Of a stretch of DNA of 64,000 bases, positions 1 to 64,000 are shown one piece after another. How positions within the stretch are numbered: position 1 is the first letter of the stretch; each line of letters starts with the position of its first letter. The stretch covers positions 1-64,000 of the forward strand of contig JAOTTS010000004.1 in NCBI GenBank assembly GCA_029864335.1, written 5' to 3'. The position numbers and the translations under genes were made by a program. The notes below the pieces were generated by a model. It worked only from the letters and a program-made list of their open reading frames with translations, ran no database searches and was not told the DNA's origin. The DNA is from Candidatus Nitrosopumilus sp. GTDB lineage: Archaea; Thermoproteota; Nitrososphaeria; Nitrososphaerales; Nitrosopumilaceae.

Positions 1-359
1 GAATATTCAAGCATTTTTTGAATGTTTTTGGTGGTTCATGTCTTTGCACCGGACCTTTTCACCTTGGCTGGAAACAAGCGCCTTATCTTCTTCCAGTTAA
101 TCACAACATCGTTGACATCACAGAATGTCTGGATTGGAAAAATTCTTGTAGGTATGGTATTGGGGGAAAGATAGTTCTTTATCTCTAGGACATAGTATTC
201 AATCATAATTTGGAGTTGTTTTTCCTCCATCTGAATAATAGAGTCAAAATCCTTTAGCTTGAAAAAGTCCTTGAACCTGTTCAGGCTTTTGAAATATTCC
301 TTCTTTGTAGCCTTGGATTTTATGCTGTTTTCAAATAATAACAGGCTGCGTTGTTTCAA
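1..359 (-). pseudogene. Tyrosine recombinase, N-terminal part, interrupted by in-frame stop and cut by window edge
   Basis: The reading frame starts at 359 and runs about 107 codons. It looks like the SAM-like (core-binding) N-terminal domain of an archaeal phage-type integrase: helical, Lys-rich, with a pattern such as SKATKKEYFKSLNRFKDFFK. It meets a TGA at 36-38, but the same frame then continues to the window edge with TTKNIQKMLEY. That is the usual start of the catalytic domain in this family; compare TTKDINVMLSS in the integrase relic at the right edge. The frame is therefore one gene broken by a nonsense codon. The catalytic R, HxxR and Y residues would lie outside the window. A functional truncated protein is possible but less likely. 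Confidence 0.6.
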
Positions 360-415
360 CGATTAGAAGGTAGAATAGTATTTTAACACCGTTTCACGTG
401 CAGAAACTAACTTTT

Positions 416-1027
416 CTATTTTATTTGATCAAGAATAGATAGACTTATCAAATTAGTCATTACCATTCCTTTTCGGTTGACATCCCGTCTTGTTTGCTCA
501 CAATATTTCTTAACGCTTTGATGACTCTTTTCACTTGCAACTTCAATCACTACAATTTGTTCAGAATATGGAAAGGTGAATTTTGATGGATTTACGCAAA
601 ACGTATTCATATTTCCAAATCCTGCTTTCTCGATTTTTTCTCTTTTTAATAAGAGATTTGCAATTTCTTGTAAATCTTCCTCATATTCCCCATATTCTAA
701 ATAATAAACGGTTACAAAATTCGTTTCCCCATTTACTTCTCTTTGGAATAAATCATCATGGATATTGAATAGAAAGGAAGTTTTGTCTTGATTGTGTGCA
801 ATAAGATCCTTTGATATCTTTGCACTGTCTTTGAATTTTGCTAAAAGATAAAGATTTGTGGAATCAGAGAAATACGGTTTACTTTCAGGGGAAAATGTAC
901 CTGTGACAAAAAATAATTTTTCAATGTTTTTTGAGTTAATCCAAAATTCCTTTAGATTTACAGATTCATATGAGTGCAAATATGGAGCACAGACATAACC
1001 AGAATAAAAAAACTCTAGTTGAGACAT
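416..1027 (-). CDS. Hypothetical protein, 203 aa
   Basis: I do not recognise this family. The protein has no signal peptide and no membrane segment. It is a mixed alpha/beta soluble protein with aromatic-rich strands in the first half, a Glu-rich helix around residues 115-135 (YGEYEEDLQEIANLLLKREK), and a basic C-terminal third (CEQTRRDVNRKG). It starts with ATG at 1027 and stands alone between an integrase relic and tRNA-Tyr. Its position at the flank of an integration remnant makes it possible cargo, but its base composition looks like the rest of the window. Confidence 0.6.
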   Translation of the reverse strand: MSQLEFFYSGYVCAPYLHSYESVNLKEFWINSKNIEKLFFVTGTFSPESKPYFSDSTNLYLLAKFKDSAKISKDLIAHNQDKTSFLFNIHDDLFQREVNGETNFVTVYYLEYGEYEEDLQEIANLLLKREKIEKAGFGNMNTFCVNPSKFTFPYSEQIVVIEVASEKSHQSVKKYCEQTRRDVNRKGMVMTNLISLSILDQIK

Positions 1028-1136
1028 TAGAAAATCAAGATTTTTTCAGGTTATTAAGCTTATTACAGACATAAGGATTCAAGATGAAAATCATCTACGA
1101 TAGTTTTTTAATACCAGAGATCCTCGTTTTTCTTGT

Positions 1137-1260
1137 CCCAAGCTAGCTCAGCCTGGTAGAGCTTCCGGCTGTAGTTGTTGGCTTTAGATGGCTGACCGAA
1201 TAACAGCATATCAGGCATACAGAAACCGGGTTGTCGAAGGTTCAATTCCTTCGCTTGGGA
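1137..1260 (+). tRNA. tRNA-Tyr (anticodon GTA) with a 50-nt intron
   Basis: Acceptor stem CCCAAGC (1137-1143) pairs with GCTTGGG (1253-1259). The D arm is 1146-1162. The anticodon stem TCCGG (1164-1168) pairs with CCGGG (1226-1230). Anticodon GTA lies at 1171-1173, and the T arm is GAAGG-TTCAATT-CCTTC (1236-1252). The discriminator is A1260 and a genomic CCA follows at 1261-1263. A C1-G72 first pair is the known archaeal/eukaryal Tyr identity feature and fits. The intron spans about 1175-1224, between positions 37 and 38, the canonical archaeal site. The EndA encoded at 55055-55618 would be the splicing enzyme. Exact intron ends are inferred from stem pairing. Confidence 0.9.
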
Positions 1261-1359
1261 CCACAAATTTTTCTAAGGAAAAAAATGAAATTAAAATAAT
1301 AAAAAGATAGACTGATTTAAGAAAACAAAGTTGAACTCTTAAATTAAAAAACTTGTTGC

Positions 1360-1551
1360 CTATGCTGTTTTTTTGACTTTTTGGGCTGCTGGGCCTTTTT
1401 GGCCTTCGCCTACTTCAAACTCGACTTTATCGCCTTCGTTGATGAATCCGTCAACATCTGATTTGTGAACAAACAGATCGTCTCCACCTTCTCTTTCGAT
1501 AAAACCAAAGCCCTTAGTACGGTTAAACCACTTTACGGTGCCTTGTTCCAT
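1360..1551 (-). CDS. Cold-shock domain protein (CspA family)
   Basis: A 63-aa OB-fold protein that binds single-stranded RNA/DNA. It has both RNP motifs of the family: KGFGFI (RNP1) and DLFVH (RNP2), after the typical opening GTVKWFN. I place the start at the ATG at 1551 ([10 protein letters not shown]), because the frame extends eight codons further upstream (to 1575) into sequence the family does not have. Expected role: RNA chaperone at low temperature or during growth. It lies just downstream of eIF1A on the same strand, so both could serve translation. Confidence 0.9.
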
Positions 1552-1611
1552 TTGATACTCAAGTAATTTATTCACTATATTAACTAAGCAAAGTTAAACA
1601 ATGTAATAAAA

Positions 1612-1923
1612 CTAGAAATCTTTTGGAATGTGATTGTTTTCTTTTAACCACTCAACTTGAGGAAGTGTAAATCTCCAAACAATGTCACCACGTTCTGCTT
1701 CCTTAAAATCCCAAGGCGCAATAATTACAATATCATTATCTCGAATCCAGACCCTTCTCTTTAGTTTTCCTCTTATTCTTCCTCGTCGAGTTACATTGTC
1801 AGCACATTTGATCATAACATTTTCACCACCAAGCATCTTCAATACACGTCCAAAAAGTTCACCTTCTTCAGGAAGACGAATTTCTTTTAACGCACTTTCA
1901 TTTTTTACTTGGCGCTTACCCAT
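1612..1923 (-). CDS. Translation initiation factor eIF-1A
   Basis: A small OB-fold factor that binds the 30S A-site region and promotes scanning and start selection. The core contains GRVLKMLGGENVMIKCADN and the basic patch RRGRIRGKLKRRVWI, followed by NDIVIIAPWDF, all typical of archaeal aIF1A. The start is taken as the ATG at 1923 (MGKRQVKNES), giving 103 aa, close to the family length; an upstream ATG at 1947 would add eight hydrophobic residues. Cytoplasmic. The cold-shock protein gene follows on the same strand. Confidence 0.92.
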   Translation of the reverse strand: MGKRQVKNESALKEIRLPEEGELFGRVLKMLGGENVMIKCADNVTRRGRIRGKLKRRVWIRDNDIVIIAPWDFKEAERGDIVWRFTLPQVEWLKENNHIPKDF

Positions 1924-2021
1924 GACATACATTAAGAATTTGAGCATATAACTGGTAGGGTTTTTGATTGGAGAAATTTGCCATGCGCAAGAGATTTTAT
2001 CTAATATGATGAAAAAAATAT

Positions 2022-2585
2022 GTGGAATTCAAATGTATTGATGAATGCTCACAATGCTGCATTGAGAGAGAGTATTATCCAAGTAAAGAATTTGGAAAAA
2101 TTGGAGTCCTAATACTTCCTGAAGAAAAAGAAAAGATTGAAAAAATTTCAAAATTAAATCAAACACATATCAAAATTCTTCCAAGAATTGGTGTTTCTGC
2201 AGAAAAAAATGCTTCATCAACAAAAATTTTAGCATATCAAATGATGGGAATTGAAAAAAATGGAAATACTTGTCCTTTTCTAGATACTACTAGTGGAAAT
2301 AAATCACCACATAGTGGATTTCCATGTAAAATTTATGAAGATAGACCACTTGCATGTAGGGCATATCCGCTAATAGAATCAGAACCAATCACACTTGATG
2401 AAAAATGTAAGTTTTGTAAAGAACATGGTAATGCAGATAAGAATCTGGATTCAGAGATGGAGGCACTTTTAAAAATTAAAGAAAATATGAATGCTGATAT
2501 GTCCATCATTTGGAGATTTGCTACAGGTGTTGGGGAAGAAAAAGACTTAGCGATTTTAAAATCAGGTTGGATTTTAGAAGACTAA
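2022..2585 (+). CDS. YkgJ-type cysteine-cluster protein
   Basis: 187 aa with the cysteine layout of the YkgJ/UPF0153 family (putative Zn or Fe-S binding). An N-terminal CSQCC motif is followed by a central FPCKIYEDRPLACRAYPL, where Cys flank the RPLxCRxYP signature, and then CKFC. Members of this family are widespread and mostly uncharacterised; a metal site is inferred from the cysteines. No signal peptide is seen. It stands alone, followed by a decayed region on the other strand. Confidence 0.75.
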   Translation: MEFKCIDECSQCCIEREYYPSKEFGKIGVLILPEEKEKIEKISKLNQTHIKILPRIGVSAEKNASSTKILAYQMMGIEKNGNTCPFLDTTSGNKSPHSGFPCKIYEDRPLACRAYPLIESEPITLDEKCKFCKEHGNADKNLDSEMEALLKIKENMNADMSIIWRFATGVGEEKDLAILKSGWILED

Positions 2586-2682
2586 ACTAGTTCTAAAAAT
2601 TTGATGTGTAATACAGAATCAATCAAAAATTCAAAAGGCATTAGAACTTTTGCTCATTATGAGTGAAGACACATGGTCAAAT

Positions 2683-2934
2683 CTAGAGATAAAGTTGATA
2701 AAAAATCATAGTTCTCAACGATAATGCAATAATATCGCTCTCAAGATCAGGCAATTCCATATCAAGAAGAACAACAGGAGATTTATTTTTAGAATAAAAA
2801 ATTTTACATTCCTTGATTGCAACTTTTCCATTTTTAAAAATATAAATTTTGGGGCAATCTAATTTTTCAATATAATTTCATAATTTCATTATTACTACCT
2901 CACTATCATCAATGATTACAATAGGTCTTGTCAT
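2683..2934 (-). pseudogene. Response-regulator receiver domain, decayed
   Basis: Read from the ATG at 2934, the frame begins MTRPIVIIDDSEVV, the acidic-pocket DD of a CheY-like receiver. It later gives SPVVLLDMELPD, the phospho-acceptor Asp with a following xPD. A TGA at 2878-2880 interrupts codon 19, and the frame ends at 2683 without the conserved Thr and Lys regions. A further short frame at about 2585-2660 on the same strand (KVLMPFEFL) may be the lost C-terminal part. Archaeal receivers normally run about 120 residues intact, so I call this a relic. It lies just downstream of a second relic at 2968-3217. Confidence 0.6.
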
Positions 2935-2967
2935 TTGAATTTGTGTTGGAATCAATATTTTTGTTTT

Positions 2968-3217
2968 TTAATTAATATTTTTTGCCTTGTCAAATTCTCC
3001 CAATAGCAAGAAATATTTTAGTGCACAAAGTGATACACCTATTACATTTGGAGAGTTTTCTAATTTGGAATATTTTACAAACAAAGTTCATTCCTTTTTA
3101 ATTTCATTTTCAGATTCTTTTCCTGGTATTTTTTGCATTCAGCAATTAATATAGACAATAATGCAGATTTTGTTTGATCGGATTTTTTTAGAGATTCGGC
3201 TTGATCAAAAAATAGAA
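2968..3217 (-). pseudogene. Decayed helical protein upstream of the receiver relic
   Basis: Two overlapping frames read as one protein. The first covers about 3140-3217 and gives SDQTKSALLSILIAECKK. The second runs from 3138 to 2968 and ends in FLLLGEFDKAKNIN. They join across an A-run near 3131. The second frame contains a TGA at 3088-3090 (between IKKE and TLFVKYSK). The leucine spacing resembles TPR-like helices, but the family is not recognised. The stretch 3218-3333 holds nothing further that I can identify. Together with the receiver relic this looks like a degraded two-gene signalling operon. Confidence 0.4.
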
Positions 3218-3333
3218 TGAACAGTGATGAATGGATTATTCTTTAGATGAGTTAGTACAATTTCACAATTAATTAGTATTCAATATTACTATCTAATTTT
3301 TTTATTTTATAAGATTTGTAGTAATTATTCAAA

Positions 3334-4410
3334 CTAGGGATTAATTACAGCACGGCCAACTATTTTTCTTGCCTTTAGATCCTCTAAAGCAGTGTTCGCC
3401 TGATCAAGTGAGTATCTTTTTGATATCATAGGATTAATTGTTCCTTTTCTTGCAAGATCAAGAAGTTCCACCATGTCAGTATAATTTCCAGTATATGCAC
3501 CTTGAATAACAATAGATTTTAGTGGAATTGTGACAAGAGGTATTTCAAGAGATCCTCCAAACAATCCCACTAGAACAATGTTTCCTCTTTTTCGTATAGC
3601 ACCTAATGCAGTTCTTACAGTTTGAGGTGCATTTACAAAGTCAATAACACTATCGGCTCCCTTACCATTACAAATAGAAATTATTTTATCAACAGAACTT
3701 CCAGTTCCGCTAGACAAAGAACCTGATACACTTGTATTAACAACAAAATCTGCACCCATCTTTTTTGCAGTATCAAATTTTTTATCATCATTGTCAATGC
3801 AAATTATTTTGGCTTTGGTTATTGCTTTTGCAATTTGAATTGCCATTAATCCTAAACCACCAGCACCAATGATTAATAAAAATTCAGGTGAATTCTCATT
3901 TGCTTTTTTGACAGCACTGTATGCAGTAAGACCAGAGCAAGCAAGTGAAGTCGCAGAGTCAGAATTGACACCATCAAGTTTAGCTAAATATTTGTAATGT
4001 GGAATTAACACATGATCAGAATAACCACCATCTTGAAAAACACCCATAGATTTTGGTGTATCACACAAATTTTCATTTCCAACTTTACACGCAGGGCATT
4101 CTCCACAGCCAATCCATGGAAAAACTAGAACTTCATCTCCTTTAGATATACCAGAAACATCATCACCGAGATCCTCTACAGTGCCAACAATTTCATGTCC
4201 AGGCGTTACAGGATATTTTACCCCTCTGTCGGTGACTTTCATAAAATGCCCATCTCCTAAATCATATCCACCTTCCCACAAGTGTAAATCACTATGACAT
4301 ACACCTACAGATTTTACTTTAAGCAGAACCTGACTTCCTTGAGGTTTTGGAGTCTCAGACTCAGATACTGCAAGGGGCTCATTTGGGCCTGTGATTCTAG
4401 CAGATTTCAC
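3334..4410 (-). CDS. Zinc-dependent alcohol dehydrogenase (MDR superfamily)
   Basis: NAD(P)-dependent medium-chain dehydrogenase. The catalytic zinc site is seen in GVCHSDLH and GHEIVGTV. The structural zinc loop has four cysteines (GCGECPACKVGNENLC). The Rossmann motif is GAGGLGLMAIQIAK. The GTG at 4410 gives a protein opening VKSARITG, normal for the family, at 358 aa. A longer frame to 4518 would add 36 atypical residues and run into the divergent scpA start, so I reject it. Substrate is unknown; aldehyde or alcohol turnover is the family norm. Confidence 0.88.
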   Translation of the reverse strand: MKSARITGPNEPLAVSESETPKPQGSQVLLKVKSVGVCHSDLHLWEGGYDLGDGHFMKVTDRGVKYPVTPGHEIVGTVEDLGDDVSGISKGDEVLVFPWIGCGECPACKVGNENLCDTPKSMGVFQDGGYSDHVLIPHYKYLAKLDGVNSDSATSLACSGLTAYSAVKKANENSPEFLLIIGAGGLGLMAIQIAKAITKAKIICIDNDDKKFDTAKKMGADFVVNTSVSGSLSSGTGSSVDKIISICNGKGADSVIDFVNAPQTVRTALGAIRKRGNIVLVGLFGGSLEIPLVTIPLKSIVIQGAYTGNYTDMVELLDLARKGTINPMISKRYSLDQANTALEDLKARKIVGRAVINP

Positions 4411-4505
4411 AAAGGTGTTTTTTTTCTGAACAATATAAGAGTTGACTGGAAGTGAGAAAAAAATAGAGCCCTTAGATATTATGGAATAGGTAAGAAAATC
4501 ACCAT

Positions 4506-5183
4506 GTGAGCGAAGCACAAACTCCCAACAGTATTTCTCAGGAACCAGTAAACATCCTGTTTAACCCATCATCTGTTGCCAAGAAAGACGTATGGGAGAT
4601 TGATCTAATTCAAATTTTAAATTTATTAATAAAAATTCTTGAAAAAACAGGCAAGAAAGATCTCAAAGTAGCAGGAATGGCAGTATTGTCATCATCGTTA
4701 ATTTACAGAATGAAAGTTGAAAGTATTTTTGCATTACAAAAAGCTGCAATGGAGAAAAAGCCAATGTATCAAAGAATAGATGTAGATATTGAATTAATAG
4801 ATATTCCATATAGACACGAATCCACGTACCCAGTTTCATTAGATGATTTGTTAGGGTTACTTCAAAATCTTATTGGAACCATTGCAAATCCCCAATCAAG
4901 AAGAAACAGACAAGTAGATATTGAACCAATTGTAGCACCGGATTTCCAAGAATATTTCATTTCACTTGAAAGCATAATAGGAAAATACGAAGATCTAGTA
5001 TTGAAAAAAATTTCATTGACAGGAGTTGGATTACTTCAAGACATTATTTCAGAGTTAGAACAAGTCGATTCAATAAGATGTTTCTTTGCAATTCTATTTC
5101 TAGCAAGAGATCAAAAAGTAGATCTTGAACAGATAGAGGACGACATCAAAATTATCTTGATAAAAGAAGAATTAACAAACTGA
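4506..5183 (+). CDS. scpA: Segregation and condensation protein A (ScpA)
   Basis: 225-aa kleisin-type partner of SMC in chromosome condensation. The N-terminal part (EIDLIQILNLLIKILEKTGK) and the stretch LKVAGMAVLSSSLIYRMKVE are typical of ScpA. The C-terminal winged-helix part ends in acidic helices. It starts with GTG at 4506. The next gene downstream is scpB, 53 bp away, so the pair is very probably co-transcribed. The divergent ADH start at 4410 leaves about 95 bp for promoters of both directions. Confidence 0.85.
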   Translation: MSEAQTPNSISQEPVNILFNPSSVAKKDVWEIDLIQILNLLIKILEKTGKKDLKVAGMAVLSSSLIYRMKVESIFALQKAAMEKKPMYQRIDVDIELIDIPYRHESTYPVSLDDLLGLLQNLIGTIANPQSRRNRQVDIEPIVAPDFQEYFISLESIIGKYEDLVLKKISLTGVGLLQDIISELEQVDSIRCFFAILFLARDQKVDLEQIEDDIKIILIKEELTN

Positions 5184-5236
5184 TCAAAAATGGAGAAAAG
5201 ATTTCGTTAACTAGATGTTATAGGAGTAATAGATAA

Positions 5237-5815
5237 TTGACTAAAATTGAGAATATGGATGAGGCAACTGCCAGAATAGAGGCAGCACTTTACTCAGCAG
5301 GCAGACCGCTCAGAGCAGAAGATATTATCAGGGCATCAGGTACTGAATCAAGGACAAAAACACTAGAATTACTTGAGAGCATCATGAAAAAAACAAAGAA
5401 TGCCTTCAAGGCGCTTGAAGTAGTCATACTCCCAGACGGATCATATGTAATGCAATTAAAACCAGAATACAGTTCTACTGTCAAAAGATATGCTTCAAAA
5501 CCAATTCTTCCAAATGCCACACTTAAGACATTGTCATACATTGCATACATGCAACCAATCTCATCAAAACAACTTGTAGAGACAAGAGGTTCTGGAGTTT
5601 ATTCTCATCTAAAAGAACTACTACAATTAGATTACATCAGTCACCAAAATGTTGGAAGATTAAAAATTTACAGTACTACAGAAAAATTCCAAAAATACTT
5701 TGGTATTCAAGGAGATGTAGAAGATCTAAAACAAAGACTATTTTCCAAAGTCAGAAAAACAGCTAGTATGAGTAGAACAAATCCCACACCTCAAATAGTT
5801 ACAGAAGTAAATTAA
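5237..5815 (+). CDS. scpB: Segregation and condensation protein B (ScpB)
   Basis: 192 aa, two winged-helix domains. The first opens with ARIEAALYSAGRPLRAEDI, the hallmark of ScpB; the second contains LSYIAYMQPISSKQLVETRG. It acts with ScpA and SMC in chromosome compaction. The start is TTG at 5237. The last 25 residues are basic and probably flexible (FSKVRKTASMSRTNPTP). It follows scpA directly. Confidence 0.88.
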   Translation: MTKIENMDEATARIEAALYSAGRPLRAEDIIRASGTESRTKTLELLESIMKKTKNAFKALEVVILPDGSYVMQLKPEYSSTVKRYASKPILPNATLKTLSYIAYMQPISSKQLVETRGSGVYSHLKELLQLDYISHQNVGRLKIYSTTEKFQKYFGIQGDVEDLKQRLFSKVRKTASMSRTNPTPQIVTEVN

Positions 5816-5879
5816 GAAAAAGTAATCAAGGCTAGTTTTTTGCGTTTTGTATAAATTAGAGTAATTCAGACAAGTTTTC

Positions 5880-6263
5880 GTGAGAAAATCCGTAGAGAAC
5901 TTAGCAACAAGTAAAATTACTGGAGGAAGAAGACATCCCCTAAGAATTAGAAGAAAGTATGAAACTGACAGATACCCAAATGAACCAAACATTGGAGCTC
6001 AAATTACTATTACAAGAAGAGTTCGTGGAAATAATAAAAAAACAGCATTGAAATCAATTGATTTTGTTAATCTAGCAACTGGAGATGCTAAAGTAAAGAA
6101 ATCAAAAATTCTCAAAGTATTAGATAATGCAACAAACAATGATTATAAAAGAAGAGGCATCATTACAAAAGGCGCAATACTCGAAACACAAGAAGGTAAA
6201 TGTAAAGTTGTTTCAAAACCTGGGCAAAACGGAATAGTTAACGCAATTTTACTAAAGGAATAA
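5880..6263 (+). CDS. 30S ribosomal protein S8e
   Basis: 127-aa archaeal/eukaryal small-subunit protein. Recognisable motifs are KITGGRRHPLRIRRKYE near the N-terminus and GIITKGAILETQEGKCKV near the C-terminus. It starts with GTG at 5880. The SRP19 gene begins two bases after its stop, so the two form a tight pair joining ribosome and targeting functions. Confidence 0.95.
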   Translation: MRKSVENLATSKITGGRRHPLRIRRKYETDRYPNEPNIGAQITITRRVRGNNKKTALKSIDFVNLATGDAKVKKSKILKVLDNATNNDYKRRGIITKGAILETQEGKCKVVSKPGQNGIVNAILLKE

Positions 6264-6264
6264 A

Positions 6265-6564
6265 ATGAAAGATTACGAACACATCGTAATCTGGTTGGAT
6301 TATTTCAACAAGAACCTAAAAAAATCAAAAGGTAGACGTGTTGGATTAGAGAGATGTATTTTTGATCCTTCACTAAAAGAATTAACGGATGCAACAGTAG
6401 CTGCGGGATTTGAGATAACAGAATCAGATGATAGAGTTAGATTCCCAAAACGCCCCTTTGTTAGGTCAGGGTATATCATTCTACCAAAAGAATCTTCGAA
6501 GACAAAAATTCTTAACAAGATTTCAGAAAAACTCGTATCAAAAAGAAGCAAACAATCAAGATAA
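6265..6564 (+). CDS. Signal recognition particle 19 kDa protein (SRP19)
   Basis: 99 aa; binds 7S RNA and allows SRP54 assembly for co-translational targeting. Seen in the sequence: VIWLDYFNKNLKKSKGRRVG, the conserved RNA-binding strand-helix, and a later FPKRPF motif. The C-terminal tail is basic. It starts with ATG two bases after the S8e stop. Confidence 0.92.
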   Translation: MKDYEHIVIWLDYFNKNLKKSKGRRVGLERCIFDPSLKELTDATVAAGFEITESDDRVRFPKRPFVRSGYIILPKESSKTKILNKISEKLVSKRSKQSR

Positions 6565-6659
6565 AATCAATTCTAGCTCTTAGCTAAAGTAAAGTTGACA
6601 GAAGTCTATGATAAGAATATCATGATTAGTATTTTTAATTGCAGGAGGTAGGCGAAATA

Positions 6660-6905
6660 ATGCACCTAGCCGGTAGTGGCAGGGTAATCATTCAACTATC
6701 TAAAGAATTAGTTGAAGGACAGATACTCTGTGATGAGAAGGGAACTAGAGTTGCAAAAGTAAACGAAATGATTGGTCCAGTAAGTAGACCATATGCATCA
6801 GCAACGCCATTAACAAACAGTATTAAAAAATACATTGGCAAAAGCGTTTACGCAACAGAGCAATCTCCTGTCAATAAACCAAAAAAATTTAGGAGAAGAA
6901 AATAA
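6660..6905 (+). CDS. H/ACA RNP protein Gar1
   Basis: 81 aa. Gar1 is the beta-barrel subunit that, with Cbf5, guides RNA pseudouridylation. The core GQILCDEKGTRVAKVNEMIGP is typical, and the tail is basic (NKPKKFRRRK). I choose the ATG at 6660: it has GGAGG at 6644-6648, at a good distance, whereas a TTG at 6639 would place that element inside the gene. The stop overlaps the ATG of the TFB gene by one base. This gar1-tfb coupling is common in archaea. Confidence 0.92.
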   Translation: MHLAGSGRVIIQLSKELVEGQILCDEKGTRVAKVNEMIGPVSRPYASATPLTNSIKKYIGKSVYATEQSPVNKPKKFRRRK

Positions 6906-7861
6906 TGAACATACTAGAAAAACAAAACTGTCCTGAATGTAAATCTACATTAGTAGATGACATGCAGAACGGTGAAATTATCTGTTCTGGTTGCGGCGTA
7001 GTAGTCGATGATCAGATGTCAGATTATGGTCCAGAAACTATTAGCTCAAATTTCGAAGACAAGATGAAATTAGCAAGAGCTACAGGACAAACAACTTATT
7101 CTCAACATGATTTGGGAATAACAACTGAGATTTCAATCAGTGCAAAAGATTTTAGCGGAAAAGCAATCAACCGTGAAGTTGCAAATCAAATGCACAATCT
7201 CAGAAAGTGGCAACAAAGAGTACGGGTTTCCTCACCAAAAGAGAGACGACTTGCAAATGTTTTAACAAAAATGGGAGAAACATGTGATAGTCTTAGTCTT
7301 TCAAAAAATGTTTTGGAAACTGCTTCTATGATATACAGAAACTTGGAAGGATATGTTGATGTGAAAGGAAAATCAGTAGTTAGCATTACTGCAGCTACAA
7401 TTTACATGGCATGCAAACAATGTGATGTAGTTAGATCACTAGAAGAAATTTGTCGCGGAATTTGTCCACCAAAAGATGTAAAATCAAAAACAAAACTTGC
7501 AGCAAGATACTATAGAACCATGGTAATGGAAATGGGGCACTTAACAGCCCCAGTTTTAACCATGGACAAATACATCTCAAAGATAGCAAATATGACACAA
7601 ACTGAGGTTAGAGTTGAAAGACTAGCCTTAGAAATTGCAGAAAAAACCAAAGATAGTAACATTGCAGATGGAAAAGCTCCAAATGGAATTGCAGCGGCAT
7701 ATCTGTATGTGGCATCTGCACTACTTGGACAAAACGTTCTACAAAGAGACGTTTCAAGTATTGCAGGAGTAACAGAAGTTACTATCAGAAATAGATGTAA
7801 AGAAATTCTAACATGCTACAAACTCAAAATTACTTTAAGACCATCTCTGGCCAAATATTAA
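6905..7861 (+). CDS. tfb: Transcription initiation factor IIB (TFB)
   Basis: 318 aa. The N-terminal zinc ribbon is formed by CPEC and CSGC (residues about 9-32). A linker follows, then two cyclin repeats; the second contains GKAPNGIAAAYLYVASALLG and an HTH-like TEVTIRNRCKEI. It recruits RNA polymerase to TBP-bound promoters. Thaumarchaea usually carry several TFB paralogues, so this need not be the only one. It overlaps the gar1 stop by one base. Confidence 0.95.
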   Translation: MNILEKQNCPECKSTLVDDMQNGEIICSGCGVVVDDQMSDYGPETISSNFEDKMKLARATGQTTYSQHDLGITTEISISAKDFSGKAINREVANQMHNLRKWQQRVRVSSPKERRLANVLTKMGETCDSLSLSKNVLETASMIYRNLEGYVDVKGKSVVSITAATIYMACKQCDVVRSLEEICRGICPPKDVKSKTKLAARYYRTMVMEMGHLTAPVLTMDKYISKIANMTQTEVRVERLALEIAEKTKDSNIADGKAPNGIAAAYLYVASALLGQNVLQRDVSSIAGVTEVTIRNRCKEILTCYKLKITLRPSLAKY

Positions 7862-7948
7862 ACCTCCCTCTTCATTTTATTATTAAAAACCACATTAGGA
7901 TTAGCTAAATTTCGTCGGTATTATATAGAGAAACAGAGAAAGTGTATC

Positions 7949-8725
7949 ATGGCAGTATTAGAAATTAGAGATCTACATGTTTCAAGAGAAGGCAAAGAGA
8001 TTCTCAAAGGTGTAAATCTAAAGACAGGTCTTGGAGAAGTACATGCCATTATGGGGCCAAACGGTTCTGGAAAAAGTACACTAGCTTACACATTACTTGC
8101 ACATCCGAAATACGAAGTGACGAAAGGAGATATTTTGTTAGATGGGGAGAGCATTTTAGATTTAAAAGCAGATGAAAGAGCAAAGAAAGGATTATTCTTG
8201 GGATTTCAGTATCCAACTGAGGTTTCAGGTGTAGGATTTTCTCACTTTCTTAGAACAGCTTACAATTCTTTGAGTAAAGCACTTCAAGGGGACGATAGAG
8301 AAGTATTCATCACAGTTAGAGAATTTCAAAAGTACCTAAAAGAGAATTTAGAAAAAGTTGGATTAAAAGAAGAATTTCTATCAAGATATCTCAATGAAGG
8401 ATTCTCGGGGGGGGAGAAAAAACGTGCAGAAGTTTTGCAAATGGCAGTACTAAAACCAAAGATTTCAATTTTAGATGAACCTGATTCAGGATTAGATATT
8501 GATGCAGTTCAAGCAGTTGCACAGGCAATTAGTAAAGTTTCTGGCAAAGATGCAACAGTGATTATAATTACTCACTATGCAAGAATTTTGAAATTTTTAG
8601 ATAAACTAGATTTCGTTCATGTATTTGCTCGAGGCCAAGTATTAAAAACAGGTGATGCATCCCTTGCAGACAAACTAGAAGCAGAGGGTTATGATTGGGT
8701 TCTGGAACAACCACAGACCAATTAA
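7949..8725 (+). CDS. sufC: Fe-S cluster assembly ATPase SufC
   Basis: 258-aa ABC ATPase of the SUF scaffold SufBCD. Walker A is GPNGSGKST, the signature is FSGGEKKRAEVLQM, and Walker B is ISILDEPDSGLD. GFQYPTEVSGVGFSHFLR is diagnostic of SufC against other ABC proteins. The partner genes sufB and sufD are at 28642-31477 on the other strand, so the complex is encoded at two loci. It starts with ATG at 7949. Confidence 0.95.
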   Translation: MAVLEIRDLHVSREGKEILKGVNLKTGLGEVHAIMGPNGSGKSTLAYTLLAHPKYEVTKGDILLDGESILDLKADERAKKGLFLGFQYPTEVSGVGFSHFLRTAYNSLSKALQGDDREVFITVREFQKYLKENLEKVGLKEEFLSRYLNEGFSGGEKKRAEVLQMAVLKPKISILDEPDSGLDIDAVQAVAQAISKVSGKDATVIIITHYARILKFLDKLDFVHVFARGQVLKTGDASLADKLEAEGYDWVLEQPQTN

Positions 8726-8753
8726 ATTTAACCAAAAATATTTTCTAGATACA

Positions 8754-8966
8754 GTGATTTACAAAGTACGCGTAAAGTTATCTAAAAATTTTTTAGAAAT
8801 TAATGATGATCAAATCAACATAGGAATAAAATCAAAACCACTCAAAGGAGAAGCAAACAAAGAGACAATCAAAAAAAGTGCAAAGCAATTTAAAATATCT
8901 ACGACATCAGTTCAAATAAAATCAGGCCACAAATCACGAGATAAAATTATAGAGGTGTTAGAATAG
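8754..8966 (+). CDS. DUF167 (YggU-type) family protein
   Basis: Small basic protein of about 70 aa. It reads VIYKVRVKLS at the start and contains KSKPLKGEANKETIK, close to the family motif for DUF167 (small alpha/beta fold, function unknown). I prefer the GTG at 8754, because a frame opening at 8691 would overlap the end of sufC by 35 bases and add atypical residues. It is 28 bp after sufC and probably in the same transcript. Confidence 0.75.
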   Translation: MIYKVRVKLSKNFLEINDDQINIGIKSKPLKGEANKETIKKSAKQFKISTTSVQIKSGHKSRDKIIEVLE

Positions 8967-9011
8967 AGAATCTGGTTTTTGTTTAAATAGGGTTTCAAAA
9001 TTGTAGAAAAC

Positions 9012-9686
9012 ATGTCAGAAGACAATGATCAATATTATTTTAATTTCTCATTTTTCAAAGTAGACCCTAAATGGAGATGGATGGCAGATTTGGCAAAGGA
9101 AGAATCTGCAAAAGAAGTTGAAAATGTAATTAATAATTCAGGAATAATGTTCAGATCATATTCAAATTTAGGATTAAGAGATGATGCAGACTTTTTGTTT
9201 TGGTTTGCAGCAAAATCAGTAGAAGAAATTCAAATAGTAATTGAGAAAATTTACAAAACAGTTTTTGGAAAATATATTCTTCCTTCTATGACATATTTGT
9301 CATGTACGAGACCATCAATTTATGTGCAAGAACAAAAATCCCATGGATTTGTAACAGGAAATGATCCAAAAAAGCACGTAATTGTTTATCCATTTACAAA
9401 GACTAGAGAATGGTATCTGCTACCAAAAGAAAAACGTCAAGAAATAATGGATGAGCATATCGAAGTAAGTAAGAGATACCCTCAAGTAATTCTCAATACA
9501 ACATACTCTTTTGGAATACATGATGAGGACTTTATGTTAGCCTTTGAAGTTGACAATATCACAGATTTTCAAGATCTTATAATGGATTTAAGAGAAACTC
9601 AAGTTTCATCATATGTTAAAAACGACATTCCAATGATTGTATGTGTCAAAAAAGATATTGTTCCTTTAATTTCTAGTTTAGGATAA
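9012..9686 (+). CDS. Chlorite dismutase family protein, HemQ-like
   Basis: 224-aa haem-dependent dimeric alpha/beta-barrel family. The C-terminal half carries YPFTKTREWYLLP, then an MDEH motif and a serine-glycine-acidic loop (YSFGIHDEDF). These match, by memory of the HemQ family, the coproheme-binding Tyr and Lys, the Trp, and the proximal His. True chlorite dismutases need a distal Arg, which I cannot place here, so coproheme decarboxylation is more likely than chlorite breakdown. Its neighbourhood (siroheme decarboxylase and hem genes within 6 kb) supports a role in haem synthesis. This function is inferred. Confidence 0.75.
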   Translation: MSEDNDQYYFNFSFFKVDPKWRWMADLAKEESAKEVENVINNSGIMFRSYSNLGLRDDADFLFWFAAKSVEEIQIVIEKIYKTVFGKYILPSMTYLSCTRPSIYVQEQKSHGFVTGNDPKKHVIVYPFTKTREWYLLPKEKRQEIMDEHIEVSKRYPQVILNTTYSFGIHDEDFMLAFEVDNITDFQDLIMDLRETQVSSYVKNDIPMIVCVKKDIVPLISSLG

Positions 9687-9829
9687 TTATTTGAAATACA
9701 AGGTAATTTTAGCTCAAAATATAAAATATTATATTTGCAAATCTTGGATAAACATAAATGATGAAATTTTAAACTATGGAATAGTTTTGAAATATATAAT
9801 ACAAACTCAAAATTTAAGGAGATAAAGAA

Positions 9830-10828
9830 TTGAATTATAATAAACTAGGAAAAACAGACATCCAAGTATCAGAATTAGGATTTGGTGCATGGTCTATTGC
9901 ACTTGATTGGTGGGGCAAAAAAATTGAAGAAGATGAAGCAAAAAGAATGCTCAAAAAAGCATATGATTTAGGAATTAACTTTTTTGAGACAGGAGACATG
10001 TATGGCAAAGGAAAAAGTGAAAGACTGATCGGTGAAGTTTTCAAAGACATGAGAGACGAAATTGTTATTTCTACTAAATATGGATATGATTTTTCAGAGG
10101 TTGAGCAAATTGGGCACAGTGAACTCCCACAAAGATTTGATGAAGATTTCACTAGAAAAGCATTGAGAGATAGTTTGGAGAGATTACAAACAGATCATCT
10201 AGACATGTATGGTTTACACAATCCAAAATTAAAACACATTAGAGATGATTCCATTTTTAATGTATTAGATAGTTTCATCGAAGATGAATCAATTAAGACA
10301 TATCAAATTGCTCTAGGTCCTGCAATTGGCTGGACACATGAAGGTCTAGAAGCAATGGAGAGACCAAATATCAGTGCAGTTCAAACAGTTTACAATATTT
10401 TAGAGCAAACGCCTGGAAATGAATTGATGAGAAAAGCAGAAGAGAAGAACGTGGGAATTCTAGTAAGAGTTCCTGAAGCATCAGGAATTTTAACAGGTAA
10501 AGTAAATGCAGAGACCAAAATTGATGAGAAAGATCATAGATCAGTTAGAAAAGGGGGATGGATTAAAGAATCATTAGAGAAAGTCGAACTGCTAAGACCT
10601 ATTGCAGAAAGAAACAGATTAACAATTACAGAATTGGCGATGAAATTTATCATGACAAAGAAAGGATTCGCATCAGTATTCCCCACAGTTGTAAGTGAAG
10701 AAGAGATTGTAAACTATGCAGAGATGACTAAAGGAGGATACATTTCAGCATCAGACATGAAAGAGATTGAAGAATTGTATAACACATGGCCTTCCTATGA
10801 ATTAAAGGCAACCCCTCAGACAAATTAA
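9830..10828 (+). CDS. Aldo/keto reductase
   Basis: 332-aa (beta/alpha)8 NADPH oxidoreductase. It opens with the family pattern YNKLGKTDIQVSELGFG. The catalytic Asp and Tyr are in FFETGDMYGKGKSERLIG, the Lys in VISTKYGYDF and the His in MYGLHNPKL. It starts with TTG at 9830, with AAGGAGAT about 6 bases upstream. Substrate is unknown. A small Cys-rich gene follows 7 bp later. Confidence 0.9.
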   Translation: MNYNKLGKTDIQVSELGFGAWSIALDWWGKKIEEDEAKRMLKKAYDLGINFFETGDMYGKGKSERLIGEVFKDMRDEIVISTKYGYDFSEVEQIGHSELPQRFDEDFTRKALRDSLERLQTDHLDMYGLHNPKLKHIRDDSIFNVLDSFIEDESIKTYQIALGPAIGWTHEGLEAMERPNISAVQTVYNILEQTPGNELMRKAEEKNVGILVRVPEASGILTGKVNAETKIDEKDHRSVRKGGWIKESLEKVELLRPIAERNRLTITELAMKFIMTKKGFASVFPTVVSEEEIVNYAEMTKGGYISASDMKEIEELYNTWPSYELKATPQTN

Positions 10829-10835
10829 TCGATAA

Positions 10836-11174
10836 ATGGACATTACAATAGATTCAGAAAAAACTTTAGAAGTTATAGAAAGAATGAAGCTTGTCAAAAT
10901 TGGCGAATATAAAAAATGGAAAGCAATTATTAAAAAAATCAAAAATGAAGAGCCGTTGAATCCTGGAGAATTAGAATACTATACAAATCTGACTAGAATT
11001 TATAAAGATTCAGGCATAACTAGCAGGAGTAAGGTATATCATACAAAGCTCTCAGAACTGGATGAAAAACCACCATGTAATTCATGTGGAGATGATTCAG
11101 AATTCTATTGTAACATGAATGACCAGTATTTTTGCACAGTACATGTTGTAGGACACGATGAAAATGAGTTTTAA
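10836..11174 (+). CDS. Small protein with C-terminal zinc-binding motif
   Basis: 112 aa. The first 70 residues are helical and charged. The tail holds CNSCGDDSEFYCNMNDQYFC followed by HVVGH, a B-box-like set of Cys and His that could bind one or two zinc ions. No family recognised. It lies 7 bp after the aldo/keto reductase and its end overlaps the convergent siroheme decarboxylase gene by 4 bases. Confidence 0.6.
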   Translation: MDITIDSEKTLEVIERMKLVKIGEYKKWKAIIKKIKNEEPLNPGELEYYTNLTRIYKDSGITSRSKVYHTKLSELDEKPPCNSCGDDSEFYCNMNDQYFCTVHVVGHDENEF

Positions 11175-12220
11175 TGAACTGGAACTTTCTCTTCTAAACT
11201 AAAGGAGTTCTCTACAAAATATTCAACACGTGTTTTTTTGAATTCACGAGAACTGAAGAGAATCTTATAATCATCAACATGGATTTGATCCTGTATTGTT
11301 TTTGCCATTTCATTTGCCTCATCATGTGTTTTACAATGTATCATTGAAAACACATTGTATGGCCAATCAGGATATGTAGGGCGTTCATAACAATGACTCA
11401 CCTGAGGAAATGATCCCAAAGTTTTTCCAACTTTTGAAATTCTATCTTCAGGTACTTTCCAAACAATCATACCATTTGCAGTAAATCCAACTTGTCTATG
11501 TCTTAAAATGGCTGCAAATCTTCTCATCACACCAATTTCTTCATAGTATTTCATTTTTTCAAACAATTCATCCTCAGTAATTCCAAGATTCTTGGCAGCT
11601 TTAATAAAAGGCTCATCAATTATTTCCATATCTTTTTGTAATTCACGGATAAAATTTTTGTCGTCTTCAGTAGGTTCAAATTTAATATTTTTAATTTCTT
11701 TCTTCTCTTCGGTTGGTGCAACTTCATGTTTTTTATCATCTACCATGTCAAGCTTTACACCAATTTTGAATAATTGTAAAGTTGGAAGCATTCTTACTTT
11801 TTTAATACCAGGAAGAGCATTAAATTTCTCAAGTTCATCTTTTAAATCAGCACCTGGAGGAACAGCCAATGTGAACCAGAGATTAAATTGATGATCTCGC
11901 TCATAATTATGACTAACACCAGGATGACGGTTAATTTGACTAGCAACATATTCTAGTTTATCGTCTTCAATTTCCATTGCAACTAATGAACTAGTATAAC
12001 CAAGTTTTCTAGTATCAAAAATTGCACTGAGTTGTCTTAAAACACCAATCTCTTTTAGTTGATTAAGGCGTTCTTTGATGAGTTCTGGGGTAGTGTTAAA
12101 TTTTTCAGCAATTGCATTAAAAGGTCTTGTAACAAGTGGAAAAGTCCATTGAATTTCATTTAAGAGTTCTTTATCAGATTCATCCATCGGAGTCATCAAG
12201 TCAATATCTTGATCATTCAA
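11171..12220 (-). CDS. Siroheme decarboxylase, fused AhbA-AhbB type (Lrp/AsnC-like)
   Basis: 349 aa in two tandem Lrp/AsnC-like units. Each begins with a winged helix (residues about 13-65 and 188-240) followed by a ferredoxin-like domain. Each unit has the siroheme-decarboxylase signature: HNYERDHQFNLWFTLAVPP in the first and HCYERPTYPDWPYNVFSM in the second. In most archaea AhbA and AhbB are separate subunits; here one chain carries both. The reaction removes two carboxyl groups from siroheme in the alternative haem pathway. It starts with TTG at 12220 (or ATG at 12196), divergent from sirC. Confidence 0.85.
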   Translation of the reverse strand: MNDQDIDLMTPMDESDKELLNEIQWTFPLVTRPFNAIAEKFNTTPELIKERLNQLKEIGVLRQLSAIFDTRKLGYTSSLVAMEIEDDKLEYVASQINRHPGVSHNYERDHQFNLWFTLAVPPGADLKDELEKFNALPGIKKVRMLPTLQLFKIGVKLDMVDDKKHEVAPTEEKKEIKNIKFEPTEDDKNFIRELQKDMEIIDEPFIKAAKNLGITEDELFEKMKYYEEIGVMRRFAAILRHRQVGFTANGMIVWKVPEDRISKVGKTLGSFPQVSHCYERPTYPDWPYNVFSMIHCKTHDEANEMAKTIQDQIHVDDYKILFSSREFKKTRVEYFVENSFSLEEKVPVH

Positions 12221-12290
12221 TTAAAAATGTAGCTAGAAATTTACTCATTGATTTTTAATACATAAATAGAAACTCTAGTCCCTTTGATCG

Positions 12291-12944
12291 ATGATAGTTG
12301 ATCTTAATCTTCAAAATAAGATAGTAATGGTGATCGGAGGAGGAAATGAGGCAGAAAAAAGAATCAATTCCCTATTAAAGCAAAATTGTGAGATACTAGT
12401 AATCAGTGATTCAGTAAATGCCCAAATAAACAAATTATTCAAAGCCAACAAAATCAAATTAAAAAAGCAAAAAATCCAAGATACAAAATTTATTTTAAAA
12501 TTCAAACCACATATGATTATTACAACAACAAACGACAAAAAGATAAATCAGAAAATGATTAATGCAGCAAAAAGGAAAAAAATTATTGTATATAGTTCAG
12601 ATAATCCTGAAGAGAGTGACTTTTCAAATCCAGCAATTATTGATTTTGACAGTATGATTCAGATTGCAATATTTACAGGGGGTCAAAGCCCAGCAATGTC
12701 AAAGAAAATAAAAGACAAATCAGAAAAAGCACTCAAGAAAATAATTACAAAAGAAGACATTACTCAAATTAGAATTCAAAAGATCGCAAGAAAATTTGCA
12801 AAGCAATCGATCCCCTCTCACACTCAGAGAAGAGAATTCCTGCATAAAATCATGAGTGATAATGAGATTGATCAGTTAATAAAAGACGGACAGGTAAAAA
12901 AAGCTGAAAAGCGAGCAATTACAATATTGGGGAATTGGAAATGA
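12291..12944 (+). CDS. Precorrin-2 dehydrogenase / sirohydrochlorin ferrochelatase-like (SirC)
   Basis: 217 aa. The N-terminal Rossmann fold is seen in KIVMVIGGGNEAEKRINSLL. The central part has the family's ITTTNDKKINQKM and later FTGGQSPAMSKKIKDK, which matches the Met8p/CysG-B dimerisation region. It oxidises precorrin-2 to sirohydrochlorin; whether it also inserts iron cannot be told from sequence. It is coupled to hemA by an ATGA overlap and lies divergent to the siroheme decarboxylase gene. Confidence 0.88.
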   Translation: MIVDLNLQNKIVMVIGGGNEAEKRINSLLKQNCEILVISDSVNAQINKLFKANKIKLKKQKIQDTKFILKFKPHMIITTTNDKKINQKMINAAKRKKIIVYSSDNPEESDFSNPAIIDFDSMIQIAIFTGGQSPAMSKKIKDKSEKALKKIITKEDITQIRIQKIARKFAKQSIPSHTQRREFLHKIMSDNEIDQLIKDGQVKKAEKRAITILGNWK

Positions 12945-14197
12945 ATCAAAATATCATCAATGCACGTGTTACTTTTCGTAACTCACCAATTCACATTCTT
13001 GAACAATTTACAATAAAAAATATGGAAAATGCATATGAACAATTTAAAAGGCATTCAGGATTAGATGAGTGTGTAATTATTCAAACATGCAATAGAATTG
13101 AATTATTTGGAAAATCAAAAACTTATGATATAGATAAAATCAAGAAAACATGGGCATCAATTGCTGGTCTTGATGAAGAAGCATTTGATGAAAATATAGA
13201 ATGTGCAGAAAACAAAGAAGCACTTCATCATTTGTTGAAACTAACATCTGGATTAGATTCAATGGTATTAGGTGAAGAACAAATTCTAGGTCAAATAAAA
13301 AACTCCATCACTTCTGCCAGAGAAGTTAAAGCATCAGGACAACATCTTAACAAATTATTTGATAAGGCAATTCGAATAGGTACAAGAATTAGAAACACTA
13401 GTGGTATTGGTGCTGGAGGAATATCAGTAGGTTCTATGGCAGTAAAGCTTGCAGAAGAGAATATCGATGAATTAAAAACAAAGAAAATTTTGTTAATTGG
13501 AACAGGTGAGGTGTCAACTCTTGTTGCAAAATCATTACAAAGGAGAAGATATGTATTTCATGTCACAAGTAGAACACTTAGAAGATCAGAGACATTTTGT
13601 GAAACAATGGGAGGAAATCCAATTAAATTTGAGGAAGTTCTATCAGGATTTGACAATTATGATGTGATGTTTGTAGCAACAACAGCACCATACTTTCTTG
13701 TAACAAATGAAAGAATATCCGAAGCAATGAAAGACAAGAAAGGAGGAATGATGATCTTAGATTTATCAAATCCAAGGACAGTTGATGAAAAAGTTGCAAC
13801 AATCGGAGGCGTTAAACTGATGAACCTAGATCAAATTGCAGAAATGGTTGAAAAAAATATGAATGCACGATTAAACAAAGTAAAGACCGTTGAAAATATA
13901 ATTAATGAGGAAGTTTGTGTATTAGAAGCCTCAATGAAAAGATTAGATGCAGAGCCACTTGTAAAAGACGTATTCAAAAACATAGAGAACCTAAGAGAGA
14001 AAGAATTTCAGAAAGCTCTCCAAATGCTTGATGAAAAAGATGAGAAAAAAATCAAGATTATTGAAGAACTAACAAAAGCCGTTGTAGAAAGCATAGTATC
14101 AACTCCAATGAACAATATTAGAAAAGCATCTGAGCAAGGAAAACCTGACATTTTAGAATTGGCAAGCAAGTTATTTGACTATAAAAAACAGGACTAG
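12941..14197 (+). CDS. hemA: Glutamyl-tRNA reductase
   Basis: First committed step of C5 tetrapyrrole synthesis: glutamyl-tRNA to glutamate-1-semialdehyde. The catalytic cysteine is in IIQTCNRIELFG. The nucleotide site is ILLIGTGEVSTLVAKSL. The region SGLDSMVLGEEQILGQIK is strongly diagnostic. The dimerisation helix fills the last 100 residues. I use the ATG at 12941, which overlaps the sirC stop. The substrate tRNA-Glu could include the gene at 54269. HemL for the next step is encoded at 34259-35539. Confidence 0.95.
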   Translation: MNQNIINARVTFRNSPIHILEQFTIKNMENAYEQFKRHSGLDECVIIQTCNRIELFGKSKTYDIDKIKKTWASIAGLDEEAFDENIECAENKEALHHLLKLTSGLDSMVLGEEQILGQIKNSITSAREVKASGQHLNKLFDKAIRIGTRIRNTSGIGAGGISVGSMAVKLAEENIDELKTKKILLIGTGEVSTLVAKSLQRRRYVFHVTSRTLRRSETFCETMGGNPIKFEEVLSGFDNYDVMFVATTAPYFLVTNERISEAMKDKKGGMMILDLSNPRTVDEKVATIGGVKLMNLDQIAEMVEKNMNARLNKVKTVENIINEEVCVLEASMKRLDAEPLVKDVFKNIENLREKEFQKALQMLDEKDEKKIKIIEELTKAVVESIVSTPMNNIRKASEQGKPDILELASKLFDYKKQD

Positions 14198-14236
14198 GCA
14201 GACTAGGATTATATTTTACCCAAAAAGAATTTCAAT

Positions 14237-15217
14237 ATGTCATTTCCTGCAAGGCGTCTTCGTAGACTAAGAACATCAGAAAAAATGAGAGAGTTGATTC
14301 AGCAGACCACATTATCCTCAAGAGATTTCATTTGTCCAGTATTTATTCAAGAAGATCTAAAGACTAGAGTCAAAGTAGAATCAATGTCAGAAATTGAAAG
14401 GCTTCCATTAGAAAACGTAAATGATGAGATAGGGACAATTAGTGATTTAGGAATCCCTGCAATCATGCTTTTTGGAATTCCAACCCAGAAAGATGAAGCT
14501 GGAACTTCGGCATTTGATGATAATGGAATAGTTCAAAAAGCAATATCTCAAATCAGGAAAAATTTCGGAGATAAAATTGTCATAATGGCAGATGTCTGTC
14601 TATGCCAATTTACATCCACAGGACATTGTGGAATAATTCAAGGGGATAAAATTGATAACGATACCAGTTTAGACACTCTTGCAAAGATTGCAGTTAGTCA
14701 AGCAAAAGCTGGAGTAGATACAGTATCACCATCTGCAATGATGGACGGTCAAGTTGCTGCAATAAGAAAAGCACTTGATGATGAAGGATTTACAGATGTT
14801 TCAATAATGTCACATTCAGCTAAACATAGATCAAACTTTTACTCACCATTTAGAGATGCAGCAGAATGTGCACCAAAATTTGGCGACAGAAAGACATACC
14901 AAGTTCCATACACAAATGCAAGAGAAGCCATGATGGAAGTAGAAACAGATATCAATGAAGGAGTAGATATTGTAATGATAAAACCTGCATTATCGTATTT
15001 GGATTTAATTTCTGAGACTCGAAGGAAATTCAACATTCCAGTTTCAGCATATAGTGTATCTGGAGAATATGCATTGGTAAAAGCAGCATCACAATTAGGA
15101 TATGTAAATGAAAAAGACATCACAGAGGAAATTTTATACTCAATTAAAAGAGCTGGTGCAGATATGATAGTAACATATTTTGCAAAATCTGCCTCGAAAT
15201 TTCTTCAGGAATCATGA
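14237..15217 (+). CDS. hemB: Delta-aminolevulinic acid dehydratase (porphobilinogen synthase)
   Basis: 326 aa. It condenses two 5-aminolevulinate to porphobilinogen. The zinc-binding cysteines are in DVCLCQFTSTGHCG. The two active-site lysines are in MSHSAKHRSNFYSPFRDA and VMIKPALSYLDLI. It starts with ATG at 14237, 39 bp after hemA, and its stop overlaps the next ORF (ATGA at 15214-15217). Confidence 0.95.
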   Translation: MSFPARRLRRLRTSEKMRELIQQTTLSSRDFICPVFIQEDLKTRVKVESMSEIERLPLENVNDEIGTISDLGIPAIMLFGIPTQKDEAGTSAFDDNGIVQKAISQIRKNFGDKIVIMADVCLCQFTSTGHCGIIQGDKIDNDTSLDTLAKIAVSQAKAGVDTVSPSAMMDGQVAAIRKALDDEGFTDVSIMSHSAKHRSNFYSPFRDAAECAPKFGDRKTYQVPYTNAREAMMEVETDINEGVDIVMIKPALSYLDLISETRRKFNIPVSAYSVSGEYALVKAASQLGYVNEKDITEEILYSIKRAGADMIVTYFAKSASKFLQES

Positions 15218-15525
15218 GAAACGACGAACGATTTGAAATTCAAAGAGCATTTGATTTATTGCCACATGTTGTAGGCTCAAGTTGGGCAGTGGTATGGTTC
15301 AGAATGAAAGGAATCAAAAAACCCACAAGGGAAGAATATAGAAAAAAAACATTAGAATTTTTAAAGAAAATAGAACCAGTCTTTGACTCTTATCCAAAAG
15401 AAGAGGAATTTTCAGATATTAAGAAATACATAGAATTTAGAAAAAATGAAGAATATGAGAAAATAGAATCAGGAGAAAACAAAGAAGTCGAAATTCGATA
15501 TAATAGATACGTAGATTATGGCTAA
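15214..15525 (+). CDS. Hypothetical protein coupled to hemB
   Basis: 103 aa, strongly charged. The N-terminal part has a hydrophobic stretch VVGSSWAVVWFRMKG; the rest is helical and acidic (FRKNEEYEKIESGENKEVEI). No family recognised. The ATGA overlap with hemB means it is almost surely in the same transcript, so a link with tetrapyrrole synthesis is possible but unproven. Its end overlaps the convergent HD gene by 4 bases. Confidence 0.65.
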   Translation: MRNDERFEIQRAFDLLPHVVGSSWAVVWFRMKGIKKPTREEYRKKTLEFLKKIEPVFDSYPKEEEFSDIKKYIEFRKNEEYEKIESGENKEVEIRYNRYVDYG

Positions 15526-16142
15526 ATCTCGTGTTTTAATTGTTTTAAAAATTCCTTCAAGATTTTAGTTCTTTTCTTTGCTTCTGCTTTTCCAGATTTT
15601 GTATTCATCATAGACTCTAGTTTCAATAATTTTTTGAAAAAATGATCAATGGCCCATATTTTATCATCAGGAATTCTTTTTTTGCAAAAAGGATCGTCCA
15701 TGTTATAAAATTGGCGCTTGAGGAAACCACTCGTCGCAAAAACTCGAGCAATTCCAATTGCACCTAAAGCATCCAACCGATCAGCATCTTGAAGAATTTT
15801 TCCTTCAATAGTAGTTGGAATTTTATTTTGTGAAAAACTATGATCACGAATAGCATCAGAGATGATCAATATATCCTCATTTGAGAAATCATATTTTTTT
15901 AAAATAATTTGTGATTTTTTTGCACTTTCAATTGAAAACATTTTAGAGCGCTTGTCAGATTTCGGATACGATACTAAATCATGCAATAATGCAGCACTCA
16001 TAACAAGTTTTTCATTTGCTTTTTCTTTTTTACAGATTTTTTGGGCATTTTTGTAAACTCTCACGATATGATCAAAATCATGAGCAGGATCATTTTTGAT
16101 TCTTTTTTTTACTTCTTCTTTAATTGAATCAAGTACTCTCAT
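15522..16142 (-). CDS. HD-domain phosphohydrolase
   Basis: 206 aa. The metal-dependent HD signature is complete: HDFDHIVRV (first His), LLHDLVSY (HD pair) and DADRLDALG (late Asp). The family cleaves phosphate esters of nucleotides or similar compounds; the substrate is unknown. It begins at ATG 16142, directly after the stop of the membrane protein at 16143, so the two are likely co-transcribed. Confidence 0.82.
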   Translation of the reverse strand: MRVLDSIKEEVKKRIKNDPAHDFDHIVRVYKNAQKICKKEKANEKLVMSAALLHDLVSYPKSDKRSKMFSIESAKKSQIILKKYDFSNEDILIISDAIRDHSFSQNKIPTTIEGKILQDADRLDALGAIGIARVFATSGFLKRQFYNMDDPFCKKRIPDDKIWAIDHFFKKLLKLESMMNTKSGKAEAKKRTKILKEFLKQLKHEI

Positions 16143-16760
16143 TTAGATTCTCCATATTTTTGGTCTGACAAACTTTAATTTTTTCTGAGTAATTAAAACA
16201 GTCCAATTAATAGATGCAAAAAGAAGGATAGCGCCTATCCCAGCACCATCAATAAGTAAAATTCCAGTAAGACGATCTTCAAAGATTTCAAAAAATGGCC
16301 TCAAAACTGTATCACCAAAATAAATCATCATCGCATAAGAAATCGTTCTGCCAAACCAAAATCCCACATAGATACTTAGGCTCTTGGCACGCATTAATCC
16401 ATAGGCAATAAACAACATATTGCTTGGGAGAGGAGTAGATCCAAACAGAAAAGATGCAATTACGTATCCATATTTTTTTCGATTTAGGTATTCTCCGATA
16501 ATATCAAGATTTGATTTTTGTTCTTCTCCAACAAATTTTCTAAACAATCCACTAATTTTTTTGAGAAAGAATCTTCCCATAGTAGCACCTGTAGCGCCAA
16601 CCATAGCAAGAATAACAATATTTAGGGTAGGATCAAGAAGATAAAAAGATGTCAAGATGATCCAGCTTGGAGGCATCAATATTGGCGCGGCATTTACACC
16701 AATCAAAACTAGAAAAATTCCCAAATACGAAAATTCACTAAAAATTTCAAAAACATCCAA
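16143..16760 (-). CDS. VTT/DedA-like membrane protein
   Basis: 205 aa with four to five membrane segments (around residues 13-30, 38-62, 97-118, 126-150 and 168-190). The features GATGATMGRFFLKKISG and SFLFGSTPLPSNMLFIAYGL resemble the re-entrant loops of SNARE-associated/VTT (DedA) proteins, implicated in lipid transport. This assignment is by pattern only. It is first in a two-gene unit with the HD protein. Confidence 0.65.
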   Translation of the reverse strand: MDVFEIFSEFSYLGIFLVLIGVNAAPILMPPSWIILTSFYLLDPTLNIVILAMVGATGATMGRFFLKKISGLFRKFVGEEQKSNLDIIGEYLNRKKYGYVIASFLFGSTPLPSNMLFIAYGLMRAKSLSIYVGFWFGRTISYAMMIYFGDTVLRPFFEIFEDRLTGILLIDGAGIGAILLFASINWTVLITQKKLKFVRPKIWRI

Positions 16761-16947
16761 CTTCTTTCAAAAATTCTGCCTCTTTTTTTGCTTCTAAACC
16801 CTTGGATCATCGTTTAGTCATAAAAAAATTTCATTACGATCTAAAAAATCATAAGAATTACAAGATTTTTACAATAATGATCATGTTTTGTAAAAAATTG
16901 GATCAATCATACAACATCTTTATAAGTAATTTTAGTATACTCTGAAT

Positions 16948-17070
16948 ATGTCCGAGTTAGTTTGGAAATGTTTTAGATGTAATTTATATTTCAAGGACGA
17001 AGAATTGGCTGAAATGCATAAAAAAATATCAAGACATTCAACAACCAAGGTAAAAGCAATTGTTGCTTAA
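16948..17070 (+). CDS. C2H2-like zinc-finger microprotein, 40 aa
   Basis: ATG at 16948 to TAA at 17068-17070. The peptide starts MSELVWKCFRCNLYF and has the spacing C-x2-C-x12-H-x5-H, a classic C2H2 finger, with a basic tail. It is too short for most gene callers. The upstream TTTATAAGTAATTT (about 16918-16931) is a plausible promoter for a near-leaderless transcript. Function unknown; nucleic-acid or protein binding is inferred from the finger. A similar 40-aa microprotein is at 31575-31697. Confidence 0.65.
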   Translation: MSELVWKCFRCNLYFKDEELAEMHKKISRHSTTKVKAIVA

Positions 17071-17106
17071 TTTTTCAATAATACTATATTCAAGTCATAA
17101 TAAAAT

Positions 17107-17206
17107 GCAGAGGGTGGGATTTGAACCCACGAACTCCTGAGAGAAGGGATTTCCTATTATGAAGATCTTGAGTCCCTCTCGGTTGACCGGGCTTCGATAC
17201 CTCTGC
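17107..17206 (-). tRNA. tRNA-Leu (anticodon CAA) with a 16-nt intron
   Basis: Read on the minus strand, the acceptor stem GCAGAGG (17206-17200) pairs with CCTCTGC (17113-17107). The T arm is GTGGG-TTCAAAT-CCCAC. The anticodon stem AGGGA/TCCCT encloses CTCAAGA with anticodon CAA. The long variable arm (TCTCTCAGGAG) is the class II feature expected for Leu. A 16-nt intron at about 17151-17166 lies after position 37. The discriminator is A (17106); no CCA is encoded. Confidence 0.92.
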
Positions 17207-17325
17207 AATGAGATTGTGTATTGACCAATATTTCTCAATTACTATTATAAAAAATAGAATATTAAACCAAATTTTCATTATTTTTTGAGAAAGCTTATAA
17301 TCGTGCTAATTCGATTCAAAAATAC

Positions 17326-17640
17326 ATGGCAGAATTCATACCAATATCACAAGCAAAAAAAATGCGAAGTGGAGTCAATGTAAACGCCGAAGTAAAAAGC
17401 AAAGGAGATCCAAGAACTGTAAATCTAAAAAGTGGAGGAACAGTAGATGTCTGCGATGCAATCATATCTAACGGTGAAACTGAAGATGACCAAATGAAAC
17501 TCACATTGTGGGGTGACGACATTAAAGCGGTCAATGTTGGAGATACCGTTGTGATCACAAACGGATACACAAATGAGTTCAAAGGTGAAGTATCTCTAAC
17601 CAAAGGTAAATTTGGTCAGATGGAAATAAATCCTCAATAA
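17326..17640 (+). CDS. Single-stranded DNA-binding OB-fold protein
   Basis: 104 aa, one OB fold like crenarchaeal/thaumarchaeal SSB. The N-terminal strand region GVNVNAEVKSKGDPRTVNLK, then ISNGETEDDQMKLTLWGDD and VGDTVVITNGYTNEFKGEVS, match RPA/SSB OB domains. It lacks the long acidic tail of Sulfolobus SSB. Expected role: protection of ssDNA in replication and repair. It starts at ATG 17326. Confidence 0.85.
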   Translation: MAEFIPISQAKKMRSGVNVNAEVKSKGDPRTVNLKSGGTVDVCDAIISNGETEDDQMKLTLWGDDIKAVNVGDTVVITNGYTNEFKGEVSLTKGKFGQMEINPQ

Positions 17641-17732
17641 GCAAATTACATTAAAAATTAATTTTATTTTCTATATCAGATAGTTGTAACTGTAGTTAAT
17701 TAGAAACTAAAGAATTCATGAAAATTTAGATT

Positions 17733-17856
17733 CTAAGAAGCAAGGTTCAGGATGGTTTGTATTACTTCAATGACTTTTTTGGAATTATTAGAAGAATCTT
17801 CTTGGATTTGAAGTATTTTTGTTTTGTAATAGGTGATTGGAAGTTTAGAATCCGTC
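17733..17856 (-). pseudogene. Short orphan reading frame, possible C-terminal relic
   Basis: A minus-strand open frame of about 40 codons with no start codon, ending at TAG 17733-17735. It reads protein-like (SKLPITYYKTKILQIQEDSS, then a helix ending in IQTILNLAS). No family recognised. It is the only structure I see in 17641-17907, which is otherwise AT-rich spacer between the SSB gene and the HNH-cas1 locus. Confidence 0.3.
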
Positions 17857-17907
17857 TAAACTACATCAAAAGTTTCAACTACAGATCTATTATCACTTAG
17901 ACAAGGA

Positions 17908-17997
17908 ATGGTAAGAATTGCTCAAGATGACAAAAAAATTCTTGAGTTTATTCTATCCGAATTGTTACCAAAAAAGAAATCAATGAAAAAGGAATAA
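17908..17997 (+). CDS. Possible 29-aa leader ORF of the HNH-cas1 locus
   Basis: ATG at 17908 to TAA at 17995-17997; peptide MVRIAQDDKKILEF then a Lys-rich end. The same frame is open upstream to 17860 and also looks coding, so this may be the tail of a truncated gene instead. It ends 7 bases before the HNH frame. No function can be assigned. Confidence 0.3.
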   Translation: MVRIAQDDKKILEFILSELLPKKKSMKKE

Positions 17998-18004
17998 GAG
18001 CATC

Positions 18005-18219
18005 ATGGTAAAACGCAAGAGATTCAATCAAACTGCACTTCTCAAATATCTGGATGCAAAGTGCAAGAGATGTAATGTTAGTGCAAAAAAATGGATTTAA
18101 CAATTCATCACAAAAATCATGATTCATCTGATACAGATTGGAAAAACATTGTAATTTACTGTAGAGAATGCCATAACATCGTAGAAGGAACCAGTAAAAA
18201 GAAGAGTCAAATGCGATAG
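18005..18219 (+). pseudogene. HNH nuclease-like gene, frameshifted in an A-run
   Basis: Two frames make one small HNH protein. The first (18005-18100) gives the zinc knuckle CKRCNVSAKK; the second, from about 18091, gives MDLTIHHKNHD and IVIYCRECHNIVEG. Together they form C-x2-C ... IHHxNHD ... C-x2-C-H, the complete HNH/zinc layout in about 71 residues. The join is in a run of seven A (18085-18091); eight would restore the frame. It ends at TAG 18217-18219, one base before the cas1 start. Frameshift decay, slippage or sequence error are all possible. Confidence 0.65.
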
Positions 18220-18220
18220 A

Positions 18221-19192
18221 TTGACTCTACGAGGAAAGAAAAATCACTATAACGTAAAACTGCTCCGAGGTTACGGAGTTTCAATTTCTTTGAAAAACAA
18301 CAAGATAGTGCTGCGAAATGGCCGGGACATATTCTCCGGAGTCTCGGATGTCGAGGAATGGTTTGTGACAGGGATTCCCTATGAGAAGATTGTCGTTTCG
18401 GGGAAAGGATATCTGTCCACTGAGGCAATCAGGCTGCTAAATGAGAATAACAAGAACGTCATTCTGACTGACACGTACGGTCATCTGATATCTTTCATCA
18501 ACGGTGGAATGCAGTCTTTTACCGGTACAAAACACAGGATTGCCCAATATGATGGGTTTAGAAATCCTGAGATTTGCAAGCAACTATCCAAAAAGACAGT
18601 TCATCAAAAGATAGAATCGGAAATCAGATTCTTGAAGATGACTGAAAATGACTCAGTCAAAGAAGGGATTTCAAAATTAGAGAAATACCGAGAGGATTTA
18701 AAATTCTCTGATCATGGGGCAATCGAGGCTAAAGTGGGCAGAATCTATTTCAGAGAATTTGCAAAACTGATTCCTTCAAGGTATGGATTTGAATCACGCA
18801 ACCAACTAGGCACGGGAAATTCCAAACGGCGCGCAGGTGACGTGATTAACGGACTCCTCAACTACGGATATACTGTTCTTGCAGGGGAAATCTCAAAGTT
18901 TGTCTGCGGGTTTGGGCTGGATCCCTACTATGGCTTCATGCACAAGCCCCATACTGGATTTCAGCCCCTGGTGTATGATATCATGGAGCCGTTTAGGTGG
19001 CTAGTTGATTATTCTGTATGGAAGATTGCAAACAACAAGGAGAAGCGGAATAGAATCAAACTCAAGGAATTCGTGTTTACGAAAAATGGCTCGGTAGTAT
19101 TAGATGAGAATTTGATAAGGCGATTCCTGGAGAGATTGAGAGAACATTTCAGATGGAGCGAGAATACAAGTTTAATTCGGGCAGGAAGATGA
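18221..19192 (+). CDS. cas1: Cas1-family integrase/endonuclease, isolated (cas1-solo)
   Basis: 323 aa. The N-terminal beta domain contains LLRGYGVSISLKNNKIVLRN. The alpha-helical catalytic domain has EAKVGRIYF (catalytic Glu), GFMHKPHTGFQPLVYDIMEP (His and Asp) and the following FR, all conserved in Cas1. Cas1 integrates DNA at CRISPR arrays (with Cas2) or, in casposons, transposon ends. No cas2, no other cas gene and no repeat array is in the window. The gene is visibly richer in G+C than its neighbours, suggesting transfer. It starts with TTG at 18221, one base after an HNH frame. No polB and no terminal inverted repeats were found by eye. Confidence 0.88.
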   Translation: MTLRGKKNHYNVKLLRGYGVSISLKNNKIVLRNGRDIFSGVSDVEEWFVTGIPYEKIVVSGKGYLSTEAIRLLNENNKNVILTDTYGHLISFINGGMQSFTGTKHRIAQYDGFRNPEICKQLSKKTVHQKIESEIRFLKMTENDSVKEGISKLEKYREDLKFSDHGAIEAKVGRIYFREFAKLIPSRYGFESRNQLGTGNSKRRAGDVINGLLNYGYTVLAGEISKFVCGFGLDPYYGFMHKPHTGFQPLVYDIMEPFRWLVDYSVWKIANNKEKRNRIKLKEFVFTKNGSVVLDENLIRRFLERLREHFRWSENTSLIRAGR

Positions 19193-19296
19193 AAAATGGA
19201 ATGTCAATGTGCCAGGAAATAACTATTGTAAAAATCTTCATAGAATCAACATTGAATAAAAAAAATAGTTAAACCTAAGAAATAATTTATGAAAAT

Positions 19297-20082
19297 ATGG
19301 GTAATGATAATGATTTAGAATACATTCTTTTGAGAAATTATTTAGAATTAACAAATACATCTAGAGGATTATTGCTTAGAATGGATTTTGATGCATTAGA
19401 AAAAATTGAATCTAATACATGGTTTCATAAATTTGAAGGTGAAGACATTGAGAAAGGAAAAAGAATCGTAAAAAGTATAATCCAACAAGAAATAATTGCC
19501 AAAATTATGATCTACATTGAAGATTTAGCAATAATTTCAGAATCATTGTCAAGAGGAGTAAACTATTACACATTATTAGATAAAAAAGAAACTCCTGAAG
19601 GAATTCAAGATGTAGGAGATATTTTAAAAGAATTCTTTGAAAGTATAGATAAATTATCTCAAAAAGATTTTTCAAAAATTATGAGTCTTGGAAATCCGGA
19701 AGGATATGCCATTAATGGCGAAGAAAAACAATTACTGGAAAAAGCATTAGAGTTTGAGAAAGAAGAATATACAAAAACTTTTAAAAAATTGAAAGACTTT
19801 GGGACAGAACATCATGCAGTATTCAGAAGATACAAACATGCAGGATTTTATTCAAAAAAGGACGGTTATGCAATTTGCACTGTTGAAGTTAAAAAAAATA
19901 CGTTGAATTTGTGTTATTCTGTAACAAAAAAGGACATTATTACAGTAAATTCATTTGTTAAAGACTTGACGGGAAAGGGACATTGGGGGATTGGTAATTA
20001 CATGTCAGAAATAAAAACTGAAATGGACATAGAAAAATCTATTCCTCTGATAGAAAAAGTTCATAATTTTAAAGTAAAATAA
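19297..20082 (+). CDS. Hypothetical protein, 261 aa
   Basis: Soluble, mostly helical protein without recognisable family. Residues 55-110 form long amphipathic helices; residues 180-250 look beta-rich (GYAICTVEVKKNTLNLCYSV). The Cys and His content is not patterned as a metal site. It starts with ATG at 19297 after a TTAAACCTAAG stretch. It follows cas1 on the same strand but 104 bp away and with ordinary AT-rich codon use, so a functional link is uncertain. Confidence 0.6.
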   Translation: MGNDNDLEYILLRNYLELTNTSRGLLLRMDFDALEKIESNTWFHKFEGEDIEKGKRIVKSIIQQEIIAKIMIYIEDLAIISESLSRGVNYYTLLDKKETPEGIQDVGDILKEFFESIDKLSQKDFSKIMSLGNPEGYAINGEEKQLLEKALEFEKEEYTKTFKKLKDFGTEHHAVFRRYKHAGFYSKKDGYAICTVEVKKNTLNLCYSVTKKDIITVNSFVKDLTGKGHWGIGNYMSEIKTEMDIEKSIPLIEKVHNFKVK

Positions 20083-20251
20083 TTTAAAAATCGATTAAAT
20101 CGACATACATAATTGTGTTTAAGAAACTTAGCTGAATGTCTCAATAATCATTTCAAAAATAAACTAGATCCTATCAATACAACTATTATTGAAATGTCTA
20201 TTTTTTGTTGATTGTCAATAAACTAGTTTACTCTTCAATAGCAAAATAAAA

Positions 20252-20569
20252 TTATTTTTTATTTTGTTTTGCTAAAAAATCCATAAACAGTTCTCCCTCA
20301 TATTCTACATAATCCTCTATTACTTTAGTTTCAATATCCTCTAGAAACTGAGTGTATACAGTTTCACGTTCATGCTTTAATGGAGGGGAGCAGAAACACA
20401 TCTCAGACCATTGGATTACGTTTGGTTCAGTTATCTTGGCACGCTTCATTGAATTTACAATCTCTTGTCCATCTGGCTTTTGATTTTGAATTGTTCCGTC
20501 AGTCAGTTTTTGATAAAATTCAGCTATTTTTTCTTCAATGTACCTAGCTTTAACTGAATAAATTGCCAC
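20252..20569 (-). CDS. Hypothetical protein, 105 aa
   Basis: Small acidic helical protein. It has a CFCSPPLKHERE motif at the middle that could be a metal or partner site, preceded by VIQWSEM. No signal peptide or membrane segment. It starts with ATG at 20569. No family recognised; it is flanked by AT-rich spacers (20083-20251, nothing seen). Confidence 0.5.
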   Translation of the reverse strand: MAIYSVKARYIEEKIAEFYQKLTDGTIQNQKPDGQEIVNSMKRAKITEPNVIQWSEMCFCSPPLKHERETVYTQFLEDIETKVIEDYVEYEGELFMDFLAKQNKK

Positions 20570-20671
20570 AAGTTTGTGTTGTATTGGATATTATTATTTT
20601 TAATTGATATTTTCAATTTAGTGCAAAATCTTGCGAATGACAAACCAGATCCAATCTTAAGACATACCTTT

Positions 20672-20706
20672 TGGAGATATATTATGAGCATAAGATTCCA
20701 ATACCG
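20672..20706 (+). promoter_or_regulatory. Conserved promoter-like block before SRPBCC gene, copy 1
   Basis: GGAGATATATTA lies about 25-34 bases upstream of the TTG start. The 34-base block aligns without gaps to the block before the paralogue at 56152, with about nine differences. An archaeal TATA-like box at this distance would give a leaderless transcript. Confidence 0.45.
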
Positions 20707-21153
20707 TTGAAAACATTTTATCATTCTTTTGCTGTAGATGCACCTATTGACAAGGTATGGGGTTTCTATACTGATTTACATCATTTAGAAATAATCACCC
20801 CCAAAAGATTAGATTTTAAGATAATAGAATCAAGCAGCAATAAAATAACACAGGGACAAACTGCCCATTTTTCAAGCAAGCTACTGACCAGAATGACCTG
20901 GAAAACCAAGATCACAGTCTGTAAACCATACACGTATGTTGATGAAATGAGCAATGCACTATTCAAACACTGGAGGCATACTCATGTTTTTCACAAGATA
21001 AATGAAAATCAAACCAAGGTAACAGACGAGGTTGAATTTGAATTGCAGTATGGATTTATTGGAAAAATGTTTGAATGGTATGCTCTAGATAAACTCAAAA
21101 AAATCTTTGCGCATAGACAACAGGCAACGATTGAATATTTGAGTAATCTTTGA
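20707..21153 (+). CDS. SRPBCC (START/polyketide cyclase-like) protein, copy 1
   Basis: 148 aa, helix-grip ligand-binding fold. It opens with FAVDAPIDKVWGFYTDLHHL, the typical SRPBCC start, and ends in a long C-terminal helix (MFEWYALDKLKKIFAHRQQA). I set the start at TTG 20707, because the paralogue at 56152-56598 begins at the equivalent TTG and has a stop just before it. The frame here is open upstream to 20671, so a longer form cannot be excluded. Ligand unknown; hydrophobic small molecules are usual. Confidence 0.8.
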   Translation: MKTFYHSFAVDAPIDKVWGFYTDLHHLEIITPKRLDFKIIESSSNKITQGQTAHFSSKLLTRMTWKTKITVCKPYTYVDEMSNALFKHWRHTHVFHKINENQTKVTDEVEFELQYGFIGKMFEWYALDKLKKIFAHRQQATIEYLSNL

Positions 21154-21268
21154 ACCATTTTAGAGTGTAAAATCCAGAGGCCTAAAATTTCAAGAATTAA
21201 CTATTTTTTAGAATAGTGTAAACTCTTTGCCCCTAAATTTCAAGGAATTTTATTATTTCAAAATAAAT

Positions 21269-22174
21269 TTACGCTGGGCTGATTACTGTCTCTTTTCTAC
21301 TCACAAGATAAACCCCAAGAATCATGATTCCTGCTGCTGCAATTTGATGCCAACCAATCTGTTCTGCCAAAAGTAGGGTAGACGCTATAAGACCAAATAC
21401 GGATGACATTGAAAATATTGTAATTGTTCTTACGGTACCTATTCTCTTTAGTCCCTGTAAGAAAAAATAAAGTGACGCTGCAAAACCAATAGAACCAAGC
21501 ATCAAGATTGGAATTATCTGGTCTACTTCGATGTTGATATCTACTCTGAATACCAATAATGCAATTGCAAATAGCATTACTCCTCCTATTGCAGATTTTA
21601 TCTGGACGATATTTGCAATATCCATTTTTTGTGCAAGGTATCTGCTCAGGTTGTTATCAAGTGCCCAAAACAACATAGATAAAATTAGCAACATATCCTT
21701 GTAATGAATATACTGTAAGCTAAAATCAGCAAAATCCAAATTAGTAGTTATGATTACCATACCAGATAGAACCAAAAGAATTGCAATCCATCCAACAAAT
21801 CTTAGTCTCTCTTTGAAAAACATCACTGCAAGTAAAACAGAAAAGAATACCTCGCCATTTACAATTAATGCAGCATCAGATGCACTTGCATGTGTCAATC
21901 CTGTAAAATACAAACTAGGTGCAATAACAGCACCGCAAATCGCTATTGAAAAAATCAACAAAAGATCTTTTCTTGTAATGTTTTTCTTTTTCTTTTGTGC
22001 AAAAGGACTCAAAGTAACAGCCGATATGATGTAAACCATAGATGCAAGCAAAATAGGATCAACCGAAGAAACAAGGGGCTTTGCTACAACGGATACCGAG
22101 CCAAACATGATGGCAGCCAAAACTGCAAACAAGTAACCAAGGCGTTGATTACTGTATTTTTGGGTCAAATCCAT
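21269..22174 (-). CDS. EamA/DMT family transporter
   Basis: 301 aa with ten predicted membrane segments in two five-helix EamA repeats (residues about 15-135 and 160-290). The motif SVSVVAKPLVSSVDPILLAS in helix 1 and the C-terminal AAAGIMILGVYLVSRKE are typical. Substrate is unknown; metabolite export is common for the family. Starts with ATG at 22174. The 300-bp spacer 22175-22473 holds no gene that I can see. Confidence 0.85.
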   Translation of the reverse strand: MDLTQKYSNQRLGYLFAVLAAIMFGSVSVVAKPLVSSVDPILLASMVYIISAVTLSPFAQKKKKNITRKDLLLIFSIAICGAVIAPSLYFTGLTHASASDAALIVNGEVFFSVLLAVMFFKERLRFVGWIAILLVLSGMVIITTNLDFADFSLQYIHYKDMLLILSMLFWALDNNLSRYLAQKMDIANIVQIKSAIGGVMLFAIALLVFRVDINIEVDQIIPILMLGSIGFAASLYFFLQGLKRIGTVRTITIFSMSSVFGLIASTLLLAEQIGWHQIAAAGIMILGVYLVSRKETVISPA

Positions 22175-22473
22175 GCCTTTAGAATTGCAGATTTGTTTAT
22201 TTTAAGTCAGAGTTGTTTTTTTGGCATTACTTTGTATGTACTTACAAAAATAGTGCAAAATCTTTGCCACTAACTATATCCCCATACATGTTGTACTTCC
22301 ATTCAAATTTGAACCAAATTATTTTAAGATCTAAAACTTTACGAGACGCGTCATATTATCAGGCATAAAACGGGGGATTTCTATTTTTTACTCTGTTAAT
22401 AAACTCGTTAACACTTATCAGTAGATTATGCATAACGGTGTAAATTAATTATGAATTTTTTCGGAGTTATTTC

Positions 22474-23082
22474 TCAATAACTTCTTTTATTGTTTTGATT
22501 ATTTTTCAAATCCACGAGCAGTACTATTGTTCCAATAACTGAAATAATTATTCCAAAAATAAGTAAAAATCCAGAGAGAGTAAGAACTAAAACCACATTC
22601 ATAATTGAGGAATCGGAATTTGATAGAGGATCAAAATTATCGGGATCTTCAGAAAACATTGCTAAAACATTAACATTTCTTGTTCCAATATTTTTAACTT
22701 TTAGATTTAATGTGTCAGATTGAGGAATTTCCAATATATCAAAATGAATAGATTCATTTTGAATAAAATCACCATAATCATTGCCAAAAATATTTGAAAT
22801 GTTTATTGATAATTTATCTCCAGGCTGATAATCAACTATTCCAATACCCCACATTAGTGGCACATCTGATGAAAATGTACTATAGGAAAAATAAGCAGAA
22901 TCATCAGACATGATTTGAATTTCATTTGTAATTTCATTAAACATTCCTTCAAGTAATGAATCAGAAAAATGGTTTATTTCAGAAATGTTATTTGGAACAA
23001 TTGAAGATACCATTGAAAGTGAGATTATTACTAATGCCAATCCCAGTGTAGAAATTATTGGACCACGTTTTTTCATAATCAT
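22474..23082 (-). CDS. Membrane-anchored extracytoplasmic protein
   Basis: 202 aa. The N-terminal hydrophobic segment ISTLGLALVIISLSMVSSIV (signal anchor) is followed by an outer beta-rich domain of about 125 residues. A second segment near the C-terminus (VVLVLTLSGFLLIFGIIISV) precedes a short basic tail. The layout predicts an extracellular loop held at both ends. Proteins of this type are frequent in thaumarchaea; no function known. Confidence 0.7.
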   Translation of the reverse strand: MIMKKRGPIISTLGLALVIISLSMVSSIVPNNISEINHFSDSLLEGMFNEITNEIQIMSDDSAYFSYSTFSSDVPLMWGIGIVDYQPGDKLSINISNIFGNDYGDFIQNESIHFDILEIPQSDTLNLKVKNIGTRNVNVLAMFSEDPDNFDPLSNSDSSIMNVVLVLTLSGFLLIFGIIISVIGTIVLLVDLKNNQNNKRSY

Positions 23083-23131
23083 ATTATGAAATCAGATCTA
23101 CTTTTATGTTCTAGAAATAGTATTGTGAGAC

Positions 23132-23857
23132 TTATCGTTTAGACTTCTTCAATACTTTCTTTTTAGCTGCAGTTTTTCTTGCTGGTTTCTTTTTAGAAGA
23201 CTTACGTTTCTTTGCCAAAAGTTCTCGTAATTTTGATGATGCCTTTTCTAATGCGTTTTTAATAGATTCTTCAGTTTTGATTCGTCTTTCTAATTCTTTT
23301 TCAAGTTTTTGAGCAGCTTTGCGACTTTCAGTTCTTGTCTCACGTAAAGTTGGTTTTGATTTTGTTTGTTTTTGAATTTTTGAGTCAATTTTTGATTTCA
23401 CATCTGAATAATTTAAAACATCATCAGAGATTTTTTTAGCAGTTTTTTGCCTGCTTTTGATTTCAGATTCTAATTCTTGGACATGGTTATTTAATGAGTT
23501 TAATCTAGCCTCAGCATTCTCCTTTTCTTCAGGATTTTCAGCAAATTCTATTTCTTGTTGGGTTTGTTCTATTGCCTCTTTTTCTCTAATTAGTTTTTCT
23601 TGTGCTGCAGCCATCAATCTTTCAATACTCTCCAATTGCGAGGTTTTTTGTGTGAGTAGAGTAGATACATCAGATACATCTTCTCGTTCAGATTCAATTT
23701 TTTTATCGATGGTAGTTAAACCAGATGAAGAACGTCTTTCAGCAGAACGAACTTCTTTGAATTGTTTTTCAGCTTTTTGTCGAAGTTTTGATGCTTCCTG
23801 TTTCTTTTTTCTTAATTGAATTACTAATTTTTCTATTGATGCCAATGATACAATCAA
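23132..23857 (-). CDS. Long coiled-coil protein with lysine-rich tail
   Basis: 241 aa, almost entirely heptad-rich coiled coil (residues about 5-215: LRKKKQEASKLRQKAEKQ and similar). The last 25 residues are basic (KKRKSSKKKPARKTAAKK), like the tail of histone H1 or other DNA-binding proteins. No ATPase or membrane part. A structural or nucleoid-bound role is an inference from the composition. Starts at ATG 23857. Confidence 0.7.
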   Translation of the reverse strand: MIVSLASIEKLVIQLRKKKQEASKLRQKAEKQFKEVRSAERRSSSGLTTIDKKIESEREDVSDVSTLLTQKTSQLESIERLMAAAQEKLIREKEAIEQTQQEIEFAENPEEKENAEARLNSLNNHVQELESEIKSRQKTAKKISDDVLNYSDVKSKIDSKIQKQTKSKPTLRETRTESRKAAQKLEKELERRIKTEESIKNALEKASSKLRELLAKKRKSSKKKPARKTAAKKKVLKKSKR

Positions 23858-23981
23858 AGAAAAAGAGTCGGTTAAGTTGTTAATATAATCAGGATTTGAC
23901 TTACCAGTTAAGAAAATTAACTAACTTTGATCGCAAAAATCATTTTTTAAAAAATATTAGTTAAGAGAATTCAATAAAAGT

Positions 23982-24293
23982 GTGGATTTTCATCCAAAAG
24001 ATTTGCCAATATCAAAGACATATGATCTAAAAGATGAAAAAGATGCAGTAGATGCAGTTGAAGATATGATAAAACTTGGATTTAAAGAAAGGAAAGAAGG
24101 ATTCAGAGTTCTCATTCCAAAAGAATCAAAAATTGCTAAAAGAATTGGATACTCTGTAACAACTGGAGTAACTCATGGACTAAGACAAAAAAATGAAATT
24201 CGAGATATTAGATATTGGACATATCATCATGATGATGAACATTATGCAATAGTTTTGATAAGCAATTCTGCGTTAACTGAATTAGGTTTTTAA
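23982..24293 (+). CDS. Hypothetical protein, 103 aa
   Basis: Small alpha/beta protein starting with GTG at 23982. It holds RVLIPKESKIAKRIGYSVTT and a His-rich YWTYHHDDEHYAIVLI near the end. The HHDDEH cluster may bind a metal. No family recognised. The end overlaps the convergent PAP2 gene by 12 bases. Confidence 0.6.
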   Translation: MDFHPKDLPISKTYDLKDEKDAVDAVEDMIKLGFKERKEGFRVLIPKESKIAKRIGYSVTTGVTHGLRQKNEIRDIRYWTYHHDDEHYAIVLISNSALTELGF

Positions 24294-24950
24294 TTTCTCA
24301 AAAATTTTGTAAAGTTTTGTTTGTTTAGCCATTACTCCAGCAAGCATTATTCCAATTACGGTTCCTCCAATAACATCCATAGGATAATGTTGTAAAACAT
24401 AGATTCTGCTAAGTGAGATCATTGCAGGATACAAGAACATCAAATATGCGCCACGTGGAAATCGTTCTGAAAGTGCATAACCTAAAATTATTGCAAAAAT
24501 CATTGATCTTGCAGCATGTCCAGAGGGATATGAGGCATCAAATCCACCCTCACAGAATAAAGCAAAGGTATCACGGCTAATTGTCACAGGAAATTCCACT
24601 CCTTCATACTCAAAATCAGGCCTATTCCTATCTACACCGCATTTGATATAGCCTGTAAGGAGTGTGGATATCACGATTAGAATCATAAGAGTAATTCCGA
24701 TTCTTCGGGTTTTTGGAATAATTAAAACTACAATTCCAAACATCAACATATTGAAAACATCACCACTTTCTGTGATATACTGCATAATGATGTCAACTGT
24801 AGGATTTCCGACATTTTGTGAGAAAAATAAAACTACACTTTGATCAAAGCTATCAGTCATTCCCGAATAAACAAAGCTAGTAAAAATAAGAAATAATGCA
24901 GTCAATAAAATAAAGGAACGAGACCTTATATCAAAAATCCAATTTTGCAA
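24282..24950 (-). CDS. PAP2-family membrane phosphatase
   Basis: 222 aa with about five or six membrane segments. The three phosphatase motifs are present: KCGVDRNRP (KX6RP), YPSGH, and SRIYVLQHYPMD (SRX5HX3D). The family removes phosphate from phosphatidate or isoprenoid diphosphates at the membrane; in archaea an isoprenoid-phosphate substrate is plausible. Starts with ATG at 24950. Confidence 0.88.
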   Translation of the reverse strand: MQNWIFDIRSRSFILLTALFLIFTSFVYSGMTDSFDQSVVLFFSQNVGNPTVDIIMQYITESGDVFNMLMFGIVVLIIPKTRRIGITLMILIVISTLLTGYIKCGVDRNRPDFEYEGVEFPVTISRDTFALFCEGGFDASYPSGHAARSMIFAIILGYALSERFPRGAYLMFLYPAMISLSRIYVLQHYPMDVIGGTVIGIMLAGVMAKQTKLYKIFEKLKT

Positions 24951-25035
24951 TTAATTAAACCTCAAGTTTGTAGTTTTTAATTTTTGTCAGCAGATAAGTT
25001 TTGAAATTATGAATCACAGTTTGTAAATAATATTA

Positions 25036-26298
25036 GTGAAAATAAATGATCGGCTCAAAGAATTTAACCAAGTGGATAATAGAAAGGGTGTGAAGGTACT
25101 CACAGTAGATGATTTTGACCTAAAAGGCAAGACTGTTTTTTTAAGAGTGGATATGAATTGCCCAATAGATCCAGACACAATGGAAATTTCAGGTACCAAA
25201 AGAATTGAAGAAGCCATTGAAACTTTACAATCACTAAAAGAAGCCAAAGTTGTTGTTGCATCACATCAAGGAAGAGTTGGGAATGACGATTATACAGGAA
25301 TGGATAAACACGCAAAAGTTCTTGAGAAATTAATGAATAGAGAAATTAAATATGTTGAAGACACAATTGGTGAAGCTGCACAAAATGCAATTAAAAATTT
25401 AGAGGATGGAGAGATTTTACTTTTAGACAATCTAAGATTATGTGCAGAAGAAAATTATGAATTTACACCAGAAAATGCTGCAAAAACAATCATGGTTTCA
25501 CGATTATCAAAATTGTTTGATCTATGTGTTTTAGATTCCTTTCCGAGCGCACATAGATCACACCCATCAATTGTTGGATTCCCACAAGTCATTCCTGCAT
25601 GTGCAGGAAGAATTGTTGAGAGAGAAGTGAGAAACCTTGATGAGATAATGACAGTAGCCAAGGCACCACATGTGATTGTCCTTGGAGGCTCCAAAGTGCC
25701 AGACAGATTGGAGGCAATCAAGATGCTAATTAAGAATGGGCGGGCAGATCATATACTTTTGACAGGATTAATCGGTAATGTGTTCATGCGTGCACAAGCC
25801 AGAATCAAATCTCCTCTTGGAATTAAAAGAGAAGACGAAGTTGTTGCAAAGGCACATGCTCTAATCGGCGAATATCCAGATGTATTTACCACTCCTGTGG
25901 ATATTGCAATTGATAAAGATGGAGCAAGAGTAGAGATGGATGTAAGAGATTTACAGATAGGAGATAAGATTTATGATCTGGGTCCAAAAACCGTGGAACA
26001 CTATTCTAAGATAATCTCAAGTGCGGGAACTGTTTTTATCAGCGGACCTGCAGGATTTTTTGAAAAGGAAAATTTCAGTTTTGGAACTCGAGGTCTACTT
26101 GATGCAGTTGCAAACTCTATGGCAACCAGTCTTGTCAGTGGAGGCCACTTGACTACTGCACTAAAAGAACAGGGACTGGAAGAAAAAATCAACCACATTA
26201 GTACTGCAGGTGGTGCACTAGTGCTTTATCTTACAGGAGAAAAACTTCCAATGATCAAAGCATTAGAGGATGCTGCTATAAAATACAGAACTAAATAA
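25036..26298 (+). CDS. pgk: Phosphoglycerate kinase
   Basis: 420 aa. The N-terminal domain has VFLRVDMNCPI and SHQGR (substrate arginine site). The hinge region contains HVIVLGGSKVPDRLEAI, and the nucleotide domain carries FISGPAGFFE and STAGGALVLYL. Interconverts 3-phosphoglycerate and 1,3-bisphosphoglycerate; in autotrophic ammonia oxidisers this is expected to run in the gluconeogenic direction. Starts with GTG at 25036; its end overlaps the convergent gene at 26291 by 8 bases. Confidence 0.94.
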   Translation: MKINDRLKEFNQVDNRKGVKVLTVDDFDLKGKTVFLRVDMNCPIDPDTMEISGTKRIEEAIETLQSLKEAKVVVASHQGRVGNDDYTGMDKHAKVLEKLMNREIKYVEDTIGEAAQNAIKNLEDGEILLLDNLRLCAEENYEFTPENAAKTIMVSRLSKLFDLCVLDSFPSAHRSHPSIVGFPQVIPACAGRIVEREVRNLDEIMTVAKAPHVIVLGGSKVPDRLEAIKMLIKNGRADHILLTGLIGNVFMRAQARIKSPLGIKREDEVVAKAHALIGEYPDVFTTPVDIAIDKDGARVEMDVRDLQIGDKIYDLGPKTVEHYSKIISSAGTVFISGPAGFFEKENFSFGTRGLLDAVANSMATSLVSGGHLTTALKEQGLEEKINHISTAGGALVLYLTGEKLPMIKALEDAAIKYRTK

Positions 26299-26638
26299 AA
26301 GATTCACAAGAAGAGTTCGGACAGATTCTTTCTTCAGATGGCCCAAGATAGATATCATTGTTACAAGAATTGCAATGAAGTTTTTCAATTGGATCAAATA
26401 GTTTCATCCATATCGTTGTAAAGTTCTGGGCAATGTTTCTTGCAAGACCAGAGTCACAAATTTCGTTAAAAAAGGATTCAGTATCATCAATTATCCAAGA
26501 AGGATCAAGATCACCATTTTTTTTTATGATTTCAAAAATTTCATCATTTGTGAATTTACCATCAGGATCATTAAATTTTTCAAAAATTATTTTTCGTATT
26601 TGCAATGAAATTGGTATTGTGGGAGTGAAATCACTCAT
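26291..26638 (-). CDS. Small protein with C-terminal zinc ribbon
   Basis: 115 aa. The first 85 residues resemble a winged-helix-like helical domain (IRKIIFEKFNDPDGKFTNDE). The C-terminus has a zinc ribbon CNSCNNDIYLGPSEERICPN, with a further Cys. It begins one base after the sufU stop on the same strand, so it belongs to the end of the suf transcript. Role unknown; a regulator or Fe-S accessory are both possible. Confidence 0.6.
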   Translation of the reverse strand: MSDFTPTIPISLQIRKIIFEKFNDPDGKFTNDEIFEIIKKNGDLDPSWIIDDTESFFNEICDSGLARNIAQNFTTIWMKLFDPIEKLHCNSCNNDIYLGPSEERICPNSSCESFI

Positions 26639-26639
26639 A

Positions 26640-27083
26640 TTAGTACAGATTTGCTGCCTCTTCTTTTAGTTTATCTGCATCAGGGGCATCTTCTAAATTC
26701 TTTCCAATGTAGGTATAAAGAGCAGATTTCAGTACTTTGAGAGAAAGCAAGGCACATTTTATTCTGACAGCCTGAAGATGCTCTAGACCCAATTCACTTA
26801 ACACGTCATTTTTTTCTATTGCTCTTGCTTCATCAAGGGTCTTACCCTTTGTAATTTCAGTTAGGACAGAAGAGCAAGCCATACAAATTGCACATCCTTT
26901 TCCATGAAATTTAATATCCGTTACTTTGTTATCATCAATTTTCATGTCAATGTCTATACTATCACCGCATAGTGGATTTGAATCATGAAAAGTGACATCG
27001 TGATTTTCAATTTCTCCGTAATTAATTGGATTTCTAGAATAATCCACAATCATTTCATGATAAATATCTGCATTACCACTCAT
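26640..27083 (-). CDS. sufU: Fe-S scaffold/sulfur-transfer protein SufU (IscU-like)
   Basis: 147 aa. The three ligand cysteines are in NPLCGDSIDI, GCAICMACSSVL and VRIKCALLSL, with the Asp after the first Cys typical of U-type proteins. It receives sulfur from SufS and passes it to SufBCD, or acts as scaffold. Its ATG overlaps the sufS stop by 4 bases. Confidence 0.9.
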   Translation of the reverse strand: MSGNADIYHEMIVDYSRNPINYGEIENHDVTFHDSNPLCGDSIDIDMKIDDNKVTDIKFHGKGCAICMACSSVLTEITKGKTLDEARAIEKNDVLSELGLEHLQAVRIKCALLSLKVLKSALYTYIGKNLEDAPDADKLKEEAANLY

Positions 27084-28324
27084 AATTTGAACACCTTTGC
27101 CACAATTTTTAATGAATTTACCAGAATATCAATGTCTTCTTTAGTATTGTAAATGTAAAAACTAGCCCTTGATGTTGCTGCAACATTTAGTCGCTCCATT
27201 AACACTTGTGCACAGTGATGTCCAGAACGTACTGCAATTCCTTCTTCATCAATAATTTGAGCAACATCATGAGGATGTACATCTGCAAAATTGAATGAGA
27301 TCACACCACCGCGTTTCGACATATCCTTTGTGCCATAGATATGAAGTCCTTTGACTTCAGATAATTTTTCGATAGCATATTTTGTTAGCTCAATTTCGTG
27401 TTCTCTTATATTATCCATTCCAATTTTTGTAAGATAATCAATTGCAGATCCTAATCCCACAACATCTGCAATGTTTGGAGTTCCTGCTTCAAATTTGTAT
27501 GGCAAATCATTCCAAGTTGTTTCATATTTGTGAACTTCTCGAATCATGTCACCGCCACCCTGAAATGGCACCATGGTTTCCAAAACAGATTTTCTAACCC
27601 ACAAAACACCAATTCCTGTTGGGCCTAACATTTTGTGTCCAGAAAATGCAAAAAAGTCACAGCCCAATTTTTTAATGTCAACTTTCATGTGAGGTACTGC
27701 CTGAGCACCATCAATTAGGGTAAGAACCCCTGCTGCCTTGCATTTTTCAATGATTTTTTCAGCATTAGTAATTGTTCCAAGAACATTTGACATTAGACTA
27801 AAGGTTACAAGTTTGACTTTACCTGTTGCAAGATATTTGTCAAGATCATCTAAAATTAATTCACCATTATCATCCATTCCAATGTATTCTAATTTAGCAT
27901 GTTTCTCTTGAGTAACAAGTTGCCATGGTACAATGTTGCTGTGGTGTTCATATTCAGTAGTAACTATAATGTCATCCTCGTTAATATGGGGTCTGCCCCA
28001 TGCATATGCAACTAGATTAATTGCTTCAGTGGTGCCCCTAACAAAAATAATTTCTTGACGATTTTTAATGTTAATGAAATTTGCAATTTTATCTCTAGTT
28101 GCCTCATAAGCCTCAGTAGATTCTTCAGCTAGTGCATATACTGCTCTGTGGATATTTGCGTTGTGATTTTGATAATAATCAGTAATGGAATCAATTACTT
28201 GATTTGGTTTTTGTGTAGTAGAAGCATTATCAAGATAAACAAGTTTTTTGTTATCTCGAACAGTTCTTTGAAGTATTGGAAAATCTTTTCGTATATTTTC
28301 AAATAATGATTCTGTACTTTGCAT
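27080..28324 (-). CDS. sufS: Cysteine desulfurase SufS
   Basis: 414 aa PLP enzyme of the class V fold. The PLP lysine is in FFAFSGHKMLGPTGIGVLW. The catalytic cysteine lies in RSGHHCAQVLMERL. The opening YLDNASTTQKPNQVI is typical of SufS/CsdA. It takes sulfur from cysteine for Fe-S assembly. Three bases separate it from the Rieske gene upstream; its end overlaps sufU. Confidence 0.94.
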   Translation of the reverse strand: MQSTESLFENIRKDFPILQRTVRDNKKLVYLDNASTTQKPNQVIDSITDYYQNHNANIHRAVYALAEESTEAYEATRDKIANFINIKNRQEIIFVRGTTEAINLVAYAWGRPHINEDDIIVTTEYEHHSNIVPWQLVTQEKHAKLEYIGMDDNGELILDDLDKYLATGKVKLVTFSLMSNVLGTITNAEKIIEKCKAAGVLTLIDGAQAVPHMKVDIKKLGCDFFAFSGHKMLGPTGIGVLWVRKSVLETMVPFQGGGDMIREVHKYETTWNDLPYKFEAGTPNIADVVGLGSAIDYLTKIGMDNIREHEIELTKYAIEKLSEVKGLHIYGTKDMSKRGGVISFNFADVHPHDVAQIIDEEGIAVRSGHHCAQVLMERLNVAATSRASFYIYNTKEDIDILVNSLKIVAKVFKL

Positions 28325-28327
28325 ATC

Positions 28328-28645
28328 TTAAAGCTCCACGTAAATTTCGTTGGCATCTATTTTAACATTGTATACCTTAAGAGGAGTTTCTGCAGGAAGA
28401 TTTTGAGGCTCACCATTCTCTAAATTAAAAACAGAAAGATGTAATGGGCATCTCACACCTTCTTCACTGAGAAAGCCTGTAGAAAGATCTGCATCCGCAT
28501 GAGTGCAGATTAAATCAGTTGCGTGAATTTTTCCTTTAAGATTAGCTAGTAGAAGTTTTTTATCATCATGTACAAATCCAAAAAGTTGTCCTTCTTTTAC
28601 CTGCTCCAAATTGCAAGCTTTAATCCATTCTGACAAATTAATCAT
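28328..28645 (-). CDS. Rieske-type ferredoxin within the suf operon
   Basis: 105 aa soluble Rieske [2Fe-2S] protein. The ligands are in CTHADADL and CPLHLSVF (C-x-H ... C-x2-H). The length and motif match small NirD/biphenyl-type ferredoxins, not membrane-bound Rieske subunits. It sits between sufD and sufS with a 4-base overlap upstream. It may donate electrons to Fe-S assembly or use the cluster as a test substrate; both are inference. Confidence 0.88.
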   Translation of the reverse strand: MINLSEWIKACNLEQVKEGQLFGFVHDDKKLLLANLKGKIHATDLICTHADADLSTGFLSEEGVRCPLHLSVFNLENGEPQNLPAETPLKVYNVKIDANEIYVEL

Positions 28646-30042
28646 CGATACTTGTAGTGTTGTTCAATTTCTGCGTCTTCGTTATAACGTGTCTCTTCTA
28701 CTTCAACAAATTTAGTTAATTCGGCATCCGTGTTAATAGTCAGTTCACGATTTTCCCATTTAGATTCAATAAGATATGCAATCCATGCCCTTACTTGGAA
28801 TGACATTTTCCTTGAAAGTGGTTCTAAGAATCCCTCAACAATGGTTCTTTCTGCCTCTTCGTGAGTAAGACATCTAGTTTTAAGATAAAATATTTGCTCT
28901 TCGTCAATTTGTGCAACAGATGCAGAGTGTGTAGCCTTTACATCATTTGTGAATATTTCCAGTCCAGGAATTGCATCAGATTTTGCATCTTTATCTAAAA
29001 GAATAGAACGACCAGACAAAAATGAATTTGACTTTGCAGCATGTTCTTTAATTCTAATCATTCCTTTGAAAAGAGATTTTGATTTGTTCCTAAGAATTGA
29101 TTTTTCAACTACCCTTGCATCAGTAGATGGGCTTTCATGATTCACATTAGTTTGAATATCAAATGATTGTTCATCATTTCCAAATATTACTTCAGAGTCA
29201 TTTGCAGATGCACCACTACCATTAAGAAAATATTCAATCTTATATCTAGATAAAATAGAACCAAATAATCCAGAATACCAATTTACTTTGGCATCTTGTG
29301 CCAAATCAGTACGTCTTGTTGAAAAGTTTACTGTATGCTGATCCATTAACTGCAAAGTTGTAACATCTAGTTGTGCATTTGCTGCAAGAGTTGTGTTTAG
29401 TAATTCAAGATATGCTGGTTGTTTTTCTGTTTTAGGAGAATAGATTTCTTGGACAATTGTAGCTTTGCTGCTTTCATCTGCAAAGATAATATTTCTAGCG
29501 ATAGTAGAATTACCATCTTCTGAAAGACATGCCAAAAAGTGAATTGGTTTATCCAAGATCAGATTACGTGGAATGTGGATGAATATTCCTGAATTAAAGG
29601 CGGCATTGTTTAGGGCAGTAAATTTATCATCATTTGAATTTGAGGCTTCTAGTGCTTTTTTTACCAGTTCAGAATTATTTTTAATTGCATCAGATATTGA
29701 AGAAATTACAAGTCCTTTTGATTTTAGTTCATCAGAGATATTGATTTTGTGAACATTTGTTCCAATCTGGATAATGCATGTTTCATTTTCTAACTCAGTT
29801 AGTCTTTTGTTTAAGAAACTAGGAATTGTTTCAGTAGTAGATGTTGAAAGTAATACTTTTTCTGGATCCATTTTTTTGGCATCAGTATATTTGTTGTAAA
29901 GAGGAGACATTTCAATTGGGAGACTATCATAGACGGTTAGTGAATTTTTTCTATAATCTTTGAGCCATTCAGGTTCATTTCTTGATGAGGAAATATCAGC
30001 GATATGGCTTGTATTGAGTTTTGAGAGTGTTTCTTGAGACAT
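28642..30042 (-). CDS. sufD: SufD-like subunit of the SufBCD complex
   Basis: 466 aa. The C-terminal core has the SufB/D beta-helix fold with KGMIRIKEHAAKSNSFLSGR and HSASVAQIDEEQIFYLKTR. The latter keeps the HxAxxxxxDExxxFYLxxR signature of both SufB and SufD. The N-terminal helical part is more divergent than in the sufB neighbour, which supports SufD. Begins 26 bp after sufB. Confidence 0.9.
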   Translation of the reverse strand: MSQETLSKLNTSHIADISSSRNEPEWLKDYRKNSLTVYDSLPIEMSPLYNKYTDAKKMDPEKVLLSTSTTETIPSFLNKRLTELENETCIIQIGTNVHKINISDELKSKGLVISSISDAIKNNSELVKKALEASNSNDDKFTALNNAAFNSGIFIHIPRNLILDKPIHFLACLSEDGNSTIARNIIFADESSKATIVQEIYSPKTEKQPAYLELLNTTLAANAQLDVTTLQLMDQHTVNFSTRRTDLAQDAKVNWYSGLFGSILSRYKIEYFLNGSGASANDSEVIFGNDEQSFDIQTNVNHESPSTDARVVEKSILRNKSKSLFKGMIRIKEHAAKSNSFLSGRSILLDKDAKSDAIPGLEIFTNDVKATHSASVAQIDEEQIFYLKTRCLTHEEAERTIVEGFLEPLSRKMSFQVRAWIAYLIESKWENRELTINTDAELTKFVEVEETRYNEDAEIEQHYKYR

Positions 30043-30067
30043 TTTTAATCAAAGTGGTATTGGGAGT

Positions 30068-31477
30068 TTATCCCACAGAGTCATCCATCTCTAATTTGAT
30101 TAGTCTGTTCAGTTCTACTGCATATTCCATTGGTAGTTCTTTTGTGAATGGCTCCATGAAGCCATTGACAATTAATGAAAGTGCTTCTTCTTCAGTGAAT
30201 CCTCTAGTCATCAAGTAGAAGATTTGCTCATCACCAATTTTACCAACTGTTGCTTCGTGGGTAATGGTTGCATCTTCCTGATTAATTTCCATGTATGGAT
30301 ATGTATCAGTCTTGGATGTATCATCTAATAGTAATGCATCACATCTTACAGTGGCTTTAACATTTGTAGCACCTTTTGCCACATTGAGTAGTCCTCTGTA
30401 AGTTGAACGTCCATCTAGTCTGCTTACTGACTTTGATGTGATTTTAGATGTAGTGTTTGGTGCAAGATGAACCATTTTGGCACCTGTATCTTGATGTTGA
30501 CCCTTTCCTGCAAATGCAATAGAGAGTGTTTCACCATATGCTCGTTCACCCATAAGATAAATTCCAGGATACTTCATTGTCAGTTTACTTCCAATGTTTC
30601 CATCAATCCATTCTACTGTTGCACCTTCATATGCATAAGCACGTTTTGTAACCAAGTTATACACATCGCTACTCCAATTTTGGATTGTTGTGTATCTTAA
30701 TTTAGCATCCTTGTGTGCAACTAGTTCTACAACTGCAGAGTGAAGTGATTCTGAAGAATAAACAGGAGCAGTACATCCTTCAATGTAGTGAACTTCTGAG
30801 CCTTCATCAGCAATGATCAATGTTCTTTCAAATTGACCTATGTTTTCAGCATTGATTCTAAAGTATGCTTGTAGAGGCATGTCAACTTTGACACCTGGTG
30901 GAATATAGATAAATGAACCGCCACTCCAAACTGCACTGTTTAGTGCTGCAAATTTGTTATCCTCTGGAGGAATAATTTTACCAAAGTATTTTTTAAAAAT
31001 CTCTGGATGTTCTTTAAGAGCTGCATCAGTATCTAAGAATAGAACACCTTGTTTTGCCAAATCCTCTCTTAGACTATGATATACAACTTCAGATTCATAT
31101 TGTGCGCCAACACCTGCTAAGAATTTCTTTTCAGCTTCTGGAATTCCAAGTTTGTCAAATGTTTTTTTGACATTGTCTGGTACATCATCCCAGTTCTTTT
31201 CTACTTTGTCAGATGCTTTTGCATAATAGTAAATATTTTGGAAATCGATAACACTAAGATCTCCGCCCCAAGTAGGCATTGGTTTTTTCATAAAAATTTC
31301 AAAAGAACGTAATCTAAAATCAAGCATCCATTGTGGTTCATCTTTCATTTTACTGATGCTAATCACAGTTTCCTTAGACAGGCCTTTCTTGCTAAGGTGG
31401 ACATATAGTTCTGTAGAGTCTTTAAAATCATATTTGGAATAATCCATGTCGAGGTTTTCAGTTGCCATGTTCATCAT
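30068..31477 (-). CDS. sufB: Fe-S assembly scaffold protein SufB
   Basis: 469 aa. Characteristic segments are [40 protein letters not shown] (with the conserved cysteine of SufB) and [20 protein letters not shown]. It is the main scaffold partner of SufC (7949-8725) and SufD. Starts at one of several close ATG codons (31477, 31474 or 31468). First of the suf run on the minus strand. Confidence 0.95.
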
Positions 31478-31574
31478 AACCCCGTTATATTATAAATACA
31501 TGAGGAAAAATAGGCACAGCTAAATAGCTTTAGCTAAACATTGAACATTTCAAAATAATGACGAATTGTTTTAG

Positions 31575-31697
31575 TCACTTTCTACTACCTTCTAAAAGTC
31601 CGGAGTCACCGGGGATTATGTCAATATGTTTTGAAAGATCTTCGTTATTTTCAAAAATGGAGCCACAATATGCACATATAGATTTTTTTTCAGACAT
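31575..31697 (-). CDS. Zinc-finger-like microprotein, 40 aa
   Basis: ATG at 31697 to TGA at 31575-31577. The peptide begins MSEKKSICAYCGSIFENNED and continues LSKHIDIIPGDSG. C-x2-C-x12-H matches half of a C2H2 finger; the fourth ligand could be an Asp or be absent. It lies between hemD and sufB on the same strand and may be part of the long transcript. A plus-strand frame over the same DNA looks like a shadow of this gene. Confidence 0.55.
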   Translation of the reverse strand: MSEKKSICAYCGSIFENNEDLSKHIDIIPGDSGLLEGSRK

Positions 31698-31795
31698 ATT
31701 ATTGATGAATCTGATTTTATGTATCCTTTATTCAGCATCGTTTTGTTTGGATATAGTAAATAATGAATTGTAATTCTTGAAAACTTTTAAAATTA

Positions 31796-32590
31796 TTATG
31801 AAAAAACAGACTTTAGTGTATCAAATGCTCCAGCAACTGTATGAACTTGAGATACAATATTTTTAACATTAAATTTTTTCAATTCATCTGAAGTGAATGG
31901 ACCGATAGAGACCACAGATAATTTTGCAAGATTTTCAAGTAATTTATCTTCACCATAATCTTTTGACATTATCTCAAAGAATCCACGTACAGATGATGCG
32001 CTTGTAAATACTACACCATCCACTTTATTCTGAGAGAATAGTTCTCTGAATTCATTCCACTGAGTAGTATCTCTAAATGCACAAACATCATAGAGATGAA
32101 TTTCTAATACATCAATTCCAATTTTGTTTAATAGTTCTTTTAGAAAGGGTGTAGATGCACCACTGCGTGGAACAATTACTTTTTTCCCAGCTGCATTGAT
32201 TTGTGTGAATTCTTCACCTACTCCAACAGATGAAAATGTAGTAGGTTGAAGGTTAACTTTGATTCCTTCATTTTCAAGGGCAATTGTTGTTTTTGGTCCA
32301 ACAGACATTACAATAGTATTTGCAACAGATAATTGCAGTTTATCTAATTTACCAACATGTTTTGCAGTATCAAAAAGTAGTTTGACCGCTTTTGAGCTCA
32401 TAAAAACAGAATAATCAGGATTATATTTCTCAACAGATTCTAAAAACTCATCAACTATTTGTTCTCCCTTACTTACAAGTTCAATTGTAGGTAATGGGAG
32501 TGGTTTTACATTAGTTTGTTCAGCCAGTGAAATAAATTCTGTAGCATCATCCTTAGAACGAGTTATAGCAATAGTTTTTCCATCAAGCAT
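31796..32590 (-). CDS. hemD: Uroporphyrinogen-III synthase
   Basis: 264 aa, two-lobed HemD fold. Recognisable parts are IAITRSKDDATEF at the start, YSVFMSSKAVKLLFD and GVVFTSASSVRGFFEIM, plus LSVVSIGPFTSDELKKF. HemD is a poorly conserved family, but position after cobA supports the call. The ATG at 32590 overlaps the cobA stop (TAATG). Confidence 0.88.
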   Translation of the reverse strand: MLDGKTIAITRSKDDATEFISLAEQTNVKPLPLPTIELVSKGEQIVDEFLESVEKYNPDYSVFMSSKAVKLLFDTAKHVGKLDKLQLSVANTIVMSVGPKTTIALENEGIKVNLQPTTFSSVGVGEEFTQINAAGKKVIVPRSGASTPFLKELLNKIGIDVLEIHLYDVCAFRDTTQWNEFRELFSQNKVDGVVFTSASSVRGFFEIMSKDYGEDKLLENLAKLSVVSIGPFTSDELKKFNVKNIVSQVHTVAGAFDTLKSVFS

Positions 32591-33330
32591 TATTTCCACC
32601 CAATAGTATCTGACAAATCAACGACATTTCCAATAATGATATTTGTGGGAGGAGTTATTTTATTTTCTTTAACTTTTTTTGCAATGTTTGTAACTGTTCC
32701 TTTGATCATTTTTTGGTTAGGCGTAGTCCCATTTTGAATTACAGCCACAGGGGTCTGTTCATCCATGCCTCCAGCAATAAGCTGTTTACAAATAACATCA
32801 ATTCTTGAAAGTCCCATCATTATCACAATTGTATCAACAGATTTTGCCAGTCTTTTCCACTTTACAATCTCTTGTTTCTTTTCAGGATCTTCATGGCCTG
32901 TAACAAAAACTACAGATGAGGCATGTTTTCTGTGAGTCAAAGGGATACCTGCATAGGTTGCAGAGCCAATTCCAGAAGTAATTCCTGGAACAATTTCGTA
33001 TTTTACTTTATGTTCTTTTAGAAATTCTGCTTCTTCACCACCACGTCCAAAGATTATAGGATCTCCACCCTTTAATCTAACAACATTTTTTTTTGATTTT
33101 GCGTATTTTACCATCAAATCATTTGTGGTATTTTGATGAGTGGTATCGTCTCCTACTGCTCTGCCAACGTAAATTTTTTCGGCAGACTTTGGAATCATTG
33201 AAATTATTTTTTTACTTACTAATCTATCATACAAAACAACATCTGCCTTTTTGAGTAATTCAACTGCACGCAGTGTAATTAATTTATGATCTCCAGGACC
33301 CGCTCCAACAAGATACACTTTTCCAGTCAT
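32590..33330 (-). CDS. cobA: Uroporphyrinogen-III C-methyltransferase
   Basis: 246 aa SAM-dependent enzyme making precorrin-2. It opens with VYLVGAGPGDHKLITLRAVE and contains VLYDRLVSKKII, RLKGGDPIIFGRGGEEAEFL and EIVPGITSGIGSATYAGIPL, all strongly diagnostic. Overlaps hemC by 4 bases upstream and hemD downstream. Its product would feed SirC (12291-12944). Confidence 0.95.
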   Translation of the reverse strand: MTGKVYLVGAGPGDHKLITLRAVELLKKADVVLYDRLVSKKIISMIPKSAEKIYVGRAVGDDTTHQNTTNDLMVKYAKSKKNVVRLKGGDPIIFGRGGEEAEFLKEHKVKYEIVPGITSGIGSATYAGIPLTHRKHASSVVFVTGHEDPEKKQEIVKWKRLAKSVDTIVIMMGLSRIDVICKQLIAGGMDEQTPVAVIQNGTTPNQKMIKGTVTNIAKKVKENKITPPTNIIIGNVVDLSDTIGWK

Positions 33331-34262
33331 GTCTTATTCCATTCCTCTACTTTTTCTCTCCAATTTAATGCAAGATCATTTACTCCTTTCTCTCGCAATT
33401 CTTCTCCGGCATTTTTTCCAAGGGATTGAGGATCATTTTTGCTACCAGTTTTACTTACTTGTAATGATTGTTTTCCATCAACAGAAAATGCAGATACTGT
33501 CAATGTCATTTCAGAACCGTTTGATTTTGCATATGCACCTAGTGGAAATCTACAACCAGAATCCACATAGTCAGACAATGTTCTTTCTGCCTCAATTTCT
33601 AATCTAGTATCTACATCTTCAATTTTTTTTAACATTGAAATTGTGTTTTCATCATCTACTCTAGCGACAATTGCAATTGCACCTTGTCCTGGGGATGGAG
33701 AAAAATTATCTATTGATAAAGGAGTAAAGTTTACATCAATTCCCAATCTTGAAATACCAGCTTGTGCAAGAACTATTGCATCAAAATTTTCACCAGATGT
33801 TTTTTTTATTCGGGTTTCAATATTTCCTCGTATTGGTTTTACTGTAACATCAGGTCTGATTCTTGAAACCTGAACTGCACGTCTAAGTGAACTTGTTCCA
33901 ATTACTGCGCCTTCCTTAATATTTTCCAAGGATGATCCATCTGATGAAATAAAGACATCATTTACTGCTTCACGTTTAGGAATAGATGCAATGACTAAAC
34001 TCTCATCTAACTCTGAAGGAACGTCCTTAAGACTATGTACTGCAAAATCAATCTCTTTTTGAGCAACTGCTCTATCAACTTCTTTTTCAAAGATTCCTTT
34101 CTGATTTATTGTAAATAATGGTCTAGAATCAGTGTCACCCTTTGTGGTGATGGATTTAATTTCATACTCGCAATCAGGATTTACTTTTTTTAGTTCTGAA
34201 ATCACCCAGTTTGTCTGAGCGATGGATAATTGACTTCCTCGTGCACCTACTATATACTTCAA
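33327..34262 (-). CDS. hemC: Porphobilinogen deaminase (hydroxymethylbilane synthase)
   Basis: 311 aa. It begins IVGARGSQLSIAQTNWVI. The DFAVHSLKDVPSEL stretch is conserved. The cysteine that binds the dipyrromethane cofactor lies in YVDSGCRFPLGAYA. It joins four porphobilinogens. Tightly coupled to hemL upstream (4-base overlap). Confidence 0.95.
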   Translation of the reverse strand: MKYIVGARGSQLSIAQTNWVISELKKVNPDCEYEIKSITTKGDTDSRPLFTINQKGIFEKEVDRAVAQKEIDFAVHSLKDVPSELDESLVIASIPKREAVNDVFISSDGSSLENIKEGAVIGTSSLRRAVQVSRIRPDVTVKPIRGNIETRIKKTSGENFDAIVLAQAGISRLGIDVNFTPLSIDNFSPSPGQGAIAIVARVDDENTISMLKKIEDVDTRLEIEAERTLSDYVDSGCRFPLGAYAKSNGSEMTLTVSAFSVDGKQSLQVSKTGSKNDPQSLGKNAGEELREKGVNDLALNWREKVEEWNKT

Positions 34263-35539
34263 TTTTTCACCGATTTTAGTGCTGCATCATATGCATCAAG
34301 TGTTTTGTTTAGATCATTTTCAGTGTGAGCGTCAGATAGAAAGACCACTTCAAACTGTGAAGGGGCTATGAATATTCCTTTTTTTAATAATGTTCTAAAC
34401 ATTTTTTGAAATTTCTTAGAGTCTGCTTTTTTAGATGTCTCATAATTAATCACAGGTTTGTTTGTAAAGAAAATCTGAAACATTGATGCTGTAAAGTTGA
34501 TTTGGTGTGGAATATTCATGTCAGTGGCCATATCATCAAGTGCAGTAGTAAACAACAGATTGAATCGTTCCAGTTTAGAGTAGAGTTTATTTTTTAGTTT
34601 GTTAATTGTCTTAATTGAGCTAATTGCAGCACTAACAGAAATAGGATTTCCTGCAAAGGTACTTGCTTGGTAGACTTTGCCTCCAGGAGATAGTAAATCC
34701 ATGATTTCTTTTCTACCACCTACGGCAGCAATTGTAAATCCATTGCTCAAGGCTTTTGCCATTGTAGTAATGTCGGATTTTATTCCAAAATATTCTTGAG
34801 CTCCACCAGGTGCCACCCTAAACCCAGTAACAACTTCATCGAAAATTAATGGAATGTTATTTTCTTTGGTAATTTTTTGTAAATCATAAAGGAAATTCTT
34901 TTCAGGTAAAATCAAACCTATGTTAGCCAAGATTGGTTCAACAATCACTCCTGCAATGTCTTTATTTTTTTGTATTGTCCTTTGTAGATCTTCTATATTG
35001 TTATACTGTACAACCAAAGTGTTTTTTGATACCTCATCTAATCCACCATCTGAAACTGAAATACCATTATGTGCAGAACCAGAACCAGCTTTTACCAGCA
35101 CAGAGTCATGTGCACCATGATAACATCCTTCAAATTTAATTATTTTTTTCTTTTTTGTAAAACCACGAGCTAATCTGATTGCAGTCATTGTTGCCTCACC
35201 ACCAGTATTCACCAATCTAACTTTGTCAATTGATGGAAAATTTCCAATGATTAGTTTTGATAATTCAATTTCAGATTCTGTTGGAGTACAGTAAAGAGTT
35301 CCTTTTGAAAGTTGATTGGATACGGCAGTGATGATTTCTTTTCTTCTATGTCCTAACAGTAATGCGCCATATCCATTACAAAAATCAACATACTTTTTGT
35401 TCTCTACATCCCAAAGGTATGCACCGTTTGATTTTTTTGTAAAGAAAGGATATGGTTCAAAATATCTGACAGGGCTATTTACTCCTGAAGGAATGACTTT
35501 CTTGGAATCTGAGAATAATTTGGAATTAGTCATCAACAT
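34259..35539 (-). CDS. hemL: Glutamate-1-semialdehyde 2,1-aminomutase
   Basis: 426 aa PLP enzyme, second step of the C5 pathway. Motifs: FVDFCNGYGALLLGHR, VRLVNTGGEATMTAIRLARG, IFDEVVTGFRVAPGGAQEYF and the PLP lysine in TTMAKALSNGFTIAAVGG. Starts near ATG 35539 (a second ATG at 35533). First gene of the run hemL-hemC-cobA-hemD; hemA and hemB are at 12941-15217. Confidence 0.95.
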   Translation of the reverse strand: MLMTNSKLFSDSKKVIPSGVNSPVRYFEPYPFFTKKSNGAYLWDVENKKYVDFCNGYGALLLGHRRKEIITAVSNQLSKGTLYCTPTESEIELSKLIIGNFPSIDKVRLVNTGGEATMTAIRLARGFTKKKKIIKFEGCYHGAHDSVLVKAGSGSAHNGISVSDGGLDEVSKNTLVVQYNNIEDLQRTIQKNKDIAGVIVEPILANIGLILPEKNFLYDLQKITKENNIPLIFDEVVTGFRVAPGGAQEYFGIKSDITTMAKALSNGFTIAAVGGRKEIMDLLSPGGKVYQASTFAGNPISVSAAISSIKTINKLKNKLYSKLERFNLLFTTALDDMATDMNIPHQINFTASMFQIFFTNKPVINYETSKKADSKKFQKMFRTLLKKGIFIAPSQFEVVFLSDAHTENDLNKTLDAYDAALKSVKN

Positions 35540-35601
35540 AGGCTAAACTAGGTCATTATTATTCGTAAAAGACATGTTTTTTCTAGTTTTTTAGGCATGA
35601 A

Positions 35602-36300
35602 TTAAGCAATAGATGAGGTTTTAGATTTTTCTTTCATTCTTTGAGTATGAAATTTTTTCCTAAACAAAAATGCAACAATTATTGTTCCAACATAGGGTGC
35701 ACTCCAATAAAGCCACAGATTGTCCAACATTCCAGACAACAAAGCCGGTGCCAGTGCTCTTGCAGGATTCATTGATGCACCAGAAATAAATGCCAAAAAA
35801 AAGATATCCAATCCAACTATACCACCTATTGCGATTCCGCTAAATCCTTTCAATCCCTTAGTATACACCACAGTAAATATTACTGCCATAAGTAAGGCAG
35901 ATGCTAAAACTTCTACTGGAAATATTAATAATATTGAATATTCATAGTTTGGCGCATTAGCTCCAAGGCTTGCATCTTTTCCAATAAAGGTCATTACAAA
36001 CAGAGAACCTAGTATTGCACCAATAATTTCAGCTGTAAAATACCAAATGATTTGGATTTTGGAAATATGACCTGTAATATAGTACCCAATTGTTACAGCA
36101 GGATTGAAATGAGCAAGAGAAATTTTCCCAAATGAATAAACACCAATGATTAATGCAATAAATGGAGTGACAGCTGCAAACCATATTCCATATGGGCCAC
36201 CGATTTGAACATCATATACAATAGAACCTGTTGCAAAAATTACTAGAATGAATGTACCAATTAGTTCTACAATAAAGATTTGAAGATTAGAATACATCAT
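35602..36300 (-). CDS. Aquaporin / aquaglyceroporin (MIP family)
   Basis: 232 aa with six membrane segments and both NPA motifs: HFNPAVTIG (after helix 2) and ASMNPARALAP (after helix 5). It sits directly after an arsC-type gene, with an arsR-type gene divergent. In Sinorhizobium an aquaglyceroporin (AqpS) in an ars operon lets arsenite leave the cell; the same logic may apply here, since no ArsB or Acr3 pump is seen. The selectivity residues were not assigned. Confidence 0.88.
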   Translation of the reverse strand: MMYSNLQIFIVELIGTFILVIFATGSIVYDVQIGGPYGIWFAAVTPFIALIIGVYSFGKISLAHFNPAVTIGYYITGHISKIQIIWYFTAEIIGAILGSLFVMTFIGKDASLGANAPNYEYSILLIFPVEVLASALLMAVIFTVVYTKGLKGFSGIAIGGIVGLDIFFLAFISGASMNPARALAPALLSGMLDNLWLYWSAPYVGTIIVAFLFRKKFHTQRMKEKSKTSSIA

Positions 36301-36704
36301 TATTGATCCTCTAATTTTTTAATGAGATTCAATACCTCGTTTTTTATTTGATCACGAATTTTTCTTAATTCTTCAATGTCCTTGTCTTTTGGATCAGAGA
36401 TGTTCCAGTCAATTACATCCTCTACAAATAATGCAGGACATGATTCTTTATCTATACATCCCATATTGACAGTGATTGATTGTGCAATCATTTCATTTGT
36501 CAACTCTTTTGGTTTTTGCTCAATGATGTCAATTCCAATCTCTTTCATGACATCAATTACATTTGGGATAAGTTGAGATTTTGGATTAGTTCCTGCACTA
36601 ATAACATCAAACTGAAGAGCAAATTTTCTAAGAAACCCCTCTGCCATCTGACTGCGACCAGCGTTTTCTACGCACACAAAAAGGATTTTTTTGGATTCAG
36701 CCAT
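36300..36704 (-). CDS. arsC: Arsenate reductase, LMW-phosphatase type (ArsC)
   Basis: 134 aa. The P-loop is VCVENAGRSQMAEGF (C-x5-R). Two further redox cysteines lie in VNMGCIDKESCPAL, followed by DWNISDPKDKD with the catalytic Asp-Pro. These cysteines favour arsenate reductase over a tyrosine phosphatase. Reduces As(V) to As(III). Its stop touches the aquaporin start, so the two are translationally linked. Confidence 0.9.
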   Translation of the reverse strand: MAESKKILFVCVENAGRSQMAEGFLRKFALQFDVISAGTNPKSQLIPNVIDVMKEIGIDIIEQKPKELTNEMIAQSITVNMGCIDKESCPALFVEDVIDWNISDPKDKDIEELRKIRDQIKNEVLNLIKKLEDQ

Positions 36705-36744
36705 AAAATCAAATAAATATTAGTTTATATAAATTTAAATTGAT
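36705..36744. promoter_or_regulatory. Divergent arsC-arsR promoter/operator region
   Basis: Forty bases separate the two start codons. The spacer is very AT-rich with TTTATATAAATTTAAAT, which reads nearly the same on both strands. It can serve as TATA box and as a palindromic ArsR-binding site. Operator function is inferred from position. Confidence 0.5.
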
Positions 36745-37044
36745 ATGAATGGAGTCAGCCTCTTAAAATGCATTTGTGATGAAACAAGATTTGAGATTCT
36801 AGAGTTATTACAAAAAAACAGAGAGATGTGTGTAAATGATTTTGTTAGAAAATTAAAGAAAGACCAACCACTAGTATCACACCATCTAAAGACGTTGAAA
36901 AAATGTGGTATCGTTAAATCAAGAGATGAAGGGAAAAAAGCAATGTATTCAATTTCAAATAACCAACTATCAGTGTTGATTTCAAGTGTTACAAATGCTA
37001 GTAAGAAAATACCAGTTCTTTGTTCAAATGATTCTTGCTGCTAA
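36745..37044 (+). CDS. arsR: ArsR-family winged-helix repressor
   Basis: 99 aa. The winged helix is ELLQKNREMCVNDFVRKL and LVSHHLKTLKKCGIVKSR. A Cys occurs at the position of the As(III)-sensing ELCVCDL box (here EMCVNDF), plus a C-terminal CSNDSCC cluster that could complete the metalloid site. It is divergent from arsC-aquaporin, so it probably represses both sides. Its stop overlaps the convergent PII-like gene by 4 bases. Confidence 0.88.
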   Translation: MNGVSLLKCICDETRFEILELLQKNREMCVNDFVRKLKKDQPLVSHHLKTLKKCGIVKSRDEGKKAMYSISNNQLSVLISSVTNASKKIPVLCSNDSCC

Positions 37045-37343
37045 AATTTTTCAGTTCTTACTACACCAACATCACTGACATAGAGCACTATAGCAAAATT
37101 TGCAAACAATGTTCTTGAGATCTCCTCGATTACATCAGATAGTTTTTCTTCGCGCATAATTACTTCGACTTTAACATTTTTTTCATTCTTGAATCCCTGA
37201 CCACGTAAACCACGTGCTCCGTTTCCGTCTACCTCGTAAGTTGTATACCCTGTAATTTTATGATTTTTTAAAATTTGAATGATATTTTTTTGAGCAAGAA
37301 TTTCACAGGTGATTGTAAGTAATTTTATGTTATAGAGTTTCAT
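37041..37343 (-). CDS. PII-like protein (SbtB-type)
   Basis: 100 aa with ferredoxin-like PII fold. Features are LLTITCEILAQKNIIQILKN, a T-loop region GNGARGLRGQGFKNEKNV, and a B-loop-like IMREEKLSDVIEEI. It overlaps the SbtA-like transporter gene by 4 bases, as sbtB does in cyanobacteria, where it gates bicarbonate uptake in response to adenylates. I assign it from context and fold. Confidence 0.8.
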   Translation of the reverse strand: MKLYNIKLLTITCEILAQKNIIQILKNHKITGYTTYEVDGNGARGLRGQGFKNEKNVKVEVIMREEKLSDVIEEISRTLFANFAIVLYVSDVGVVRTEKF

Positions 37344-38425
37344 ATCCAGTTATTTACGATATAATTGAATAAGTCTATCGATCCTTCCCCATTGTGAACA
37401 ATTGATGAAATTGTAAACATTATTGGCAACAATACAATAATGTTGTAAGGGAATGTAATTCCTAATGCAGAAGTAATGTAAAAACTAGGCTTTGCTTGAG
37501 GAATTGCATGGCGCAATACAGCAGGTGCAGCAATAAATGAAGCACTGGCTAATAACAATCCAAACATAACGGCACCACCAAGACTTAACCCCATCACAGT
37601 TGCAACTAGAACACCTATAATTCCATTAAATGTAGGCATGATTACAGCAAATGCAGTAAGGAAAATTCCAACTTTTTTAATATCATCTAATCTTTGACCT
37701 GCAATTATTCCCATCTCTATCATAAAAATCACGATTGCTCCAGTAAACATTTCATCAAAAACAATTTTGATTGAGCTGAATCCATCCTCACCAATTATGT
37801 ATCCTATTACAATACTTCCAAGTAGAATTACTATTGCCTTACCAGTTATTGATTCATGCAGAACCTGAGAGAGTTTTGTTTTAGTACTTTGTATCCCCAT
37901 ATCAATATCAGATGCATCATGACTTGGAAAAGATTTTTTCTTTTCTTTGATTTGTTTTGAAACTGCTATGTTTGTCAAAAAGATAGCCAATATGAATGCG
38001 ACTGGTTCTAGAACTGCCAAAACAGCTGCAAGATATCCCTCTGATGAAACACCTTGATTTTTAAGAAAAGACAACCCGACTGAAAATGTTACAGCCCCTA
38101 CTGCACCATATGTTGATGCTAGTGCATAAGAATCAAAAATATTGAATTTTCCCAATCTTCTTAAAATTTGATAATGATTCAAAGTAAACAAAAGGGATAA
38201 TCCAATTGCAACCAACATTGGAATTAACATATTTTCAAATCCAGTATTTCTCATCTCTATTCCTCCATGAAGACCAATTGCGGCAAGAAGATAGATTGGT
38301 AAAAATTCGGAAATTGCTTCAGGAATTTTTAAATCAGATTTTATTCTAGCTGCAATAATTCCAAACAAAAAGAATAGAATTATTGGAGTGAGTAGATTTG
38401 ATTGAATTAATTGTAAAATATCCAT
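37340..38425 (-). CDS. SbtA-like sodium-dependent bicarbonate transporter
   Basis: 361 aa with about ten membrane segments in two inverted halves. Family features include IPEAISEFLPIYLLAAIGLH, the STYGAVGAVTFSVGLSFL stretch and ASASFIAAPAVLRHAIPQAK (second substrate motif). A cytosolic loop lies at about 155-185. Known SbtA proteins import bicarbonate with Na+; this would supply the carbon-fixing HP/HB cycle expected in this lineage. Confidence 0.82.
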   Translation of the reverse strand: MDILQLIQSNLLTPIILFFLFGIIAARIKSDLKIPEAISEFLPIYLLAAIGLHGGIEMRNTGFENMLIPMLVAIGLSLLFTLNHYQILRRLGKFNIFDSYALASTYGAVGAVTFSVGLSFLKNQGVSSEGYLAAVLAVLEPVAFILAIFLTNIAVSKQIKEKKKSFPSHDASDIDMGIQSTKTKLSQVLHESITGKAIVILLGSIVIGYIIGEDGFSSIKIVFDEMFTGAIVIFMIEMGIIAGQRLDDIKKVGIFLTAFAVIMPTFNGIIGVLVATVMGLSLGGAVMFGLLLASASFIAAPAVLRHAIPQAKPSFYITSALGITFPYNIIVLLPIMFTISSIVHNGEGSIDLFNYIVNNWI

Positions 38426-38476
38426 TTGAACAATACAAAAAAAATTTGGCAGAATAAAAATTAAGGCATTAAAAAA

Positions 38477-39463
38477 TCAAACAAATAAGTGAATTAGGTA
38501 AGTAATGGTAATTCCCATCAAGGCACTACCAGGAATGGTAATTATCCATGAAAAAACAATCTGCCTACTAACTTTCCATCTTACAGCACGTTTTCTGCGT
38601 GCTGCACCTGCACCCATGATAGTACCAGTAATTGCGTGAGTGGTACTAGCAGGAATACCAAATACTGCAAATACTGCCAACATCAACCCACCACCAGTTT
38701 CTGCTGCAAATCCTTGATATGGTTTGAGTTTTGCAATTTTTACACCTAAAGTTTTGATTACTTTGTATCCTCCAAGGAAAGTGCCCAAACCCATTGCGGT
38801 TGCTGCAGCAAAGATTACCCATAATGGCATTTCAAGTTCAGGGATCATTCCTGCTGAAAATAAAATTAAAACAATAATTCCCATAGTCTTTTGTCCATCA
38901 TTTGCTCCATGAGTTAGTGCAAACCAAGCTGAAGAAATTATTTGTAACTTACCAAAAGTTTTGTTGACGGGTCCGGGTTTGCGACCTGCAAAAATTGTAA
39001 TTATTAATCCAGTTAGCAATAATCCAAAAATGATTCCACCTATAGGCGCAATTACAATACCTGCAAAGACTTTGGTTAGACCACCATAAACTAATTTTTC
39101 AAACCCTAATCCTGCAATACCTGCACCCATTATTCCTCCAATTAAAGAATGACTGTTTGATATAGGTAATCCAAAATAAGTACAAAGGGTACTCCAACCA
39201 ATTGCACCAGTTAATCCACCTATAATCATGTAAACAGTAATGTCATCTGGACTGACGATTCCTTTTGCAATAGTAGTTGCAACAGCAACACCAAAAACGA
39301 AAGGACCAATAAAATTCATGGCTGCCGATAAACCTACTGCATGAATGGGTTTTAAAACGCGTGTTCCAATTACAGTAGCAACAGAATTTGCAGAATCATT
39401 GAATCCGTTTACAAAATCAAATATTAATGCTACAATGATTGCACCTATTGCTAGCTCTAACAT
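38477..39463 (-). CDS. pit: Inorganic phosphate transporter, PiT family
   Basis: 328 aa. The two PiT signatures are present: DFVNGFNDSANSVATVIGTR in the first half and GANDGQKTMGI in the second. Around ten membrane segments. Imports phosphate with Na+ or H+. Lies nine bases after the DUF47 gene on the same strand, the usual pairing. Confidence 0.93.
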   Translation of the reverse strand: MLELAIGAIIVALIFDFVNGFNDSANSVATVIGTRVLKPIHAVGLSAAMNFIGPFVFGVAVATTIAKGIVSPDDITVYMIIGGLTGAIGWSTLCTYFGLPISNSHSLIGGIMGAGIAGLGFEKLVYGGLTKVFAGIVIAPIGGIIFGLLLTGLIITIFAGRKPGPVNKTFGKLQIISSAWFALTHGANDGQKTMGIIVLILFSAGMIPELEMPLWVIFAAATAMGLGTFLGGYKVIKTLGVKIAKLKPYQGFAAETGGGLMLAVFAVFGIPASTTHAITGTIMGAGAARRKRAVRWKVSRQIVFSWIITIPGSALMGITITYLIHLFV

Positions 39464-39472
39464 TTAATCATC

Positions 39473-40102
39473 TCATGTATATTTTAGAACAATATCTTCA
39501 ATGACATCTGCAACATCAACGCATCTGTCAGATGCAGTTTCCATTGTTTCATAGATATCTTTTAGCTTGATGATTTTGATTGCATCATCACTCTCAAACA
39601 GTTCTTTGATAGCTTCTCTATACAAATTATCAACTACATGCTCAATATCACCTGTATTTCTGCAATGCTCAATCATGTCTTGGGGATTTTTTATTCGCTG
39701 TAATTTTGAAATCATGTACTGGACTTCTTTTGTAGCTTTGACTAGTTCTTTGGCCATTTCTTCACAGTATGGTGGAGCAGTGGTGATTTTGTAGCTGTAT
39801 ACTCTTGCAGCAATACCATCCATGAAATCAATCACATCATCAATTTTTGATGCAATTCTTTGCATGTCTTCTCTATCCAAAGGAGTGATGAAAGTTTTGT
39901 TTAGTTCTGCAAAAATATCGCGTGTCAGTTCATCAGCTTCAGTTTCTAGTCGATGGATCTTTTCAGTTTGATTAGCATTACTAAGATCGGAGAATAAAAC
40001 CACTATGGCTTCAGAGGTTTCAACTGCTTTTTTAGCTAAATTATCAAGAATCGTTAAAAGTTCTTTTTCATTGGATTTTAACCATGATAACCATTGGCCC
40101 AT
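39473..40102 (-). CDS. DUF47 / PhoU-like protein
   Basis: 209 aa all-helical bundle of the PhoU-like family (DUF47). Typical stretches are IHRLETEADELTRDIFAELN and REDMQRIASKIDDVIDFMDG, which contain the E/D-rich metal sites. Works with PiT as regulator or chaperone. Starts with ATG at 40102. Confidence 0.9.
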   Translation of the reverse strand: MGQWLSWLKSNEKELLTILDNLAKKAVETSEAIVVLFSDLSNANQTEKIHRLETEADELTRDIFAELNKTFITPLDREDMQRIASKIDDVIDFMDGIAARVYSYKITTAPPYCEEMAKELVKATKEVQYMISKLQRIKNPQDMIEHCRNTGDIEHVVDNLYREAIKELFESDDAIKIIKLKDIYETMETASDRCVDVADVIEDIVLKYT

Positions 40103-40242
40103 GATTCATGAAATGTAATTTTAGAATTAAGGCTAGTCAACATAAAGTCTATTGTACTATATAGTAAGTGGAAAAATTTTTAGAATTAAATCAGATCTAC
40201 AATTTAGATTATTTTGTAAAAAATAGTAAATAGGAAAAAAGT

Positions 40243-41853
40243 CTACTCTACGTAGAATCTTGAATCCCAATCATCGGTGTTTCGTAAATCCTTACTGCTG
40301 ATAGTATTTGCTTTTTCAACAATGAACATTGCATCATATGCGAGATTGTTTGGATGATATCCTTGACATTCAAAGTCAAAAATATTTTCTAGTGCGAATT
40401 TACTTTTTATATAACTCTCTTCGGAATTAGGGTTGGTAGAAATAACATAATCAGTTGCCCTACAATCCACATAATTAAAGCCACGAATTGTTTCTTCACC
40501 AGATATTACTTTAATATCAATATCAACAAGTCCATGATTACTATTTCCAATTATTCTTTGAACTGCAAGATTGTCATCAACATGTTTGTACAACATCGGA
40601 TAATCACCAATGATTCCTCTAAATTCTAAAGTTGGGTATGCTGCTTTTCTTGTGAATTGAGAAGTTTGTGGAGATTCAGTAGAAGTAAGTATTTCACTTT
40701 GTTTGAACATGGAGAATTCGATAGTCTCAATTCCATCATCAAAAGTGAATGTGGATAAAGTGTTCAAACCTTTTGCAGTATTTTGAATTGGCTCTACATA
40801 CTTACTTGTTACCTGATTAGTTTTCCAACTAGGAGCATCCCCACTAAGTTGTTCATAATACATGTTTAGAGGTTTTATTCCTGAGCATTCAAATCCTAAT
40901 TGATGAGCAATAACAAATCCAGTTTTTCCTATAAATCCTTCTTCTTTATCTGTTAGAGTCGTTATTTTTGCATCAGATACACGACAACTTGAAAAATCAA
41001 ATCCTCGCAAAGTTTTTTCGCCATTAGTGAATTCTACTAATGCCTCAAAGTCATCATTAGAAGAACCAGTGTATCCAGACACTTTTCGTGCATTATCAAT
41101 TTTGCTTTGCAATAATGGATAATAATCCAAAACTCCTTCTACTGTAAATTCAGCAGGTACATTTCTATCAGATTCAGCATATCCTGAAATAAGATCAAAG
41201 ACAGGGAATTCAATTTTTTCCATTCCCTCATTAAATGAAAATGTTACAGATGTTCTCATATTATTTGCAAATCCAAATTCAGATTTGCCATAATCAATCA
41301 AAGTTCTAGTAGCGGTCATTGGTTTTACATTATTTTCAGGATTAACTCCACTACATACAAAATCAATTTTATCTACTATTGCAAATCCAAATTCTGCAAA
41401 GTAACTTTCATAATCATTTGAATCAAGTGTTTCGATTTGATAATTATCGATTCTGCAGTTCATGTAATCAAGTGAGATTATGGACTCGCCACCTTTTACA
41501 AAATCAACATCAACATCAAAATATTTGAATTGATAATCAAATGCTGCATTGGAATATCGATATTTGTATGATTCATCCATCGCTTTAAACAATAATGGAG
41601 ATTTTGTTACTGTACCTTCTACTGAGAATGAAACTCCAGCATCATCAACATAGTTTTCACCCATACTAAAAACAGGAAATTCATGGGTTTCTATTCCATC
41701 TCGGAAGGTAAATGTCAATACAGGCATTACATCGCCAACCATTTTGTAGCCTTTACTTTCTTCAGCATATGCATTTGAAAGTCCAAAGGAAGTAACAGTG
41801 AATAATGCAACAATGCTAAAAATTACAATGTTCTTTGCGTTTTTGTTAGTCAT
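40243..41853 (-). CDS. Secreted protein with three similar domains
   Basis: 536 aa. Signal peptide: IVIFSIVALFTVTSFGLSNA, cleaved probably after AYA. Three units of about 150 residues start with VLTFTFRDGIETHEFPVF, VTFSFNEGMEKIEFPVF and TFTFDDGIETIEFSMF, and each ends with a Cys-containing F.C.G..P.N pattern (FVCSGVNPENN, FECSGIKPLNM, FECQGYHPNNL). Each unit also holds an earlier Cys (MNCRID, SCRVSD, DCRATD), so one disulfide per domain is likely. Surface function unknown. Confidence 0.72.
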   Translation of the reverse strand: MTNKNAKNIVIFSIVALFTVTSFGLSNAYAEESKGYKMVGDVMPVLTFTFRDGIETHEFPVFSMGENYVDDAGVSFSVEGTVTKSPLLFKAMDESYKYRYSNAAFDYQFKYFDVDVDFVKGGESIISLDYMNCRIDNYQIETLDSNDYESYFAEFGFAIVDKIDFVCSGVNPENNVKPMTATRTLIDYGKSEFGFANNMRTSVTFSFNEGMEKIEFPVFDLISGYAESDRNVPAEFTVEGVLDYYPLLQSKIDNARKVSGYTGSSNDDFEALVEFTNGEKTLRGFDFSSCRVSDAKITTLTDKEEGFIGKTGFVIAHQLGFECSGIKPLNMYYEQLSGDAPSWKTNQVTSKYVEPIQNTAKGLNTLSTFTFDDGIETIEFSMFKQSEILTSTESPQTSQFTRKAAYPTLEFRGIIGDYPMLYKHVDDNLAVQRIIGNSNHGLVDIDIKVISGEETIRGFNYVDCRATDYVISTNPNSEESYIKSKFALENIFDFECQGYHPNNLAYDAMFIVEKANTISSKDLRNTDDWDSRFYVE

Positions 41854-42001
41854 TAAATGACAAAAGAAGATGTTCGTGTATAAGCTGTGTCATAGTTCTA
41901 TACTGGTAAAACATAGTCATAGATAGTACACCTATTTTTATATAGAAGAAATTCAAATTACAAAAATATTTCTAAAAAATTAGAATAAGAGCATAAAATA
42001 A

Positions 42002-43588
42002 TTATTCACAGTTAATCAGCAGATCAGTTTTAGAATTTATTGGAGAGTAACATTCATCAGAATCATCTCCACCATCCATCACATCAGAGCCGGAATTTGA
42101 ATAAATTATATCAAATCCAGAGTCACCTTTTAGGACATCATTTCCAGAATCACCCATAATGGTATCATACCCATTATTTCCATAAATTATATCATCATCA
42201 TTTCCACCAAAAATGCAGTCATTTCCGTCATGACCACTAATTATATCAGCACCATCCAATCCAAAGATAAGATCATCAGCAGATGTTCCTTGTATGAAAT
42301 CATCATCAGCTGTACCTACGATCTTGTGATAATCAGAATAAACATGGCCACATGCATTAATTGTAATGGTTTGATATGTTTCTGCAGTATTACCAGCATA
42401 ATCAAACGCAGTCCAGGTTACCTTGTTGACACCTAAAGAGAATTCTTCAGGGGCATTATTTAGTATGACTTTGATCCCACTTTCATTATCAGCAGCTATT
42501 GCCTCACCAATATCCACAAAAGTGAACAACCCGGTTGCATCCAGAATCATGTTACTTGGAGCCATGATAGTAGGTTCAATTTTATCAGTTGTATAGTCCT
42601 GACTTATTTCAGGCACAATTATTTTAGTTATCTCATTAATTTCTGGCTCAACATAAAATGGAGTTTCAAGGGAGTAAATTTTGTGTCCTGCAGAATCTAC
42701 CACTAATAATTCACCATTAATTCCTAACGCAATATCAGTAGGAGAGCTAAACATTCGAGGATAAGGTCCATTTTTTTCAAAGATGTTAAGGGTCAACCCA
42801 ATATCTTGTTCAAGATGCAAGATTCTACCATTATCAGAATTTACAACATAAATTGTTCCGTTAGGATCAATTTTAATTCCTGCAGGAGAAAAAATATAAT
42901 TTAATCCGCGAAATGGAAATGACTTTATGAATGAACCATCTGAATCAAATTTTTCAATTTTACGATTTCCCCTGTCAGTTACATAGACATATCCTTCATC
43001 ATCAATATCTATTCCTATTACGGTAAGGAATTGACCGGGACTCATCCCACTTGTTCCAAATGACAAAACAAATTCACCATCAGAAGTGAATTTTTGAATT
43101 CTTTGATTACCTGTATCTACAACATAAACAAAGTTCTCAGAATCAACTGCTATGCCGTTTGGATACTTGAATTCTCCATCATGAATTCCTTTACTCCCCC
43201 ATTGATCAGTAAAGGTTCCATTGAGATAAAATTTCTGAATTTTATGTAAATCATGGTCTGCAACATAAACAAAATTACTGCTCACTGCAATTCCAGAAGG
43301 ATAATGAAATTCTCCAGGTAGTGTTCCACTTTGTCCCCAATGAGTAATGTATTGACCATCACTAGAAAATTTTTGAATCCATTTATTTCCCAAATCACTT
43401 ACATAGGAATTTCCTTGTTCATCAACTGCAATAAATTCAGGATATGAGAAATGTCCAGGTTTTGCAATTCCAAACTGACCCCACTCTGAGATCAAATCAT
43501 AATCTCCAAGCGCAAATGAAGATGGAATGAAAGCAATGGATACGAAGAATACTAAAAAAACCATTACAAGAAGAACAACCTTTGGCAA
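42002..43588 (-). CDS. Secreted NHL-propeller, HYR-like and calcium-binding repeat protein
   Basis: 528 aa. Signal peptide: VVLLVMVFLVFFVSIAFIPS. Residues 30-320 form NHL repeats (pattern FSYPEFIAVDEQGNSYVSD repeated about six times). Residues about 345-415 look like an HYR/Ig-like domain (NKVTWTAFDYAGNTAETYQT). Residues 425-520 are RTX-type GGxGxDxxx repeats (GLDGADIISGHDGNDCIFGG), which bind calcium. A cell-surface adhesive or sensing role is inferred. Confidence 0.82.
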   Translation of the reverse strand: MPKVVLLVMVFLVFFVSIAFIPSSFALGDYDLISEWGQFGIAKPGHFSYPEFIAVDEQGNSYVSDLGNKWIQKFSSDGQYITHWGQSGTLPGEFHYPSGIAVSSNFVYVADHDLHKIQKFYLNGTFTDQWGSKGIHDGEFKYPNGIAVDSENFVYVVDTGNQRIQKFTSDGEFVLSFGTSGMSPGQFLTVIGIDIDDEGYVYVTDRGNRKIEKFDSDGSFIKSFPFRGLNYIFSPAGIKIDPNGTIYVVNSDNGRILHLEQDIGLTLNIFEKNGPYPRMFSSPTDIALGINGELLVVDSAGHKIYSLETPFYVEPEINEITKIIVPEISQDYTTDKIEPTIMAPSNMILDATGLFTFVDIGEAIAADNESGIKVILNNAPEEFSLGVNKVTWTAFDYAGNTAETYQTITINACGHVYSDYHKIVGTADDDFIQGTSADDLIFGLDGADIISGHDGNDCIFGGNDDDIIYGNNGYDTIMGDSGNDVLKGDSGFDIIYSNSGSDVMDGGDDSDECYSPINSKTDLLINCE

Positions 43589-43659
43589 TAGATACTTGTT
43601 CTAAAATTTGGCAAACATCATCAAAGTTAACAATTATTTCATTTTTTGTCAACTTTGTG

Positions 43660-44441
43660 TCAAAATGGTTTGTTTACTTCACGCGTAAACACATAACTTG
43701 CTAGACCTACCATCACAAGAACAAATACAGAAATTATTCCAAGGCTCAGCGCAATTGAGATCCCGCCTTCTGAGACGCCTGTCATCAATTCCCTTACCAG
43801 CAATACTGTATATGTAACAGGATTGAGTTTTGCAATTACTGCAAGCCAGTCAGGTAGTAATTCCAATGGAAACAAGGCAGGACTCAACATGAATAACGGC
43901 ATCCCCAGAAAATTTATCACCCCCCAAAAAGTTTCTTGAGACTTTGCAGTGGCTGCAACAATTACTGAAATTCCAGAAAATCCCAATGAAAACAAAATTA
44001 CAATTGCCATGATTGGTGCAATCATTAGTGGATTTGGAAAGTTAACACCTATTGCCAAAGCAATTCCCAAAATCAAACTAGCTTGCATAGCTGCAATCAA
44101 AGAAATTGCAGACATTTTTCCAAGTGCAATTGCTGAACGAGATATTGGAGAAGTAAGTGCTTTATTCATAAAACCATAACGCCTATCCCAAAGTGTATTG
44201 ACACCACCAAAAATACTTGTAAAAATTGCAGTGAGAATAATGACGCCAGGTGCCATAAACTCAATGTATTCACCTTCAAACCCAACTGACTGAATGAGTG
44301 GTTGTGTTCCAGAAAAAGTATTTCCTATAACTATTATCCAAATTGCAGGTTGAATCAAACGAATTAAAACACCGCTTCGAGATTTTTTATATCTCTTTAA
44401 CTCTCTCCAAAAAATGGTATATGTATCATACATCAAAGTAT

Positions 44442-44445
<4 letters not shown>
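43660..44445 (-). CDS. ABC-2 type transporter permease
   Basis: 261 aa with six membrane segments. The motif LTSPISRSAIALGKMSAIS and the region PLFMLSPALFPLELLPDWL are typical of ABC-2 permeases of drug or polysaccharide exporters. It overlaps the ATPase gene by 4 bases. Substrate unknown. Confidence 0.88.
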
Positions 44446-45440
<995 letters not shown>

Positions 45441-45529
45441 TACTTTGATCGCAGTGTGCAATTATAAATTGCTAAGTATTCATTTGAGAACACAAAAAAA
45501 ATTTAAAGAGTAATCAAATGATTTGCTGT

Positions 45530-45628
45530 ATGATAGGATTATGTCAAAAATGTCACTCATCAAATGTAGAGATAACAGTTCAGGAAGGAATTCCTGTTTG
45601 TGAAGTGTGTTCTAAGAAAACAGACTAG
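45530..45628 (+). CDS. Micro zinc-ribbon protein, 32 aa
   Basis: ATG at 45530 to TAG at 45626-45628; peptide MIGLCQKCHSSNVEITVQEG, then IPVCEVCSKKTD. Two C-x2-C pairs 17 residues apart form a rubredoxin-like knuckle set. A start at 45518 would add four residues. A paralogue with the same MIGLC opening lies at 61636-61746, which supports this start and the reality of the gene. Confidence 0.6.
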   Translation: MIGLCQKCHSSNVEITVQEGIPVCEVCSKKTD

Positions 45629-45667
45629 GCAAAAAAGATTATTTTGAAAAAAGAAGAATAAAAGAGA

Positions 45668-46120
45668 TTATTCAAGTATTTTGAATTCTTCTTTACTCAT
45701 TCTTAAAATGACTTTTTCGCCAATTCCCCAAATTTCAGATTTGGATAAAATTTTTGAATGCATCAAGCCATCACTTACTTCAATTGATTCCAGTTCATTG
45801 GTGTCAGGATTTCTATGTAATCGTTTAACTTTGCCAATTTTATGACTATCAATATCAACTACTGAAACTCCTGTTCTTACTGGAGGTCTACTAAGAAGTA
45901 GAGTTTCCTCAGAAAATTTGTCAATATAATCCTCTGAAAGAAAATAATCCTTGTTGAATCCTTGACGGATTGTCACTCCAGATACTGTGAGTGTATCTTG
46001 GTGAATGTGTATGTGTTTGACTTTACCATATTGAATTCCCTCTCTATCTATGACTTTTTTTCCAGTAAAGGAATCAGCTGTTGCAATGTTTGTAGGCATT
46101 CCTTCTAGTTTTATGGACAT
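45668..46120 (-). CDS. PRC-barrel domain protein
   Basis: 150 aa from the ATG at 46120 (MSIKLEGMPTN); the frame is open to 46174. Two PRC-barrel-like halves: KKVIDREGIQYGKVKHIHIH and VVDIDSHKIGKVKRLHRNP. The fold is used in RNA processing and photosystem assembly; in archaea its role is not known. Soluble. Divergent from the flavin-like protein gene at 46208. Confidence 0.7.
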   Translation of the reverse strand: MSIKLEGMPTNIATADSFTGKKVIDREGIQYGKVKHIHIHQDTLTVSGVTIRQGFNKDYFLSEDYIDKFSEETLLLSRPPVRTGVSVVDIDSHKIGKVKRLHRNPDTNELESIEVSDGLMHSKILSKSEIWGIGEKVILRMSKEEFKILE

Positions 46121-46207
46121 GGTATTATATCTGCAGATTTGCTTATCATACCAAATATCAGAAATTTCTATCAATGGGGTTAAATTACTTGACAGAAAAA
46201 ATTACGC

Positions 46208-46531
46208 ATGGAGATAAAGGAGACCTTATTCCGACCAATCCTAATTACAAAGGGAAGAAATACTGGCAATCCACATTCAGTTATGCTTCGGGCAGTCAAC
46301 TATAATGATAAAATCTACTTTTCCAGACATAGGCCAGATGGAGACTGGTTCAAAAATGCATTGGCAAACCCTCAAGTCAAAATAGAATATAACGGTATAG
46401 TTTTGTCAGGAAAGGCAAAATTGATAACTGATGAAGAATTTAGCAAGAAAATTTCAGAATTAAAATATCCTGGTGAAGAGAGAGCAAAAGAGGAAAGAGT
46501 GACAATCGAGATTACACTTGATAATTCATAA
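46208..46531 (+). CDS. PNPOx/deazaflavin-like split-barrel protein
   Basis: 107 aa. Opening ILITKGRNTGNPHSVMLRAV, then KIYFSRHRPDGDWFKNALAN and VKIEYNGIVLSGKAKLI resemble the split-barrel F420- or FMN-dependent nitroreductase family. Cofactor F420 is known in thaumarchaea. Function inferred only. Stop lies one base from the convergent regulator gene. Confidence 0.65.
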   Translation: MEIKETLFRPILITKGRNTGNPHSVMLRAVNYNDKIYFSRHRPDGDWFKNALANPQVKIEYNGIVLSGKAKLITDEEFSKKISELKYPGEERAKEERVTIEITLDNS

Positions 46532-46532
46532 A

Positions 46533-47357
46533 TTATTTTGAATTTTTTAGATATTTTATGAAATAGTAAACAGTTACTCCACCAAGAATTACTGTAGATA
46601 TTACAAATGGGATAAACAAATCAGTTCCTAAATTAGCAATGTCGGAGTTAACAACAGTCTCTGCAATATCCAAATTTTCTTGTGTAAAATCTTGGGGTTC
46701 AACGCTTTTTTCAAATTGCATTTGTGATTCAGATTCCGCAGTCATTGGTGCAGAGGCTGCAACAGATTCTGCAGATTTATTCATTCCAATAGATTCAGTA
46801 TTTTTTGCAGAAAACTCAGGAGATGTCATCCTACTTGTTATCTTATTTGATGGAATTTGTTTATCTTGTAATTGAGATAATGAAAGTAATCCTGACAGAC
46901 CAGTTGCAATTCCAAGCCCTGCAATTTTGTAAATATGTCTAAAGGAGCGAACAAGTAATTTGCTTTCTTTAGTTTTTTCTGAAAAACTTGGTGGAACAAT
47001 AACAATACTAAATTTTGTAGCAGTGTAAATTTTCATGTCTTGAGATTTTGAGTTTTTCTCAATCTTTGAAATTTTAACCACACCTAAATCCTGAAGTTTG
47101 TTTAGATGATACTTTACTAGTTGAAGTGAAATCTCAGTCTTTTGAGCAATCTGAGTTGCAGTTAATTCTTCATTGAAAAGTAATTGAAGTATTTCACGGC
47201 TAGAATCGTTAGTAAATAACTCACCAAACAACTTTATTTTTTTGTCATCTGTTGCAAGAATTTTGATTTTTTCAGTAAAGTCATCATCAGAAATTTCAGA
47301 AGACATTAGAGTTGATAGTGCAAATACAGCATATGTAAGTTGTTTGGTAAAATCCAA
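46533..47357 (-). CDS. Membrane-anchored winged-helix regulator
   Basis: 274 aa. Residues 50-125 hold an ArsR/MarR-like winged helix (SREILQLLFNEELTATQIAQ, then LVKYHLNKLQDLGVVKIS). A hydrophobic stretch at about 145-165 is followed by a Ser/Glu-rich loop and a C-terminal membrane segment (LFIPFVISTVILGGVTVYYF). The DNA-binding part should be cytosolic and the middle loop outside. Divergent from the large beta-propeller gene, a probable functional partner. Confidence 0.75.
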   Translation of the reverse strand: MDFTKQLTYAVFALSTLMSSEISDDDFTEKIKILATDDKKIKLFGELFTNDSSREILQLLFNEELTATQIAQKTEISLQLVKYHLNKLQDLGVVKISKIEKNSKSQDMKIYTATKFSIVIVPPSFSEKTKESKLLVRSFRHIYKIAGLGIATGLSGLLSLSQLQDKQIPSNKITSRMTSPEFSAKNTESIGMNKSAESVAASAPMTAESESQMQFEKSVEPQDFTQENLDIAETVVNSDIANLGTDLFIPFVISTVILGGVTVYYFIKYLKNSK

Positions 47358-47447
47358 ATTTCACTAAACCTTTTATCTAAAACTACAAAATCATAGTAAT
47401 CACTAAATGCCAGTTTTCAAAAAAACTGAACTGGTGAAGAGAAAAAA

Positions 47448-49655
47448 ATGAATTCAAAAATAACAATCCCAATCGCAATCGTCATTTCGGTAATAGTTAC
47501 TGTAGGGATTATGTATTCAGTAGAATTTGAACAGCCCCAAGTATCACAAGTATCAGAGCCAGAAATCATCTATGTTGACAAATCAGTTTCAGAGTATTTT
47601 GATGGTACACATGATATCAAACAAATTTCATCACAAGAAGAGCTAAAAAAGATTCTGGAGGCATCAGCATTTTTTGGCGATCAATTTTTCGATAATAGAG
47701 TATTTTCAACTAGAGCAATGGTTGATGATGCAGTAATGATGCAGTCAGATGGATTTGTGAGTGCACCAGTTCCAGAAGGAGCAGTTGCTAAAACAGAATC
47801 TGGAGGATCAGACTATTCAACTACAAATGTTCAAGTTGAAAATGTTGATGAGCCAGACTATCTGAAAAATGATTCAAAATACGTATACATTGTATCTCGG
47901 AATACACTTTCTATTATTGATGCATATCCTGCAGATACTGCAAAACGGATTCTAAAGATTGCACTTGACATTGAATCACAGTATATTCAAAATATGTTCC
48001 TAAATGATGATAGACTAGTAATTTTTTACAACGGACAAAGTGATGATGAGATAATTCCTCTCTATGACTTTGTTCCAAGGCGCTCTTACAGTCAAGTTAC
48101 TCACGCGTTAATTGTTGATGTATCAAACAAAGAGAACCCAACCATTCTCAAAGATTATTCTATTGATGGTTACTTTAGTGATGCACGAATGATTGGAAAT
48201 TATGTATACTTTGTTACAAATAGCAACATAGACTATCAGTATCCAAAACTTCCAGTAATTTTAGAGCGTTCAATTCCAATAATGACACCTAATGCATTTT
48301 ACTTTGATAATGTAGAGCAATTTTCTAACTTTAACACATTAACTGCAATTGATGTTTTTGGTGATACGATAAATTCGGAAACATTTCTTATGGGATATTC
48401 AGGATCAATTTATGTCTCGGAAGATAATTTTTACTTGACTTATCAACAAAATATGCCATTTGGGTTTTATGAAAATTCATCACGTGACAGATTTTTTGAT
48501 GTCATAGTTTCATTATTACCAAATGAAATTCAAGAAAAAATTAAGGAAATTCAAAATGATTCTTCAATTAGTTCGTCTTCTCAATGGATAAAAATTTCAG
48601 AATTAATGCAAAATTCATATAATAAAATGAACAAAGAAGAAAAAGAAAAGCTATTTGAAAAAATTAAAGACGCCCTAAATAAATATGATACAAAAATTCA
48701 AGAAGATACAAACAAAACAATTATTCACAAAATTTCAATTAATGAGGATAAAATAGAATATGTTGCAAAGGGTTCAGTTCCAGGTAGACTGTTAAACCAG
48801 TTTTCAATGGATGAAAATGGAGACAGATTCAGAGTTGCAACCACTACAGAATATTATGTTCAACATCAGGGAATTGTTCGTGCAAATGCAGTTTATGTAT
48901 TAGATGAGCAGCTAAATATTGTTGGAGGATTAGACAAGATTGCCCCTGATGAGAGCATTTTCTCAGCCAGATTTATCGGTGATAGACTATACTTGGTAAC
49001 ATTCCAGCAAATTGATCCATTCTTTGTAATTGACTTATCAACGGACAAACCAAATATTCTAGGAGAATTGAAGATTCCAGGATTTTCAAACTATTTACAT
49101 CCATATGATGAAGAACACATAATCGGAGTTGGTAGAGACACTAAAGAAATTGAAAATGGTAGAGTTCAGCAATTAGGAGTAAAGATTGCATTGTTTAATG
49201 TATCAGATGTGAAAAATCCAAAGGTTATAGATGATGTAGTAATCGGAGATAGTTCCACTTATTCTGAAGCGCTAAATAATCACAAAGCATTCTTTTTTGA
49301 TAAAACAAGAGATGTCCTTTCAATTCCAATTAACAGTGATGCTAATAGTTTGAAGGAAATTTCAAGTTCAAAGAGGATTGCGCCAGATTATAATCGCTGG
49401 AGTGGATTCTATGTGTTTGATTTAGATAAATTAGATGGATTTAATCTCAAAGGAACAGTAACGCACTCAGCTGAGGATTCTCGTTATTACGGCATGGGAA
49501 ATGCAAGAACATTCTATATCGATGATGTATTGTATACTGCATCTGAAGAATATCTGAAGATGAATTACTTTAACAATCTAGAACAAATCAATTCAATTAA
49601 ACTTGAAAACACTGGAAAGTTTATTGAATACATGGAAGATGAAATTCTGCGTTAA
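47448..49655 (+). CDS. Secreted or surface-anchored beta-propeller protein
   Basis: 735 aa. The N-terminal segment ITIPIAIVISVIVTVGIMYS is a signal anchor. The body resembles the archaeal 'beta-propeller domain' family (Pfam Beta_propel), with NVQVENVDEPDYLKNDSKYV, an opening diagnostic of it. A charged helical insertion lies at about 350-420. It begins 90 bp from the divergent membrane-anchored regulator. Function unknown; extracellular sensing or binding is plausible. Confidence 0.8.
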   Translation: MNSKITIPIAIVISVIVTVGIMYSVEFEQPQVSQVSEPEIIYVDKSVSEYFDGTHDIKQISSQEELKKILEASAFFGDQFFDNRVFSTRAMVDDAVMMQSDGFVSAPVPEGAVAKTESGGSDYSTTNVQVENVDEPDYLKNDSKYVYIVSRNTLSIIDAYPADTAKRILKIALDIESQYIQNMFLNDDRLVIFYNGQSDDEIIPLYDFVPRRSYSQVTHALIVDVSNKENPTILKDYSIDGYFSDARMIGNYVYFVTNSNIDYQYPKLPVILERSIPIMTPNAFYFDNVEQFSNFNTLTAIDVFGDTINSETFLMGYSGSIYVSEDNFYLTYQQNMPFGFYENSSRDRFFDVIVSLLPNEIQEKIKEIQNDSSISSSSQWIKISELMQNSYNKMNKEEKEKLFEKIKDALNKYDTKIQEDTNKTIIHKISINEDKIEYVAKGSVPGRLLNQFSMDENGDRFRVATTTEYYVQHQGIVRANAVYVLDEQLNIVGGLDKIAPDESIFSARFIGDRLYLVTFQQIDPFFVIDLSTDKPNILGELKIPGFSNYLHPYDEEHIIGVGRDTKEIENGRVQQLGVKIALFNVSDVKNPKVIDDVVIGDSSTYSEALNNHKAFFFDKTRDVLSIPINSDANSLKEISSSKRIAPDYNRWSGFYVFDLDKLDGFNLKGTVTHSAEDSRYYGMGNARTFYIDDVLYTASEEYLKMNYFNNLEQINSIKLENTGKFIEYMEDEILR

Positions 49656-49656
49656 A

Positions 49657-50301
49657 TCAGACCAGATGAACGATAGTTGAAACTCCTCTTCGGTCAATTT
49701 CAACATCATTTTCAATTTCACAAACAGTTACAGTAAAGGAAATTACATCACGCGTCTTTGCATTTTCTGCATGAAGTTTAAGATGAACATTCAAGAGATC
49801 AGATTCTTGAGTTGGTAAATCATTCTCATCTATGTATGCATCACAAGTAGATTCTATTCGGAATCTATCATCTTTAAAATGAAATCCAAGTTTTGTTTTT
49901 CTTCCTTCTCTTCCATTGGCTTTTACATTTACATCAATAATACCAGATCTTGTTTCCGTGTAACTCGATTTTTGATTTATAAATACTCCAATTTGAAATG
50001 GTTTTCCAGCAGTTGATTCAGCCATCTTTTGTATTCCATCATTCATTACCACATCAACTGCCTTGATGGATTGGGCAACCTTTGCTATCCACTCATTTGT
50101 TCTAGTTATTGTTGCACGAATACCTGCACGTCTTCGTTTATCCTCATCTTCAGGCAATTTGTAATAGTCTACCCATGCTTCATAATCATGGGATATATCT
50201 TCGATAAAATCAATACAGGTTCTTCTGTATTCATCAATATTGTCTGTTCTCTCTGATGCATCATCAGTACGCATACCATCAAAATCCATTGGCATTGCCA
50301 T
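49657..50301 (-). CDS. Hypothetical protein, about 214 aa
   Basis: Start taken as ATG 50301 (MAMPMDFDGMRTD); the frame is open to 50334. Helical N-terminal half (CIDFIEDISHDYEAWVDYYK) and beta-rich C-terminal half. Family not recognised; charged and cytoplasmic. Only one base separates its stop from the propeller gene, convergent. Confidence 0.6.
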   Translation of the reverse strand: MAMPMDFDGMRTDDASERTDNIDEYRRTCIDFIEDISHDYEAWVDYYKLPEDEDKRRRAGIRATITRTNEWIAKVAQSIKAVDVVMNDGIQKMAESTAGKPFQIGVFINQKSSYTETRSGIIDVNVKANGREGRKTKLGFHFKDDRFRIESTCDAYIDENDLPTQESDLLNVHLKLHAENAKTRDVISFTVTVCEIENDVEIDRRGVSTIVHLV

Positions 50302-50382
50302 GCTCAGAATTAATCTAAGTTCTAAAAAAACCAATCTTGAGACAAATTAATGATTATAATAGGAATTTTAGTTAGTAAAAGC

Positions 50383-50859
50383 ATGATATTTTCAGAAATT
50401 GTTACTGATCTTCAAGAGCAATTAAAAAAAGACTTGGCACAAATCAGATTTCTATTAAAGAAAAATCCAGGAATGGGGTATGCAAGAATTGTAGAAATTG
50501 GAAAAGAAGTTGGTAAAAAATACAATATCAAATTAATTGTGAATTTTCCAAAAGAAGGAACAATTGAAGAATTTGACATGTATGGAAAAAGAGATCTGAG
50601 TCTAATTGTGGATTATGATCTAAAGAGATTCCCCATAGACCGTGAAATAATCAAACAAAAAGCAAAAGAGATGCTCGGAGATGTTCAGACAGAAGACGCA
50701 TACATGTATGAAAACAAAGAAGGAGTTAGAGTATTTACAAAAAATTGGAAGATAGACATACTACCACACTCAATACATATCTGGACTGAATTTACTGAAA
50801 ACGTTACAGCATTTTGTAATTGGTTATTAGAGAATGCATATCCTATGAAAAGGAAATAA
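50383..50859 (+). CDS. Hypothetical protein, about 158 aa
   Basis: Start taken as ATG 50383 (MIFSEIVTDLQEQL); an upstream ATG at 50350 adds eleven hydrophobic residues. Helical, then alpha/beta (YNIKLIVNFPKEGTIEEFDM). No known motif. Divergent from the gene at 49657-50301. Confidence 0.6.
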   Translation: MIFSEIVTDLQEQLKKDLAQIRFLLKKNPGMGYARIVEIGKEVGKKYNIKLIVNFPKEGTIEEFDMYGKRDLSLIVDYDLKRFPIDREIIKQKAKEMLGDVQTEDAYMYENKEGVRVFTKNWKIDILPHSIHIWTEFTENVTAFCNWLLENAYPMKRK

Positions 50860-50869
50860 TTTTTGCAAA

Positions 50870-51229
50870 TTAGAGACTTTCTAGTTCTTCAAGTAGGGAT
50901 TCAGCTTCAGAATTTTCTGGTTGTAATTTAAGAATACGTCTGCAACAATCAATCGCCTCATCCTTTTGCTCTAATGCCAAATGAACATTTGTTTTCAGAG
51001 TAAGATTTTCTATATTAGTATTGTCAAGTTCAAATGCTTTTTCAAAATAAGGTAATGCTTTTTTTGCATCATCTACAATAAAATAAACACTTCCCATGAT
51101 GAACATAAAATCATGATCCTCAGAATATTCAGATTCCAGATTCTTTCCAAATTTTACAGCCTCATCATATTCTCCATCTTTTAGCAATTTTTTGAGATGA
51201 CGTTTTGGATGTTTGAAAAGACCCACCAT
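50870..51229 (-). CDS. TPR-repeat protein
   Basis: 119 aa. Three TPR units: GEYDEAVKFGKNLESEY, AKKALPYFEKAFELDNTN and DEAIDCCRRILKLQPEN. No signal or membrane region; a scaffold for protein contacts. Family-level call only. Confidence 0.75.
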   Translation of the reverse strand: MVGLFKHPKRHLKKLLKDGEYDEAVKFGKNLESEYSEDHDFMFIMGSVYFIVDDAKKALPYFEKAFELDNTNIENLTLKTNVHLALEQKDEAIDCCRRILKLQPENSEAESLLEELESL

Positions 51230-51331
51230 GTTAATTCATTATTTTAAAGAGATTTTAGTAATTTGAATGTAGAACATCAGATTATTAGTTTTTAATCAAA
51301 CAGTGATTGAGGCTGATAGCCAGTTGGTTTT

Positions 51332-52792
51332 TTAGGAGTTTGGGGGTATCTTCATGATTCCTTCTTTGATTAAGAATTGTATTCCTTGGACAAATGAGTT
51401 GTCATCAATTGAGCCATCTGCCCACCATCCGGCATTGTTCTTAATCCAAGATGGAATGTTCTTTTCACTACCACCAGAACCTTGAGTAGTTTGGGGTATC
51501 TTCATGATTCCTTCTTTGATTAAGAATTGTATTCCTTGGACAAATGAGTTGTCATCAATTGAGCCATCTGCCCACCATCCGGCATTGTTCTTAATCCAAT
51601 CAGGGATTTTTTGTACAGGAGCAGTTCCATCAGCAGCAAATATTGGAACTTTAACTTCCAAATAATCAGAAGCGCCAGAAGGCGCGATTCCTTCTGGAGA
51701 CAATCCATAAATCCAAATCACATAGTTTGCGGTGCCAGGTTCTTCTTTAATAATAAAATCAATAAGAGCTTGTCCGGATGGAGAATAGAGAAATTGTTTA
51801 CCTTCTTCTTGAGCAATTGATCTAAGTGGGGTCAAATTTTTATCTACAGTTAGAAAATCAAATTGAACCTGATTCAGATATTCAGTATCATCGTATTTGC
51901 TAATGAAACTAATGAGCCAATTCACTTCACATCCAACTACTGGATCTGCAGGACCATAAAAGATGTGAACTTGGTAATCAAAGTTCTTTGTAGGTTTTTT
52001 TATACTAACTGTCTTTTCAAAATTAGTGTCACATCCTGCAGCTGCAAAAGCATCTGCAGTAGATACAATTCCTCCAAAGGGACTAGTTTGAACATTTTCC
52101 CTATACTTTAATAATGTAAATTCGTATTCAGTAGGGGGAATTCCTTCTGATACATGTGTGTAAGTTTTAGCTTTTATTGGAAATGGAAAATCATCAACAA
52201 TCCAAACTTTACTTAAAGAACCACCAGTTTTCCATCCCATTTGAACAGTTTTCCAAGTCCCTGAAGGAATGGTAATTGTTTCTAGTGCCATTGGAAGAAC
52301 TTGTTCTCCTCCAATGTTTCCAATTTTGCCCCATGATGTAGCTTTGAATTCTTTTGGACCTTTTCCACCAGAGCTAGAATCAGATGTTGCAAATGCAGAG
52401 AGCCAAACTATGGAGGACTTGAATGCACCTCTGTAAACACCCAATTCAATGCTACCACCGGTTGGTTCTGGCGCAATTTTTCCGAGTTCCATTTCACCTA
52501 CAACTCGTTTATTGCCATCGTAAACAACAACTTCAGCTAACCACTTGGTTTCACTTCCAACTTGCTTGTCACCTTTTATCCACATATCCATTTCAAATTT
52601 TGCACATTCTTTGTAATCAACATGGCACAATGAATAGGAAAAGAAATCTCCTTGTTTGAGACCTTCCCCTGCATACCATGATCCTTCTTTCTCTACACCA
52701 CCTGATTGGAATTGTGCAAAAGCAGATGGAATTGATAATGAACCCAACAGTAAAGCTACAAATATTGAAATTATTAGCAATGATCCTTTCAA
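51332..52792 (-). CDS. Secreted protein with two C-terminal WIKNNAGWW repeats
   Basis: 486 aa. Signal peptide: LLIISIFVALLLGSLSIPSA. The bulk (30-400) is beta-rich. The last 95 residues carry two repeats starting IPDWIKNNAGWWADGSIDD and IPSWIKNNAGWWADGSIDD, each ending in FLIKEGIMKIP. This repeat is frequent in secreted thaumarchaeal proteins. At DNA level the two copies share a perfect 107-bp identity. Function unknown; the repeats may be cell-wall or polymer-binding. Confidence 0.78.
   Translation of the reverse strand: MKGSLLIISIFVALLLGSLSIPSAFAQFQSGGVEKEGSWYAGEGLKQGDFFSYSLCHVDYKECAKFEMDMWIKGDKQVGSETKWLAEVVVYDGNKRVVGEMELGKIAPEPTGGSIELGVYRGAFKSSIVWLSAFATSDSSSGGKGPKEFKATSWGKIGNIGGEQVLPMALETITIPSGTWKTVQMGWKTGGSLSKVWIVDDFPFPIKAKTYTHVSEGIPPTEYEFTLLKYRENVQTSPFGGIVSTADAFAAAGCDTNFEKTVSIKKPTKNFDYQVHIFYGPADPVVGCEVNWLISFISKYDDTEYLNQVQFDFLTVDKNLTPLRSIAQEEGKQFLYSPSGQALIDFIIKEEPGTANYVIWIYGLSPEGIAPSGASDYLEVKVPIFAADGTAPVQKIPDWIKNNAGWWADGSIDDNSFVQGIQFLIKEGIMKIPQTTQGSGGSEKNIPSWIKNNAGWWADGSIDDNSFVQGIQFLIKEGIMKIPPNS
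51343..51599. repeat. Perfect 107-bp direct repeat inside the secreted-protein gene
   Basis: 51343-51449 and 51493-51599 are identical base for base, with a 150-bp period. Flanks diverge at once on both sides. The copies encode the WIKNNAGWW repeat. Lack of even synonymous changes points to recent duplication or gene conversion. Confidence 0.9.
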
Positions 52793-52874
52793 ATCTAAAA
52801 AAAATTGGTAAAACAGATAGTTAAAGGTTATTCAAATAAGCAAATATAGAGGAAAATGTACAGTAATTCCAGAA

Positions 52875-53042
52875 ATGTGTGAATGCTCAAAAGTGCACTT
52901 GTTTGAAGTAGAGTTCAAATTAGATGGTATGACAGTTGTTCCAACACATAAGAACTGCGGATTTGGATTAGATGAGAAACAAGCAGACAAGTTCCAAAAA
53001 GAATTAGTAAAATCTTGGGGCTTTGAGGAAGATGAAGATTAA
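52875..53042 (+). CDS. Small protein with N-terminal CxC, 55 aa
   Basis: ATG at 52875 to TAA at 53040-53042. It begins MCECSKVHLFEVEFKLDGMT and has a further Cys (HKNCGFGLD); the tail is acidic (GFEEDED). Too short for most callers. A metal site from CEC and the later Cys and His residues is possible. Divergent from the secreted-protein gene upstream. Confidence 0.5.
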   Translation: MCECSKVHLFEVEFKLDGMTVVPTHKNCGFGLDEKQADKFQKELVKSWGFEEDED

Positions 53043-53080
53043 TTAAAAAAATAAAAATAAGATTGTAATAGACTATCTAA

Positions 53081-53221
53081 CTACATAGCTCTAGCTTCTT
53101 TACAAACGTCGGTTGAACATTTGCAATCTGCGCTGCATATACAATGACCTTGCATAGCACAATCGCATGAGTATTCAGGATCGCCGCTATCAGCTTCGCA
53201 TCCGCATGCTTGATCTACCAT
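53081..53221 (-). CDS. Cysteine-rich, metallothionein-like microprotein, 46 aa
   Basis: ATG at 53221 to TAG at 53081-53083. Nine cysteines in 46 residues, many as C-x-C (ACGC, CDC, CIC, CKC), with one His. The spacing is like metallothioneins, which bind Zn, Cd or Cu. No signal peptide. Codon pattern and lack of stops in a Cys-rich frame make it likely real. Copper-rich ammonia oxidisers could use such a buffer; that is inference. Confidence 0.6.
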   Translation of the reverse strand: MVDQACGCEADSGDPEYSCDCAMQGHCICSADCKCSTDVCKEARAM

Positions 53222-53283
53222 GGATATTGTGTAATCTTACTTGTTTTAAAAGGTTAGTACAAAATATGAGAAATTACTCCCCT

Positions 53284-54156
53284 TCAAAGAATGCCTAGTA
53301 TGGAATTACAGGATTTTTCTATACTATTTGCTTGTTGTTCAACTAAATTCATGTCAGCCTCAACATCAAATGCTACCTTTAGAATATGAATAAGATCTTG
53401 CTCTCTATTCAGATTGTCCTTAATTTTTATGAAATTTTCTTTGTTTATCCAACCCAAGTAGAAATAACAGTCAGTGAGCATTGAAGTATTTACAAAGAAA
53501 TCATATTTTTGCTGAATTATTTGAGAGTGATTATTTTTTTCAACCAAATCAGAAAAACCAATTGTAGATTTCAGCATCCTTTCAAGTAATGGAGGTGTAG
53601 CTCTCTCAATTCCTACAGTTTGAGTTACAATAGAGATATGTTCATTGGTTTGATTTTTTTCTAACCTTCGTAAAAGATCAAGCATGTGTGAAGGACTGAT
53701 TCGTTGGTGGTTTAAAGAGGAGATAGCATCTGCCAAATAAAATGCAGCACATTTTTGCCAACAAGGACCAAAAACATCAGAGGACTTTATTGATTCTTTA
53801 GTTTTTTGGCAACAAAACAGTGATTCAATCAAAGAGTTTTTGGCAAAATCAGAATAAAGTAATGTACGTTTTTCATTAATTTTTGATAGAAACATTCTAA
53901 GTTCCCAAGATTCATCTTGAATAATCTGCAGTTTATCATATTGCAGTAGTTTTTTTGATTGAGTTTCAGATAAGGATGCATGATGAATTATTACAAACTC
54001 ATTTTCAAACTTAAGAATTTCTTGTCCTGATTTACCATCAAAAACGAAAACATCATAATCACATGAATCATCTTTTACCTCAGAATTTCTGCAACCACCC
54101 AATCCAATTGGAAAACTAGTCAATTTATGTTCTGCAATGAATTTTTTGACATCCAT
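53284..54156 (-). CDS. Nucleotidyltransferase-fold-like protein
   Basis: 290 aa. Residues 12-38 (FPIGLGGCRNSEVKDDSCDY) resemble the GG/S...DxD active-site pattern of the pol-beta nucleotidyltransferase fold, with DYDVFVF after it. The rest is helical with two Cys-containing segments (FCCQKTKES, FGPCWQKCAAFYLAD). The assignment is weak, based on that motif. Starts with ATG at 54156, just upstream of tRNA-Glu on the other strand. Confidence 0.5.
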   Translation of the reverse strand: MDVKKFIAEHKLTSFPIGLGGCRNSEVKDDSCDYDVFVFDGKSGQEILKFENEFVIIHHASLSETQSKKLLQYDKLQIIQDESWELRMFLSKINEKRTLLYSDFAKNSLIESLFCCQKTKESIKSSDVFGPCWQKCAAFYLADAISSLNHQRISPSHMLDLLRRLEKNQTNEHISIVTQTVGIERATPPLLERMLKSTIGFSDLVEKNNHSQIIQQKYDFFVNTSMLTDCYFYLGWINKENFIKIKDNLNREQDLIHILKVAFDVEADMNLVEQQANSIEKSCNSILGIL

Positions 54157-54236
54157 GAATTGAGTACCTTTGCTTTTTTCTATAAACGAATCAACTCACA
54201 AAGTTTTACAAATTCATGCAAAGTCAAAACATTTCC

Positions 54237-54243
54237 TTTAAAT
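54237..54243 (+). promoter_or_regulatory. TATA-like box of tRNA-Glu
   Basis: TTTAAAT lies 26-32 bases upstream of the tRNA, the usual archaeal TATA spacing. Position is the only support. Confidence 0.4.
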
Positions 54244-54268
54244 TGAGATTTGATTTGTTTTTTATCAA

Positions 54269-54343
54269 GCTCCTATAGTGTAGTCCGGTTAAGCATTTTG
54301 GCTTCTCAAGCCAAAGACTCGGGTTCAAATCCCGATGGGAGCA
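54269..54343 (+). tRNA. tRNA-Glu (anticodon CTC)
   Basis: Acceptor stem GCTCCTA pairs with TGGGAGC; D arm GTGTAGTCCGGTTAAGCAT is typical of Glu/Gln tRNAs. The anticodon loop TTCTCAA gives CTC (54305-54307) within TTGGC/GCCAA. T arm CTCGGGTTCAAATCCCGA. Discriminator A at 54343, no encoded CCA and no intron. Charged tRNA-Glu is also the substrate of HemA. Confidence 0.93.
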
Positions 54344-54401
54344 TTTCAAATTATTATCTCAAGATTGTTTCTTTAAATAACAAAATTAAGAGAAATAATT
54401 A

Positions 54402-55058
54402 TTGGGATTAAGAGACATTGAATTAAAAGAAGAATATCGTTCAGACATAGACGATATTGTAGCGGAGTTTTTCTTTCCTTGCCTCAGTCATTGTATAGAA
54501 TATGATAGATGTGTTGACTTTTTGTCGATTCATACTTTGGCCACAATTTCAATGGCATTTGAAAATTTTGCAAGAGGAAAGGCAAAATTAAGAATGATTA
54601 CGGGTCACAGATTCAGAACAGGTGATCTAAACCTATTTACAAAATTATTTTCAGAAAAATTTACAAAATCATTTGAAGGAAAATTTATCAGAGATACTAA
54701 AATCCAAAAACTCCAAGATATAGTAAATAATGGACAAATTGAATTAAAGATTGCAATTACAAATTCAGAACAAGTGTCAAACTCATTTTCTGAGAGAATC
54801 GGAATTTTCAGAGATGATGATGATGAGGCAGTTGCATTTACGGGAACTTCCAGAGAATCATTTTCTACTCAATCAAGAGATTTTGAATCAGTTGATGTTT
54901 TCACATCATGGAATGATAAATCAAGAGTTGAAAGAAAGATGAAAGATTTCCAAGATCTCTGGGATAACAAGACAAAGTATGTAGATGTCTACGATTTTAT
55001 GTTTGCTGAAGAAAATAATCTTTTAAAATATTCATCTGAATGGATTATGCAGGACTAG
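54402..55058 (+). CDS. PLD-like domain protein (helicase-associated type), stand-alone
   Basis: 218 aa, start TTG at 54402. The C-terminal part (RIGIFRDDDDEAVAFTGTSR ... DVFTSW) resembles the phospholipase-D-like domain found ahead of DEAD/SNF2-type helicases, where GSxNxT is usual. Here the Asn is Arg, and I see no HKD motif, so catalysis is doubtful. It lies 58 bp after tRNA-Glu, a usual integration site, and overlaps the convergent endA end by 4 bases. Confidence 0.55.
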   Translation: MGLRDIELKEEYRSDIDDIVAEFFFPCLSHCIEYDRCVDFLSIHTLATISMAFENFARGKAKLRMITGHRFRTGDLNLFTKLFSEKFTKSFEGKFIRDTKIQKLQDIVNNGQIELKIAITNSEQVSNSFSERIGIFRDDDDEAVAFTGTSRESFSTQSRDFESVDVFTSWNDKSRVERKMKDFQDLWDNKTKYVDVYDFMFAEENNLLKYSSEWIMQD

Positions 55059-55618
55059 ATCTGAAATGATTCTTCTAGTCTAGCTTTGTTTTCATAGAAA
55101 TTCATTCTATTGATCTTGTAATAAATCACTTCACCACGCCGCTCAATTACTGCAATTATTGGTTCTTTTCCCATTTGAGTGATATCTTCAATCTTTTTTT
55201 GCAGATTGCCCATCTTCTCTTGTTGACCTTCATTTAGTCCAAAGATTAGGAATTTTGCTCCTTTCTCACCAAAATGTCCTCTCTCATAAACTCTAAAGTC
55301 AGAACCAAATCCAAATCCATCTTTAACAACATAACCACGATTTCGAAGATCACGATATATTAGAAATTTAGTAAGAATATCAGAATCAGTTTTTTGACAA
55401 ATGTTCATAAAAGTATCAAAATCAATTTGCTTTTTACCTTTCTTTAAAATCAGCCTTTTGGAATATAACAGAAATAGAGTCTCAAATTGTTTTAAGAATA
55501 ATTTTTCATTTTCAATTTCCCCGTATCCCTTTAGATCAAGTTCATGAATCATATTTTTATCAGAAATACAAGTTTGTTCAGAAATCATCTCACCGTTAAC
55601 TAGTGGGGTCTCTTCCAT
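55055..55618 (-). CDS. endA: tRNA-splicing endonuclease EndA
   Basis: 187 aa. The catalytic fold holds YRDLRNRGYVVKDGFGFGSD followed by FRVYERG (active Tyr) and GHFGEKGAKFLIF (His candidate). The basic residue of the third site is probably in the QMGKEP region but is unclear. It cuts bulge-helix-bulge introns; two such tRNAs are in this window (1137, 17107). Length fits a homotetramer or heterotetramer subunit. Confidence 0.85.
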   Translation of the reverse strand: MEETPLVNGEMISEQTCISDKNMIHELDLKGYGEIENEKLFLKQFETLFLLYSKRLILKKGKKQIDFDTFMNICQKTDSDILTKFLIYRDLRNRGYVVKDGFGFGSDFRVYERGHFGEKGAKFLIFGLNEGQQEKMGNLQKKIEDITQMGKEPIIAVIERRGEVIYYKINRMNFYENKARLEESFQI

Positions 55619-56114
55619 GATGATGAGAAAATCAAAGGATTTCCATATTTATGTTGACCTGAGTTAACGGTTTTTCATTTTTGTTACATTGAGATTCTAA
55701 AAGAATAATATCCTCAATGTCCCCAATTGGCTAAATCATGCCTAATTTTCATTGAATCTATTGATTTTTTCATCAATGGAACTCAATATGGAAATGTAAA
55801 CGAGTTTAACGACAATCCGAAAGTTGTTTCCATGCAGGTGTAGATTCAGTATTATTTGACATATCATACCATTACAAAATTTACTTAAAACACTCACTGA
55901 TGATTTATCAGTATGATCTAAATACTAAATTCATAATATGATAGAATGTATTGGAGCTCTCACCAAGCAACTAATCGTTGTTGGTCTTAAGTTCTAATTT
56001 CAAATTTTATTTATTTAATGTAAGCTAGACAAATCATCAAGGATCAACTTCAGGGGATTCATCTAGGATGTATTCTTGTATTTGATATTAATACAAATAT
56101 TCCAAGACACTATT
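55619..56114. other. Intergenic stretch without clear gene
   Basis: AT-rich spacer of 496 bases. A short minus-strand frame near 55720-55855 (IVVKLVYISILSSIDEKIN) could be a coding relic. A small hairpin (ACCAAGCAAC/GTTGTTGGT, 55962-55985) is present. I see no RNA gene or promoter that I can defend. Confidence 0.4.
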
Positions 56115-56151
56115 TTAGGAGATATATTACAAGTGTAATATTTCAATATAG
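56115..56151 (+). promoter_or_regulatory. Conserved promoter-like block before SRPBCC gene, copy 2
   Basis: Equivalent to the block at 20672-20706; GGAGATATATTA is identical in both. It includes an in-frame TAG just before the TTG, which shows that translation starts at the TTG here. Confidence 0.45.
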
Positions 56152-56598
56152 TTGAAAACCTTTAATCATTTTTTTGTTGTAGACGCTTCCATTGACAAAG
56201 TATGGGATTTCTATACTGATTTACACCATTTACAAGTAATCACCCCAAAAAAGTTGGATTTCAAGATAATAGAGTCAAACAGTAATAAAATAACTCTGGG
56301 GCAAACTGCTTATTTTTCAAGCAAGTTACTGACTCGCATAACGTGGAAAACCAAAATTACAGCTTGTAAACCATATACATATGTAGATGAAATGAGAAAT
56401 GCGTTATTCAAACGCTGGAGGCATACTCATGTTTTTCATAAAATAAACGAAAATCAGACAAGGGTAACAGATGAGATTGAATTTGAACTGCAGTATGGAT
56501 TTATTGGAAAAATGTTTGAATGGTATGCTCTAGATAAACTCAAAAAAATCTTTGCATATAGGCAACAGGCAACGATTAAAGCTTTGAGCAATATTTGA
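56152..56598 (+). CDS. SRPBCC protein, copy 2
   Basis: 148 aa, same length and largely the same sequence as the gene at 20707-21153; for example both have the segment KLLTRxTWKTKIT, with I here and M in copy 1. Opening FVVDASIDKVWDFYTDLHHL. The start TTG is fixed by the preceding in-frame TAG. Divergence is spread along the gene with no frameshift, so both copies seem under constraint. Copy 2 lies in the decayed island. Confidence 0.78.
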   Translation: MKTFNHFFVVDASIDKVWDFYTDLHHLQVITPKKLDFKIIESNSNKITLGQTAYFSSKLLTRITWKTKITACKPYTYVDEMRNALFKRWRHTHVFHKINENQTRVTDEIEFELQYGFIGKMFEWYALDKLKKIFAYRQQATIKALSNI

Positions 56599-57173
56599 AA
56601 CTCAAAGACAGTTATTACATTAAAAATAATTTTGGATCTTAAGACCAAAAACCAGCGCTAGTATCTTGGTGACAGCTCCAAGAGATAGAAGATCACCAAT
56701 TGTTACAAAACAAGAATATATTGAACAGGTAATTTCATAATCCATAATTTAACAATTGTATGTTATCTTTTGATTAGTGATAATTCATACGGTAATGTTA
56801 TATATTCAAATGCAATACTAGGTTATTGCAAACCACAACTACCTGGAAATGCTATCTATACGATCTCATATTCAATAAAGAGCAGATAGCTGCCACACAT
56901 CATGATATATTCAAACATCCTGTACAAAAGATAGAGACTTCTATTCTAAACTAAACTCCTCTTCTCTTTATTTTCCACTTTTAAAGAAATTACAACTATA
57001 CATTTGTGAAAAAGAACAAAATCGATTGATTCATACAGAGTTTCAGGTAATGATTCCTCCAGAGGAAGTCGATATTTACTGATAGTGTAGATGAGGAATA
57101 TTTATCACGATTCAAATTAATTGAAATTATTTACATAATGCAGGTTAGATGTAGTTTAATTCCAATCATGATC
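56599..57173. other. Intergenic stretch with short coding relics
   Basis: No complete gene. Short protein-like frames are seen: about 56660-56730 (+, APRDRRSPIVTKQEYIEQV) and about 56970-57079 (+, ends VMIPPEEVDIY). Neither has a family that I recognise. They suggest a degraded coding region. Confidence 0.35.
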
Positions 57174-57327
57174 CTAAACTTCTCCATAATAGTTAGTTTC
57201 TATACTGATATCAAAATCAATATCCAAATTGTGACATATTATTTCAGGGAATTTACATTCTATGTCATCTGAAATATAATCTGCCTCATGAACAAATCCA
57301 ATAGTCCTATTTTCATAATACCTCCAT
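57174..57327 (-). pseudogene. C-terminal fragment of an unknown protein
   Basis: Open frame of about 50 codons without a start, ending at TAG 57174-57176. Reads NRTIGFVHEADYISDDIECK then IDFDISIETNYYGEV. Good protein-like composition, but family unknown. It stands in the decayed island, so a truncated relic is likelier than a microgene. Confidence 0.35.
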
Positions 57328-57381
57328 TAGGATTACAAAAAAAGGTTAATTGTAAAAAGATAGAAAAAGAAGAAGGATCTT

Positions 57382-57601
57382 CTACTTTCTCAATTTCATT
57401 GCCATTTTAGCTGCAATTGCCCATGATAGAACAGTAAATCCAATTGGAAATATTCCGCTTGTGAGTATCTGTGGTACTTGTTCCAAGGCTACAGTTCCTG
57501 AACTGTACATTGCTGCAACTACTGGTAAGGCGACCAGTCCTATTACTCCGAGTTTTGTTTTTGTGTTCTCAGAGGTTTTTTCTTGGATGTTATGTGCTCA
57601 T
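57382..57601 (-). pseudogene. Small membrane protein, frameshifted near the start
   Basis: A frame of about 71 codons ends at TAG 57382-57384 and reads TKTKLGVIGLVALPVVAAMY, then a second hydrophobic helix GIFPIGFTVLSWAIAAKMAM. The nearest ATG (57601) is one base out of frame and meets TAA after three codons. Either the start is frameshifted or translation begins at a non-ATG codon. Two membrane segments predicted. The segment is GC-richer than its flanks. Confidence 0.4.
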
Positions 57602-57860
57602 GTTTATTCAAAATGTATGATGTGTCAATAGTACTTAGAAGGGATCTAACTTTTTGTAATCATTTTGTTCAATTGATGATTTAAGCTATTCATGGATGGT
57701 TCAGTTTCTTAACTGTTGTGCCTATGTACTATGAAAAAGACCGATAAAAAGAATCACATCTAGACTGTGTCTATTTGTGTATGTTTTTGCATTTGTAATA
57801 ATATCGATAATCTTGCATAGGGATAATTATTATCTAATGAATGATTAATTATAATTATTA

Positions 57861-58037
57861 TTATTCAGAAGGATCAGTCATTTTACCAATAAACAATATG
57901 TGTCCTGTCTCATTGTTCTGAATCACAAAAATAAATGGATAATCTGCAACAAATGTCAAAATTGATGGGGCATTAGGATCCGAACTAACTGTACTTGTTC
58001 CAATTGTTGTAACGGCTGTGCATATTGTTGAAATCAC
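57861..58037 (-). pseudogene. Serpin C-terminal fragment
   Basis: A 58-codon frame ends at TAA 57861-57863. The tail VADYPFIFVIQNNETGHILF, then IGKMTDPSE, matches the C-terminal strands of serpins (general form F.ADHPF.F.I....G.ILF.G...P). Just before it, TAVTTIGTSTV lies where the reactive-centre loop would be. The body of the inhibitor (about 300 residues) is absent; upstream sequence is in other frames. Relic of a protease inhibitor gene. Confidence 0.6.
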
Positions 58038-58106
58038 AGTGATTGGAAAACCACCAAGTTACAGATATGATCATATCTAGAATCCTCTATAATAAAAAAA
58101 GAAAAG

Positions 58107-58910
58107 TTATTGAGATTTTAGACTTTTTAGAGTCTCCATGATGACATTCATCTGTTCCATGATAATTCTTTGCAGGTTATCCAGTTTTAGATTCAGCTGT
58201 TTAATATCATCTCTTAGTTGCTGATTTTCTTGTCTTAATCTCTCAGATTCAGATGAATTTGAATTGTCTGTGTCATCTCTTGAGGACGTGTTGTCATCAG
58301 AGTCAAATCTGAGTTGCTCATTGATTTGTTCTCTTGTGAGTTGGCTGTTTTTGACTGTTGCATCCAGTATATCGCCTCTGCTAGTTGAATCAATGACTGT
58401 CTCAAGTTCCACTTTTACTTTGGATATGTTGCCTCTCTTTTCTATCTCTACTTCAAATTTCTCCTCTATGCTTCTGTCATCGGAGCGTTCTGTCCTGAGT
58501 TCCTTTTCTGCTTCTTCTCTGGTAAGTGAGAACTTGTCAATAATCTGGTCAATTATCTGATTGGTGTCTGTGGTATTGCTGACAAACTCTATCTCTATTT
58601 TTATCTCAGTTTGAAAACCAAGAGTTTCAGCTCTTACTTTTCTTTCTGAGAATTCTGATGTCTGGGAACTATCATTGGATTTATCATCGTCTCTGGAATC
58701 ATCGTCTCTGGAATCATCGTCTCTGGAATCATCGTCTCTGGAATCATCGTCTCTGGAATCATCGTCTCTGGAATCATCGTCTCTGGAATCATCGTCTCTG
58801 GAATCATCGTCTCTGGAATCCTCTTTACCTTCACTTGCAAAAACAGTACCAGTAGATACAGAAAGCACTATGACGAACAAAAGTAAGAACAGGGCAGCGT
58901 TATATTTCAT
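58107..58910 (-). CDS. Secreted acidic-repeat and coiled-coil protein
   Basis: 267 aa. Signal peptide: AALFLLLFVIVLSVSTGTVF, cleaved near AS. Residues 32-76 are nine units of the five-residue repeat DSRDD. Two similar domains follow (about 95-145 and 155-205), each ending with TREEAEKELRTE or TREQINEQLRFD. The last 40 residues are a coiled coil (LRQENQQLRDDIKQLNLKLD). A short relative lies at 59145-59263. Surface function unknown; the acidic repeat may bind cations. Confidence 0.72.
   Translation of the reverse strand: MKYNAALFLLLFVIVLSVSTGTVFASEGKEDSRDDDSRDDDSRDDDSRDDDSRDDDSRDDDSRDDDSRDDDSRDDDKSNDSSQTSEFSERKVRAETLGFQTEIKIEIEFVSNTTDTNQIIDQIIDKFSLTREEAEKELRTERSDDRSIEEKFEVEIEKRGNISKVKVELETVIDSTSRGDILDATVKNSQLTREQINEQLRFDSDDNTSSRDDTDNSNSSESERLRQENQQLRDDIKQLNLKLDNLQRIIMEQMNVIMETLKSLKSQ
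58684..58818. repeat. 15-bp minisatellite, nine copies
   Basis: Unit GAATCATCGTCTCTG on the plus strand, nine tandem copies without change. Fifteen bases keep the reading frame, so copy number can vary without frameshift. It also opens spurious frames on both strands. Confidence 0.95.
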
Positions 58911-59144
58911 TAATTTAAAGCCAAAACAATCCTATTTTAACATCAGGTAGAACTTCTACGTTGAAAAAGTTAGAGATGAGAAACATTCACTAAGAAATCA
59001 CTATCGTTCATCATTGTAGTCATACTATGGGCAGAATATGATTTAAGATGTGTACAGGATTATCAAGATTAAATTTGGTGTAAGAAAAGAAAAGGAAAAA
59101 AGAGAGCCACAAAAACTAATTTTAATGACTAATAATAATTACAA

Positions 59145-59263
59145 TTATGACGATACAGATAGACTTCAAGACTGAAATTCACAATATGTCTAGTGAGATT
59201 AATTATTTAGTCAATAGTGAAAATTTTACCAGAGAGGAAGCAATCAAACTTGTTTTGACTTAG
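59145..59263 (+). pseudogene. Fragment related to the domain of the acidic-repeat protein
   Basis: A short frame reading IQIDFKTEIHNMSSEINY then ENFTREEAIKLVLT and ending at TAG near 59261-59263. It matches the domain in the 58107 gene (FSLTREEAEKEL). It is on the opposite strand. The exact start is uncertain. Probably a broken duplicate. Confidence 0.4.
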
Positions 59264-59442
59264 CACACATAGATCAAATATTTCATAAAATAGAATGTTA
59301 AGTGTCAATACATTCATCTTTTTCAATAAGACTAAATCTTTTTTATTATAGAATCCAATTTTGTACTAACTCCTATCAATTCAGGATGAGAGAACTATAG
59401 AAATTTTTTCTTTTTATGTGAAATTATCCATGTCCGTTACAA

Positions 59443-60602
59443 TTATTCTTGCAATTGTCTTATCTCTAGTTCTTTTCTAGCGTTATCCGCTTTAATTTCT
59501 GCTAATTGAGTCATGATATTGGTGAGTGCAATCATATCTATTCGCGATTGTTTTTGTTCTTCTTCTAGTTTTTTTACACGTTCATCCTGATCAACTATAA
59601 CTATAGATTCGTAAACCATGAGATTGCTTTCTGCCCTAAGGTATTTTTCAGATAGTTTGTCTTGATTTCGGATATATTGTGAAAAGTATTTCTTGTGACC
59701 GATTATCCCATGTGCAAAGGATTCATCAACGGCTTCGGCACACTGTGTTAGCTGTAAATGATCTCAATGAGTGTAATGTTATTTTATAACGCGCATTACT
59801 ATCATATTTTTCTAAGAATCTAGAACATGTTTTACCTATCTTACTTCTCACATAATCAAATTCAGAAACTTGTGTGTTTACTGATGTCTGACATCATCAT
59901 TTGTGCCAAAAACTAGATTATCTTGTTCTATCTCATTCAATCGCCTCAATATGATATGTCTTGTTTCTTGTGTGACAAATGTTGCCCTTGACTTTTTGGT
60001 CTTTGTTGCAAAAGCTGGTATATGTATCGCAATAGGCGTCTTTGTTGTATCAAAGTGTTTTTTCTTTAGTTGTAAAACCTCATCAATTCTCATCCCAGAG
60101 TCTTTCATGACCATAAGCATTGTTTTTTCTTGTTTGAACAATTATCAAGTAAAATTCGTAGTTCATCCTTTGTGAGAGGTTCAGGCTCTTCCTCTTCTGC
60201 TTTAGGTAATCGTACTCTTTTTTTCAATCGTCTATTATTGATATCAAAACCACCAACATCTTCAAGAAAACCTTTGATATGATTCAGATATTGTTTCTGA
60301 GTGTTTGGGTGTATTGCCTTGAATGTCTTTTTGATGTTCTTGTATCTTCCTCGATATGTAATAATTTCAGGGTGATCTTGTTTTAACCAAGTTATCCATT
60401 TGTTTAGGACGGTATAGATCTTCTCCAATACCTTGTTATCATCTTTCAAATCAGAGATAATTTCTTCAGGTGTTTTATGATATTCAGATTCAGTGAATCT
60501 GCCAAACTGAGTCAAACTATATTCTGCCATTCTTCTAGTGTTTACAGCAGATTTTGAATCAAGATATTCTTCTCTAGTATTTACATCGGGGATATAAGAC
60601 AT
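59443..60602 (-). pseudogene. Tyrosine recombinase (integrase), broken by at least three frameshifts
   Basis: Four frame segments read in order as one integrase. The N-terminal core-binding part is 60602-60105. The catalytic part, 60141-59878, carries the first Arg in DSGMRIDEVLQL. A third segment near 59880-59770 ends in ITLHSLRSFT (HxxR). The last, about 59765-59443, has AHGIIGHKKYFSQYIRN with the likely nucleophilic Tyr, then a coiled-coil tail. The first break is in an A-run near 60133 (six A; seven would restore the frame). All catalytic residues are readable, so decay is recent. Confidence 0.75.
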
Positions 60603-60737
60603 GTAGTTAGTTTAGGAATTATAGTAATAAGAAATGGTAAAGTTGAAACTTTTTTCTAATTTACCATATAAGCATTGGAAAATATGAGTGCATATCGGCT
60701 CACCGTTAAAATATGGGGATTTTGGCTTTAGAATATT

Positions 60738-61247
60738 ATGCATGGTGCCAATTACAGAGATGGAAAAGGACAAGTGTTCACCAGAAAGAAATACATCAAA
60801 GGTAAACCACAAATTAAAATTGCAAAATTTCAAGGTGGTAAAAGAGGAACATACCAATACTGTGTTCAGTTACTAATTAACGAAAAGATTCAGATTAGAC
60901 ACATGGCAATTGAATCAACTAGATTGGCAGCAAATAAGACATTAGAGAAAACAACTGGTGAAACAGGTTACTATTCCAGACTAAGAATTTATCCACATAA
61001 TTTACTTCGAGAAAACAAACAGATTGCAACTGCAGGTGCAGATAGGGTTTCTGAAGGAATGCGAAGATCATGGGGAAAAGCAGTCAGTCTAGGTGCAAGA
61101 GTTAAGCAAGGACAATGCATTATGGAAATGTTTGTTAATACTGAGGCTCATTTAGTGGCAGCAAAAAAAGCACTTCATGGTGCATGTGTGAAATTGCCAG
61201 GAACCCCAACAATCCATGTTATTGAATGGAATAAATCATCACCATAA
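60738..61247 (+). CDS. 50S ribosomal protein L10e (uL16)
   Basis: 169 aa. Typical parts: IRHMAIESTRLAANKTLEK, LRIYPHNLLRENKQIATAGA and ADRVSEGMRRSWGKAVSLGA. It is part of the central protuberance and A-site region of the large subunit. It is intact, and the only clear housekeeping gene between 55.7 and 64 kb. Starts with ATG at 60738. Confidence 0.95.
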   Translation: MHGANYRDGKGQVFTRKKYIKGKPQIKIAKFQGGKRGTYQYCVQLLINEKIQIRHMAIESTRLAANKTLEKTTGETGYYSRLRIYPHNLLRENKQIATAGADRVSEGMRRSWGKAVSLGARVKQGQCIMEMFVNTEAHLVAAKKALHGACVKLPGTPTIHVIEWNKSSP

Positions 61248-61502
61248 ATTTTCTAAATCAGGTTTCTTATTTTTAACAAATTCTAAAAATTCTTTAAATT
61301 CATCTTTTGTTGGTTCTCGATTTAGAATTCTTTTTCATTGATAGTAAAAAGCGTTGTAAATTCTTCCAACTATTACACCAAGAGCAAATGATTTTGAATC
61401 ATCAATTGTTGAAAGCAATTGAATTAATTCTTTAATTTCATCTTTGTTAGAAAGTGTATCTTGAATTTTTTGTTCTATTTTAGCAAGAAGAGTTTTATCC
61501 AT
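61239..61502 (-). pseudogene. Small helical protein with in-frame TGA
   Basis: ATG at 61502; the frame gives 55 residues (MDKTLLAKIEQKIQDTLSNK ... NAFYYQ), then TGA at 61335-61337. It goes on in the same frame with KRILNREPTKDEFKEFLEFV to a TGA at 61239-61241. The full product would be 87 aa and all helical. A change from TGG or CGA would explain the stop. The 3' end overlaps the L10e stop on the other strand. A 55-aa product may still be made. Confidence 0.5.
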
Positions 61503-61635
61503 AGTGTTCCTTAATTGAAATAGTAAAAAACAGTTTTACATGTAGTTTTGGATATAAATATCAAACAATTGACTTGGATCGAGCCAATTTTTCACAAAAT
61601 AATTCAAATTGTCTTTTCAGATTAGTTGATTTCTC

Positions 61636-61746
61636 ATGATTGGATTGTGTTTCAAATACTATTCATCAGATGTTCCACTTGTCTTTGATGAGGAAAACTT
61701 TAAGGCAGTTTGTGACAAGTGCAGAAACAAAAGTATTTCTCAATAA
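61636..61746 (+). CDS. Micro zinc-ribbon protein, 36 aa (paralogue)
   Basis: ATG at 61636 to TAA at 61744-61746. Peptide MIGLCFKYYSSDVPLVFDEE, then NFKAVCDKCRNKS. It aligns with the gene at 45530 (MIGLC, SS.V, VC..C..K). Here the first knuckle has lost its second Cys (CFKY instead of CQKC), so the metal site may be incomplete. The following 61747-61982 shows nothing I can name. Confidence 0.5.
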   Translation: MIGLCFKYYSSDVPLVFDEENFKAVCDKCRNKSISQ

Positions 61747-61982
61747 TTATTCATTCAATTATAACAATCAGGATTCAGTGCTAAAACATGGATGCTCTAC
61801 TACTGTACTAATATCATTTATGCTGAGTTTCGTTCTACGCCAACTATTTTGGATACATGAAGACCGATACTAGAACCGTATGTTCTTTCAACAGAGAGAT
61901 ATTCCCCTGCCTTAAGATGAATGGGGTATTGCCATTTGTGATGCTACACTTACAGTAAAAGTTCTTTCAAAAACATCCTTGG

Positions 61983-62498
61983 CTAGTTCTGTCTAATCAC
62001 TTCAAAACTAAAAGAGTTAGAATCATATCTCATTGATCTAATGGTTTCTCCAATAATTTCAAACATTTTACAATACATTTTACATTGAATCTCAGACCAA
62101 ATTGCACCCAGAGAATGTTTTTGCATAAATACTGTATTGTCTTTTCTATCTCTCATTATCATTGAGATTCCATTTTCCCTGTTCCATTCCAAAATTCTTC
62201 TACTTATCTCAGCAAAATCAAGGTTATCCACTTGAAATTCCATTTCGGAGATGACGACTTTAGCATTATGTTGCACAATTTTACCTATCTCGTTTTTCTT
62301 TATTGCATCATGTCGTTTCTTTAGAATTTCACCTGAAAGAGTAATATCTCCTCTGTATTGTTTTATTCTCTGAAAACGTAGCCAATCATGCACAATTTTT
62401 GCAGTCATTGCAGAAGGGTTGGTTCCATTTTCTTTTACTATCTTTAGATATTCAGTATGATCTTCTTTATTTAGTCGTACTCCAATTAGATTTGACAT
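61983..62498 (-). CDS. Possible ribbon-helix-helix-type regulator, 171 aa
   Basis: The N-terminus (LIGVRLNKEDHTEYLKIVKE, then NPSAMTAKIVHDWL) has the strand-helix-helix pattern of MetJ/Arc-type DNA-binding proteins. The C-terminal 100 residues have no known motif. Starts with ATG at 62498. Typical of mobile-element cargo; the assignment rests on the pattern. Confidence 0.6.
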   Translation of the reverse strand: MSNLIGVRLNKEDHTEYLKIVKENGTNPSAMTAKIVHDWLRFQRIKQYRGDITLSGEILKKRHDAIKKNEIGKIVQHNAKVVISEMEFQVDNLDFAEISRRILEWNRENGISMIMRDRKDNTVFMQKHSLGAIWSEIQCKMYCKMFEIIGETIRSMRYDSNSFSFEVIRQN

Positions 62499-62595
62499 GG
62501 TTTAGTATCGATTTTGTGGATTATTTATTATTTGTTAACATTTATCAATAAAGTTATCACAGAGCCCATATGCAAGATTTGACTACCGGATTTTG

Positions 62596-62790
62596 ATGAC
62601 TAAAACAATTATAACAAAAAAAGTTCCAAATAGCAAAGGCATTAGTTGCCGAGGAATATTTTTCAATTGTATCACCTTATATCAAGACTATCCAAAAAAA
62701 ATAGATCAAGAATTCACAAGAGAAATCTCCAAAAAAAGGACAAGTCAAGAAGAATTAAAAAGGACAAGAAAACTACATGAACCTTCTTGA
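62596..62790 (+). CDS. Possible small basic protein, 64 aa
   Basis: Short frame from ATG 62596 with two Cys (GISCRGIFFNC) and a charged tail (KKRTSQEELKRTRKLHEPS). No family recognised. It could be spurious; nothing overlaps it. Confidence 0.3.
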   Translation: MTKTIITKKVPNSKGISCRGIFFNCITLYQDYPKKIDQEFTREISKKRTSQEELKRTRKLHEPS

Positions 62791-62942
62791 AAATTCAATA
62801 AAATAAAAATTTCTAAAATTTAATCAAATTCGTTACAAGATATATTCATGTCTTTTTCTTCATCTAATATATTGAGATGATAAAGAATTGATTTTCTGCA
62901 AGAGATATTATCTTTCATCATTCCTGTTTTATGTAATTTACC

Positions 62943-63200
62943 TCATAAAGAGCGATAATTGGTTGTGAATTGTTGATTCCAAAATTTACAAAACATTGTA
63001 AATTCTTCAATATTGTTTGTCATAAACCAAATAGAATATAGGGATAGCATTTCATTAATCTTTGCCTCATCTGATTCATTTTGTTTTTGTTTAACCTTTA
63101 CATTATGAAGTTCTTTGTGTTGTTGTGTTGCTTTCATGAATAAAAATACAAATTGATAAGATATAGGTTCTGTGATAACTTTGATAACATTTGTTAACAA
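62943..63200 (-). CDS. Possible small protein, 85 aa or shorter
   Basis: Frame from 63200 to 62943; a shorter start at ATG 63134 (MKATQQHKELHNV) gives 63 aa. Charged first half, aromatic second half (LYSIWFMTNNIEEFTMFCKF). Unknown and possibly a relic. It lies just after the end of the right-edge integrase on the same strand. Confidence 0.35.
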   Translation of the reverse strand: MLTNVIKVITEPISYQFVFLFMKATQQHKELHNVKVKQKQNESDEAKINEMLSLYSIWFMTNNIEEFTMFCKFWNQQFTTNYRSL

Positions 63201-63204
63201 ATTC

Positions 63205-64000
63205 TTAGATGTGAGCTTCTCGAAGTTCTTCTAGTTCTCTTTTTTATATCGTCTTTGAGATTTTGCATGTCTCTTTTGTCAGATTTTCTGAATTTCTTTA
63301 ATTTCTCAATCTCATTGACCTTCTTTTGCAATTCTGTCTTTTCCTCATTTGTTTTATCTAACTCAGTTTGTTTTCTTGCAGAACCATCTATTGGTTAATT
63401 CAGACATTGCCTTTTGGTATTCTTTGAATAAAATCTCGATGCTCGACAAGCAATACATGTCGGCTAACGAGATTGATTTTACAGAATGACCCATCACTTT
63501 TTCAGTTAGTATGATTTTCATTCCATCTGTATTTTCAACAATAGTATTCCATCTTTTTCTGAATCCGTGCTCATTCTGTGTTTCGTATCTTCCTGATCAT
63601 TTTTGCTGGTCTGTCCTCAGTTCTGATACTCTTATTGCATGCCAAATTGACTTCATGACAAGATCCTCATTCATTGAAATAACTTTTTGAATTCCTAACT
63701 GGTATGTTTTTCTAAATAGTGGTGAGTTTTTATCGATATATTCACCGTCATCTCTTATATATTCTAGGTATTTCTTTAGCCAATAGACAGCCTCGGCATG
63801 AATGAAAGTAGTGTATTCTTCCACGTTTCTCTCATATACTAATAGAGACATACATTCGTTTGGCATTTCTTGCAAATTTCTCAACTTGAGGTCTAGAATT
63901 GCTCCACGTCGTACACCTGACGCTGCAAGAGAATGAATTAATGCCTTTTGTCTTAGATCTCGTACACTAGAAAGCATCACGTTAATGTCTTTTGTGGTCC
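63205..64000 (-). pseudogene. Tyrosine recombinase, catalytic part, broken and cut by window edge
   Basis: From the right edge the frame reads TTKDINVMLSS and then HSLAASGVRRGAILDLKLRN (first catalytic Arg). It stops at TGA 63597-63599 but continues in frame with GRYETQNEHGFRKRW (HxxR) and EKVMGHSVKSISLAD. After two frameshifts (near 63395 and in an A-run near 63246) it ends in a coiled coil. A Tyr candidate is in LFKEYQKAM. Same family as the left-edge relic, judged by the TTKxI start. Confidence 0.65.

What the first reader, a model, noticed from the sequence alone, without database searches (positions are those of the whole stretch)
17908..19192. Isolated cas1 gene paired with an HNH nuclease, no CRISPR array or cas2
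The Cas1 catalytic Glu, His and Asp regions are intact, yet no repeat array, cas2, cas4 or effector is seen in 64 kb. An HNH frame ends one base before it, and a possible 29-aa ORF precedes that. HNH partners are known in some casposons (Cas1-based transposons), and casposons are known in thaumarchaea. Here PolB and terminal inverted repeats are missing by eye. The gene is GC-richer than its neighbours. Options: a reduced casposon, a domesticated casposase, or a Cas1-HNH unit with another role.
Basis: partly seen in the sequence, partly recalled or inferred. Interest (0 to 1): 0.8.

Follow-up and report, generated by a model that had tools for sequence, protein, structure and literature searches.

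The report
Decayed casposon remnant in ammonia-oxidising archaeon
The lone cas1 gene is the broken transposase gene of an old casposon (a jumping element that uses a Cas1 enzyme) stranded in a Nitrosopumilus-type genome, and the nuclease gene beside it is one of many interchangeable passenger genes, so it is not a new Cas1-nuclease system.

Summary
The cas1 gene at 18221-19192 is real, but it is a casposase, not a CRISPR Cas1. In a tree it falls inside the family-1 casposase clade of Nitrosopumilaceae (100/99), apart from CRISPR Cas1 (96/92). The genome has no Cas2, RAMP or Cas7 match. Both genes of the pair are broken: the HNH gene lies in two frames, and the cas1 C-terminus is displaced into ORF 19153-19272. 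The pair sits in a 4.8-kb insertion (17641-22480) that is empty in close relatives and flanked by an 8-bp direct repeat. One casposon terminal repeat survives at 22350-22388, next to a typical EF-2-like target sequence. The partner repeat and PolB are not found. HNH is cargo: in 61 related loci the gene ending at the cas1 start belongs to 48 different families, 34 of them with the same 4-bp overlap. Verdict: a decayed, PolB-less family-1 casposon, a known kind. Beyond the window, three patterns not in the casposon papers read here emerged: this hypervariable slot, intact PolB-less casposons with terminal repeats, and about 45 "terminal repeat-cargo-cas1 stub" scars across the family.

The parts
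17326..17640 (+). Host gene (104 aa, OB-fold/SSB-like) at whose 3' end the insertion lies; not part of the element
   Evidence: Found in 86 of 95 genus genomes, up to 99% identical; only weak Pfam match to Ssb-like OB
17633..17640 (.). Left copy of the 8-bp direct repeat CTCAATAA (candidate target-site duplication; 11 of 15 bases match over 15 bp)
   Evidence: Overlap of the two flank alignments with the empty site of G183; checked
17641..22480 (.). 4.8-kb insertion absent from close relatives
   Evidence: G183, G092, G074, G030, G104, G080, G046 and G114 carry the two flanking genes adjacent
17641..17786 (+). Possible decayed left end: 63% inverted similarity to 20135-20272; weak
   Evidence: Score reached by 1 of 500 dinucleotide shuffles; not recognised by the terminal-repeat model
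18005..18219 (+). Broken HNH nuclease gene (cargo slot), two frames: 18005-18100 and 18091-18219, shifted at the A7 run 18085-18091
   Evidence: 60% identical homologue in G111
18221..19192 (+). cas1: family-1 casposase gene, catalytic residues kept, C-terminal frameshift near 19149-19152
19153..19272 (+). Displaced C-terminal frame of the casposase (39 aa)
   Evidence: Matches positions 311-345 of a profile of 15 full-length family-1 casposases, E 1.7e-13
19297..20082 (+). 261-aa ORF of unknown function, probable cargo
   Evidence: No Pfam match; distant homologues in 5 of 95 genus genomes
20252..20569 (-). 105-aa ORF; residues 1-89 are 84% identical to another locus of the same contig
20671..21153 (+). 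Polyketide-cyclase/SRPBCC-like gene, 84% identical to a second copy at 56119-56595
21269..22174 (-). EamA-family transporter gene, probable cargo
   Evidence: Pfam EamA E 1.2e-42
22350..22388 (-). Casposon terminal inverted repeat (distal end), outer end at 22388
   Evidence: Terminal-repeat model: 25.4 bits, E 8e-7 in the window, 2.4e-5 in the whole genome; an earlier profile gave E 2.4e-5
22389..22416 (-). EF-2-3'-end-like target sequence (GTTAACGAGTTTATTAACAGAGTAA) outside the terminal repeat
   Evidence: Same flank found at intact casposons and solitary terminal repeats
22473..22480 (.). Right copy of the 8-bp direct repeat CTCAATAA

Best explanation
This is the remnant of a family-1 casposon, a transposon whose integrase (casposase) is a Cas1 homologue. 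When active, the casposase would have bound the two terminal repeats and inserted the element by staggered cuts, as shown for other casposases. The copy here sits at the 3' end of an SSB-like gene. Its layout was: left repeat (now unrecognisable), passenger gene (HNH) placed directly before cas1, further cargo (261-aa ORF, SRPBCC-like gene, EamA transporter), right repeat at 22388. It has no PolB and is no longer mobile on its own: the casposase and HNH genes are frameshifted and one end is lost. Shown: clade, frameshifts, insertion, one terminal repeat, absence of a Cas2 match. Inferred: past mobility, that the cargo belongs to the same element, and immobility today. The HNH gene is a passenger, not a working partner of Cas1.
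For: Tree: window Cas1 within the family-1 casposase clade 100/99, casposases apart from CRISPR Cas1 96/92. Best solved relative is 6opm, which I know as the M. mazei casposase; the PDB table calls it only Cas1. Intact relatives (54-63% identical Cas1) lie in elements with terminal repeats, some with 78-179-bp repeats at 99-100% identity. Terminal repeat with EF-2-like flank at 22350-22416. Empty site in many relatives and 8-bp direct repeat. Frameshifts. No Cas2, RAMP or Cas7 match genome-wide. The genome holds other decayed casposons: C49, 2.65 kb, with both terminal repeats and a Cas1-PolB deletion fusion, and only fragments of casposon PolB. HNH as cargo: 48 families in 61 loci at that slot.
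Against: The left terminal repeat is not recognisable. The repeat flanking the insertion is only 8 bp exact (11 of 15), and it does not abut the surviving terminal repeat (about 56 bp lie between it and the target-like flank), so the last insertion event may have been of another kind. An integrase-like fragment lies at the same site in G152 (assigned by eye). Unexplained: an EF-2-like motif at 20213-20235, the inverted similarity 17641/20272, and two segments duplicated elsewhere in the contig suggest a composite island. Frameshifts could in principle be assembly errors.
Confidence: 0.86

Rival explanations
1. Domesticated casposase: the cas1 gene was kept by the host for another DNA function, with or without HNH.
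For: Catalytic residues kept and 311 codons open without a stop.
Against: Locus empty in close relatives; C-terminus frameshifted; HNH broken; other own copies also decayed.
Confidence: 0.04
2. The HNH and Cas1 form a functional two-gene unit (HNH helps casposase cleavage or excision) and the frameshifts are sequencing errors or programmed.
For: A 60%-identical HNH precedes cas1 in G111, with a second HNH between them; HNH is a core gene in family-2 casposons (PMC4046053) and occurs in NitNF5-C1 (PMC6563490); one shift is at an A7 run.
Against: In family 1 the slot holds 48 families in 61 loci; two separate shifts within 1.1 kb, one not in a long homopolymer.
Confidence: 0.06
3. Orphan adaptation gene of a lost CRISPR-Cas system.
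For: CRISPR systems with cas1-cas2-cas4 and arrays exist in other genomes of the family.
Against: Those Cas1 proteins fall in the CRISPR group, the window Cas1 does not; no Cas2, RAMP or Cas7 match in the genome.
Confidence: 0.01
4. The 4.8-kb island was brought in by another element (for example a tyrosine-integrase element using the SSB-like gene 3' end) and carries casposon debris as passengers.
For: Direct repeat does not abut the terminal repeat; an integrase-like ORF lies at the same site in G152 (by eye); two island segments are duplicated elsewhere in the contig.
Against: No integrase recognised among the ORFs of the window insertion; the distal terminal repeat faces cas1 at a distance (3.1 kb) within or near the range of PolB-less casposons.
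Confidence: 0.25

Closest known systems
Family-1 casposons of Nitrosopumilus (NitAR1-C1, NitAR2-C1, NitNF5-C1/C2; Krupovic 2014 PMC4046053, 2019 PMC6563490)
   Same: Casposase clade, host group, EF-2-like target flank, variable cargo including an HNH in NitNF5-C1
   Different: No protein-primed PolB, only one recognisable terminal repeat, inserted at an SSB-like gene instead of EF-2, frameshifted casposase
PolB-less casposons seen here in G068 (L057, 4.1 kb) and G048 (L058, 3.15 kb)
   Same: TIR-cargo-cas1-cargo-TIR, no PolB
   Different: These have both terminal repeats and an open casposase gene; the window copy is decayed
Family-2 casposons (AciBoo-C1, M. mazei; NitNCS1-C1 in thaumarchaea)
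   Same: HNH present; family-2-type Cas1 pieces also lie in this genome as separate copies (C33, C2, C38, C52, C50)
   Different: Family-2 casposases have a C-terminal extension and form another clade; their HNH is a core gene, here it is cargo

Membership tests
Casposon (family 1) | Cas1 in the family-1 casposase clade, not in CRISPR clades | tested here: met
   100/99 support, 16 rows
Casposon (family 1) | Compact Cas1 with conserved catalytic residues | tested here: met
   Residues aligned to 6opm and 4n06, but the C-terminus is frameshifted
Casposon (family 1) | Terminal inverted repeats at both ends | tested here: inconclusive
   Distal end met; proximal end not recognisable, only weak inverted similarity
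Casposon (family 1) | Target-site duplication of about 14-15 bp | tested here: inconclusive
   8 bp exact, 11 of 15 at the insertion borders, not adjoining the surviving terminal repeat
Casposon (family 1) | Protein-primed PolB gene | tested here: not met
   No PolB in the insertion; own genome has only fragments at C49, C31 and C2. Hence filed as a remnant with a family-1 casposase, not as a complete family-1 casposon
CRISPR-Cas adaptation module | cas2 and a repeat array | tested here: not met
   No Cas2 match in the genome; no array in 202 kb scanned; rest of the genome not scanned for arrays
CRISPR-Cas adaptation module | Cas1 in a CRISPR clade | tested here: not met
Stable Cas1-HNH two-gene unit | HNH neighbour conserved next to cas1 | tested here: not met
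   48 families in 61 loci; a homologue found in G111 only, with a second HNH gene between it and cas1
Casposon | Integration activity of the casposase | not testable with these tools
   Needs biochemistry

The most novel reading that the evidence does not exclude
Family-1 casposons of Nitrosopumilaceae act as gene couriers. One slot, between the proximal terminal repeat and the casposase start, holds an interchangeable gene whose stop codon is usually supplied by the first four bases of cas1 (34 of 61). PolB-less versions with both terminal repeats exist. After decay, 'terminal repeat-cargo-first 20-40 codons of cas1' scars stay behind at EF-2 and other gene ends in many species, marking host genes delivered this way. 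The recurring break near cas1 codon 30 could be a real recombination or deletion site instead of a detection effect.
Probability: 0.4. Interest if true: 0.55.

Novelty: new member of a known kind. Interest (0 to 1): 0.33.

Why it matters
The window locus itself is ordinary: it removes a candidate 'Cas1-HNH system'. It gives an example of casposon arrival (empty in sister species) and decay in an ammonia-oxidising archaeon. The comparative data around it suggest that casposons, usually discussed as ancestors of CRISPR adaptation, have been a frequent route for single-gene delivery in these archaea, and give a recognisable tag (terminal repeat plus cas1 stub) with which to count such events.

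Tried and rejected
Terminal-repeat motif search by fixed strings near cas1 found nothing; the profile and the sequence model found one. Idea that the isolated hits to Cas1 residues 1-33 are terminal repeats overlapping the gene: rejected, the terminal repeat lies 110-1500 bp upstream. Idea that the stubs are complete cassettes with target duplications on both sides: no duplication on the far side. Short tandem repeats in family-2 elements first looked CRISPR-like; those inside genes are probably coding repeats. PolB hit at C35 judged by eye to be a cellular PolB fragment. Search of plasmids and phages gave only CRISPR-type or distant Cas1. Search for papers on non-autonomous casposons or casposon cargo gave nothing specific; most subscription papers and preprints are not in the library, so novelty of the cargo slot is unproven.

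Full report
Observation. ORF 18221-19192 encodes a Cas1 of 323 aa (Pfam Cas_Cas1 E 1.5e-45; NCBIfam cas1 143 bits). Glu169, His241 and Asp253/Glu256 align with the active sites of 6opm and 4n06. Upstream, HNH-coding sequence is present but in two frames, 18005-18100 and 18091-18219, displaced at an A7 run; only the second part reaches the Pfam HNH threshold. The 29-aa ORF has no support. cas1 also carries a frameshift at about 19149-19152: a profile of 15 full-length relatives (354 positions) matches frame A up to position 312 and continues at 311-345 in ORF 19153-19272 with E 1.7e-13. Both genes of the 'pair' are therefore broken, unless the assembly is wrong twice.

Genome context. The window is C44 of a 1.95-Mb, 58-contig genome (95.6% complete). 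It has seven Cas1 places over the Pfam cut-off: the window copy, a truncated copy at C49, and five pieces of a second type at C33, C2, C38, C52 and C50, some of them cut by contig ends; one search adds a stub at C45. There is no Cas2 match, no RAMP match and no Cas7/DevR match, while controls ring. A simple array scan over 202 kb of own sequence found none, and found the arrays in five control loci. Casposon-type PolB is present only as fragments, at C49, C31 and C2.

Family. In a tree of 43 Cas1 proteins the window Cas1 lies with 15 family-1 casposases at 100/99. These join family-2 casposases plus 6opm, which I take to be the M. mazei casposase (96/92), apart from 16 CRISPR Cas1 proteins; those taken from plasmids and from several family loci have an adjacent Cas2. 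The second type in this genome matches the family-2 casposases, which group with 6opm (99/98). In an L113 copy I read an HNH and a PolB nearby by eye.

Element anatomy in relatives. In a 200-genome sample of the family, 79 have a match. Intact elements have terminal repeats, for example 78 bp identical in L048 (7.8 kb, Cas1 and PolB, at the 3' end of EF-2) and 179 bp at 99% in L057. The terminal repeat begins TAAAAATRGWATCCCCCC and the outside flank is EF-2-3'-end-like. Where a proximal repeat is seen near a full-length cas1, it lies about 350-1250 bp from the cas1 start. Two elements with both repeats, L057 and L058, have no PolB. Terminal repeats often lie back to back 10 bp apart, as expected for tandem insertion at one target; tandem insertion at ef-2 has been described (PMC6563490).

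The window insertion. Eight genomes, best G183 at 90-94% DNA identity, carry the two flanking genes next to each other. The difference is 17641-22480, with CTCAATAA at both borders (11 of 15 over 15 bp). Inside, one terminal repeat is found at 22350-22388 (-), E 2.4e-5 in the whole genome, with the EF-2-like flank outside it at 22389-22416. The expected proximal repeat between 17641 and 17900 is not recognisable. A 63% inverted similarity between 17641-17786 and 20135-20272 exceeds all but 1 of 500 shuffles but does not look like the family repeat. The rest of the insertion holds a 261-aa ORF, a 105-aa ORF, an SRPBCC-like gene and an EamA transporter gene; two of them have 84%-identical copies elsewhere on the contig. 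The simplest reading is a PolB-less casposon of about 4.7 kb in decay; a composite island with casposon debris is not excluded.

HNH as cargo. Over 61 loci with a recognisable cas1 start and an ORF ending there, the upstream ORFs fall into 48 families; 34 end exactly 4 bp into cas1, because the conserved start (NTG AC) contains a TGA stop. A window-type HNH precedes cas1 in G111, with a second HNH between them. An HNH is also known in the family-1 casposon NitNF5-C1 (PMC6563490). So HNH next to cas1 is a draw from a variable slot, not a conserved partnership. The 61 include a few redundant views of the same place, so both numbers are slightly inflated.

Scars. About 45 loci in the family sample carry only the first 22-75 codons of cas1, most with a proximal terminal repeat upstream in the right orientation and few with a distal repeat. 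In 22 of them tested, no clear target duplication is found on the far side, with one possible exception (L163). The cargo gene is usually open. This looks like erosion of casposons after delivery of a cargo gene. Whether the cluster of ends near codon 30 is real or set by the detection limit is open. A search with the terminal-repeat model finds hits in 38 of 58 genus genomes, 30 in G221 alone, with a single full-length family-1 casposase there.

Limits. The own genome is a draft; about 4% may be missing. Mechanism of integration is taken from the literature on casposases, not tested here. The identity of 6opm as the M. mazei casposase is from my own knowledge; the PDB table calls it only Cas1. 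The absence of the cargo-slot pattern from the literature was checked only in the open library.

Noticed in passing
L009 17996-18303 (G000:C2 end): At least 7 near-identical tandem copies of a 43-bp unit with an internal palindrome (ATCGACAA...TTGTCGAT) start about 50 bp after a family-2 cas1 fragment and run to the contig end. Three of 25 family-2 loci have tandem arrays within 150 bp of cas1 (also L120 and L124, 22-bp units), 4 of 8 arrays in 317 kb.
   Followed up: partly
L125-L171 (about 45 loci in the family): Terminal repeat-cargo gene-first 22-75 codons of cas1, mostly without the distal repeat: casposon scars; L132 has three cas1 stubs in a row behind EF-2.
   Followed up: yes
L019-L041, L012, L125-L171: The gene ending at the cas1 start is hypervariable (48 families in 61 loci) with a stereotyped 4-bp overlap.
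   Followed up: yes
L057 9103-13191; L058 8668-11818; L065: Casposons without PolB: L057 and L058 have both terminal repeats; L065 shows one and no PolB.
   Followed up: partly
L245-L264 (G221): One genome of the same genus with 30 casposon terminal-repeat matches but one full-length family-1 casposase; several are back-to-back palindromes 10 bp apart.
   Followed up: partly
L012 6747-9398 (G000:C49): 2.65-kb decayed casposon with 47-bp terminal repeats and an internal deletion that fuses the Cas1 N-terminus in frame to a PolB piece.
   Followed up: partly
window 56119-56595 and 20671-21153; L015 5631-5897 and window 20252-20569: Two genes of the island have 84%-identical copies elsewhere on the same contig.
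   Followed up: no
window 1137-1260 and 17106-17206: Rfam finds two tRNA genes longer than usual (probably intron-bearing) that ARAGORN missed; one lies just upstream of the SSB-like gene.
   Followed up: no
L108 3198-3449 (G152): An 83-aa integrase-like ORF (by eye) lies at the same SSB-like gene 3' end, so this may be an integration hot spot.
   Followed up: no
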